Part shown: one piece after another, positions 1 to 40,395 of the stretch | How positions within the stretch are numbered: the first letter of the stretch is position 1 | How the letters are laid out: the number at the start of each line of letters is the position of its first letter | NCBI RefSeq assembly: GCF_013141425.1 | Contig: NZ_JABFRA010000103.1 | Coordinates: 1 to 40,395, forward strand | DNA length: 40,395 nucleotides | Direction of reading: 5' to 3' | From: Methylotenera sp. | GTDB taxonomy: Bacteria; Pseudomonadota; Gammaproteobacteria; Burkholderiales; Methylophilaceae | The notes under the pieces: model-generated | Told to the model about the DNA's origin: nothing | Seen by the model: only the letters and a program-made list of their open reading frames with translations | Database searches by the model: none | Translations under genes and position numbers: made by a program

Positions 1-107
1 GAGTAATATTTTTATATAATTTCCCTTTTAGTGCTGTTCGCAAGGGGGCTAGTTGATATACAATGTCGCCTTGTTTTAAGCGGCGTAGTTTTTTGCCGTA
101 TCTACCT
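1..107. other. Non-coding leader before tRNA-Leu
   Basis: I see no supportable reading frame here. The stretch probably carries the tRNA-Leu promoter: TATACA at 57-62 could be a -10 box about 45 bases before the mature tRNA. The matching -35 region around 34-39 is poor, so this is only a suggestion. In many betaproteobacteria secG lies just upstream of a tRNA-Leu, but no secG coding sequence is visible in this window. Confidence 0.35.
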
Positions 108-192
108 GCGAGAGTGGCGGAATTGGTAGACGCACTGGATTTAGGTTCCAGCGCCGTAAGGCGTGAGAGTTCGAGTCTCTCCTTTCGCACCA
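108..192 (+). tRNA. tRNA-Leu (anticodon UAG)
   Basis: The gene folds as a class II tRNA with a long variable arm. The 7-bp acceptor stem pairs GCGAGAG (108-114) with CTTTCGC (182-188), followed by discriminator A and an encoded CCA (190-192). The anticodon stem CTGGA/TCCAG encloses loop TTTAGGT, giving anticodon TAG, which reads CUA and other CUN leucine codons. The T arm contains GTTCGAGTC. No convincing T-run terminator follows; only a 9-bp AT-rich hairpin at 251-271 is seen downstream. Confidence 0.97.
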
Positions 193-640
193 AGATATAT
201 TTTCTTGAATTTATATTTATGATTTAATTTTTTCAAATTATTTCTCAATAACTAGAATTTCTAATTCTAGTATCTCAAATTAGCCCCTCAAAAATTAACG
301 TCGACTGATATCTAATTTTAACGTGATCTCCAACAGCCATAATCGGCTTTGAGTCTGTTACTAGGCATTAAAATTCAACTAGAAGATTCGGCTTACATAA
401 ATCGTCACTTCATAGTTTTCCTTATGATAAATAGGGTTTCTGGGTATTTATCTAAACACGCAGCTATGGCTAAATAGCAACTATTCTAAATTAAATCGGA
501 ATGACTTGATTTGATGGGGATGGTGAGTATTTTTTGATACCAGAACCCAATAACGGTCAATTTTTCTGAGTATATAAAAAAATTATTTTTCGTGATTAAT
601 TGCGCTCGGAAATAATCAATAATAATATTGGGGCGGGGAA
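193..640. other. 448-bp AT-rich intergenic stretch with two short inverted repeats
   Basis: I see no gene in this interval. It contains two perfect small inverted repeats: 9-bp arms ACTAGAATT/AATTCTAGT at 251-259 and 263-271 around a 3-base centre, and 8-bp arms GATAAATA/TATTTATC at 426-433 and 445-452 around 11 bases. The first could end the tRNA transcript, although it lacks a T-run. The second could be a protein-binding site ahead of the receiver gene. TATATAAA near 571 is a possible -10 box for that gene, but I found no matching -35. Confidence 0.4.
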
Positions 641-1045
641 ATGATTGAAGCTGAAGTAAAGATGTTGCTGGTAGAAGACAATGAAGATTTCAGAGGGCGG
701 GTAAGTTATCTGTTGCGTGAAAGATTTTCTTCAATGCAAATTTCCGAGGTGGGGACTTGCTCCGACGCACTTAAAATAATGAACGACCACACACAAAACT
801 TAATCTTTATGGATATTAATCTTCCGGACGGTATGGGGTTGGATCTTACCAAGACGATAACTGAAAAATTTTCCGATTCAGTCGTAGTTATTCTGTCCGT
901 CAACGACATGCCCGAGTATCGTGAAGCTTCATTCAATTGTGGCGCTAGTCATTTTTTCAGCAAAGGTAACTTTTCTTTTCAAGAAGTTGTCGGATTTATT
1001 GAAGACTTTCTTTCTGGCAAAGTTCGCCGGAATAAATTACACTAA
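641..1045 (+). CDS. Stand-alone response-regulator receiver (REC) protein
   Basis: This is a 134-residue single-domain receiver with no output domain. The phosphorylation site is intact: acidic pair E12/D13 (LLVEDNED), phosphoacceptor D58 (LIFMDINLPDG), switch residue S86 (VVILSVND) and conserved K108 (FFSKG). Single-domain receivers act through protein contacts or as phosphate shuttles or sinks rather than binding DNA. The ATG at 641 is preceded by a G-rich stretch GGGGCGGGG that can serve as ribosome-binding site; an in-frame ATG at 662 is the alternative. The next gene is a histidine kinase 113 bp downstream on the same strand, and a NarL-type regulator follows, so this protein probably belongs to the same signalling pathway. 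The partner and the signal cannot be named. Confidence 0.88.
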   Translation: MIEAEVKMLLVEDNEDFRGRVSYLLRERFSSMQISEVGTCSDALKIMNDHTQNLIFMDINLPDGMGLDLTKTITEKFSDSVVVILSVNDMPEYREASFNCGASHFFSKGNFSFQEVVGFIEDFLSGKVRRNKLH

Positions 1046-1158
1046 ATGCTATTGTAAATTACCGTTAAGTTCGCTTAAGTGTTGCGCTGTAAATTGGCCT
1101 TGCATGATTCAAGACAACGAAAATATCGGTACTTTTCCTTCATTAATGTGATAATTGA

Positions 1159-3351
1159 ATGACAGTTTTAGGTGACTACCGAGTGACAAAGTCCAGCGCA
1201 ATTCGAACGGTGCAAAAGGTGAAATCTGAGTGGGAATCGACTGTTGATTCAGTTGCAGAACTCATTTTCATTGTCCGCAAAGATGGCGTTATTCTGCGTG
1301 CCAACAGAACCATTGAACAATGGGGGTTGGGTGACGTAGAAAACGTGAAAGGTAGGTCTTTACATGAACTGTTGCACCCGTCATGCAATGCTAAGAAGTG
1401 TGATTTAAAAAAGCTTTTAGGCTTGTCTGATAAAGTATTGGCTACGGGTGAAACGCTTGAGTATCGTGGTTTTGATTTACTGTTAAATCGAAATCTATTA
1501 ATCCAGTTAATCCCGATTAGTGTTGATGAAATTCATACGTCTGGACACATGGCGATTATATTTCGTGACATTAGTCAATTAAACTTATCTGGCAGTCATT
1601 TGACCAGTAAATCTAATTGGACTTCACTTAAGGCAAACAATGTAGGATCTAGCGCTGATCCCAATAATTCCGCCAGCCTAGATGCTGAACGACAGTCACT
1701 TGCTAGCCCCGAGCTTAATTTTAAATTTATAGAGAAGATAAAGCGTGAGTGGGAGTCTGCTGTTGATTCATTGCCGCAAATTATCTGCTTGGTGAACGGA
1801 GCGGGTACTGTTGTTCGAGTTAATCGTGCTATTGAACATTGGAAACTGGGCGATGTTACTTTGGCGAGTGGACGCAATCTTCATGAGATTCTACACAAAA
1901 GTTGTAAAGATAAAGATTGTTATCTGAATAGTTTAAATCAACAAATTGCTAGTGTGTTAGCTAAGGGGCAAGTTGCTGAGTGTCAGAAGCAAGATGTTGT
2001 ATTAAATAAGCATTTGCATTTTCAAATCAATGCATTCTCCTCTAAACATTCACCTCAAAGCGGTTTGGCTGTTGTCAATATAACTGATATTACCGATATC
2101 AGGCATGTGGAGCTTGAAATTGGCTGCTTGAATACAAAGCTTGAGAAGCGCATAAAGTCGAGAAATTTGAATCTTCAGAAAATTAATTTGAAGCTCAAGC
2201 AAGAGATTGAGTTACGCAAACAGGCTGAGGCTAAATTTAAGGACAGTCGCCAGAAATTCACGCATTTGGTGGAGATGATGAATGAAGGTATGGTGATTCA
2301 GGATTTGGATCAAAAAATAAGTTACGCTAATCGGCACTTACTCAAGATTCTCGGTTTACCTCGAACAGAAGTGGTCGGGCGAAAATTCACCGATTTTGTT
2401 GATGTTGATTACATTGATTCTTGGGTGAGTGGTGGGCTAAAGAACTCTAAAAGTGTCGAGAGTTCTTATGTATTTAAGATGAAAGGCAAGGCTGGTAAAG
2501 CTTTGTGGGTTAAGGGTGCTCCGCAGCCTTTGCTTGATGCCGATAAAAATTGTGTTGGTAGCTATGCGGTAATTACCGACATTAATGACCAAATAGAAAT
2601 TGAGCAAAAATTACTCAGAACCGAGATAAAGCTGCGCTCACTTGCCAAACAGGTGCTTTTTGCGCAGGAACTTGAGCGCAAACGCATTGCCTCTGAATTG
2701 CATGACGGTATCGGTCAAACCTTAAGTGCAATTAAGTTCTACGTAGAAAATAATATTCGAGATCTAACAGAAACGCCCGCTTTGTCTGCGTCTGAACAAT
2801 TTGCCTCGGTAATTCCGAAATTACAAGGCGCTATCGAGGAAGTACGAAGAATCTCTATGGATTTGCGACCGTCACTGCTCGATGATATTGGCGTTTTGGC
2901 AACACTCAGTTGGTTTTGTCGTGAGGCAAAACAGGCAAGCCCGCATGTTGATTTCAGCTTTGATAAAACCAATGTCAATGAACTTGATATTATTGCCAGC
3001 CTTAAAACGGAGATCTTTCGTATTGTGCAAGAGGCCGTTAATAACGCCACGAAATACAGCCGAGCCAAACATATCAATATCTCGATAAAAGATGCCAATA
3101 AATCGATACATTTAGAAGTATGTGATGATGGTATTGGTTTTGACTATACGAAAGTAGCAAGTCAGCAAGGGTATAGTGAGTCAAAAGGGATGGGCCTTGT
3201 CAGCATGCGAGAGCGTGTAGAGAACTCCGGTGGCGAATTCTCTGTCAGTAGTGCGCCGAATGCTGGTACTAAAGTCATTTGCATCTGGCCGAAAGAAAAG
3301 CGTGCTTTCATCGACAATCGTTCAGGTCGGCGTGATAGACGTGGTCGATAA
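1159..3351 (+). CDS. Soluble PAS-PAS-PAS HisKA_3 sensor histidine kinase
   Basis: This is a 730-residue NarX/LiaS-class kinase without membrane segments or a signal peptide, so it should sense a cytoplasmic signal. Domain order: PAS-like copy 1 (about 20-140), PAS-like copy 2 (about 193-320), a coiled coil (about 325-370), a classical PAS (about 370-480), HisKA_3 with phospho-acceptor H515 (ELHDGIGQTLS), and a HATPase with N-box N628/N629 and G1 box D657-G658-I659-G660. Copies 1 and 2 align without gaps at an offset of 173 residues (W25/W198, H73/H246). Both carry H-x2-C-x4-C: H73, C76, C81 and H246, C249, C254. The ATG at 1159 directly follows an in-frame TGA, so it is the earliest start, but no good Shine-Dalgarno is visible. 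The NarL-type regulator at 3536 is the obvious phosphotransfer partner. Confidence 0.92.
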   Translation: MTVLGDYRVTKSSAIRTVQKVKSEWESTVDSVAELIFIVRKDGVILRANRTIEQWGLGDVENVKGRSLHELLHPSCNAKKCDLKKLLGLSDKVLATGETLEYRGFDLLLNRNLLIQLIPISVDEIHTSGHMAIIFRDISQLNLSGSHLTSKSNWTSLKANNVGSSADPNNSASLDAERQSLASPELNFKFIEKIKREWESAVDSLPQIICLVNGAGTVVRVNRAIEHWKLGDVTLASGRNLHEILHKSCKDKDCYLNSLNQQIASVLAKGQVAECQKQDVVLNKHLHFQINAFSSKHSPQSGLAVVNITDITDIRHVELEIGCLNTKLEKRIKSRNLNLQKINLKLKQEIELRKQAEAKFKDSRQKFTHLVEMMNEGMVIQDLDQKISYANRHLLKILGLPRTEVVGRKFTDFVDVDYIDSWVSGGLKNSKSVESSYVFKMKGKAGKALWVKGAPQPLLDADKNCVGSYAVITDINDQIEIEQKLLRTEIKLRSLAKQVLFAQELERKRIASELHDGIGQTLSAIKFYVENNIRDLTETPALSASEQFASVIPKLQGAIEEVRRISMDLRPSLLDDIGVLATLSWFCREAKQASPHVDFSFDKTNVNELDIIASLKTEIFRIVQEAVNNATKYSRAKHINISIKDANKSIHLEVCDDGIGFDYTKVASQQGYSESKGMGLVSMRERVENSGGEFSVSSAPNAGTKVICIWPKEKRAFIDNRSGRRDRRGR

Positions 3352-3535
3352 TGACTGCATTGCAGTTATTGCAATTAAACACTGTTTTCCGATAAAATTT
3401 CTAGGTGGTGCTACATTCAATAAGCAATTAGCTTATCGCTGAGGAATGCGAATCTTCACTGTGCATTAATATATGATCTTTAATCTCAGTGCTTTAATTA
3501 TGCTTTATTTAACTATAGTCGGGTAATATAGTCGG

Positions 3536-4192
3536 ATGGAAATAAAATACCGAATATTGATTGTTGAAGACCACACTTTGTTGCGTGATGGATTAACTAC
3601 CATTATTGCTTCTGACCCGAATATGGAAGTAATCGGCGGTGTGGATAATGGCCTGGATGCGGTAAGGCAGGCCGTTGCACTGAAACCTGATTTAATCTTG
3701 ATGGACATTAATATGCCTGTCATGAATGGCACAGAAGCACTAATAGACATTAAAAGAAGAGAGCCGGGCATCAAAGTGATGATGCTGACGGCACATAAAG
3801 CCGAAGAGTATATACGTGATTGCCTGCATGCGGGCGCCGATGGGTATGTGCTCAAACATGCCACTCGTGAAGAATTGATGCTGGCAATTAACAAAGTGCT
3901 GAATGGCAAAAGCTACTTATCACCAGAAGTTTCCGAACAGATTGTAAGTGGTTATATGGGAGGAGCAAATGCATCCTCGCCTTCAGCGTGGGAAACGCTG
4001 GCAAAACGAGAGCGTGAAGTTCTGAAACTGGTAGCAGAAGGTAACACGAATAAGATGATTTCTTCATTAATGTGTATCAGTGTCAAAACCGTAGAAAAGC
4101 ACCGAGCAAATCTGATGAAAAAACTTAATCTACGCAACTCTGCGGCTCTCACGGCCTTTGCGATTGAAAAAGGTTTATTGGCTAACGTTTGA
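3536..4192 (+). CDS. NarL/FixJ-family response regulator (REC + LuxR-type HTH)
   Basis: This 218-residue transcription regulator pairs an N-terminal receiver with a GerE/LuxR helix-turn-helix. Receiver landmarks are E11/D12, phosphoacceptor D57 (LILMDINMP), T85 (VMMLTAH) and K107 (GYVLKHA). The HTH spans about residues 150-213 and has the family signature (LAKREREVLKLVAEGNTNK, then ISVKTVEKHRANLMKKL). Regulators of this type pair with HisKA_3 kinases such as the one ending 184 bp upstream, so phosphorylation by that kinase is the natural inference. The next gene downstream on the same strand encodes an outer-membrane protein whose upstream region holds a direct repeat, making it a candidate target. 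The regulated genes are otherwise unknown. Confidence 0.94.
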   Translation: MEIKYRILIVEDHTLLRDGLTTIIASDPNMEVIGGVDNGLDAVRQAVALKPDLILMDINMPVMNGTEALIDIKRREPGIKVMMLTAHKAEEYIRDCLHAGADGYVLKHATREELMLAINKVLNGKSYLSPEVSEQIVSGYMGGANASSPSAWETLAKREREVLKLVAEGNTNKMISSLMCISVKTVEKHRANLMKKLNLRNSAALTAFAIEKGLLANV

Positions 4193-4306
4193 TATCAAAA
4201 CGATGTCTAAAGATAGTCTGCTTGCTTTGAGCAAGAGCTAAATTCTCAGCTACGCTCAATTTTGGTGCGTAATTTTCAGATTTGCACCGAATATCACCAC
4301 ATCAAT

Positions 4307-4339
4307 TTGTTGTATTTATGATGAATTGTTGCATTTATG
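4307..4339 (+). promoter_or_regulatory. Direct repeat upstream of the TorF-type porin gene
   Basis: TTGTTGTATTTATG (4307-4320) is repeated as TTGTTGCATTTATG (4326-4339): 13 of 14 bases match at a 19-bp period. The repeat lies about 100 bp before the porin start. A possible -10 box, TATACA, is at 4408-4413 with no good -35, as in many activator-dependent promoters. It may be a binding site for the adjacent NarL-type regulator, but this is inference. Confidence 0.35.
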
Positions 4340-4436
4340 TTAGTAATAGGTTGCACCCAAGTAGTAATTGATAGAATATATTTCTCACGGGAATACTTTA
4401 AGTTAGCTATACATTATTAACACACAAGGGAGTTAT

Positions 4437-5261
4437 ATGAGTACTTTAGCTTGGATTAAAAATCGACATGTGGTGAGCGCATTAATTGCAACACCAATTT
4501 TATTGAACTGTGCTTACGCTTCTGCTGAAGATGCAGCCCCAGCCACGGTTGCGCCTGCTGCCGCTCAGGCGGAGCCTGAATCTCCGCATTCATTTACATT
4601 TAATCTTGGTTTGTATAGCAATTATATGTTTCGTGGTGTTGCTTTAAGTGATGGCCCAGCACTACAAGGTGGTGCGGATTATGCGCATAGTAGTGGGTTT
4701 TATGCAGGCACATGGTTTTCTAATATCGATAAAGAGTTTGCAGCTGGCAATTCATTAGAGGTGGATGTTTATGGCGGTTATGCTCATACCTTTGATAATG
4801 GGTTAGGAATTAATTTACTGGGTAATTATTATTGGTACCCTCATAATAAAAAATTAGATGGTGAATCTATTGATACATTTGAAGTGTCTGCTGCTATCTC
4901 TTACAAATTCCTTACCTATACTTACTATAATGCTTTGACAGATTATTATGGTGCTCCAGATAGTAAAAATGCTGAATATCATGAATTGAAAGTAAATCAA
5001 AAACTTCCTATTGGGGACTTGAATTTTATTGCTAAGGTAGGGTATCAAGATACAAGCGGTTTGGGTGGAAATCAGGGTGATTTTGCGATCGGTTTGAACC
5101 GTGATTTCGCATTATCAGGAACAGGTAAACCATTAGAAGGTTTCAATGCAGGTGCAATTTTTACCAGAACATTTGATGTGGAAAGTCAGGGGTTTTATAC
5201 TGCAGATGGTAGAGATTTAAATGCGGCAAAATTAACGTTCTATGTAAAACGAACTTGGTAA
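4437..5261 (+). CDS. TorF-family putative outer-membrane porin (Gcw_chp type)
   Basis: This 274-residue secreted protein has a signal peptide (hydrophobic ALIATPILLNCAYASA, cleavage likely before AEDAA), an Ala/Pro-rich linker, and then a beta-rich body. The body opens with the family motif FNLGLYSNYMFRGVALSDG. Alternating aromatic strands run to the end, and the protein closes with an aromatic residue (VKRTW*), as outer-membrane beta-barrels often do. The family is annotated as TorF-type putative porin or 'conserved hypothetical Gcw_chp'; the substrate is not established. A strong AAGGGAG ribosome-binding site precedes ATG 4437. The gene stands alone between the two-component cluster and a strong terminator. 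Its expression may respond to the upstream regulator, given the direct repeat at 4307-4339. Confidence 0.85.
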   Translation: MSTLAWIKNRHVVSALIATPILLNCAYASAEDAAPATVAPAAAQAEPESPHSFTFNLGLYSNYMFRGVALSDGPALQGGADYAHSSGFYAGTWFSNIDKEFAAGNSLEVDVYGGYAHTFDNGLGINLLGNYYWYPHNKKLDGESIDTFEVSAAISYKFLTYTYYNALTDYYGAPDSKNAEYHELKVNQKLPIGDLNFIAKVGYQDTSGLGGNQGDFAIGLNRDFALSGTGKPLEGFNAGAIFTRTFDVESQGFYTADGRDLNAAKLTFYVKRTW

Positions 5262-5288
5262 CTAAGTTTAATATAGTGAGTTTAAAAT

Positions 5289-5315
5289 GGGGTGCTTTAG
5301 CGCCCCGTTTTTTTT
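5289..5315 (+). terminator. Rho-independent terminator after the porin gene
   Basis: GGGGTGC (5289-5295) pairs with GCGCCCC (5300-5306) around loop TTTA and is followed by G and eight T residues (5308-5315). It lies 28 bases after the porin stop codon and is a classic intrinsic terminator. Confidence 0.92.
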
Positions 5316-5718
5316 GTGGCCTATCCATAAGAGAGAGAATTTGTTAGGAATCTGGTTTGTCCAGTATTTAGTTAATGATGGATTTACTCGAACATGCCGC
5401 TCAAGTCTATATTTTTATTGTTTAAAGCATAAGTAAATTAAATTGTTGGAGTCGTTTGTTAAGAAAAGCCTAATATGCTATAGTTTCCCGCTTAAATAAA
5501 GCGAAGTGATGAGCCTAAAAAACTTATAATTTTTTGGCATTTTTTTGATAAAAAAATATTGCGCGAGTTATAAATAATTCGCTGTAACTACCGTCAAATC
5601 ATAGTTTTGATGCTCGTCTTTCGTACCAACTTACTTAATTAAAAGCAGTATGTTAGTGAAATGATAATTAAAAATTCGCTTACATTGTTTGCATTTAGAA
5701 CTTTAGGAATAACATAGC
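5316..5718. other. Upstream region of tig, no gene seen
   Basis: This 403-bp AT-rich stretch lies between the porin terminator and tig. Its only clear element is the promoter at 5456-5484. That leaves a 5' leader of roughly 225 bases on the tig-clpP mRNA with several A/T runs. I recognise no known riboswitch or small-RNA motif in it. Confidence 0.5.
5456..5484 (+). promoter_or_regulatory. Sigma-70 promoter for tig-clpP
   Basis: The -35 box TTGTTA (5456-5461), a 17-bp spacer and the -10 box TATAGT (5479-5484) form a good vegetative promoter. The TG at 5476-5477, one base before the -10, makes it an extended -10. Transcription should start near 5491, well upstream of tig. Confidence 0.7.
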
Positions 5719-7023
5719 ATGGCATTGAATGTTGAAACACTCAGTAAATTAGAACGTCGTATTACGATTTCTGTACCATTACAACCGCTACAAGCGCAAA
5801 TTCACCAACGCCTAGCACAAATGTCCCGCACGGCAAAGTTCGCAGGGTTTAGACCCGGTAAAGCACCCTTGGGCTTAGTGAATCAGCATTATGGAGACCA
5901 AGTGCGCGATGAAGTCTATTCAGGTGCGGTGGAAAAAAGCTTTGGTGATGCGGTTGATGAGGCTAAATTACGTGTAGCGGGTTTCCCGAATATTGAACAT
6001 AAACCGTTCGGTGCTGCTTCTGAAACCTTAGAATACACAGCTACATTTGAAGTATTCCCTGAAGTAGTTTTGGGTGATTTGTCTAAAATTAAAATTGAGC
6101 GTCCTGTCATCGAAGTGAGCGAAGCAGACGTTAAAAAGACATTGGATGTTCTGGTTAAACAGCGCGTTAATTACGTTCCTGTTAAGCGTGCCGCAAAAAA
6201 AGGGGATCGCATTAATGTAACGCTAAAAGCTTCTATTGATGGTAAAGAGGTTGAATCAACTGGTGATAAAGGTATCGATTTGGTGTTGGGCGATGCGGGT
6301 CGTGTTGAATCGTTTGATGATCAACTAACAGGCGGTAAAGCCGGCAGTTCAAAGCAATTTGAAATTACTTATCCTGCAGATCATAACCCTGCACAACTTG
6401 CAGGTAAAACTGTGGGATATGATGTTACTTTTGTGAGTGTGTCTGAACCAAAACTGCCAGAAATTGATGCGGAGTTTGCAAAAAGTTTAGGTATTGAAGA
6501 CGGTGATGTTGCCAAAATGAAAGCGGAAGTGACTGAAAGCCTGAAGCAAGAAGTAGCGAAGCGTGTTAGTGCAAAACTTAAAGAACAAGTGTTTCAAGCC
6601 TTGGTAGAAAGCGCTGATTTTGAAATTCCACGCGTATTATTAGGCTCTGAAATTAATCGCATGATGGAAACAACGACACAGAACTTAAAGCAACGCGGTG
6701 CAGATTTGTCGGCAATTAAGCTTGAACCAGCTATGTTTGAAGATCAGGCAAAGCGTAGTACTAAACTGCGTTTGATTTTAGGTGAGCTTATTAATAGTAA
6801 TGGCTTGCATGCCAATGCAGATCAGATTCGTGCGATGGTTGATGTGTTCTCCCAAAGTTTCGAGCGTCCTTCTGATGTTGTAACTTGGTACTATGCCGAC
6901 CCTAAACGTTTAGACGAGCCATCTGCCTTGGCAACGGAAGAGAATGCTGTGGCTTGGGTGTTGTCCAAAGCAAAAGTAACAGATAAAAAAGTTAAATTCG
7001 ATGATTTAATGGGAAATGCTTAA
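5719..7023 (+). CDS. tig: Trigger factor, ribosome-associated chaperone/prolyl isomerase
   Basis: At 434 residues this is full length for the family. Trigger factor binds the ribosome at L23 near the exit tunnel and shelters nascent chains. The N-terminal ribosome-binding domain (1 to about 145) contains the signature loop GFRPGKAP. A FKBP-type PPIase domain follows (about 150-245; KKGDRINVTLKASIDGKEVE and LVLGDAGRVESFDDQLTGGK), then the helical C-terminal chaperone arms. An AGGAA ribosome-binding site precedes ATG 5719. The stop codon TAA is directly followed by the clpP ATG with no intervening base, so the two are surely co-transcribed and probably translationally coupled. Linkage of tig to clpP, clpX and lon is widespread in proteobacteria. 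Confidence 0.98.
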   Translation: MALNVETLSKLERRITISVPLQPLQAQIHQRLAQMSRTAKFAGFRPGKAPLGLVNQHYGDQVRDEVYSGAVEKSFGDAVDEAKLRVAGFPNIEHKPFGAASETLEYTATFEVFPEVVLGDLSKIKIERPVIEVSEADVKKTLDVLVKQRVNYVPVKRAAKKGDRINVTLKASIDGKEVESTGDKGIDLVLGDAGRVESFDDQLTGGKAGSSKQFEITYPADHNPAQLAGKTVGYDVTFVSVSEPKLPEIDAEFAKSLGIEDGDVAKMKAEVTESLKQEVAKRVSAKLKEQVFQALVESADFEIPRVLLGSEINRMMETTTQNLKQRGADLSAIKLEPAMFEDQAKRSTKLRLILGELINSNGLHANADQIRAMVDVFSQSFERPSDVVTWYYADPKRLDEPSALATEENAVAWVLSKAKVTDKKVKFDDLMGNA

Positions 7024-7668
7024 ATGAATAAGACGCAGCAATTGCAATTAGCGCAAGATTGGAATCCGCAAGACTTAGGCTATATCCCCATGGTGGTGGA
7101 GCAAAGTGGTCGTGGTGAGCGTTCATACGACATTTATTCCCGTTTGCTTAAAGAACGTGTGATTTTTCTGGTAGGTCCTGTAAATGACATGTCAGCCAAT
7201 CTTGTGGTAGCGCAGTTGTTGTTTTTGGAAGCGGAAAATCCAGATAAAGATATCTCACTCTATATCAATTCACCTGGCGGTTCTGTGACGGCGGGTATGT
7301 CAATCTACGACACCATGCAGTTTATTAAAGCAGATGTTAGTACTTTATGTATCGGTCAAGCAGCGAGTATGGGAGCATTTTTGTTAGCGGCAGGTGCTAA
7401 AGGCAAGCGCTTTAGTTTGCCTAATTCACGTGTCATGATTCATCAACCTTCTGGCGGCTTCCAAGGTCAATCTACGGATATTGAGATTCATGCAAAAGAA
7501 ATTTTGTATTTGCGTGGCAAGCTGAATGCTATCTTGGCGCACCACACAGGTAAAACAGCGGAAGAAATTGATCGTGATACAGAACGTGACAACTTTATGA
7601 GCGCTGAGCAGTCTGTAGAGTATGGAATGATTGATAAGGTGATTGCAAGTCGCACAGAAGCGGCTTAA
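7024..7668 (+). CDS. clpP: ATP-dependent Clp protease proteolytic subunit
   Basis: This 214-residue serine peptidase forms the tetradecameric barrel that degrades proteins fed by ClpX or ClpA. The catalytic triad is visible as S115 ([11 protein letters not shown]), H140 ([10 protein letters not shown]) and D189 (ERDNF). The oxyanion/handle motif [10 protein letters not shown] sits at 82-91. The short N-terminal extension before [10 protein letters not shown] is where the processed propeptide would lie. The ATG follows the tig stop with zero spacing (TAAATG), with GGGAA inside the tig 3' end as the likely Shine-Dalgarno. clpX starts 121 bp downstream on the same strand. Confidence 0.98.
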
Positions 7669-7789
7669 GATTACTCTCAAGTTGCTCTTTTTTGAGTCGA
7701 TAATCAAGTAACGAACGGTGTGTTAAAAGCTTATGAGTTGACGCAAGTGACCAGCAAACTAAGCTATTTTTATAAATAGGACAAGATCG

Positions 7790-9070
7790 ATGGCGACTAA
7801 AGCCGATGGCGACAAATTACTTTATTGCTCTTTTTGTGGCAAAAGTCAGCATGAAGTAAAAAAACTCATTGCAGGACCTTCTGTATTCGTTTGTAACGAA
7901 TGCGTTGACTTGTGTAACGATATCATCAGAGAAGAAGTTAAAAATACTGATGGATTAAAATCAACCGATGAAAGCCTACCTACGCCTCAAGAGATTTGTA
8001 AGATTCTTGATCAGTATGTCATTGGGCAAACACACGCCAAAAAGAACTTAGCTGTAGCGGTGTATAACCACTATAAGCGCTTAGGGCATAATAATTTGTC
8101 TGATGGCGGTCAAAAAGACGAAGTGGAAATCTCAAAAAGTAATATTTTGTTAATTGGACCAACCGGTTCTGGTAAAACTTTGTTAGCACAGACTTTGGCA
8201 AGATTGCTTGATGTCCCCTTTGTAATGGCAGATGCGACAACCTTGACAGAAGCTGGTTATGTAGGTGAAGACGTCGAAAATATAATGCAAAAACTATTGC
8301 AGAAGTGTGATTACGACGTTGAAAAAGCCAAGCGCGGTATCGTTTATATTGACGAAGTCGATAAGATTTCACGAAAATCTGAAAATGCCTCAATTACGCG
8401 TGATGTATCAGGCGAAGGCGTGCAACAGGCCTTGCTTAAGTTGATTGAAGGGACCGTGGCTTCAATTCCTCCACAGGGAGGTCGTAAGCATCCAAACCAG
8501 GAATTCGTTCAGCTGGATACAACCAACATTTTATTTATCTGTGGTGGTGCGTTTGATGGTTTAGAAAAAGTAATTCGTCTACGTTCAGAAAAAGGCGGTA
8601 TTGGCTTTGGTGCAGAAGTAAAAGGCAAAAATGATATTCGTCAAGTTGGCGCGGTTCTTCGTGATGTTGAGCCAGAAGATTTGATTAAATTTGGTTTAAT
8701 TCCAGAATTTATTGGTCGTTTGCCAGTGGTTGCAACGCTGGAGTCGTTGGATGAAGCCGCGCTGATGACTATTTTAACAGAGCCAAAAAATGCACTGACC
8801 AAACAATACATTAAGTTATTTAAAATGGAAGGCGTTGAGCTTGAGTTTCGCGAATCGGCACTGTTGTTGATTGCTAAGAAGGCGCTAGAGCGAAAAACAG
8901 GGGCGCGTGGTTTACGTTCAATTTTAGAGCATTCTTTACTCGAAATTATGTATGAGCTTCCATCGTTAGAAAACTTAACTAAAGTGGTGATAGATGAAGG
9001 CGTCATTCGGGGAGATACACCAGCGATATTGATTTATGAAGATAAAGCAACCGAAGAAGCTGTTGGCTGA
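7790..9070 (+). CDS. clpX: Clp protease ATPase subunit, AAA+ unfoldase
   Basis: This 426-residue hexameric unfoldase recognises tagged substrates and delivers them to ClpP. The N-terminal zinc-binding domain has C13, C16, C35 and C38 (YCSFCGK and CNECVDLC). The AAA+ domain shows Walker A GPTGSGKT (residues 123-130), Walker [11 protein letters not shown] and pore loop GYVGEDVE. The ClpP-contact IGF motif appears as IGFGAEV. The arginine-finger region and a small domain with [16 protein letters not shown] follow. It lies between clpP and lon. A 14-bp-arm inverted repeat begins 18 bases after the stop. Confidence 0.98.
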
Positions 9071-9087
9071 AGTCGGTAGACATTTAT

Positions 9088-9131
9088 TTCAAGTTTAAAA
9101 TTAATGCAATAACGGCTATTTTAAACTTGAA
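9088..9131. repeat. 14-bp perfect inverted repeat between clpX and lon
   Basis: The arms TTCAAGTTTAAAAT (9088-9101) and ATTTTAAACTTGAA (9118-9131) are exact reverse complements around a 16-base centre. Arm centres are 30 bp apart, about three helical turns. No T-run follows, so it is a weak terminator candidate. The right arm contains the sigma-32 -35 box of lon, so an operator function is also possible. Confidence 0.6.
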
Positions 9132-9151
9132 GTATTTGAATTTAGCCCCAT
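9126..9151 (+). promoter_or_regulatory. Heat-shock (sigma-32/RpoH) promoter for lon
   Basis: CTTGAA (9126-9131), a 14-bp spacer and CCCCAT (9146-9151, continuing AAAT) match the established RpoH consensus (CTTGAA, then CCCCAT after about 14 bp) at every core base. The predicted start is near 9160, about 45 bases before the lon ATG. Heat induction of lon through RpoH is known in Escherichia coli, so function here is a strong inference. Confidence 0.82.
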
Positions 9152-9206
9152 AAATGATTCTGTAGGCATTATTGGCTTAACACTTTAGCTTAATTTGAAA
9201 GTCACC

Positions 9207-11666
9207 ATGACAAAATCATTACCTGTATATTCCCCAGCTGACGGCTTATTGCCTGTATTGCCATTACGTGATGTAGTGGTTTACCCACATCTTGTGATTC
9301 CCTTGTTTGTCGGGCGTACAAAATCTGTCAAAGCCTTGGAAATTGCCTCTGAAGGCAATAAACAGATTTTATTAGTGGCTCAAAAGTCTGCAAATAAAGA
9401 TGAACCCGATGCTTCAGATTTATATGAGGTTGGTACCGTGGCAACGGTATTGCAAATGCTCAAGTTGCCAGATGGTACTGTCAAGGTGCTGGTTGAAGGT
9501 GTGCAACGTGCTAAAGTTTCTGGCTATATTGAAACAGAAGAGTGTTTTGCAGCTCGTGCGGACCTCATTGCTGAATCAGTGAATGATGTTGAGATTCAAG
9601 CGCTGATGCGCACAGTTTTTGCTCAGTTTGACCAGTATGTAAAACTAAATAAAAAAATCCCGCCTGAAATACTCACGTCGCTCGCCAGCATTGATGAAGC
9701 TGGACGTTTGGCGGATACGATTGCCGCACATTTAACCTTAAAACTCGACGAAAAACAAAAGATACTTGAAATGTTTAGTGTTGCTGAACGTTTAGAGCAT
9801 TTATTACGTTTGATGGAAGGTGAAATTGATATTCTGCAAGTGGAAAAGCGCATCCGCGGGCGTGTTAAGCGTCAAATGGAAAAAACGCAACGCGAATATT
9901 ATTTGAACGAGCAAGTAAAAGCCATTCAAAAAGAACTGGGTGAGCAAGATGAAAATGCAGAAATGGATGAGCTTGAGAAGCGCATAGAAGCTGCACGTAT
10001 GCCGAAAGAGGCATTGGCAAAAGTTGCCAGTGAACTCAAGAAGCTCAAACTAATGTCGCCGATGTCTGCTGAAGCCTCAGTAGTACGGAACTATATAGAT
10101 ATCCTAATTAATTTACCGTGGAAGAAAAAAACAAAAATCAGTAAAGATTTGTTGGCGGCTGAGAAGGTATTAGACGATGACCATTATGGTCTTGAAAAGG
10201 TTAAAGAGCGTATTGTTGAATATCTAGCCGTACAACAACGTGTAGATAAAATTAAAGCACCGATACTTTGCTTAGTTGGTCCACCAGGTGTCGGTAAAAC
10301 ATCACTTGGACAAAGTATTGCTAAGGCGGTAAATCGTAAATTCGTACGTATGGCCTTGGGTGGTGTAAGAGATGAGTCTGAAATTCGTGGTCACAGACGT
10401 ACGTATATTGGGTCTATGCCAGGAAAAATTTTGCAAAGCATGAGCAAGGTAGGCGTAAAAAATCCATTATTTTTACTCGATGAAGTCGATAAAATGGGGC
10501 AGGATATGCGTGGTGACCCTTCATCAGCCTTGCTTGAAGTGCTTGACCCTGAACAAAACCATACCTTTGCCGATCATTATGTTGAAGTTGAATACGATTT
10601 GTCCGATGTGATGTTTGTGGCAACAGCGAACTCGATGAATATTCCAGCGGCATTATTAGATCGCATGGAAATTATACATTTGTCGGGCTATACCGAAGAT
10701 GAAAAAGTAAATATCGCTATGCGTTATTTATTGCCAAAGCAGTTAAAATCTCACGGCCTAAAAGATTTTGAAATCAATGTTTCAAAAGAAGCTGTGCGGG
10801 ATATCGTGCGTTATTACACACGTGAAGCGGGTGTGCGTAAGCTAGAGCAAGAGGTTTCTAAGGTCTGCAGAAAAGTAGTTAAAGAATTGCTCACTACCAA
10901 AGCAAAAGAGGGCGCTAAAGCAGCTAAAAAGGTTGTTGTAACGCCTAAAACATTAGATAAATATCTAGGGGTACAGCGCTACGATTACGGTGTTGCATCA
11001 AAAGAAAATCAAGTCGGCCAAGTAACGGGTCTTGCCTGGACATCGGTAGGCGGAGAATTGCTTACAATTGAGGCTGTTTTGTTGTCCGGTAAAGGGAAAA
11101 CAACGACGACCGGTAAATTGGGTGAGGTGATGAAAGAGTCGACACAGGCGGCGATGAGCGTAGTGCGCAGCCGTGCTAGACGGCTCGGCATTTCGGACGA
11201 TTTTTATGAAAAAAACGACATTCATATCCATTTTCCAGAAGGAGCAACTCCAAAAGATGGCCCTAGTGCAGGTATTGCAATTACCACCGCACTAGTTTCA
11301 ATCTTAACTGGCATTCCAGTTCGTGCAGATGTTGCGATGACCGGTGAAATAACTTTAAGAGGTGAAGTGTTACCAATCGGTGGGTTAAAAGAAAAGTTGC
11401 TTGCTGCACATCGTGGCGGTATTAAAACCGTGTTAATTCCACATCAAAACGTTAAAGATTTGGCTGATATTCCTGAAAATATTAAAAATCATCTGGATAT
11501 TCACCCTGTCCAATGGATTGATGAAGTATTAGCATTAGCATTATCGTCACAACCAGTACCATTACCTGAGCAAAGCGAAGTTAATGCAATTGTCACAAAT
11601 GATGCACAAGTTGCTGAAAAAACAGCGGAAAGTAAAACGGTCGTAACTGAAGGGGTGAAGCACTAA
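9207..11666 (+). CDS. lon: ATP-dependent Lon protease (LonA, S16)
   Basis: Lon is a cytoplasmic AAA+ protease that degrades misfolded and short-lived regulatory proteins. From ATG 9207 it has 819 residues: the N-terminal LON substrate domain ([23 protein letters not shown]), a coiled-coil linker, the AAA+ domain with Walker [10 protein letters not shown] (358-366) and [10 protein letters not shown], and the protease domain. The catalytic dyad is S687 (PKDGPSAG) and K730 (second Lys of GGLKEKLL). The reading frame extends to a TTG at 9195, but the ATG at 9207 has GAAAG at a suitable distance and matches family N termini. The C-terminal 40 residues after [14 protein letters not shown] are a charged, low-complexity tail. 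Transcription should come from the sigma-32 promoter just upstream, with possible read-through from clpX. Confidence 0.97.
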
Positions 11667-11697
11667 GAAAATAAGTGTAAATCTTAAGTTTAAACAC

Positions 11698-11727
11698 TTG
11701 ACACGGCCTTTGCTGGCTTGATATAAA
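11698..11727 (+). promoter_or_regulatory. Strong sigma-70 promoter for hupB
   Basis: A perfect -35 TTGACA (11698-11703), an 18-bp spacer and a -10 TATAAA (11722-11727) lie between lon and hupB. The predicted start is near 11734, giving a leader of about 60 bases. The strength fits the high abundance of HU proteins. Confidence 0.8.
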
Positions 11728-11795
11728 GCTGTACGGGTAGTAAATATCCAACTACATTTTTAATTTTTTTAATAAAACTTAAGAGAGGATTACAC

Positions 11796-12068
11796 GTGAA
11801 TAAATCAGAACTGATTGACAGCATTGCAAGTGCAGCAGGCATTTCAAAAGCAGCAGCTGGCCGTGCATTAGACGCAACAACAGCTTCAATAACAACAGCA
11901 TTAAAAAAAGGCGACTTAGTTACTTTAATTGGGTTCGGTACTTTTTATGTAGGCAAACGCGCAGCACGCAACGGCCGTAATCCTCGAACAGGCGCAACAA
12001 TTAAGATTAAAGCGGCAAACTCGCCCAAATTTAGGGCTGGTAAATCACTAAAAGATGCTGTAAACTAG
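11796..12068 (+). CDS. hupB: HU-beta-type nucleoid DNA-binding protein
   Basis: This 90-residue histone-like protein binds and bends DNA without strict sequence preference, compacting the nucleoid as a dimer. The full HU/IHF signature is present ([18 protein letters not shown] followed by RTGATIKI), with the DNA-binding arm and the N-terminal dimerisation helices ([26 protein letters not shown]). Translation starts at a GTG preceded by AGAGAGG (11782-11788). It has its own strong promoter at 11698-11727. tRNA-Val begins only 19 bases after the stop codon with no terminator between, so the tRNA is probably cut from the hupB transcript. hupB next to lon and ppiD is the usual proteobacterial order. 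Confidence 0.98.
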
Positions 12069-12087
12069 CGTTCTTGTTGGTTAAGCA

Positions 12088-12163
12088 GGGTGCTTAGCTC
12101 AGTTGGTAGAGCGTCGCCCTTACAAGGCGAATGTCAGCGGTTCGACCCCGTTAGCACCCACCA
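12088..12163 (+). tRNA. tRNA-Val (anticodon UAC)
   Basis: The acceptor stem pairs GGGTGCT (12088-12094) with AGCACCC (12153-12159), followed by A and an encoded CCA. The anticodon stem TCGCC/GGCGA encloses loop CTTACAA, giving anticodon TAC (valine, GUA and other GUN). D-arm AGCTCAGTTGGTAGAGC and T-arm GGTTCGACCCC are normal. It lies 19 bases after hupB and is likely co-transcribed with it. Confidence 0.98.
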
Positions 12164-12209
12164 GTAAACCGAATAGTGTGACTAAGTCGTTCCTTATTTA
12201 ATAAATTTG

Positions 12210-12239
12210 AGAGTGCTGGTAATTTAAGCACTCTTTTAT
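12210..12239 (+). terminator. Terminator after tRNA-Val (hupB-tRNA transcript)
   Basis: AGAGTGCT (12210-12217) pairs perfectly with AGCACTCT (12227-12234) around a 9-base loop, followed by TTTATTTT. It should end the hupB-tRNA-Val transcript and separate it from tRNA-Asp. Confidence 0.82.
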
Positions 12240-12320
12240 TTTGCAAGAAATATTATCAGTATTGATAATGGTAGGTACGCGAATAGATACGTGTTTTTGA
12301 TGTATATACGTGAAGTTTTT

Positions 12321-12397
12321 GGAGTGGTAGTTCAGTTGGTTAGAATACCTGCCTGTCACGCAGGGGGTCGCGGGTTCGAGTCCCGTCCGCTCCGCCA
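12321..12397 (+). tRNA. tRNA-Asp (anticodon GUC)
   Basis: The acceptor stem pairs GGAGTGG (12321-12327) with CCGCTCC (12387-12393, one G-T pair), discriminator G, then CCA. The anticodon stem CCTGC/GCAGG encloses CTGTCAC, giving anticodon GTC (Asp). T-arm CGGGTTCGAGTCCCG is canonical. The preceding terminator implies its own promoter; I could not place one with confidence. Confidence 0.98.
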
Positions 12398-12399
12398 AA

Positions 12400-12431
12400 A
12401 AAAATAGCGAGTCCTAGGACTCGCTATTTTT
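12400..12431. terminator. 32-bp perfect palindrome, terminator of tRNA-Asp
   Basis: Positions 12400-12431 are fully self-complementary about a CCTAGG centre, with the GC-rich core GCGAGTCC/GGACTCGC and A/T-run flanks. It starts three bases after the tRNA and is followed by more T-rich sequence, so it should act as an intrinsic terminator on both strands. Confidence 0.85.
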
Positions 12432-12453
12432 ATTTGTAATTTTTCTTTTACTG

Positions 12454-12487
12454 CACTAGCAAAATGAATTCACTAGCAAAATGAATT
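12454..12487 (+). repeat. 17-bp perfect tandem duplication upstream of ppiD
   Basis: CACTAGCAAAATGAATT occurs twice head-to-tail, at 12454-12470 and 12471-12487, with no mismatch. It lies in the 263-bp gap between tRNA-Asp and ppiD, about 170 bp before the ppiD start. It looks like a recent local duplication; whether it affects ppiD expression is unknown. Confidence 0.9.
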
Positions 12488-12660
12488 TGCAGGTTAAGAA
12501 ATTACCTATGCATATCTTATGATATATTAGTCAGGTTTTAATTTTGCGCGCTACAGTCAGACTGTAGAAGTGGTATTAAGTTTGGTTCAGATTAAACCGA
12601 ATAAATCAGATTAATCCAAGTTAAGTTGCATAGAACTTATTTTTAAGGGTAGAGATTTTT

Positions 12661-14559
12661 ATGTTAGATGAAATTCGCACCGTAGCTCAGGGCTGGGTTG
12701 GCAAGGCTTTGTTGGCTATTATTGCAGTTCCTTTTGCGTTGTTTGGAATAGACTCCTATTTGAGCAATGCCGGCAGCAATGTTACTGTAGCAAAAGTTGG
12801 AGGAAATGAGATAACCATACAAGAATACGATAATGCATTGAAAAACATGCGTAATCGCTTGCAGTCTGAAGGTAAGTTTGATCAGGCGCAATTAGAAAGC
12901 CCAGAAGTTAAATCACTAGTGCTCAACCAGTTAATCAATAAGCAGTTATTAAGTGATGAAATCCAGCGTGCTAAATATGCTATCAGCGATGAGCATTTGG
13001 CTACTTATGTTACTGGTATGCCTGAATTTCAGAAAGACGGTAAGTTTTCTCAAGAACTTTATGATCAAACTTTATCGCAGAATCAACTTACGCCGAGTCG
13101 ATTTGAAGCTGGGATGCGTGCAGATTTGTTGGCACAACAAGCGCAAGATGGTATTGCAAGACTTGGATTTATTTCTAACGCGCGTGCGGAAGACACTTTA
13201 AAGCTAACAAATCAAAAACGTGTTGTGACAGTAGCTGAGATTAAAACTAAAGATTTTATAAGCCAAGTAAATGTAGATGAGGCGCAGGTTAAAGCTTATT
13301 ACGAAAAACATAAAGATAAGTTGATTGAGCCTGAGAAAGTTAAGCTTGAATTTGTTACATTAGCCCCCGTTGATTTTATGCGTAACATTAAAGTTGACGA
13401 TGCTGAAGTTAAGCGTTTTTATGATGAAAATACGGCGAAGTTTCAAGGAAGTGAACAGAGACGCGCTAGTCATATATTAATTGGCTTCGGAGTGAGTGCT
13501 AGTGCTGAACAGAAACAACAAGCTAGAGAAAAAGCTGAGAAAATTTTAGCAGAGATTAAGAAAAATCCTAAATCATTTGAATCCTTAGCAGTTAAAGAGT
13601 CACAGGATCCAGGTTCAGCTGTAAAAGGTGGGGATTTAGGTAGTTTTGCGCGTGGCGCCATGGTTAAGCCATTTGAAGATGCTGCTTTTAGTTTGAAAGT
13701 TGGTGAAATCAGTAATTTGGTTGAATCTGAGTTTGGTTATCACATTATTAAGTTAACAGAAATTACAGGGCAGAGTTCTGATTTTGAAAGTTTAAAACCC
13801 CAAATCAAGGGTGATTTAATGTTTCAAAAAGCACAAGAAGAGTTTGCGAAACAAGCCGAGAACTTTAATAGTTTGGTTTATGAGCAATCTACTAGTTTGC
13901 AGCCCGCCGCTAAAGTCTTTGGTGGGCAGGTACAAAAGTCGGATTGGTTAAATCGTGAGACGGGTACTAAATTCTTTAAAAATAATGAAAAAATCATGAA
14001 TTTGGTTTTTTCTAGCGAAGTGCTTAAAGACCGCCGAAATACTGAAGCGGTTGAAGTTTCACCCAATAACTTAGTGTCGGCTCGAGTTGTTGAGTACAAA
14101 CCTGCAGCACCGAAAAACTTTGAAGAAGTAAAGTCTGGAATTGAAGCTTTGCTAAAATTAGAAGCCGCATCTAAACTAGCCACAGAAAAGGGTGAGGCGG
14201 CTCTGAAAAATCTGCGTGAGGGTAAGGATGCCGTTGGCATCGAGTGGATACCAGAGGTAACTGTAGATCGTAGAAATGCACAAGGATTAACTGATTTAGC
14301 GATGAATCAGGTATTTAAAACAAATGTAGCAAAATTACCTGCTTTTTCTGGTTTGACAGATGAAAAGCAAGGCTATCTATTAGTTAAAGTGATTAAGGTT
14401 GATACTTCTTCTGATGAGGAAGAAGCAAAACAACTAGCCAAGAAAGCATTAACTGCGGCGCTAGCAAATGAGTATCTTGCCGCGTATAAACAATCACTGC
14501 GTGAAAAGGCTAAAGTGACTGTGAATGAAAAAGTACTGTTGAGTGATGCAGTGAAGTGA
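12661..14559 (+). CDS. ppiD: PpiD-type periplasmic folding chaperone / PPIase
   Basis: This 632-residue protein is held in the inner membrane by one N-terminal segment (about 13-30, VGKALLAIIAVPFALFGI) with the rest in the periplasm. There it assists folding of proteins emerging from the Sec translocon. A SurA-like N-terminal domain (about 35-200, INKQLLSDEIQRAKYAISDEHL) is followed by a parvulin/rotamase domain (about 267-367) starting RRASHILIGFG and containing GGDLGSFARGAMVKPFEDAAF and FGYHIIKLTEI. A second, degenerate C-terminal domain follows. Length and order match E. coli PpiD, and its place downstream of hupB is the classic one. A weak AAGGGTAGAG ribosome-binding site precedes ATG 12661. 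A bidirectional terminator separates it from convergent fabI. Confidence 0.95.
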   Translation: MLDEIRTVAQGWVGKALLAIIAVPFALFGIDSYLSNAGSNVTVAKVGGNEITIQEYDNALKNMRNRLQSEGKFDQAQLESPEVKSLVLNQLINKQLLSDEIQRAKYAISDEHLATYVTGMPEFQKDGKFSQELYDQTLSQNQLTPSRFEAGMRADLLAQQAQDGIARLGFISNARAEDTLKLTNQKRVVTVAEIKTKDFISQVNVDEAQVKAYYEKHKDKLIEPEKVKLEFVTLAPVDFMRNIKVDDAEVKRFYDENTAKFQGSEQRRASHILIGFGVSASAEQKQQAREKAEKILAEIKKNPKSFESLAVKESQDPGSAVKGGDLGSFARGAMVKPFEDAAFSLKVGEISNLVESEFGYHIIKLTEITGQSSDFESLKPQIKGDLMFQKAQEEFAKQAENFNSLVYEQSTSLQPAAKVFGGQVQKSDWLNRETGTKFFKNNEKIMNLVFSSEVLKDRRNTEAVEVSPNNLVSARVVEYKPAAPKNFEEVKSGIEALLKLEAASKLATEKGEAALKNLREGKDAVGIEWIPEVTVDRRNAQGLTDLAMNQVFKTNVAKLPAFSGLTDEKQGYLLVKVIKVDTSSDEEEAKQLAKKALTAALANEYLAAYKQSLREKAKVTVNEKVLLSDAVK

Positions 14560-14587
14560 TTTTATTCATACTGGAATAGTGATACGT

Positions 14588-14614
14588 AAAAAAGGCACCT
14601 AAGGTGCCTTTTTT
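14588..14614. terminator. Bidirectional terminator between ppiD and fabI
   Basis: AAAAAAGGCACC (14588-14599) pairs with GGTGCCTTTTTT (14603-14614) around a three-base TAA loop. Both strands therefore show a GC stem followed by a six-T run. It lies between convergent ppiD (+) and fabI (-) and can end both transcripts. Confidence 0.92.
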
Positions 14615-14642
14615 ATTCGTTAGTCTTTATGACAAACTTAGT

Positions 14643-15428
14643 TTATTCAATAACACCTGCAGCGGTAATATTCATGCCGCCATCGACATAAGTAATTTCC
14701 CCCGTGATGCCTGAGGCTAAGTCACTACATAAAAATGCAGCGGCATTACCCACTTCTTCAATGGTTACATTGCGACGCAAGGCGGCATGTTTTTCATTGA
14801 AGCTAATCATTTTATCAAAATCACCAATACCAGAGGCGGCTAAGGTTTTGATTGGGCCTGCAGAAACTGCATTTACGCGAATGCCTTTAGGGCCCAAGCT
14901 TTGCGCCATATAGCGTACATTAGCCTCTAGGCTGGCTTTTGCTAAACCCATAACGTTGTAGTTGGGCATGGTGCGCTCTGCGCCTAAATAACTCAGCGTC
15001 AGTAAACTGCCATTGCGACCCAACATCATTGGCAATGCGGCTTTAGCCAATGCAGTAAAGCTATAGGAACTGATGTCGTGTGCGATGCGAAAATTTTCAC
15101 GAGTGGTTTTCTCTACATAATCACCATCCAGTGCATCTTTAGGAACAAATGCAATTGAATGTACGATCGAATCGATACCGTCCCAATGTTTAGCAATGGA
15201 AGGAAAGAGGGCTTCAATCAGACTGTCTTCTGCCACATCGCAGTGGAATACTAGCTTGGAATCAAAATCTGCCGCTAATTTGGTTACACGCTCTTGGTGC
15301 TTTTCAACTTGATAAGTGAACGCTAATTCTGCACCTTCACGTTTCATTGCAGCGGCAATGCCGTAGGCGATTGAGCGATTGCTTAGTAAACCTGTGATTA
15401 ATATTTTTTTACCTGCTAAAAATCCCAT
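14643..15428 (-). CDS. fabI: Enoyl-[acyl-carrier-protein] reductase (NADH), FabI
   Basis: This 261-residue short-chain-dehydrogenase-type enzyme reduces trans-2-enoyl-ACP with NADH in the last step of fatty-acid elongation. The NAD-binding segment is [17 protein letters not shown], and the active site is Y147 (SYLGAER), Y157 and K164 (NYNVMGLAK). The motif [13 protein letters not shown] and the C-terminal [18 protein letters not shown] are family-typical. The residue aligned with Gly93 of E. coli FabI, where a Val change gives triclosan resistance, is Ala93 here (HSIAF). I believe this is natural variation seen in other FabI proteins, so no resistance is claimed. It starts 36 bp after the last gene of the mltD-peptide transporter cluster and may be its distal member. 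Confidence 0.98.
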
Positions 15429-15464
15429 GACATCATTCCTATCTATATGCTTGAAAATTTACTA

Positions 15465-16286
15465 CTAGTGTTGGCCACTTTTTGGATTATAGGCATCGCG
15501 TAACCCATCGCCAAGCAGATTATACCCTAACACAGTTATCAATATCGCAAGCCCTGGAAATAGCGAAAGCCACCAGGCGAATTGTATGTACTCTTTTCCA
15601 TCGGTCAGTATGTTTCCCCAAGAGGCTTGTGGCGCCTGTACACCTAAACCTAAAAAGCTTAAGCCTGATTCGATTAGTACTGCACTCGCAATCCCAAGAA
15701 TTGAACTGACAATAATCGGTGTTAAACTGTTGGGGAGTAAATGTGTAAATATTAAGCGATTGTCCTTAGCTCCCAAGGTTTGGGCGGCTAGTACAAATTC
15801 TCGGTTACGTAAACTTAGAAACTCAGCTCGTACAAGTCTAGTTACACCCATCCATGATGTTAGGCCGATAACTATCATGATGTTCCAGATAGACGGTGTT
15901 AAAAACGCAATGACAGCCAAAATTAAGAAGAAAGTCGGGATTGAGAGCATGATATCCACAACTCGCATTACAATGGTATCTACCCACCCACGATAAAAGC
16001 CTGCCAAAGCTCCTAGCACGATGCCAATGACCGTAGAGATACCAACAGCTACAAAACCTACCATGAGTGATATACGGGCGCCGTATAGCATCCGAGAAAA
16101 CACATCACGGCCTAATCCGTCGGTTCCCATTAAATGTTGTGTGGAAGGTGAAAGCAGAATTGCTTTCACATCGATTGCATCAGGATCGTATGGTGAGATG
16201 ATCGGGGCAAGCAAAGCAAGCAGTAAAATGCTACTGATGATGACAAAGCCGAGTAGAACTAAAGGATTGACAGCTGATGCTTTCAT
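15465..16286 (-). CDS. Oligopeptide-type ABC transporter permease (YejE/DppC family)
   Basis: This 273-residue inner-membrane permease has about six membrane segments. It has the N-terminal segment typical of the OppC/DppC class (PLVLLGFVIISSILLLALLA) followed by the MGTDGLGRDVFSR motif. The ATPase-docking EAA loop is clear: EFVLAAQTLGAKDNRLIFTH then LLPNSLTPIIV. It pairs with the DppB-type permease encoded just upstream, whose stop codon overlaps this start by four bases (ATGA type), implying coupled translation. With the lipoprotein at 17312-18976 it would import oligopeptides. No ATP-binding protein is encoded in the window, so the transporter must borrow one or have it elsewhere. Confidence 0.93.
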   Translation of the reverse strand: MKASAVNPLVLLGFVIISSILLLALLAPIISPYDPDAIDVKAILLSPSTQHLMGTDGLGRDVFSRMLYGARISLMVGFVAVGISTVIGIVLGALAGFYRGWVDTIVMRVVDIMLSIPTFFLILAVIAFLTPSIWNIMIVIGLTSWMGVTRLVRAEFLSLRNREFVLAAQTLGAKDNRLIFTHLLPNSLTPIIVSSILGIASAVLIESGLSFLGLGVQAPQASWGNILTDGKEYIQFAWWLSLFPGLAILITVLGYNLLGDGLRDAYNPKSGQH

Positions 16287-17302
16287 TTAACTACGCCTCT
16301 TCTAACGCGAGGATCGGCCCAGGCATAAGCGATATCCGCGAATAGATTGCCAACTAAAGTGAGTGCAGCACCTATTGTTAAAATGCCCATAATTACTGGA
16401 AAGTCCCGCATCAGCACCGCGTCATAAAATAACTTTCCCATCCCGGGGATAGCAAAAATGCTTTCTGTGATGACCGAGCCACCTATTAAACCAGGTATGG
16501 CGAGGCCTAGTATAGTGATGAGTGGCAAGAGGGCGTTGCGCAGTGCATGGCCATAAACCACACGATTTTCACTTAAACCTTTTGATCTTGCCGTGGTGAT
16601 GTAGTCCTGATTTAGCACTTCTAACATGCCATTCCGTGCAAATAATGAGATGCCCGCTAGACCTGTGATTGCTGAGATGAACACGGGTAAAACTAAATGC
16701 TTCAATGTGTCTAAGATTTGCGTTAGCCAGCCCATATTTTCATGCTCGATGCTTTGTAAGCCTGAAATAGGTAGCCATGCGTTCTGTACGCCCATCCAAT
16801 ACATTAGCATCAGTGCTAGCCAGAAGCCTGGTATTGCAAAGCCAATAAATACAAACAAGGTGATGCTGCGGTCTGCGAGTTGATTTTGTTTGAGAGCAGA
16901 AATAACTCCGAGTGGTAAAGCGATGGCGATAATGAAGATTAAGCTTAACACGTTGATTAACAGTGTGATGGGCAGGGCTTCCTGAATCATACCGAGTGTT
17001 AGATTGCCGTCTTTATCTTTGCTTTGCCAAAAAACTGGCCGTTGATGTGAGGCGAAGGAAGTGCCGAAGTCCAAGGTCGCCATACGCTTTAGCCATAAGC
17101 CATATTGCACAATAATCGGTTTATCTAGGCTGTACAATTCTCTTAGTTTTTGCCGCGATTCTTCGCTCGCTTTGGGGTTGAAGCTGGCTTCGCTGGTGGT
17201 GATGTCACCAGGCGCTAAGTGCATGATGAAAAATGAAATTAAGCTGATACCTACCAGTAATGGAATCATCCAAAGCACACGTTTTATCAGATAGTTAAGC
17301 AT
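16283..17302 (-). CDS. Oligopeptide-type ABC transporter permease (YejB/DppB family)
   Basis: This 339-residue integral membrane protein begins with MLNYLIKRVLWMIPLLVGISLISFFIM cut short here as MLNYLIKRVLWMIPLLVG, the DppB/OppB/YejB hallmark, followed by HLAPGD. The EAA loop is QDYITTARSKGLSENRVVYG followed by HALRNALLPLITILG, and the late PGLIGGSVITESIFAIPGMG motif is typical. It starts 9 bp after the substrate-binding lipoprotein and overlaps the partner permease by four bases. The large loop with LRELYSLDKPIIVQYGLWLK fits the YejB-like branch. Specificity cannot be read from the sequence; oligopeptides, possibly murein peptides, are the likeliest given mltD in the same run. Confidence 0.93.
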   Translation of the reverse strand: MLNYLIKRVLWMIPLLVGISLISFFIMHLAPGDITTSEASFNPKASEESRQKLRELYSLDKPIIVQYGLWLKRMATLDFGTSFASHQRPVFWQSKDKDGNLTLGMIQEALPITLLINVLSLIFIIAIALPLGVISALKQNQLADRSITLFVFIGFAIPGFWLALMLMYWMGVQNAWLPISGLQSIEHENMGWLTQILDTLKHLVLPVFISAITGLAGISLFARNGMLEVLNQDYITTARSKGLSENRVVYGHALRNALLPLITILGLAIPGLIGGSVITESIFAIPGMGKLFYDAVLMRDFPVIMGILTIGAALTLVGNLFADIAYAWADPRVRRGVVK

Positions 17303-17311
17303 TGTTTTAGT

Positions 17312-18976
17312 TTAGTGCTCGCTCATCTCGTTGCGACTATACGCCTTGGGAATGTACCACTCGTAGGTGTTATGGCCGATCCCAGCAGGAGGAGCAGGCT
17401 TGCTAATGCCCTTGACGCGCTTATGAATAGCTGTAAGCCCATAACCCGCAGATAAATATACAATCGGACTTTCTTCGAGTAGAACTTTTGAAAACTCATG
17501 GTAGATTTTCATGCGTTTATCTGGATCAAGTTCTAGTCTACCAGCTTCCAACAGCTTATCCACGCGTGTATTATTGTAACTAATAAAGTTAAACTGACCA
17601 GGCGCCTGTTGGCTCGAGTGCCAGATACTATATTGGTCAGGGTCAAGTGATAGGCTCCAGCCTAGTACAACCACATCAAATTCTTTTGGTTTAATAAAAC
17701 GACCGAGAAAGCTCGCCCACTCCAGTACACGAATGTTCGCATCAATACCAATTTCTTTTAGGCGGCGTTGTATTAAAACTCCTGTCATTTCGCGCTCTTT
17801 ATTTTGATTGGTTAAAATCTCAAAATGAAACGGTTTACCATCTTTATCCAAAATTCCATCGTTGTCATGGTCTTTATAACCAGCCGCTTTTAATAAGGCT
17901 TTGGCTTTACTGGGGTCGTAAGGATAAGGTTTAAGTTCTGGGTTACTCCAGCGCGTGCCAGGTTTGTAGGGTGAAGCTACTGGTTCGCCCAGTCCTAATA
18001 ACACACCATCAATAATTTCCTGCTTATTGATAGCATAGTTAATTGCCTGCCGCACCCGAATGTCATCAAAGGGTTTGCGTTTCAGATTAAAGCCTAGGTA
18101 AGTATAACTGTTGCCAAGTTCTTTATAGAGTGCAATCTTATTGTTGAGGTCTGGTCTCGCAGGAAAAATCCGCGCATATTGAATTGGGTTTAAGCCCATT
18201 AAATCAATGTTGTCTGCGCTGAGTTCTAAAAACTGGGCTGCTTTATCTGGAATAATGCGCGACAATAAATGATCAATTTTGGCTTGTCCTTGAGTTGCAT
18301 TTTCATTGCGCGTGAGCTTGAGATACTGGCCATTTTTCCACTTATCTAATTTGTAATAATGACTACCTACAGGGTTGCGTGCAAACGCTGTGCTGTTGAT
18401 GTCCTGATCTTTGAGCAAGTGCTTAGGCAGGATGTGTAACGATGCCCATGTTTCTAGCGCTGGAGCATAAGGTGCCGCATACGAGACGCGAAAGGTATTC
18501 AAATCAGGGGTCTCAGCTTTAATCACCAATTTGTAGTCAGAACCATACGGAGTGCGTGTTTTTTCATCCGTAACCTTTTGCCAAGTGAAGAGCACATCTT
18601 CACTGGTTAACGCCTGGTTATCGGCCCACTTTAAATTTGGTTTTAAGTGAAAGGTAATGGTTTTTTGATCTTCTGAAATGTCCCAACTTTCAACCAATTC
18701 GCCAGTTAACTCTAGATCTTTATCGTACTTTAATAAGCTATTAAATATGTTGCCTGCGATAGCTGAGGCAGCTGATTCTCCAGCAATCATCGCGATTAAG
18801 CCGCTGGGTTCACCTGTTGTGGCCTCAATTAGAGTACCACCGTTGCTGGAGGGGTAATTAATGTTGTAATTAATTTGCGCAGCATTTTCTTTATTAGCCG
18901 AACCGTCACCACAGGCGGTCAGGCATGTAGATAGAAGTGCAAGCAATGCAATTTTTTTAAAATGACAGAAATGCAT
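17312..18976 (-). CDS. Peptide ABC transporter substrate-binding lipoprotein (SBP family 5)
   Basis: This 554-residue protein has a lipoprotein signal (KKIALLALLSTCLTAC) with the lipobox cysteine at C22; Gly at +2 would permit outer-membrane sorting. The mature part is a full-length DppA/OppA-type binding protein: NIFNSLLKYDKDLELTGELV, the LTSEDVLFTWQKVTD segment, VRQAINYAINKQEIIDGVL and the late WSLSLDPDQYSIWHSSQ. The stop is 9 bp before the first permease gene and the start is 30 bp after mltD, so it is the binding component of the same transporter. The ligand is unknown. Family 5 proteins mostly bind peptides, including murein tripeptide in the MppA case, but also nickel and heme. Confidence 0.93.
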   Translation of the reverse strand: MHFCHFKKIALLALLSTCLTACGDGSANKENAAQINYNINYPSSNGGTLIEATTGEPSGLIAMIAGESAASAIAGNIFNSLLKYDKDLELTGELVESWDISEDQKTITFHLKPNLKWADNQALTSEDVLFTWQKVTDEKTRTPYGSDYKLVIKAETPDLNTFRVSYAAPYAPALETWASLHILPKHLLKDQDINSTAFARNPVGSHYYKLDKWKNGQYLKLTRNENATQGQAKIDHLLSRIIPDKAAQFLELSADNIDLMGLNPIQYARIFPARPDLNNKIALYKELGNSYTYLGFNLKRKPFDDIRVRQAINYAINKQEIIDGVLLGLGEPVASPYKPGTRWSNPELKPYPYDPSKAKALLKAAGYKDHDNDGILDKDGKPFHFEILTNQNKEREMTGVLIQRRLKEIGIDANIRVLEWASFLGRFIKPKEFDVVVLGWSLSLDPDQYSIWHSSQQAPGQFNFISYNNTRVDKLLEAGRLELDPDKRMKIYHEFSKVLLEESPIVYLSAGYGLTAIHKRVKGISKPAPPAGIGHNTYEWYIPKAYSRNEMSEH

Positions 18977-19006
18977 GATGATTAACGAAAACTAAGCCTC
19001 AATTTT

Positions 19007-20827
19007 TTAATTTCGGTGTTTTTTCTTGCTTGCTACCGCTTTGTTTTTTACTGTTTTGCGTGCAGATTTTATTTTCTTTCCGGCGTTATTTGAAACGCTT
19101 GTTTTATTGCTATTGCTATTGCTATTGCTCTTTGCCGATTTTTTTTGACGATTGGATTGAGTATTTTCAGTTTTGATTAAAATGATTTGTCCAACTTTCA
19201 CGCGATTCCTTTTGATTGAATTAACAGTTTTTATTTGCTTAACGGTTACATTATAACGTTGTGCAATACCCTGTAAGGTTTCCCCTTTTTTTACTTTGTG
19301 TGAGACGTTGCGTTGTTCTACAGGTTCAATTTCATCTTTTTCATTTACCGTGTTACTTTCAGTATAAGCATTATTCAACGCACTTAAGTCTAGGTTGGCC
19401 GATTCCTGATTTGTGCTAGTTTCAGCGTTTGTAGAAGGTTGAAGTTTTTGCGTTCCGCTATCACCGTTCGATGTTTTAACATCGAGATTATTGCCATTCG
19501 GCACTAGGATCGTAGCGGATTTTTTGATTTTATTCTGTGTGGGCAGATTATTTACATTCCGCAGTTTAGCGAGCTGTATGCCAAATTTAGAAGCGATGTT
19601 TTCCATACGCTCACCGCGCTTTGCGAAATAAGTGCGCCAGCTGACCAACGGTTTGTCGTAATTAGCCAGGTTATTTCTAAAAGCTTGCGCGGCCAATATA
19701 GGCAATAGCAGTTCGTGCTTCTCGCCTTCGTTTGCAATGACGGGTCGCTTATTGCTGGGATTGAGTGCTAAAAACTCATCATCACTAATTTCCGCTAGTT
19801 TGGCAGCCAAATGTGCATCAATCTGGGCAGGTGCTATTACCTTAGCAAAATAGGGCGTATTGGCAATGGTCTGAATTTTAAGACCGTAATTTTCTGGATT
19901 GGTCATTAAATTTTTAATCGCCTGCAGTTTTGGTACATAGTTTCTAGTTTCTGCGGGTAGATCAATGCTCTCATAATCAATAGGCAAGCCTAGTTTACGG
20001 TTACGCTCAATGGCTCTGCCTACAGTGCCTTCCCCTGCGTTATAAGCGGCTAGGGCTAAATCCCAAGCGCCAAACATATTGTAGAGCTTTTGTAGATAGG
20101 CGAGTGCTGCGTCTGTAGCAAAGGTAACATTGCGTCTATTGTCTACCCACCAGTTTTGCTTTAAACCAAAATGCTTGCCAGTTGAAGGGATGAATTGCCA
20201 GATGCCGGAAGCATTGCTGGTTGAGTTTGCTTGAGGGTTATAGGCGCTTTCTATCATTGGTAGTAGCGCGATTTCAGTCGGCATGCCACGTTTTTCTACT
20301 TCTTCTACAATATGGAATAAGTAGCGCTGACTACGTTCTACCATGCGCTTAATGTAGTCAGGACGAGAGCTGTACCATTCTTCGTGATGTGTAACTAAAC
20401 TTGAGGTGGAGTCTGGCATGGCATAGCCATTTCGAATACGTTGCCATAGGTCATCACTTTTAACTGGGACTTGCTCAGCAAGGTCATTTAAATCAACATG
20501 AAGTTCTCTATCAAACGCGTCACCGAGCTCAGTGTTCTCAGTGTTCTTAGGCTCTTGTTTATCAAGAGTGCCTAAGTCTCTCACTTGTGGCCTAAAAGAA
20601 TCATCGGAGTGGATGATGATTTCTTCACCAGCAACATTGGACTCCGCCTGCACAATATTGGCCGTGGTGGAGCTTAGGCAGATTAAGCTTAATATCAGCG
20701 GTTTGATACGTACCTTGAAAACAGCAGGCAGATGGATTGGATTGGAATGTTTTATTTTTGGAAACTTGCTGTTAGGTATAATGCGGCTTAAGAATTGATA
20801 GGCGTGTAAAAAATAAGGCTGAAACAT
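19007..20827 (-). CDS. mltD: Membrane-bound lytic murein transglycosylase D-like, with LysM
   Basis: This protein cleaves peptidoglycan glycan strands in the periplasm with 1,6-anhydro product formation. The SLT domain carries the catalytic Glu in LLPMIESAYNP (E193 from the ATG at 20827), then SNASGIWQFIPSTGKHFGL and ALAAYNAGEGTVGRAI. A degenerate LysM-like segment (FAKRGERMENIASKFGI) and a clear C-terminal LysM (HKVKKGETLQGIAQRYNV) bind peptidoglycan. A Lys/Ser/Asn-rich tail with an (SN)4 repeat ends it. The frame runs to a TTG at 20866, but I prefer ATG 20827 (606 residues). Even so, about 40 residues precede the export segment IKPLILSLICLSSTTANIV, unusually long for a signal peptide. It heads a minus-strand run continuing into the peptide transporter 30 bp downstream. 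Confidence 0.9.
   Translation of the reverse strand: MFQPYFLHAYQFLSRIIPNSKFPKIKHSNPIHLPAVFKVRIKPLILSLICLSSTTANIVQAESNVAGEEIIIHSDDSFRPQVRDLGTLDKQEPKNTENTELGDAFDRELHVDLNDLAEQVPVKSDDLWQRIRNGYAMPDSTSSLVTHHEEWYSSRPDYIKRMVERSQRYLFHIVEEVEKRGMPTEIALLPMIESAYNPQANSTSNASGIWQFIPSTGKHFGLKQNWWVDNRRNVTFATDAALAYLQKLYNMFGAWDLALAAYNAGEGTVGRAIERNRKLGLPIDYESIDLPAETRNYVPKLQAIKNLMTNPENYGLKIQTIANTPYFAKVIAPAQIDAHLAAKLAEISDDEFLALNPSNKRPVIANEGEKHELLLPILAAQAFRNNLANYDKPLVSWRTYFAKRGERMENIASKFGIQLAKLRNVNNLPTQNKIKKSATILVPNGNNLDVKTSNGDSGTQKLQPSTNAETSTNQESANLDLSALNNAYTESNTVNEKDEIEPVEQRNVSHKVKKGETLQGIAQRYNVTVKQIKTVNSIKRNRVKVGQIILIKTENTQSNRQKKSAKSNSNSNSNKTSVSNNAGKKIKSARKTVKNKAVASKKKHRN
19106..19129. repeat. Four copies of a hexanucleotide repeat in mltD
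   Basis: ATTGCT is repeated four times in tandem without mismatch and encodes alternating Asn-Ser in the C-terminal tail of the MltD-like protein. Being a multiple of three, copy-number change would alter the tail length without a frameshift. Confidence 0.9.
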
Positions 20828-20934
20828 GAAAACGCTCAAAATCAAAATATAGCTGGATGGTAACAAAAAAATCAGAATAAGGTCAAGCGAATATAATTTA
20901 CAATATACTTTAATTTATTTACGTATCTTAATGA

Positions 20935-21717
20935 TTAGTAATGATTTCTATTGTTTCTTAGTATGCTAAAAACTTCTACTGGATCGGCATTACTTAATCC
21001 AATAGAAGATTGGATTTCGTTGTTGGTGCAGCGTAAAAAAGGATTGGTGGCGCGTTCTAACGCGATAGTTGATGGCAAACTTGGCGTGTTGTTTTCGCGA
21101 AATGTTTGCGTTTGTTTAAAGCGGTTTATTAAAAAGAAATTGTTCTGTTCGAGCGTGAGTGCAAAATTGATGTTTTGCAGGGTGTATTCATGCGAACAGT
21201 AAACTTTTGTTGCTGGGGGCAACGCCGACAGCCTTTGTAACGATTGGTACATTTGTGAAGCAGTACCTTCAAACAGCCGCCCACAACCCGCACCAAACAA
21301 GGTGTCACCACAAAAAAGGAGCTGATTCTTTTCGGAATAATAGGCCACATGGCCTAATGTGTGGCCGGGTAAATCGATTAGACTAAAGATGATATTAAGT
21401 TCTTTAATGCTGATCTTATCAGGCTCGCCCACTGGCGCATGCTCAAAAAGGTACTGGTCTAGTTTAGGCGCATATACCTGGATATCTGGAGAGTGCTTAA
21501 GGAGTGTAGCTACCCCGTCGATATGGTCATAGTGATGGTGTGTAATTAAAATTACTGTAAGCTTTAGGTTTAGTCGATCAAGTATTTCAAGGACGGGGAT
21601 TGCATCCCCAGGATCGACAATGGCTGCGTGAAGGCCATTGTGTATTAGCCAGATATAATTATCCTTAAAGGCTGGAATTGGTATAATTTGCAAATCATGA
21701 TGCATACTGTCAATCAT
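20935..21717 (-). CDS. gloB: Hydroxyacylglutathione hydrolase (glyoxalase II)
   Basis: This 260-residue metallo-beta-lactamase-fold enzyme hydrolyses S-D-lactoylglutathione to lactate and glutathione, completing methylglyoxal detoxification. The metal-binding motif is ITHHHYDHIDG. Further ligands sit in LPGHTLGHVAYY and FCGDTLFGAGCGRLFEG, and the substrate-binding KVYCSHEYTLQN is present. The N terminus has the family hallmark IPIPAFKDNYIWLIHN. ATG 21717 (MIDSMHHD) has a GTAGAG ribosome-binding site; an in-frame ATG at 21705 is an alternative. It is divergent from the methyltransferase-like gene with only 17 bp between starts, so each promoter must overlap the neighbour. mltD follows 107 bp downstream on the same strand. 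Confidence 0.96.
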   Translation of the reverse strand: MIDSMHHDLQIIPIPAFKDNYIWLIHNGLHAAIVDPGDAIPVLEILDRLNLKLTVILITHHHYDHIDGVATLLKHSPDIQVYAPKLDQYLFEHAPVGEPDKISIKELNIIFSLIDLPGHTLGHVAYYSEKNQLLFCGDTLFGAGCGRLFEGTASQMYQSLQRLSALPPATKVYCSHEYTLQNINFALTLEQNNFFLINRFKQTQTFRENNTPSLPSTIALERATNPFLRCTNNEIQSSIGLSNADPVEVFSILRNNRNHY

Positions 21718-21734
21718 TTGCTCTACTTATTTAA

Positions 21735-22547
21735 ATGTCAATAGCCGCTAGCTTACCTCAAATTCAGCAGCAATCTTGGTTTGACTCAACCGTAGGTCGA
21801 TATTTGCAGGCCAAAGAGCAGGCTTTGTATGATCAGGCAGTATTCGATTTGTTTGGATTTAATGCCCTGCAAATGGGTTACGAGCAATTACCCTTATTGC
21901 GTAATTCTCGTATCCCCAATCGTTATGTTGCTTCAGCTTTTGTGGACAATGAGGTGCAATATCACTTAAGTTGCAGTGATGACTTTCTACCATTTGCCGA
22001 TATGAGCTTAGATTTATTATTATTGCCACATCGCTTAGAGTTCAGCGAGCGTCCGCATCAAACACTACGCGAAGCCGCAAGAGTAATGATGCCTGAAGGG
22101 CACTTGTTGATTTCAGGCTTTAATCAGCTCAGCCTTTGGGGTGCAACTGCTAGTTTTAAGAAATTATTTTCCGATACAGCAAGCTACCCATGGAATGGCA
22201 AATTTATAGGCTTAGCGCGTTTGAAAGATTGGTTAGCCTTGTTGGGGTTTGAAGTGGTGTCAGTTGAAATGTGCTGCCATGTGCCGCCCTTTGAACAGAC
22301 TGTATGGTATCGACGCTTTTTATTTTTAGATAAAGTTAGTGGGCAACGCTGTGCGATGCTAGGTGGCGTGTACTTTATTGTGGCAAAAAAACGCGTAGCG
22401 GGTATGACGCCTATTAAGCCTAATTGGAAATTGTCACCATTAAAATCATCGCTTGTTATTGGCCCAACCCGTTCAAAACCAACACAAATGCATTCGTCAA
22501 AATTATCTCTCAATAAAAAAAATAGCAGAAAAAAATATGAGCAATAA
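21735..22547 (+). CDS. Methyltransferase type 11-like protein (lacks SAM motif I)
   Basis: This 270-residue protein resembles class I SAM-dependent methyltransferases of the Methyltransf_11 group that sit next to gloB and rnhA in betaproteobacteria. The later motifs are readable: [20 protein letters not shown] (motif II/III region), [20 protein letters not shown] (post-motif III) and [20 protein letters not shown]. The usual glycine-rich motif I (like DIGCGTG) is absent; the matching place reads [20 protein letters not shown]. The ability to bind SAM is therefore uncertain. The C-terminal 45 residues are basic and low in complexity. The rnhA start overlaps its end by 11 bases, so the two are co-expressed. 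No substrate is known to me. Confidence 0.8.
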
Positions 22548-22989
22548 AGTGGAAGTTGAAATCTATGCGGATGGTGCTTGCAAAGGTAATCCCGGCCCAG
22601 GTGGATGGGGTGCATGGATTAGCTATAATGGCAATGAGAAAGAATTGTTTGGTGGTGAGTTGTTAACTACGAATAATCGTATGGAACTTACCGCGGTTAT
22701 ACGTGCGTTAGAGGCGTTAAATCGTTCGTGTCATGCCAAGGTGTTTACTGATTCTGTCTATGTGCAAAAAGGGATTTCGGAATGGATAACAGGCTGGAAG
22801 GCCCGCAATTGGAGAACTGCAGATAAGAAGCCGGTAAAAAATGACGACCTCTGGCGAGTTTTGGATGTGCTGGCGCAGCAACACACTGTGCAGTGGATTT
22901 GGGTTAAGGGACACGCGGGTAATGTTGGGAACGAGCGAGCTGATATGTTAGCCAATAAGGGCGTGGAGCAAATTTTAGCCAATATCTAG
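22537..22989 (+). CDS. rnhA: Ribonuclease HI
   Basis: This 150-residue RNase H type 1 degrades the RNA strand of RNA-DNA hybrids, such as R-loops and primer remnants. The catalytic carboxylates are D12 ([17 protein letters not shown]), E50 ([10 protein letters not shown]) and D72 (VFTDSVYV), followed by the [15 protein letters not shown] motif with the fourth Asp. The reading frame extends upstream to 22453, but ATG 22537 gives the canonical family start [15 protein letters not shown]. It overlaps the methyltransferase-like gene by 11 bases, which suggests translational coupling. dnaQ follows 57 bp later, the usual rnhA-dnaQ linkage. Confidence 0.97.
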
Positions 22990-23046
22990 TAGCAGTAAGC
23001 AGCTAAATTAAGTGCATAAACAGAATATTAATGTGAAAGTGAAATC

Positions 23047-23754
23047 ATGCGGCAAATCTTTTTAGATACAGAAACCACGGGTTTATATCATGCGCAAGGT
23101 CATCGGGTTATTGAAGTGGCGGCCGTGGAGGTGGTGAATCGTCGACTGACTAAACAGCATTTTCACTACTATTTAAATCCAGACCGTGAAATTGACCAAG
23201 GTGCGCAGGAAGTGCATGGTATTTCATTGGAGTTTTTACAAGATAAACCACGCTTTGCTGATATTGCGAATGATTTAATTGCTTTTATTGCTGATGCCGA
23301 GTTGATTATGCACAACGCGCCATTTGACGTAGGCTTCTTGAATTGCGAATTCGGTTTAATCGAACAGCGTCCTGTGGAAAGCATTGTTGCTAAGGTGACC
23401 GATACGCTTAAAATGGCGAAAGAAATGCGACCAGGTCAGCGAAATAGCTTAGATGCGCTATGTAAGCACTATGGCATTGATAACTCACGTCGTACTCTGC
23501 ATGGTGCCTTGCTGGATGCTGAATTGTTGGCCGATGTCTACATGGCGATGACGCGGGGGCAAGACAGTTTGATGATGGATATTGAAAAGCCGCGTAACGC
23601 ACAACATGATTTTGCGGCACAATTAGCAACACCACTGCAAATTAAATTAGCCAATGAAGCAGAAATATCGGCACATCGTGAATATTTAGCTGGATTATCG
23701 AAGTCTGGCAATTGCGTATGGAATAATTTAGAACCAAAAAATGCGGCAGAATAA
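23047..23754 (+). CDS. dnaQ: DNA polymerase III epsilon subunit (3'-5' proofreading exonuclease)
   Basis: This 235-residue DEDDh exonuclease edits misinserted bases during replication as part of the polymerase III core. Exo I is D7/E9 (FLDTETTGL), Exo II lies in MHNAPFDVGFLN, and Exo III in LHGALLDAELLADVY supplies the catalytic His and last Asp. The C-terminal part ending in CVWNNLEP is the region that tethers epsilon to the alpha subunit. It lies directly after rnhA, as in many proteobacteria. Length is normal and the ATG at 23047 is preceded by a GAAAGTGAAA purine stretch. Confidence 0.97.
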   Translation: MRQIFLDTETTGLYHAQGHRVIEVAAVEVVNRRLTKQHFHYYLNPDREIDQGAQEVHGISLEFLQDKPRFADIANDLIAFIADAELIMHNAPFDVGFLNCEFGLIEQRPVESIVAKVTDTLKMAKEMRPGQRNSLDALCKHYGIDNSRRTLHGALLDAELLADVYMAMTRGQDSLMMDIEKPRNAQHDFAAQLATPLQIKLANEAEISAHREYLAGLSKSGNCVWNNLEPKNAAE

Positions 23755-23818
23755 AAACTTGAACAAACTTTTGTAATAAGAGCAGTCAATCGAAAACAGA
23801 TATTTAGAAAGTAAGAAG

Positions 23819-24904
23819 ATGAATAAAACGATTATTGTGACAGGCGGAGCTGGTTTTATTGGTGCTAATTTTGTATTGGCTTGGGTTAAACAGGGTTTGG
23901 GCAAGGTGGTGAATCTTGATAAATTGACTTATGCAGGAAATTTAGAAAATCTGCTTGAAATCGAACACAACCCGCAACATTTCTTTGTTCATGGTGATAT
24001 TGGGGACCAAGCCCTTTTGGCCGAGTTGTTAGCCGAGCATAAGCCTTATGCAATCGTGAATTTTGCTGCAGAGAGTCATGTAGATCGCTCAATTCATGGC
24101 CCCGAAGATTTTATCCAAACCAATGTAGTCGGTACGTTTCATTTATTAGAAGCGGTGCGTGCCTACTGGACTAGCCTGAGTGAAGCGCATCGTAAGCAGT
24201 TTCGCTTTTTACATGTATCCACGGATGAAGTTTATGGTTCGCTCGGTAAAAATGATGCAGCATTCACTGAAAACCACACCTATGCACCCAATAGTCCGTA
24301 TTCTGCTTCAAAAGCAGCTTCTGATCATTTAGTCCGTGCTTATCATCATACTTATGGCTTGCCGACGCTCACCACCAATTGTTCTAACAATTATGGTCCA
24401 CATCATTTTCCTGAGAAATTGATACCACTGGTAATTCATAATGCGCTCTCAGAGCTGCCATTACCAATTTATGGTACAGGACATCAGATTCGCGATTGGC
24501 TCTATGTAGAGGACCACTGTGCAGCGATTAGACGCGTGTTGGAGGCAGGGAATGTTGGGGAGGTTTATAACATTGGTGGATGGAATGAAAAACCTAATAT
24601 CGAAGTGGTAAAAACTTTATGTAGAATACTCGATATTAAAAAGCCCCGTGCTGATGGTAAATCGTATGCTGATCAAATTGCATTTGTAGAGGACAGGCTA
24701 GGTCATGATCAGCGCTATGCAATTGATGCAACGAAGATAGCCAAGGAGTTAGGCTGGAAACCAAAAGAAACGTTTGAATCAGGGATTGAAAAAACGGTGA
24801 GCTGGTATTTAGAGCACCAGGACTGGGTTGCCAATGTGACGAGCGGTGATTACCGACATTGGGTGGCTAAAAATTACGCGGAACGCGGTGAGGAAATGGC
24901 TTAG
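23819..24904 (+). CDS. rfbB: dTDP-glucose 4,6-dehydratase
   Basis: This 361-residue extended short-chain dehydrogenase converts dTDP-D-glucose to dTDP-4-keto-6-deoxyglucose, the entry step to dTDP-rhamnose and related sugars of surface polysaccharides. The NAD-binding motif is [11 protein letters not shown], the active site includes STDEVYGS and [10 protein letters not shown] (Y-x3-K), and [32 protein letters not shown] and the C-terminal GVEK-like end are RmlB-specific. It lies alone after dnaQ, 64 bp downstream, with no rfbA, rfbC or rfbD in the window. Convergent queD follows after 42 bp with no clear terminator between. The symbol rfbB (rmlB) is chosen by family identity. Confidence 0.95.
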
Positions 24905-24946
24905 TATTAATGTTTATTTAAGCTTATTATCTTCACTTAGCTGTAT

Positions 24947-25387
24947 TTAACTCAGCGCATCTGCCCAGTTATTCGGTGTTTCATATAGGCGTACTTTTTC
25001 TAGCTTCAAATGGTTACCATAAGTGTCATGATACTGATTTTTAAGTATGCGAAAGGCTTCGGCAGCCATGTTCTCTGCGGTAGGCACGGTTGGAAAAATC
25101 ACTGTTTTATGATTAGCTAAAGTATTCAGAAAGCTCAATACCTCGCTGTCATGTTGGTAAACTAGAAAGGCATGATCCCAGACGTCCACCACGGAATTCT
25201 TGGCAATTTTTTTTACATCAGAAAAATCCATCACCATGCCATTTTCCGAGGTATTTTCTTGCGAGATAATGTCGCCAGATAAAGTGATTTCAATCGCATA
25301 GCGGTGACCATGTAAATTTTTACATTGGCTTTTATGGCTGGGAATGCGATGACCAGCATCAAATTCAAGGCGGGTAGTAATTTGCAT
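24947..25387 (-). CDS. queD: 6-carboxy-5,6,7,8-tetrahydropterin synthase
   Basis: This 146-residue 6-pyruvoyl-tetrahydropterin-synthase-fold enzyme makes carboxy-tetrahydropterin from dihydroneopterin triphosphate in queuosine and 7-deazaguanine biosynthesis. Zinc ligands H13 (FDAGHRIP), H26 and H28 (LHGHRY) and the catalytic C22 are all present. The later DH of WDHAFLVYQ and the Glu of VPTAENMAAEAF complete the active-site set. VMDFSDVKKI is the family signature. The gene is the last on its strand before convergent rfbB and starts 63 bp after the EAL gene. No other que gene is in the window. Confidence 0.94.
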   Translation of the reverse strand: MQITTRLEFDAGHRIPSHKSQCKNLHGHRYAIEITLSGDIISQENTSENGMVMDFSDVKKIAKNSVVDVWDHAFLVYQHDSEVLSFLNTLANHKTVIFPTVPTAENMAAEAFRILKNQYHDTYGNHLKLEKVRLYETPNNWADALS

Positions 25388-25450
25388 GAGAGTGGCTAAG
25401 ATTAAATTTGTGCCAATTATACGCTGTCTGCAGTTGTTTTCGGTGACTTG

Positions 25451-27259
25451 TTAGCGTTGTCGTGTGGATTCAAAAACACTAAGCCAAGCAATAAAATCAT
25501 CAAAAGACATCGGTTTCCCGTAAAAGTAGCCTTGAATCTTTTCGCATTTCAGTTCTTTTAAGATATCTAAACAGGCTTGATTCTCTACTCCCTCCGCTAC
25601 AACTTCTTTGCCCAAGCTGTGCGCCAGTTTAACCACGGACTGGACGATTTCTTTATCCTGATCTGACGTAGCAATATTGCGTACAAAAGATTGGTCTATT
25701 TTGACGATGTCAATTGGCATATTGCGCAGGCGTGCCATAGAGGAATAGCCCGTACCAAAGTCATCCAAAGCAAGTTTGCAGCCTAATTGTTTAATTTTGT
25801 CAATGACTTTTGCAACTTTAATTTCATCCACCAGAATATCGTTTTCAGTGATTTCAATTATCAAGTTTTCTGCTGGAATCTGCCAGAGTGCAATTGATTG
25901 AGCGAGTAATTCAGGCAGGTCTGCGTCTAGTAAATCTATACTACTTAAATTAATCGTAAGCGCAATATTCTTTTGATGCGCAGAAATGAGCTCCGCGCAA
26001 CGCTGACAGGCATTGTTAATCAGCCATCGGATAAATACCTTGCCGAAGCCTTTTTTGTAAATGACATCAATTAGTCGAGAAGGTGATAAGGCCTGCCATT
26101 CTTGATTCGGCCAGCGCAATAAGACCTCAGCACTGATACATATTTCATTTGTACCTGCTTTGTGATGAATGCTGACAATCGGTTGCAAAAACACGGCCAA
26201 TTCATTTTGTTGTAAGGCCTCTATAATGGCTTCGTCTAGCAAATGAGCATTCATGAAAGAGGAAGAGATATGTTGATCGTAGATTTTGACCTGCTCATTT
26301 TTGATGATGGCGTGATGCAGTGCTAGCCTAGCGTATTCGTAAATTGAAATAGCATTCGTTTGAATATTGAACGTGCTGATGGCGCCGATATAAGGTTTTA
26401 AGATAAGTGTGATGTTTTCTAGAGGCAGGGCAGTTTCAAATGCATGTATCAGCTTGGTTGCCATTAAACTAAGTTGAGTTGTGGATTTTAATGGTTTAAT
26501 TAAAATCGCAAGATCAATGGAGCCCACATAGAATAAGGTAGCGTCATTATTCAAGTGTTGTTGAATCGTAGCTATTGCCGCCAGCATCAGATTTGAGGCG
26601 GCTGAATTGAGCTGAGATTCTTCATCAAAATTGATATTTAGGTTGATCAGAATCAAACCTAAGTGTTCCATACCCAAATGATCTTCCTCAGAATCATTTT
26701 CTGCCACACTTTCAGTTTTTAAATATTGTTTTAATAAACTGGCTAATAAGTGCTGGTTAGGAAGTCCCGTATCCAAATCAAAATTTTGAACATAGCTGAA
26801 TTTGTATTGCTCCAGTTGGTTTGTAACACGTGCGATGAGATGCATCAGTAAGTTTTGAAATTGACCATGCTTGTCGGTTTTTAATTCTAAACAGCGTGCT
26901 AATAGAAAAGCTGTATCTAAATTGGCACCAAGCTTGTAATCGTTAAGCCATGCGAGTAGTAAGTTGTTTATTTGGTGGTTAAATTGTGACCAGCTTAATT
27001 TTTCTGGCCAGCTGCTGATAATGTATGATGTATTTTTCAGAGTACTACTGCCACTATTATAGGGGGGAGATTTTATAAATTGCTCAAATGCTTGCGGGTT
27101 GAAATTGTAATCACCAGTCACCTCCGAAGCTTTTAATTGGTAGCTGGTCAGGATGTCTAACAGTAAATTGGGTTCTAATTCAATTGTAAAATCTTGGTAC
27201 AGCGATGATGCACCGGCTTGATTTACCTGCGTTAAACTTTGGCTAAGCAAATTAACCAT
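25451..27259 (-). CDS. EAL-domain c-di-GMP phosphodiesterase with degenerate GGDEF
   Basis: This 602-residue soluble protein has an N-terminal region of unknown fold (1 to about 160), a GGDEF-like domain (about 165-320, starting DLDTGLPNQHLL) and an EAL domain (about 340-595). The GGDEF signature is reduced to YVGSIDLAIL, so cyclase activity is unlikely. The EAL active site looks complete: E378 in EVLLRW (EAL written as EVL), N in INLSSIDL, E in IEITEND, D499/D500 in DDFGTGYSS, K in IVKIDQSF, E in VVAEGVEN and Q in IQGYFYGKP. Hydrolysis of c-di-GMP to pGpG is therefore expected. Its ATG lies inside the end of the HD-GYP gene (8-base overlap), so both proteins are made together. There are no membrane segments; the signal is unknown. 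Confidence 0.92.
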   Translation of the reverse strand: MVNLLSQSLTQVNQAGASSLYQDFTIELEPNLLLDILTSYQLKASEVTGDYNFNPQAFEQFIKSPPYNSGSSTLKNTSYIISSWPEKLSWSQFNHQINNLLLAWLNDYKLGANLDTAFLLARCLELKTDKHGQFQNLLMHLIARVTNQLEQYKFSYVQNFDLDTGLPNQHLLASLLKQYLKTESVAENDSEEDHLGMEHLGLILINLNINFDEESQLNSAASNLMLAAIATIQQHLNNDATLFYVGSIDLAILIKPLKSTTQLSLMATKLIHAFETALPLENITLILKPYIGAISTFNIQTNAISIYEYARLALHHAIIKNEQVKIYDQHISSSFMNAHLLDEAIIEALQQNELAVFLQPIVSIHHKAGTNEICISAEVLLRWPNQEWQALSPSRLIDVIYKKGFGKVFIRWLINNACQRCAELISAHQKNIALTINLSSIDLLDADLPELLAQSIALWQIPAENLIIEITENDILVDEIKVAKVIDKIKQLGCKLALDDFGTGYSSMARLRNMPIDIVKIDQSFVRNIATSDQDKEIVQSVVKLAHSLGKEVVAEGVENQACLDILKELKCEKIQGYFYGKPMSFDDFIAWLSVFESTRQR

Positions 27260-28868
27260 AATAATTATTTGAGCTTAGTCCGTAGCTGTCAGGTGGCAGC
27301 CCTTTCACGATTTTATAAGGCTCACCCGTGGGGGTAAGGGGCGAATTGATTAAATTAATGATGGCAGGGTATTCATTTCTACTTTTGTCGGGGTTCAGTA
27401 ATATCATCACGCGAGGTAATAAGCGTCGCACACTGTTTTGCTGAATCACAACACCGACTTCGCCAGAATTGAGCTCAACAAGCGAGCTTACTGGGTACAT
27501 GCCCAGAAACTGCACCAGTTGGTCGATAAGTACGCCATTAAATTTAAAACCACGTAAAGAATGAATTTCTTCTAAGGCCATTTGATTGTAAACACCTTTT
27601 GCATAGACTTTATTCGTCGTCAGTGCACAGTAGGTGTCAATCAGGCCAGCCATTTGGCCAGTTAAGCTGATTTGATTTCCTGAAAGTTTATACGGGTAAC
27701 CACTACCATCAATGCGTTCGTGGTGCTGCGAAACCGTTAATATCACTGTGCCAGAAATATTGTCAGTTTTTTCTAATAAAGTTAGCGCAAAATCCACATG
27801 TTTTTTTAGCATTTCAAATTCGTCATGGCTGATTTTATCTTGCTTGTGTAAGAGTTCTGTTGGAATTTTGGCTTTACCAATGTCTTGCAATAAACCAGCC
27901 AAACCTAGATCTTTGACTTGTTTTTTAGGCAGCGCCATAAAATTGGCAAGTGCCATTAATGTGATGGAGACACTGAGCGCGTGATTGTAGGCATAGTCAT
28001 CGGTTTGTTTCAGTTTTGCCAGCCATATCAGCGCATCTGGGTTTCGTTCTATACTTTCCACCATGCCATCTAAAGCTTCGTGGATGTTGCCTAAATCGAT
28101 TTCTTGGTCTAAGGCGAGCGCTTCAAACATTTCACGGGTAGCTAGTTGTGATTTTTCATAGACAGGATAAACAACGGCGATTTCATCCTCAACAGGGGGG
28201 GCTTCATCAAAAATCGTGATTTTGTATCCATCGATAGTCTTTGGAGCTTTTTCGAGTTCCGCTTTTAACGCAGCTTTATCGATGGTTGATTGCAATTTTT
28301 TGTTTTTACTCCCCCAACTGGTTAAACCGGAAATAAAATTTGAAATATCGGTTTTAATTTGTGTTGTTAGGGTAGGGTTTTCAGCATCTGAATTTTTTGC
28401 ATCAGTGTTAGTTTCGGCCCCCTTGCCAATATATTGCATATTAAATACGGCATCGGTGGTATTTTTTCTGGCTGTATCGGCTTGGTTGTTTGGGATGCCT
28501 GTATGAATTTCTTTGATAATGTCAAAAAAAGAAAACTTTGCCGTTGGTGGGTTCTGTTTAGTCGATTTGGCTACATCATTGGTTTTCTTGCTTGAATCAG
28601 TATTTACTATAACCCGATTGATTGTGCCATCACGCTTGATTGCAACGGTTTCTTTAGGTGCGGCACTGTAATGTCGGCCTACGGATAAAGTACGGTCAAT
28701 ATAGACAAACTGACAAATGTTCGCCAAGGTGGCAATTTGTTCTTGATCTTCGATCAGCAAGCCCTCTAGCATAAATGGTGTGCCTAGCCATGGGCGATCT
28801 AACTCGCAAACATACATGCCAATATCGATTAACGATACTGGGGTGTTCTCTCGACGCAAGTCAGTCAC
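27252..28868 (-). CDS. HD-GYP-family protein with DUF3391 and altered HD motif
   Basis: This 538-residue protein has an N-terminal DUF3391 region (about 8-150, LIDIGMYVCELDRPWLGTPF), a variable linker and an HD-GYP domain (about 270-440). HD-GYP domains hydrolyse c-di-GMP through a two- or three-metal centre. Present here are H296 (YNHALSVS), the later ligands in LKKHVDFAL, H382/H383 and GYP (HHERIDGSGYP) and D in LIDTYCALT. The central HD dipeptide is Q328-D329 (GLLQDIGKAKIP), so one metal ligand is replaced, and activity may be reduced or lost. It starts at GTG 28868 with AAAGG upstream; no ATG fits. The EAL gene overlaps its 3' end by eight bases. The 184 bp upstream should hold the operon promoter. 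Confidence 0.9.
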   Translation of the reverse strand: MTDLRRENTPVSLIDIGMYVCELDRPWLGTPFMLEGLLIEDQEQIATLANICQFVYIDRTLSVGRHYSAAPKETVAIKRDGTINRVIVNTDSSKKTNDVAKSTKQNPPTAKFSFFDIIKEIHTGIPNNQADTARKNTTDAVFNMQYIGKGAETNTDAKNSDAENPTLTTQIKTDISNFISGLTSWGSKNKKLQSTIDKAALKAELEKAPKTIDGYKITIFDEAPPVEDEIAVVYPVYEKSQLATREMFEALALDQEIDLGNIHEALDGMVESIERNPDALIWLAKLKQTDDYAYNHALSVSITLMALANFMALPKKQVKDLGLAGLLQDIGKAKIPTELLHKQDKISHDEFEMLKKHVDFALTLLEKTDNISGTVILTVSQHHERIDGSGYPYKLSGNQISLTGQMAGLIDTYCALTTNKVYAKGVYNQMALEEIHSLRGFKFNGVLIDQLVQFLGMYPVSSLVELNSGEVGVVIQQNSVRRLLPRVMILLNPDKSRNEYPAIINLINSPLTPTGEPYKIVKGLPPDSYGLSSNNYYG

Positions 28869-29052
28869 TAGTATGACCTTTTATCAATGGTATAGAAAGG
28901 CTTACACGCATAAGGGTGATTATAGGGCAGGGTATGAATTTTTTAAAAGCGTTTACATTTATTTACTGAATAATATTTAACTATTTGAGTTATTTAGTCC
29001 TTAAATGTTGTTTAAAGCAGTATTGCTGAAGTTTTAACTTATTAAAGTCTGT

Positions 29053-29958
29053 TTAACTTGATAACTCCAAACGCAGCATTTTATAAATGGCCAGCCTTTC
29101 TTCACTAATTTTTTTAGCGGCTACAGCTTCCATAATAGCGCAGTCAGGCTCATGTAGATGTTTGCAGTTGTTAAATCTGCACTTGCCTAGATAGGGTCTA
29201 AACTCGACAAAAGCATGCTCTAGCTCATCTGAACTAAGATGGTGCAAGCCGAATTCCTGCAAACCAGGCGAGTCGATCAGCTGACTTTGCGCATCAAGGT
29301 GATATAAATGGGCCGCGGTAGTGGTGTGCTTGCCGCTATCTAATACATGGCTAACTTCTTGCGTGCGAACAGTTTCATTGGGCAACAAGGCGTTGATGAT
29401 GGTTGATTTACCCATACCAGATTGACCAACTAGAATGCTTGATTGCCCTTGCAGATAAGGTCTAAGCGAAGAAATATCTTCTTTGGCAGAAAGGGTTAAA
29501 ACTTGATAACCAAGTGCAGTATAGAGCTCAAGCTTTTGTTTTGCATCCTCTTTATCTGCAAGGTCGCACTTGTTGAGCACAATGAGTGCCTTGATGTTTG
29601 CTGCTTCTGCCGCTATTAAACAGCGGTTAAGCAAGGCCTCATAAAAACTCGGTTGCGTGGCAAGGACAATTATAATTTGTGAAACATTGGCTGCCAGCAT
29701 TTTGCTTTTAAAAGCATTGCTACGGTACAGCAGAGATTTGCGTGACAGGGTGCTTTCAACGACACCTTCGTGTTTGTCGGTTAATTTAACAATGACGACA
29801 TCGCCACAGGCTAAATCGGTTTTTTTGCCACGGGTAACGCAGCTGATGCGCCGTTTTTCGTCGGTTAACTCCACCTGAAAACGTTTGCCAAAAGCCGCAA
29901 CAATAGTGCCTTGCAGAGGTGGTATATAAGTCGATTTTTCAGGGGTTAGGGTGGTCAA
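29053..29958 (-). CDS. rsgA: Ribosome small-subunit biogenesis GTPase RsgA (YjeQ)
   Basis: This 301-residue circularly permuted GTPase checks late 30S subunit maturation. An N-terminal OB-fold (GTIVAAFGKRFQVEL) is followed by the permuted G motifs: G4 VLNKCDL comes first, then G1 GQSGMGKSTIIN and G3 DSPG. The C-terminal zinc finger is visible as CRFNNCKHLHEPDC. The best start is TTG 29958, because no ATG or GTG lies nearby and the N-terminal fold is complete from there. It begins one base after the stop codon of the cytochrome gene, so translation is probably coupled to it. That pairing is functionally unexpected. Confidence 0.95.
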   Translation of the reverse strand: MTTLTPEKSTYIPPLQGTIVAAFGKRFQVELTDEKRRISCVTRGKKTDLACGDVVIVKLTDKHEGVVESTLSRKSLLYRSNAFKSKMLAANVSQIIIVLATQPSFYEALLNRCLIAAEAANIKALIVLNKCDLADKEDAKQKLELYTALGYQVLTLSAKEDISSLRPYLQGQSSILVGQSGMGKSTIINALLPNETVRTQEVSHVLDSGKHTTTAAHLYHLDAQSQLIDSPGLQEFGLHHLSSDELEHAFVEFRPYLGKCRFNNCKHLHEPDCAIMEAVAAKKISEERLAIYKMLRLELSS

Positions 29959-29959
29959 A

Positions 29960-30268
29960 TTATTCCGTAAATTTGTAATAGGATTGGTTAAGATATTTTG
30001 CGACGTTTAATTCTTCTTCTTCAAACCATTTGAGGCCTAGCATGGTGTTGCAAGTGCGCACTTGTGCGACTAAGCCTTTTGAGGTCTTTACTTTACGATC
30101 GTTACGTACATAAATGCCAGAACCATCACCACCAAAGCTATGCGCGTGGCAACTGATACAGTTTTTGACCACGAGGGTTTTGCCAGCGGCGGCATCTGCG
30201 TTGCCATAGGGTTCAGCATGGGCTATATTGCACATTAATAAACATGCGAAAAAAACTTGTTTAATCAT
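29960..30268 (-). CDS. Small periplasmic class I cytochrome c
   Basis: This 102-residue precursor has a Sec signal peptide (MIKQVFFACLLMCNIAHA, cleavage after A18). A single heme-binding motif C37-I-S-C40-H41 follows, and M76 (TCNTMLG) is the likely distal heme ligand. After cleavage it would be an electron-transfer protein of about 84 residues. Its redox partner is unknown. C73 in addition to the heme cysteines, and C9/C13 in the signal, are unremarkable. It sits between an M48 peptidase gene (44 bp upstream) and rsgA (1 bp downstream) on the same strand. In other betaproteobacteria I recall a pterin dehydratase gene in this slot, but that is memory and not seen here. Confidence 0.88.
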   Translation of the reverse strand: MIKQVFFACLLMCNIAHAEPYGNADAAAGKTLVVKNCISCHAHSFGGDGSGIYVRNDRKVKTSKGLVAQVRTCNTMLGLKWFEEEELNVAKYLNQSYYKFTE

Positions 30269-30312
30269 GATGAGCTCACTTGAATATTCAACAGCAATAT
30301 TTATTGCTAGAG

Positions 30313-31563
30313 CTAGCTAGTATACGCCGCTAATTTAGAAATCCGAATGCTAGCTGGCGGGTGCGAATCATAAAAAGCAGAATGTAATGGGTCAGGGGTC
30401 AGCGTTGAAGCATTATCTCGGTAAAGTTTGACCAAAGCCTTAACTAATTCCTTAGCGCTGGCGTGATTCGCCGCATAGTCATCTGCCTCAAATTCATTTT
30501 TGCGTGAGTAATTTGCCATCACTGGGCGAAGTAAGAACAAGAACACAGGCGACACCATTAAAAATAAGATTAAGGCCATGTAATTGCTGGCTTGCGTAAT
30601 GCCTAGTCCAGAGTAAAACCAAGGCTGATTGATTAGCCAGCCGAGTAAAGCTAGGCCTAAAAAGCTTACTGCAAACATGAGAGCGATACGTTTAATGACA
30701 TGATGATGTTTGAAATGCCCAAGTTCGTGGGCGAGTACTGCTTCAATTTCATCGGCGTTTAATCTTTCAAGCAAGGTATCAAAAAATACCACACGTTTTG
30801 ATGCCCCAAAGCCAGTGAAATAAGCGTTACCGTGACTGCTTCGAGCAGAACCGTCCATCACAAAAAGACCTTGTGATTTAAAGCCGCATTTTGTGAGCAA
30901 GGTTTCGATGCGCTGCTTCAGGTTCTCATCTTTTAGTGGTGAGAATTTGTTAAATAATGGTGCAATAAATGTCGGATATACGGCTAACATGACGAGATTA
31001 AATACACTCCAGACAATCCATAAATAGAGCCACCAATATTGTCCGGCGCCCTGCATTAACCACAAGGCTGCAAACAAAATCGGTGCGCCTAGCGCAAGCC
31101 CAACAAGACTATGTTTCACTAGGTCACTAAAGAACATGGCGGGAGTCATTTTGTTAAAACCAAATTTTTCGTCAACCACAAATGTTTTGTAGTATTCAAA
31201 TGGCAATTCAATCACGCTACTCACCAACATTGCACTACAAATCACCAGCGCACCACGAATAATTTCTTGGCTGGTTAGTAAATTGCGCCAAATGTCGTCG
31301 ATCAATTGTAAGCCGCCACCCAGCGTAAAGGCGGCAAGCAGGAGCGCTTGAGCAATGGCTTCAATAATGACTAATCTGGTTTTTGTGGTCGAGTAATCCG
31401 CTGCTTTTTGATGTGCGTCTAAAGTAATGCTTTCTTGAAAAGCCGCTGGCACTTTATTGCGATGCGTTTGCACATAAGCAATATGCCGACGACCAAGCCA
31501 TAGGCGAATTAACGTTGTGGTGACAAGCAAAAAAACGAAGGTAAAGGTAAGTGCAGAAGACAT
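30313..31563 (-). CDS. M48-family integral membrane zinc metallopeptidase (Ste24-like)
   Basis: This 416-residue multi-spanning membrane protease resembles CAAX prenyl protease 1/Ste24 and is predicted to act in inner-membrane protein quality control. The zinc site HEXXH is VLAHELGHFKHHH, and the third ligand Glu lies in NEFEADDYAANH. The N-terminal part shows the family segments LPFEYYKTFVVDEKFGFN and several hydrophobic helices. The C-terminal LHSAFYDSHPPASIRISKL is typical. Prenyl substrates do not exist in bacteria, so the natural substrate is unknown. It is divergent from orn, with about 110-120 bp between the starts. Confidence 0.94.
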   Translation of the reverse strand: MSSALTFTFVFLLVTTTLIRLWLGRRHIAYVQTHRNKVPAAFQESITLDAHQKAADYSTTKTRLVIIEAIAQALLLAAFTLGGGLQLIDDIWRNLLTSQEIIRGALVICSAMLVSSVIELPFEYYKTFVVDEKFGFNKMTPAMFFSDLVKHSLVGLALGAPILFAALWLMQGAGQYWWLYLWIVWSVFNLVMLAVYPTFIAPLFNKFSPLKDENLKQRIETLLTKCGFKSQGLFVMDGSARSSHGNAYFTGFGASKRVVFFDTLLERLNADEIEAVLAHELGHFKHHHVIKRIALMFAVSFLGLALLGWLINQPWFYSGLGITQASNYMALILFLMVSPVFLFLLRPVMANYSRKNEFEADDYAANHASAKELVKALVKLYRDNASTLTPDPLHSAFYDSHPPASIRISKLAAYTS

Positions 31564-31684
31564 GTTTTTATCGCTCTAATTGATGGTTCGATAAGTGAAT
31601 TAAGTTAATATAGTATTGTGAAGCATTTTGTGGATGTTAGTTCATCCAGTTTGCTTATAACTTAATATTTTAATGGAAATCATG

Positions 31685-32245
31685 ATGGCAGAATCGAGTA
31701 ATGGCACGAATCAAAATAATTTAATCTGGCTGGATATGGAGATGAGCGGGTTACTGCCAGACTCTGACCGTATTTTAGAGCTTGCGGCAGTGGTGACGGA
31801 TGCCGATTTGAATGTGCTCGGCGAGTCGCCAGTGTTGGTAATTCATCAAAGTGATGCGGTTTTAGACGGTATGGATGCCTGGAATAAAGGTGCGCATGGT
31901 CGTTCTGGTCTGATTGATAAGGTGAAAGCTTCAACATTGGACGAAGTTGAAGCGACAAAACAAATGATTGAATTTTTAAAGCAATTTGTGCCAGCCAACA
32001 AATCGCCGATGTGCGGTAATTCTATCTGTCAGGATAGGCGCTTCATGGCGCGCTATATGCCAGATTTAGAAAGTTATTTTCACTATCGAAATTTAGATGT
32101 CAGCGCCTTTAAAGAATTAGCGCGCCGCTGGAAACCTGAAATCTACTCAGGCTTTAAAAAAGCTAGCAAACACGAGGCCTTGGCTGATATTTATGAGTCA
32201 ATTGATGAACTTAAATATTACCGTGAACACTTTATTGTGAAGTAG
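31685..32245 (+). CDS. orn: Oligoribonuclease
   Basis: This DEDDh 3'-5' exoribonuclease degrades two- to five-nucleotide RNAs and also clears pGpG, the product of EAL phosphodiesterases such as the one in this window. Motifs: [11 protein letters not shown] (D, E), the middle Asp in the [16 protein letters not shown] region, and [20 protein letters not shown] at the end. The frame opens with ATG at 31673, 31682 and 31685. GGAA at 31675-31678 sits at the right distance only from the ATG at 31685, which I choose (186 residues); 31673 has no ribosome-binding site. It is divergent from the M48 peptidase gene and convergent with glgA. Confidence 0.96.
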
Positions 32246-32265
32246 AAATCGCTCAATCTATCGGC

Positions 32266-32295
32266 AAAAAAAGAGGGCGTCTATCAAGACGCCCT
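32266..32295 (-). terminator. Terminator after glgA
   Basis: AGGGCGTC (32274-32281) pairs with GACGCCCT (32288-32295) around a six-base loop. Read on the minus strand the stem is followed by C and a seven-T run (32272 down to 32266), so it ends the glgA transcript. On the plus strand no T-run follows, so orn has no obvious intrinsic terminator. Confidence 0.88.
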
Positions 32296-32344
32296 AAGAG
32301 GGAGGAGAAACCAGCTTTGGAGAAGCTTAGTGTTTATTAAGCAT

Positions 32345-33838
32345 TTACCGTGCCAACTTCAAACTATCTTTAATTTTAAACTCTTTCCCTAGTAACTTTT
32401 CATATTCAGCCAGATATTCGAGCGCGCTTTTATCCCAGCTTAAATTTTGCAACATGCCATTTTTTTGGATTTGTTGCCAGGCTTTTGCATCATTGTTGAA
32501 CACGTTTAACGCTTGCTTAATGCAGCTCAGCAGACTTGCAGAACTCGCTTCACTCATCACAAAACCGTTGGCTGTTTTGTTTTTAAAGGTGATGATATTA
32601 GTATCAACCACCGAGTCGGCAAGGCCACCAGTGGCGTTAACAATGGGCGGCGTGCCATACGCCAGGCCGTACAGTTGATTCAAACCGCAGGGCTCAAAAC
32701 GCGATGGCATGAGGAACATGTCACAGCCCGCCATAATTTGATGCGAGAGCGGCTCATTATAGCCAATGGTGACACTAACCTTGCCTGGGTTGTTGACGGC
32801 TAAATGACGAAAGGCGTGTTCTAGTGAACTTTCGCCGCTACCTAATAAGGCGAATTGACAGCCAGCATTGACCAATTGCTGGAGGATAGGTACCAGCATA
32901 TCAAGGCCTTTTTGATGTGTCAGGCGACTCACCACGCCTAATAATGGTGCATTTGCATCAACATGAAGCCCTAATCGTTCTTGTAAGGCGGCTTTTACCT
33001 GTTTTTTACCAGCGAGTTTGGTGGCGCTATAGGTTTTGATTAGATGTGGATCAAACTCAGGATTCCATTCATCGGTTTCGATGCCGTTTAATATCCCTTT
33101 TAATTCATTGCCACGCTTACTTAATAGACCTTCTAAACCAAAGCCAAAGGCAGGCGTTTGAATTTCTTTTGCATAACTTGGGCTTACCGTGGTGATCGTG
33201 TCTGCATAGAAAATACCCGCTTTTAGAAAGGAAAGCTGGCCATGGTATTCAAAACCTTCTAAAGTAAAGTGCGTACTGGGTAAAGCTAAGGTTGGTAGCC
33301 AACTAGGTGCATAACAGCCCTGAAATGCCATGTTATGCAAGCTGATAATAGATTTGGCTTTAGAATGCTCGACTAGCTTCATGTACGCAGGTGCCAAGCC
33401 AGTTTGCCAGTCATTACAGTGCACAATATTGGGTTGCCAATCGGCAATAGGCGAATGCGGTCCGCTTAAAATTGCCGCGACTTTTGAAAGTATGCCAAAG
33501 CGTACAGGATTATCCAGCCATTCTTGGCCGTTAGCATCCACATAAGGGCCGCCCTCACGCTCGTAAAGCCCTGTCGCTTTTATTACCAATACGTTTATGT
33601 CATTGTCTAAAATCGTGCCCATCAATAGTTCAGCATTTTCAATCACTGGTAAATTTTTCAGCATTGCTACATGCGTTAGGTCGTCCAGTTGATTTAATAC
33701 AGCAGGGTAGCCAGGCACCAATATACGGATATCAACACCAAGATTCTGTAAGGCGGTTGGTAGCGAGCCGCTTACATCGGCTAAGCCACCTGTTTTGATT
33801 AGTGGAAAAACTTCAGAAGTTGCAAAAAGAACACGCAA
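32345..33838 (-). CDS. glgA: Glycogen synthase (ADP-glucose type, GT5)
   Basis: This 497-residue retaining glycosyltransferase transfers glucose from ADP-glucose to growing alpha-1,4-glucan. The N-terminal ADP-glucose-binding motif is KTGGLADVSGSLP. The central segment VHCNDWQTGLAPAY and LHNMAFQG is typical, and the C-terminal GT-B domain carries GVVSRLTHQKGLDML and the catalytic-site region PSRFEPCGLNQLYGLAYGT followed by GGLADSVVDT. Length matches bacterial GlgA. It stands alone here: no glgB, glgC or glgP in the window. It is divergent from crcB and ends at a strong terminator. Confidence 0.96.
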   Translation of the reverse strand: MRVLFATSEVFPLIKTGGLADVSGSLPTALQNLGVDIRILVPGYPAVLNQLDDLTHVAMLKNLPVIENAELLMGTILDNDINVLVIKATGLYEREGGPYVDANGQEWLDNPVRFGILSKVAAILSGPHSPIADWQPNIVHCNDWQTGLAPAYMKLVEHSKAKSIISLHNMAFQGCYAPSWLPTLALPSTHFTLEGFEYHGQLSFLKAGIFYADTITTVSPSYAKEIQTPAFGFGLEGLLSKRGNELKGILNGIETDEWNPEFDPHLIKTYSATKLAGKKQVKAALQERLGLHVDANAPLLGVVSRLTHQKGLDMLVPILQQLVNAGCQFALLGSGESSLEHAFRHLAVNNPGKVSVTIGYNEPLSHQIMAGCDMFLMPSRFEPCGLNQLYGLAYGTPPIVNATGGLADSVVDTNIITFKNKTANGFVMSEASSASLLSCIKQALNVFNNDAKAWQQIQKNGMLQNLSWDKSALEYLAEYEKLLGKEFKIKDSLKLAR

Positions 33839-33920
33839 AATATACCTTCTTCATAATGACGTTGATGCATTATTATATTGTATAAATTAGGTAGTGATCA
33901 CATTGATTTCAGGAGTAAGC

Positions 33921-34304
33921 ATGGGATTTAACGGGTTTTTAGTGGTTGGTGTCGGTGCTGCAATTGGAGCGTGGATGCGCTGGTGGCTAGGATTTACGCT
34001 AAATGCAACATTACCCGCATTACCCCTAGGCACACTAGCAGCCAATCTTATCGGGGGCTATTTTATGGGTTTATTCATGGGGTTATTCGGGCTGAGTACA
34101 GCGTTATCGCCCGAATTTAGACTTTTTCTAATGACGGGTCTGCTAGGCGGCTTAACAACGTTTTCCACATTTTCTGCCGAAGCTGTCACGCTGATGGCGC
34201 GTGGGCAATATGGCTGGGCAGCAACACATATCTTAGTACATGTGTTGGGTTCACTGGCAATGACAGGCTTGGGAATACTTACCATACAGTTGATACGAAG
34301 TTAA
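33921..34304 (+). CDS. crcB: Fluoride channel/exporter CrcB (Fluc)
   Basis: This 127-residue small membrane protein with four hydrophobic helices forms a dimeric fluoride channel that lowers cytoplasmic fluoride. Family motifs are seen: GAAIGAWMRWWLG at the N terminus, PLGTLAANLIGGYFMG, and TGLLGGLTTFSTFSAEA with the conserved Thr/Phe (Phe-box) residues. The frame extends to a GTG at 33894, but AGGAG (33911-33915) positions the ATG at 33921 and gives the canonical N terminus. I looked for a crcB fluoride riboswitch in the 80 bp upstream and saw none. It converges on arsA after 22 bp. Confidence 0.95.
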   Translation: MGFNGFLVVGVGAAIGAWMRWWLGFTLNATLPALPLGTLAANLIGGYFMGLFMGLFGLSTALSPEFRLFLMTGLLGGLTTFSTFSAEAVTLMARGQYGWAATHILVHVLGSLAMTGLGILTIQLIRS

Positions 34305-34326
34305 CACGCTGTAACGTTTGCATTTG

Positions 34327-36084
34327 TCATAGTCCTCCAGCTAATTTTAATAATCGAGCTAAACCAATGGGTTCATCTTTAAGCATTGCCACAACAGCAT
34401 TTCGTTTTGAATATTGTTGTTCAACTGCATTAATTTCAACTAATTCGTTAAGTGCTCTTTGATGAAGCAATGGTGAGTTTGTCACGGTTGCTGCAATACT
34501 GTTGTTAATTACCCATGCCCAAGGTTCAATCCCTGCACGACGTAAATCTACTTGAAGATTAGCAGCCTCTAATACTGGAGTTTTCTCAGCAAGTGTCACA
34601 ATGAGCACTTTGGTTTGCTTGCTGTCCTGAAGCTGCATCATTGGTGTGGTGTAGTGCAAATTAGTATTTCCCATTTGGCGAGTCACTTCACGATGATAAG
34701 CACCCGTTGCATCTAGCAATAACAGGGTATGCCCTGTAGGTGCAGTATCCATCACAACAAACTTTTTACCTGCTTCACGAATAATGCGAGAAAATGCTTG
34801 GAATACCGCTATTTCTTCTGTACAAGGTGAGCGTAAATCCTCTTCTAGCAAAGCTCGACCTTGCGCATCTAGCTTAGAACCTTTTGTATCTAATACATGC
34901 TTGCGATAGCGTTCTGTTTCTTCATGTGGGTCAATTCGACTGACTGTTAAATTATCTAATGCGCCGTTGAGTGTATCTGATAGATGTGCTGCAGGGTCTG
35001 AAGTTGTAAGGAGTACTGGTAATCCGCGATGTGCTAACTCAACAGCCACGGCTGCAGCTATTGTAGTTTTGCCTACACCTCCCTTACCCATGGTCATGAC
35101 AAGTCCATGACCATCCTCAGCTATACCATCTACAAGTTTTGATAAGCTAGGTTTGTCTAAGTTTATAGGCGAACTATTTGCTATGTGTGCATGATATGGC
35201 GTATCTATTAGTAATTGCCTTAAGGCTTCGAGCCCAACCAAATCAAATGGTTTAAGCACGACATTATCTTGTGGAAGTGATTTTAAGACTTCAGGAATCG
35301 CATTTAGAGCCGCTTGCTCGCGTTTATAAATTGCCGCAGCTAACTCATCATTTCTAGTCTCTGCTTTTGGCAGGATGCCATTGATCACAAGGTATTGTTG
35401 TTTTAAACCAATGCCTGCAAGCTCTTCATGGGTACGTGCTACTTCACGCAATGTGGATTGTTGAGCACGTGCAACTAAGATTAATCGTGTGCGTTTACCG
35501 TCCGCAAGTGCATCGACAGCAGCTTTATATTGCTCGCGTTGTTTCTCAAGGCCTGCTAATGGGCCTAAGCAAGATGCATCGCCTTTACCTTCTTCTAGAA
35601 ACCCACTCCATGCGCCAGGTAATTGCAATAAGCGTATGGTGTGGCCAGTTGGCGCAGTATCAAAGATGATGTGGTCATATCCTGCAGTTAGTGGTGAATC
35701 AATCAACAGAGAAGTAAACTCATCAAATGCTGCAATCTCGGTTGTACATGCGCCAGATAACTGCTCTTCAATTCCTTTAACTACAGCATCAGGTAGTATC
35801 CCGCGCACTGGTCCAACAATACGGTCTCTATATAATTGCGCAGCGGCTTGTGGGTCGATTTCAAGTGCTGAAAGATTTTGAATTGCTGGTACTGGCGTTA
35901 TATTGTTGCCAATACTGATTCCAAATACTTGCCCGACATTAGAGGCTGGGTCGGTACTTACCAGAAGTACGCTTTTACCTGTCTCAGCTAATTGAATCAC
36001 TGTTGCACAGGCAATTGATGTCTTGCCAACGCCACCCTTGCCAGTAAAAAATAGAAAGCGTGGTGGTTGGTCAAGAAACTTCAT
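34327..36084 (-). CDS. arsA: Arsenical pump-driving ATPase ArsA (two-domain)
   Basis: At 585 residues this is the full two-lobed ArsA that powers As(III)/Sb(III) extrusion when joined to an ArsB-type pump. Each half has a P-loop: GKGGVGKT at 15-22 and MGKGGVGKTTIA in the second half. Each half also has the DTAPTGHT signal. The three metalloid-binding cysteines are C113 (SGACTTE), C172 (DASCLGP) and C421 (SPCTEE), matching C113, C172 and C422 of the plasmid R773 enzyme. It lies last in arsR-arsC-arsD-arsA, 18 bp after arsD. No arsB or acr3 follows; the next gene is convergent crcB after 22 bp. The pump must be elsewhere or absent. Confidence 0.97.
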   Translation of the reverse strand: MKFLDQPPRFLFFTGKGGVGKTSIACATVIQLAETGKSVLLVSTDPASNVGQVFGISIGNNITPVPAIQNLSALEIDPQAAAQLYRDRIVGPVRGILPDAVVKGIEEQLSGACTTEIAAFDEFTSLLIDSPLTAGYDHIIFDTAPTGHTIRLLQLPGAWSGFLEEGKGDASCLGPLAGLEKQREQYKAAVDALADGKRTRLILVARAQQSTLREVARTHEELAGIGLKQQYLVINGILPKAETRNDELAAAIYKREQAALNAIPEVLKSLPQDNVVLKPFDLVGLEALRQLLIDTPYHAHIANSSPINLDKPSLSKLVDGIAEDGHGLVMTMGKGGVGKTTIAAAVAVELAHRGLPVLLTTSDPAAHLSDTLNGALDNLTVSRIDPHEETERYRKHVLDTKGSKLDAQGRALLEEDLRSPCTEEIAVFQAFSRIIREAGKKFVVMDTAPTGHTLLLLDATGAYHREVTRQMGNTNLHYTTPMMQLQDSKQTKVLIVTLAEKTPVLEAANLQVDLRRAGIEPWAWVINNSIAATVTNSPLLHQRALNELVEINAVEQQYSKRNAVVAMLKDEPIGLARLLKLAGGL

Positions 36085-36102
36085 TAGATTACCTTCATAT
36101 GA

Positions 36103-36462
36103 TTAACAACATTTACCGCCACTACAACATCCGCCAGCGGGTGCAATCTCTGTGATTGCTACAATACTAGCCCAACGTGATAGCTCGGTACGATTAGGGT
36201 AACGTCCTGCCAATGCAAATTCACCATCAACCAATATCAGCGGTAATGCTTCTTGTCCAGAACGCTCGAGGAAATCTCTAACAACTTTGCTATTGGCAAA
36301 ATCCATAGGCTGCTGTGCAAGATTAAAGCGTTCAATCTTTGCGCCATTCTGTTTAGCCCAATCAACGTCCGCACTAAAACTCACTAACTGTTGGTCTACA
36401 TCTACACCACAAACGCCGCTGCTACAGCACATGGCTGGGTCAAATACTTGTATCGTTTTCAT
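36103..36462 (-). CDS. arsD: Arsenic metallochaperone ArsD
   Basis: ArsD carries As(III) to ArsA and raises its affinity for low arsenite. Starting at ATG 36462 the protein has 119 residues with C12, C13 and C18 (DPAMCCSSGVCG), the exact positions of the well-studied R773 ArsD. A C-terminal cluster GGCCSGGKCC adds two vicinal cysteine pairs. A second ATG three bases upstream (36465) is possible. The AAGGAG ribosome-binding site overlaps the arsC stop codon and is best spaced for 36462. It sits between arsC and arsA, so translation is probably coupled through the operon. Confidence 0.95.
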   Translation of the reverse strand: MKTIQVFDPAMCCSSGVCGVDVDQQLVSFSADVDWAKQNGAKIERFNLAQQPMDFANSKVVRDFLERSGQEALPLILVDGEFALAGRYPNRTELSRWASIVAITEIAPAGGCCSGGKCC

Positions 36463-36473
36463 CATCTGTCTCC

Positions 36474-36953
36474 TTACACCACTATGGTGGCAATCTTATC
36501 CATTGCAAGCTTCAGTGCTGGTTTATCGTGTTTTAATGTTTCAAGTGGTAAGGCTAGAAAGGCTTCAATACGTGCTCGTAATATCCTGTAAGCCTTCATG
36601 AATGCCGCATCGATTTCTTCATCCGTGCCTGTTGCATGGGCTGGGTCTTCAACACCCCAGTGGCTTCTTAAGACTGGGCCAAGATAGGCTGGGCAAGTTT
36701 CGTCTGCAGCGTTGCCACATACTGAAATCACAATGTCTGGAGTTGCTGGTAGATTCTCCCAAGATTTACTGTGATAGCCTTCTGTAGAAATGCCTTCGCG
36801 TGCGAGTAATGCCAGTGAGCGTGGGTGCACATAGCCTGCTGGTTTACTACCCGCGCTCATGGCTTTCCAGCCTGCTGGTGCTAAATAATTAAAAGTTGCT
36901 TCGCCCAAAATAGAGCGGCATGAATTACCTGTACATAGGAAAAGAATGTTCAT
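36474..36953 (-). CDS. arsC: Arsenate reductase, low-molecular-weight phosphatase type
   Basis: This 159-residue enzyme reduces arsenate to arsenite. The N-terminal CX5R phosphate loop is LFLCTGNSCRS (C7, R13). A second redox pair C-x7-C occurs in SVCGNAADETCPAYLG. This three-cysteine layout is the thioredoxin-coupled type known from Staphylococcus, rather than the glutaredoxin type of R773. It is the second gene of the operon, between arsR (17 bp upstream) and arsD. Its product, As(III), would need export, for which no pump is encoded here. Confidence 0.95.
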   Translation of the reverse strand: MNILFLCTGNSCRSILGEATFNYLAPAGWKAMSAGSKPAGYVHPRSLALLAREGISTEGYHSKSWENLPATPDIVISVCGNAADETCPAYLGPVLRSHWGVEDPAHATGTDEEIDAAFMKAYRILRARIEAFLALPLETLKHDKPALKLAMDKIATIVV

Positions 36954-36970
36954 GATTTTCTCTGGAAAAA

Positions 36971-37303
36971 TTAATTTAATTGCGTTTCATCACAAGAAAC
37001 ATCCGAGCAGCAAGTAGCATTTCCTGCACAACAGTTTTCTGTGAGGTACGCAAGCAAGCCATTCATCTCCTCATAATTAGCAGAGTAATAAATAAAACGG
37101 CTAACTTGGCGCGACTTTATAAGTCCTGAAATGCTTAATTCTTTTAGATGAAATGACAGGGTGCTTGGTGGAATTTGAAGTTTATCTCCAATCACTCCAG
37201 CAGCCAAACCTTCAGAACCAGCTTGAACAAGTAGCCTGAATATATCCAAACGGGCTTCCTGAGCTATGGATGAAAGTAATAAAACAGCAGATTTAGTATT
37301 CAT
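36971..37303 (-). CDS. arsR: ArsR-family arsenic-responsive repressor
   Basis: This winged-helix repressor releases the ars promoter when As(III) binds. From ATG 37303 it has 110 residues: helix-turn-helix IGDKLQIPPSTLSFHLKELS and wing SRQVSRFIYYSA. The classic ELCVC metal site is missing. Instead the C terminus carries C91, C92, C98, C99 and C104. The CC-x5-C spacing resembles the Acidithiobacillus type of ArsR (C95, C96, C102), so the sensor site is probably C-terminal. The frame runs on to a TTG at 37339, but that extension would be encoded by the operator palindrome, so I reject it. The gene leads the operon arsR-arsC-arsD-arsA. Confidence 0.93.
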   Translation of the reverse strand: MNTKSAVLLLSSIAQEARLDIFRLLVQAGSEGLAAGVIGDKLQIPPSTLSFHLKELSISGLIKSRQVSRFIYYSANYEEMNGLLAYLTENCCAGNATCCSDVSCDETQLN

Positions 37304-37306
37304 GCA

Positions 37307-37330
37307 TTCTATATTTCCATAAATATAGAA
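37307..37330. promoter_or_regulatory. Palindromic ArsR operator
   Basis: Perfect 10-bp arms TTCTATATTT (37307-37316) and AAATATAGAA (37321-37330) flank a 4-bp centre just before arsR. AT-rich imperfect palindromes of this size are typical ArsR/SmtB operators. It overlaps the -10 box of one candidate promoter and lies just downstream of another, as expected for autorepression. Confidence 0.8.
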
Positions 37331-37351
37331 ATATTGCAATGATTATCACAA
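37322..37351 (-). promoter_or_regulatory. Candidate ars operon promoter
   Basis: On the minus strand TTGTGA (37351-37346), an 18-bp spacer and TATATT (37327-37322) make a plausible sigma-70 promoter whose -10 lies in the operator. An alternative is the extended -10 TGTGATAAT (GATAAT at 37347-37342), which would leave a longer leader holding the whole operator. The sequence does not decide between them. Confidence 0.5.
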
Positions 37352-37377
37352 AAAAAATATGATAAGTTTGAAATGAT

Positions 37378-37408
37378 AAAAAAGCCCTGATTCTTTCAGG
37401 GCTTTTTT
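37378..37408. terminator. Terminator after rne (bidirectional form)
   Basis: AAAAAAGCCCTGA (37378-37390) pairs with TCAGGGCTTTTTT (37396-37408) around a five-base loop. Read on the minus strand it ends rne with a six-T run and insulates the arsR promoter from rne read-through. The symmetric A/T flanks allow function on the plus strand too. Confidence 0.9.
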
Positions 37409-37445
37409 ATAGCTTGGCTTTTACCTCAACCATATTTTGTAAATA

Positions 37446-40121
37446 CTATTTGTTTTGCGTTTCCACCAAAACTAAAGGTGCTTCCGCTTCCGTAGGTAAA
37501 GTTTTTTTCTGCCAATTCGCCGCTTTACGAGGCGCTTTAGGTTTTGCAAATTCAGAAGGTGTAGCTTTTGGCACATCCGCTTTCGTTTCAACCAACTGCA
37601 AGCCTGCGGCAGCTAAATCCACTGGTTTTGATTCAGCCTTTGGTTTGCGCGGGCGAGCAGGGCGCTTGCCTTGAGCTTTTGTTGTAGTGACTTCAACTGA
37701 ACTGGTCGCTTCTTGCGGCGTCGCTTCACTTGTTGCATTAGCTTCTGGTTTATTTGCGGGCGTTTTTGTCGCTTTGGACTTTCTGTTGTCAGCTTTGGCT
37801 TTTGCAGGTTTAGCATCTGCTGTAGCCTGAATCGGCTGATTTTCAGCTGATTTAGCGACTTCCTGTACAGAGGTGTTAGCGACATTTTTAACGACATTCT
37901 CTGTAGCAGTATTCGTTGCTTGTACCACAACTGTTGCCGACGTTGTGCCAATCTCCTCATTTGGCACAAACGGACGATTTGTCTCTCGCGCAACATTGTC
38001 GTCACGGTCACGGCGGCCACGGCGGTTATTGCGATTGCGACGATTTCCACTGCGTTCCGTTGTTTTTTCAGCACTAGTTTCAATTACACTTACTTCAGCA
38101 TTGGTGTTTAACGGTGTAGTGGCGGTTTGTTGACGCTGTTGCTCATTTCGAGGCTTGTCACTACGTGGCTGCTCGTTCCTAGGCTGTTGCGGTTTTTGTT
38201 GGCGCGGCTCTTGGGCTTTTGCATCAGTAGGTCGCGCTTCTTGGCTTTTGGCTTCGTTGTTACGGTTTGGACGATTTTGTTGATTAACATCTTTATCTGT
38301 GCGCTCGCCACGGTTACGCTCGTTACGATTGCGATTATTGCGGTTACGATTGTTACGGTTATTTTCACGACGTGTTTCTTCGGCTTTTTCAGCTTCTGTT
38401 TTTGGCGTTTCTTCTGTAGAAGTCGTTGCGCCAAATAGACGTTTAATACGTGTAAAAAATGAAACCTTAGGCGCTGCTACAACTTCTGGTGTTGCTTTTT
38501 CAGCCACAATTGGCGCGGGTGCGGCAGGTGTGATTCCTTTAACTGCGGCTACTGGTCTTACCGCTTTTGCGACTTCTTCTGCATTCGGAATGTAAGTAGT
38601 TTCGGTAGGTAGTTCCACCAATTTGTAACTTGCACGGTTAGTTTCTTCTGTTACGTCATCGTGTTTAACGCGCACAATGTTGTAGTTTGGCGTTTCAAGG
38701 TGAATATTTGGAATCAACACGACTTCCACGCCCATGCGTTGCTCAATAGCGTGAATATCTGCACGTTTTTCATTAAGCAAGAATGTCGCCACTTCAACGG
38801 GTAATTGCACTTGAATAATGGCGCTGTTTTCTTTCATTGCATCTTCTTGTGTGATACGTAAGATATGCAAGGCCGTTGATTCAATGCCACGAATGTGGCC
38901 AGTGCCACTACAGCGTGGGCACGGGATGTGATTAGTTTCGCCTAAACTTGGGCGTAAGCGTTGGCGCGATAATTCCAGCAAGCCAAAGCGTGAAATTTTG
39001 CCAGTTTGCACACGGGCACGGTCAACATGCAAGGCGTCACGTAAGGCATTTTCTACTTCACGTTGATTGCGTTGGCTTTCCATGTCGATAAAGTCAATCA
39101 CTACCAAACCACCTAAGTCGCGCAAGCGTAATTGGCGTGCGACTTCTTCAGCGGCTTCTAAGTTGGTATTGAATGCGGTGTGTTCAATGTCGCTGCCACG
39201 TGTTGCACGGCCAGAGTTAACGTCTACTGAAACCAAGGCTTCAGTATGGTCAATCACAATCGCACCACCTGAAGGCAAGCGTACTTCACGTGCAAAAGCA
39301 GATTCAATTTGATGTTCAATTTGAAAGCGTGTAAACAATGGAATTTCATCTTGGTAGAGCTTAACGCGCGACACATTGCCTGGCATTACGTGATTCATAA
39401 ACTGCACGGCTTGTTCGTGAATATCCGGTGTATCAATTAAGATTTCGCCAATATCAGAGCTAAAGTAATCGCGAATGGCGCGAATCACTAAGCTACCTTC
39501 TTGGTAGATTAAATACGCACCAGCTTGCATTGCAGAGGCGCCATCAATGGCTGTCCATAATTGTGTGAGGTAGTTTAAATCCCATTGTAATTCTTCTGCA
39601 TTGCGGCCAATACCAGCAGTGCGAGCAATGATGCTCATGCCTTTTGGCACTTCTAATTGGGCTAAAACATCGCGTAGTTCGTCACGGTCTTCACCTTCAA
39701 TACGGCGTGAAACACCGCCTCCGCGCGGGTTGTTTGGCATTAATACCAAATAACGGCCAGCCAGTGAGATGAACGTAGTAAGCGCAGCGCCTTTGTTGCC
39801 GCGCTCGTCTTTGTCTACTTGAACGATAAGTTCTTGGCCTTCTTTTAAGGCGTCCTGGATGCGAGATTTACCATCTGCACCTTCTTTGAAGTAGCTGCGA
39901 GAAACTTCTTTAAATGGTAAGAAACCGTGTCTATCCATGCCGTAATCGACAAAAGCCGCTTCGAGTGATGGTTCGATACGGGTGATCACCCCTTTGTAGA
40001 TATTGCTTTTGCGCTGTTCTTTGCCAGCGTGTTCAATATCCAAATCGATGAGTTTTTGCCCATCTACAATCGCAACGCGTAATTCTTCCTCTTGCGTTGC
40101 ATTAAATAACATACGTTTCAT
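37446..40121 (-). CDS. rne: Ribonuclease E
   Basis: This 891-residue endoribonuclease is central to mRNA decay and to rRNA and tRNA processing. The catalytic half opens with [21 protein letters not shown], identical in start to E. coli RNase E. It has an S1 domain ([18 protein letters not shown]), a DNase I-like active site with D300 (VSVDVNSG) and D343 (VVIDFIDM), and the Zn-link [12 protein letters not shown]. From about residue 510 the protein is disordered: an Arg/Asn-rich stretch ([20 protein letters not shown]), then Ala/Lys/Pro-rich sequence, presumably the RNA- and partner-binding scaffold of a degradosome. An AGGAG ribosome-binding site precedes ATG 40121. Antisense frames in the tail are composition artefacts. 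Confidence 0.97.
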
Positions 40122-40395
40122 TTTGTGCTCCTGTTAGGCTCAGGTGGCAGACTCAATGCTTTAGTTAAGCGATTGATATTTAAGGCGATTAAGGTAGAAG
40201 TGCCAAAGATGTTGGCTGAAATACTGAAGGCGCAAAGGGTGCGCATGTGTGTAATCTAACGATTATAATTTTAAGAAACTGGTAACAGATTAACTGTATC
40301 ATTCTTAAAATAAACTATTATAAATTGACTGATTGGGCGTGCTTTACTTAAAGAAAGCATGCAGTGATAGCCAATTTTTTAAACTATTATTTCAC
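40122..40395. other. rne upstream region / 5' leader
   Basis: This 274-bp stretch holds no gene. On the minus strand a perfect -10 TATAAT occurs at 40267-40262, but only a weak -35 (CTGTTA with a 15-bp spacer) precedes it. A start there would give rne a leader of about 130 bases. Long leaders on rne are known to mediate autoregulation by RNase E in E. coli; that is only a possibility here. Another TATAAT-like site lies near 40320. Confidence 0.4.

Follow-up and report, generated by a model that had tools for sequence, protein, structure and literature searches.

Several described sensor domains offer points of comparison for the kinase reported here. NreB is an oxygen-sensing kinase that combines PAS with HisKA_3, works with a NarL-type partner and relies on Cys for its cofactor, a [4Fe-4S] cluster held by four Cys residues in the PAS domain. 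Heme-binding PAS domains (FixL, Aer2) place the axial His on F-alpha or E-alpha, and FAD-binding ones (NifL, MmoS, Aer) have a conserved Trp on F-alpha. The cytoplasmic PAS domain of WalK from Staphylococcus aureus binds Zn(II) through His271, Asp274, His364 and Glu368, and the ion restrains the kinase (PMC6624279). The CZB domain uses three His and one Cys, and oxidation of the Cys alters the output (PMC8846402). More broadly, 163 PAS clusters of at least 100 sequences have been reported, and in more than 100 of these clusters the cavity has conserved residues to which a cofactor or ligand might bind (PMC10468136).

The kinase is encoded in the window, i.e. the whole stretch of DNA that was analysed, which is 40,395 nt long and constitutes one entire contig of a source assembly of 2.48 Mb in 142 contigs. 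The 730-residue protein is a HisKA_3 sensor kinase of the NarX/UhpB type, with a HisKA_3 plus HATPase_c core (Table 1; other loci are numbered L, genomes G). The PAS fold was recognised by Pfam (PAS_4, E = 1.1e-16), and the Pfam scan marked three PAS stretches and no membrane domain in the protein. The first two PAS domains, named hereafter PAS1 and PAS2, carry a His/Cys motif and belong to what we call the Cys-PAS subfamily. The NarL/LuxR-type regulator 3' of the kinase gene is its probable partner, and NarL/LuxR-like regulators adjoin several other Cys-PAS kinases (L022, L030, L033, L035, L036, L041, L043). A homologue of the CheY-like regulator occupies the same position in L004 (phmmer E = 2.7e-39). 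Like NreB, the window kinase joins PAS to HisKA_3 beside a NarL-type regulator, but its candidate ligands are two Cys and two His rather than four Cys. WalK resembles it in having a PAS domain in a histidine kinase, with four zinc ligands to set against four candidate ligands here, although, on the published description, the WalK ligands lie far apart and include no Cys, whereas the Cys-PAS candidates include two Cys and fall within 13 residues. The CZB domain could share a Zn-thiolate redox logic with Cys-PAS, but is a helical bundle with three His and one Cys and not a PAS domain.

Table 1. Coordinates of the features in the window and at the related loci
Feature	Location	Coordinates	Strand	Basis
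tRNA-Leu	Window	108-192		
Single-domain (CheY-like) response regulator, 5' of kinase	Window	641..1045	+	Pfam Response_reg
Sensor histidine kinase, 730 residues (Cys-PAS1, Cys-PAS2, ordinary PAS, HisKA_3, HATPase_c)	Window	1159..3351	+	ORF, translation, Pfam
Cys-PAS domain 1 (residues 15-142)	Window	1201..1584	+	Half-versus-half alignment, alignment with relatives
Motif 1, H69-x3-H73-x2-C76-x4-C81	Window	1363..1401	+	Sequence, conserved columns
Cys-PAS domain 2 (residues 188-315)	Window	1720..2103	+	Alignments, AlphaFold model (mean pLDDT 88)
Motif 2, H242-x3-H246-x2-C249-x4-C254	Window	1882..1920	+	Sequence, conserved columns
Third PAS domain, ordinary, without motif (residues 367-476)	Window	2257..2586	+	Pfam PAS and PAS_9
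HisKA_3 dimerisation and phospho-acceptor domain (residues 506-573)	Window	2674..2877	+	Pfam PF07730, E 7.8e-13
HATPase_c domain (residues 618-713)	Window	3010..3297	+	Pfam PF02518, E 2.3e-15
NarL/LuxR-type response regulator	Window	3536..4192	+	Pfam Response_reg and GerE
Recurrent SLT-kinase-Gsp order	L036	3-6209		
Recurrent SLT-kinase-Gsp order	L041	3588-9543		
Recurrent SLT-kinase-Gsp order	L042	3673-9552		
Recurrent SLT-kinase-Gsp order	L043	2730-9776		
Recurrent SLT-kinase-Gsp order	L015	4299-10309		
Recurrent SLT-kinase-Gsp order	L039	4101-10066		
Receiver-T2SSE ATPase	L020	3455-5335		
Receiver-T2SSE ATPase	L027	8913-10379		
Receiver-T2SSE ATPase	L031	7902-9752		
Csp1-family copper storage protein	L016	7250-7699	-	TIGR04401, 163 bits (cut-off 100)
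Cys loop with C-A-R-P-D repeat	L042	4992-5423		
Cys-PAS domain	G876, contig C84	11073-11477		

A sequence-only reading of this DNA had proposed two related PAS-like domains in tandem, each with an H-x2-C-x4-C motif, and the pair is real: residues ~15-142 and ~188-315 align without a gap at an offset of 173, each copy with the motif, and W25/W198, H73/H246, C76/C249 and C81/C254 all stand where that reading had put them. Between residues 21-81 and 194-254, 32 of 61 positions are identical without a gap, and over residues 16-95 the identity of PAS1 to PAS2 is 38/80, again gapless; a local alignment of the two halves scored 240, the maximum in 1000 shuffles being 56. The third PAS domain is close to neither copy (scores of 28 and 34 against PAS1 and PAS2; shuffle mean 30). 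Among the domains extracted, the tandem arrangement was seen only in four Methylophilaceae kinases (the window, L004, L015 and L039), all other proteins extracted having a single Cys-PAS domain. In the tree all first copies form one clade (support 100/98) and all second copies another (99/98), the two joining at 94/90, and two rows, L039_22 and L039_196, sit on long branches. Judged from these alignments and the tree, the tandem pair is one old internal duplication. The four site residues are kept in all eight domains of the four kinases.

The motif as originally written occurs in both copies, but the true unit is larger, H-x3-H-x2-C-x4-C within 13 residues, with an extra conserved His (H69/H242) four residues upstream of the motif His. 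In the first five aligned domains H55, E56, H59, C62 and C67 (domain numbering) were invariant, which are H69, E70, H73, C76 and C81 of the window protein; in the wider domain set E70 was lost as a conserved position. The selective retention of Cys and His had earlier been read from the two copies. These alone would not single out the Cys and His, since the general subfamily signature (W-E-x3-D, N-R-x2-E-x-W and a G) is likewise kept in both; it is the homologues that do so.

The set of homologues used for this comparison comprised 61 domains, i.e. the 78 domains found, minus 22 left out, plus five added from a later search. Those left out were 16 members of a sibling subfamily (see below), three weak or other PAS domains (L055, L118, L121) and three diverged or partial rows, of which L050 carries the motif, L045 has H69 and a Cys pair without H73, and L046 is without the motif (L045, L046, L050). 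Three pairs within the set are more than 80% identical, and the search profile includes the motif, so that domains without it are under-sampled. All four residues are present in 52 domains, and the site is frequently missing as a block: five domains have none of the four, two have H73 alone, and the remaining two have H69, H73 and C81 without C76 (L027) or H73 and C81 (L106). H69 is missing in eight domains, and C76 is missing in all eight of these. The co-occurrence counts are 52/1/0/8 for H69 and C76 (Fisher 3.1e-9) and 53/0/1/7 for H69 and C81 (Fisher 1.8e-8), kinship being ignored in both. H73 is coupled less tightly, being kept in 3 of the 8 domains without H69; an HP at the place of H73-P74 is common in ordinary PAS domains. 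With relatedness counted, the joint loss of the four residues as read from the sequences is only suggestive. That is, 3-6 changes per residue were reconstructed on two poorly supported trees, with 1-3 independent pairs on supported branches and none in the opposite direction; the independent pairs are too few for the co-loss to be significant.

The remainder of the domain mostly stays when the site goes. Twenty columns have one residue in at least 85% of the 52 intact domains, 16 of them outside the site, and 15 of these 16 are retained in 6-9 of the nine deviant domains (nine columns in all nine). The deviants retain the consensus at H69 once, at H73 four times, at C76 never and at C81 twice, and at P74, inside the motif, in 3/9. 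As the deviants were picked for a missing site residue, the case for co-loss is carried by the pairwise counts and not by these column counts. Among the intact domains the Cys pair is spaced C-x4-C in 48 and C-x2-C, C-x3-C and C-x5-C in one each, and one shifted form, H-x3-H-x3-C-x3-C, was seen; variation in the spacing with both Cys kept is as expected for ligands in a loop. The string H-x2-C-x4-C occurs in 48 of the 61 real domains and in 26 of 12,200 shuffled ones, and it was not found outside the domains in the 26,468 residues of the 57 frames that hold the set.

Other Cys residues behave differently. PAS1 has only C76 and C81, and PAS2 has two more, C210 and C275. The C210 position is Cys in 39/52 intact and 7/9 deviant domains and the C275 position in 11/52 and 1/9, so that Cys there is not tied to an intact site and C210 and C275 do not track it. 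Hence an NreB-type set of four Cys is absent, from PAS1 by number and from PAS2 because C210 and C275 are not part of the conserved site. Free variation of the Cys and His positions among homologues, set beforehand as the outcome that would count against a sensor site, is not what was found. Instead, conservation across the aligned sequences suggests that H69, H73, C76 and C81 make up one four-residue site.

An AlphaFold model of PAS2, built on a 34-row alignment, had a mean pLDDT of 88 and a pTM of 0.79. The model puts H55 within helix 54-58, with H59 directly following that helix; C62 is in a loop and C67 immediately precedes helix 68-82, so that the predicted motif is contained in one helix-loop-helix of a confident PAS fold. 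This place, from a short helix to the following long helix, we take to be the E-alpha/F-alpha region of PAS domains. A prediction placing these residues far apart and exposed had also been set beforehand as an outcome against a sensor site; on this the model gives a coarse check, at the level of helices and loop. The top matches to the model by Foldseek and VIA-align were ordinary PAS domains (Z up to 13.2). No PDB chain matched the subfamily profile at E ≤ 0.001, and the window protein alone gave three weak PDB matches (best E = 0.037). DvhD (9rc0, second by Z) was considered as a precedent for a metal-binding PAS domain, and none was found in the consulted part of its paper. An FAD site was ranked low. 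The conserved Trp of FAD-binding PAS domains is on F-alpha; W55 is conserved in Cys-PAS and lies ahead of the motif and outside helix 68-82 of the model.

We lean, with moderate confidence and on the pattern of conservation, towards a switch in which two His and two Cys would hold a single metal ion in each domain, Zn(II) or Fe(II), at an N2S2 site through which the kinase would be controlled. The bound metal would pin the loop and the start of F-alpha. If the metal were lost, or if oxidants or species of the NO type oxidised the thiolates, the loop would be freed, this being the presumed direction of switching, and the freed loop would alter the PAS dimer and the coiled-coil exit helix and thereby autophosphorylation of the HisKA_3 kinase. 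The phosphate would then pass to the neighbouring NarL-type and/or CheY-like regulator, a pairing that we infer. The sequence-only reading had left a metal, heme, Fe-S or thiol-redox site side by side; the conserved His/Cys site is borne out, with H-x3-H-x2-C-x4-C rather than H-x2-C-x4-C as its unit, and this larger unit, together with its tendency to go as a block, favours a mononuclear metal site over heme, an Fe-S cluster or a bare thiol pair. WalK, with its zinc-binding PAS domain, and CZB, with its zinc-thiolate chemistry, serve as precedents.

A metal-free thiol switch appears unlikely, but is the alternative that fares best. Here C76 and C81 would form a reversible disulfide (or carry a persulfide or S-nitrosothiol), while the His residues tune the thiols or pack the helix. 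A Cys pair that tolerates spacings from x2 to x5 fits a disulfide, and thiol-type sensing is reported for EvgS (a 'redox switch') and Bacillus NreB. A pure disulfide would not, however, require the behaviour of H69, which is gone in 8/9 deviants and never with C76 kept. We consider an Fe-S site improbable, be it a [2Fe-2S] cluster on the two Cys and two His of each domain or a cluster shared between tandem or dimeric domains. Rieske-like clusters do use two Cys and two His, and groundwater (L029, L042) or a UASB reactor (L017) is mentioned in some record titles, both being settings where oxygen can be scarce; on the other hand four ligands in 13 residues are tight for a two-iron cluster, and as most proteins extracted are single-copy, a cluster shared by PAS1 and PAS2 cannot be general. 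Improbable to about the same degree, in our estimation, is a zinc that only stabilises the loop, the actual signal being a small molecule inside the cavity. Conserved Cys2His2 sets in loops are often structural, and N49, R50, W55 and D106, whose conservation is close to that of the motif, could form the lining of a ligand pocket, but the site is dispensable and site-less domains retain most of the signature. A heme sensor of the FixL or Aer2 kind, with one His (or Cys) as axial ligand of a heme inside the PAS cavity, is highly improbable: PAS hemes do use a His on F-alpha or E-alpha, the same region (PMC10468136), but one ligand suffices for heme, which leaves four residues that tend to stay or go together unexplained, and the Cys pair is at the loop in the PAS2 model.

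Relatives were collected by a contig scan whose patterns were built around W-E-x3-D-S and N-R-x2-E-x-W, the motif itself being excluded. This motif-blind scan returned 32 loci, chiefly from Chloroflexota and Pseudomonadota, 25 of which have the exact H-x2-C-x4-C (L016 being read through its copy L004); the loci without it are L027, L036, L038, L040, L044, L045 and L046. An alignment of 39 domains shows W25 conserved in 37 of them, H69, H73 and C81 each in 35, and C76 in 33. Profile searches were positive in at least 4/399 genomes of the host's order (first profile, E ≤ 1e-8) and at least 4/187 of its family (1e-10), and elsewhere in at least 5/274 genomes of the class of G478, 2/247 of the phylum of G470 and 2/4 of the phylum of G466 (each at 1e-18), and at least 5/25 of the order of G473 (1e-20). 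In the class of G479 at 1e-6 at least 62/298 genomes were positive, many of the weak matches being the sibling family. All these counts include seed genomes where they belong to the group searched, and the larger searches scored the best candidates per genome and so give lower bounds. G876, from the same family as the window genome, has the domain in the same place as the Methylotenera genome of L015. The distribution of the subfamily is wide and patchy. L020, a Micrarchaeota record, clusters with Chloroflexi rows in the tree, and its contig has probably been mis-binned.

Domain scans of 20 relatives show Cys-PAS attached to HisKA_3 kinases, to HisKA and hybrid kinases and, in L017, to a response regulator-GGDEF protein; it is therefore a module not tied to a single protein family. 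Two genome bins hold several paralogous copies, both site-bearing and site-less: in G473 the site is intact in L024 and not in L044, L106 and L110, and in G484 it is intact in L063, L103 and L107 and not in L038 and L111. In one gammaproteobacterial member (L042) the Cys loop has grown as a short C-A-R-P-D repeat, giving extra Cys.

As to known families, Cys-PAS shares its fold and its place in the kinase with PAS_4 (PF08448), a model that finds matches in the window and in many of the scanned relatives, but it has its own signature, W-E-x3-D...N-R-x2-E-x-W...H-x3-H-x2-C-x4-C. In 5 of the 20 relatives (L017, L028, L029, L036, L041) no PAS family reached 1e-5, and no dedicated Pfam or NCBIfam model for Cys-PAS matched. 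The NO-related kinase NahK, whose NCBIfam model NF041831 touched PAS2, was set aside; the window match is weak (E = 7.1e-6), and the best matches of the genome to that model, at profile positions 474-714, are in other proteins. The sibling subfamily (L093-L101, L112-L117, L120) reads G-x2-C-[YFWC]-x3-H...C-P-H. It resembles Cys-PAS in its W-[EQ]-x3-[DN]...N start, in having Cys/His in the same loop and in weak matches to the same profile, but its first Cys is one residue ahead of the H69 column and H-x3-H-x2-C-x4-C occurs in none of its 16 members. Both Cys are present in 16/16, the His in 14/16 and C-P-H in 11/16. The sibling profile matched 56 PDB sequences, mostly PAS proteins by name, and the sibling motif was absent from the four alignments inspected of these 56. 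The sibling subfamily may represent another class of metal or redox PAS domains.

The gene neighbourhood was compared in the ten Pseudomonadota among the 32 loci, most with 4-5 kb on each side (L015, L016, L029, L035, L036, L037, L039, L041, L042, L043). Six of them have homologues of GspF and GspE no more than about 2 kb away (L015, L036, L039, L041, L042, L043), and an SLT lytic transglycosylase is upstream in six (L015, L016, L036, L039, L042, L043), Pfam supporting parts of this neighbourhood in L036, L041, L042 and L043. Neither Gsp nor SLT genes were found in the flanks of L029 and L037, and L035 has a weak GspG-like match only. The recurrent order is SLT, Cys-PAS kinase, (GspG), GspF, GspE; as exceptions, the Gsp genes of L036 lie on the opposite side, no SLT was seen in L041 and no GspG in L015 and L039. 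A divergent NarL-type regulator accompanies these genes in L036, L041 and L043. The Cys-PAS kinase resembles a resident regulator of type II secretion or pseudopilus genes. An SLT gene also precedes the kinase of L005, which has the same core but no Cys-PAS. The window kinase has no GspF-GspE or SLT context nearby, and the four closest GspG-F-E clusters of its genome are on different contigs, where the stretches read contain neither SLT nor this kinase.

In L020, L027 and L031, T2SSE plus MshEN ATPases with an N-terminal receiver domain lie within 3 kb downstream of Cys-PAS kinases, for which direct phospho-control of the filament motor is possible. Beside the tandem kinase of L016 there is a gene for a Csp1-family four-helix copper storage protein; with no Csp1 in the ORF lists of L015 and L039 or in the first 6 kb of the window, a copper-storage link was judged incidental.

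The earlier suggestion of an under-described family, rather than something unique, agrees with a His/Cys site kept in 52 of 61 domains across a dispersed and apparently undescribed PAS subfamily. In the literature searched by titles and abstract beginnings no description of this motif was recognised, and the subfamily may lie inside one of the 163 PAS clusters noted above. Tentatively, and with some doubt, Cys-PAS can be read as a separate PAS sensor class, a one-loop His2Cys2 metal or redox switch that, in many Pseudomonadota, would reside in a lytic transglycosylase-kinase-type II secretion cluster as its regulator. Possibly, at the same tentative strength, this class would span Chloroflexota, Pseudomonadota, candidate division KSB3 and a deltaproteobacterial lineage, and serve kinases as well as a c-di-GMP cyclase. 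Few sensors are as common in bacteria as PAS domains, and for many of these no cofactor is known. A four-residue site that tends to be kept or lost as a block offers a direct, testable cofactor hypothesis for a whole subfamily, in which the natural members that lack the site can serve as controls. A link to type II secretion genes would hint at what the signal controls and, if the separate-class reading is true, cytoplasmic metal or redox state would set secretion.
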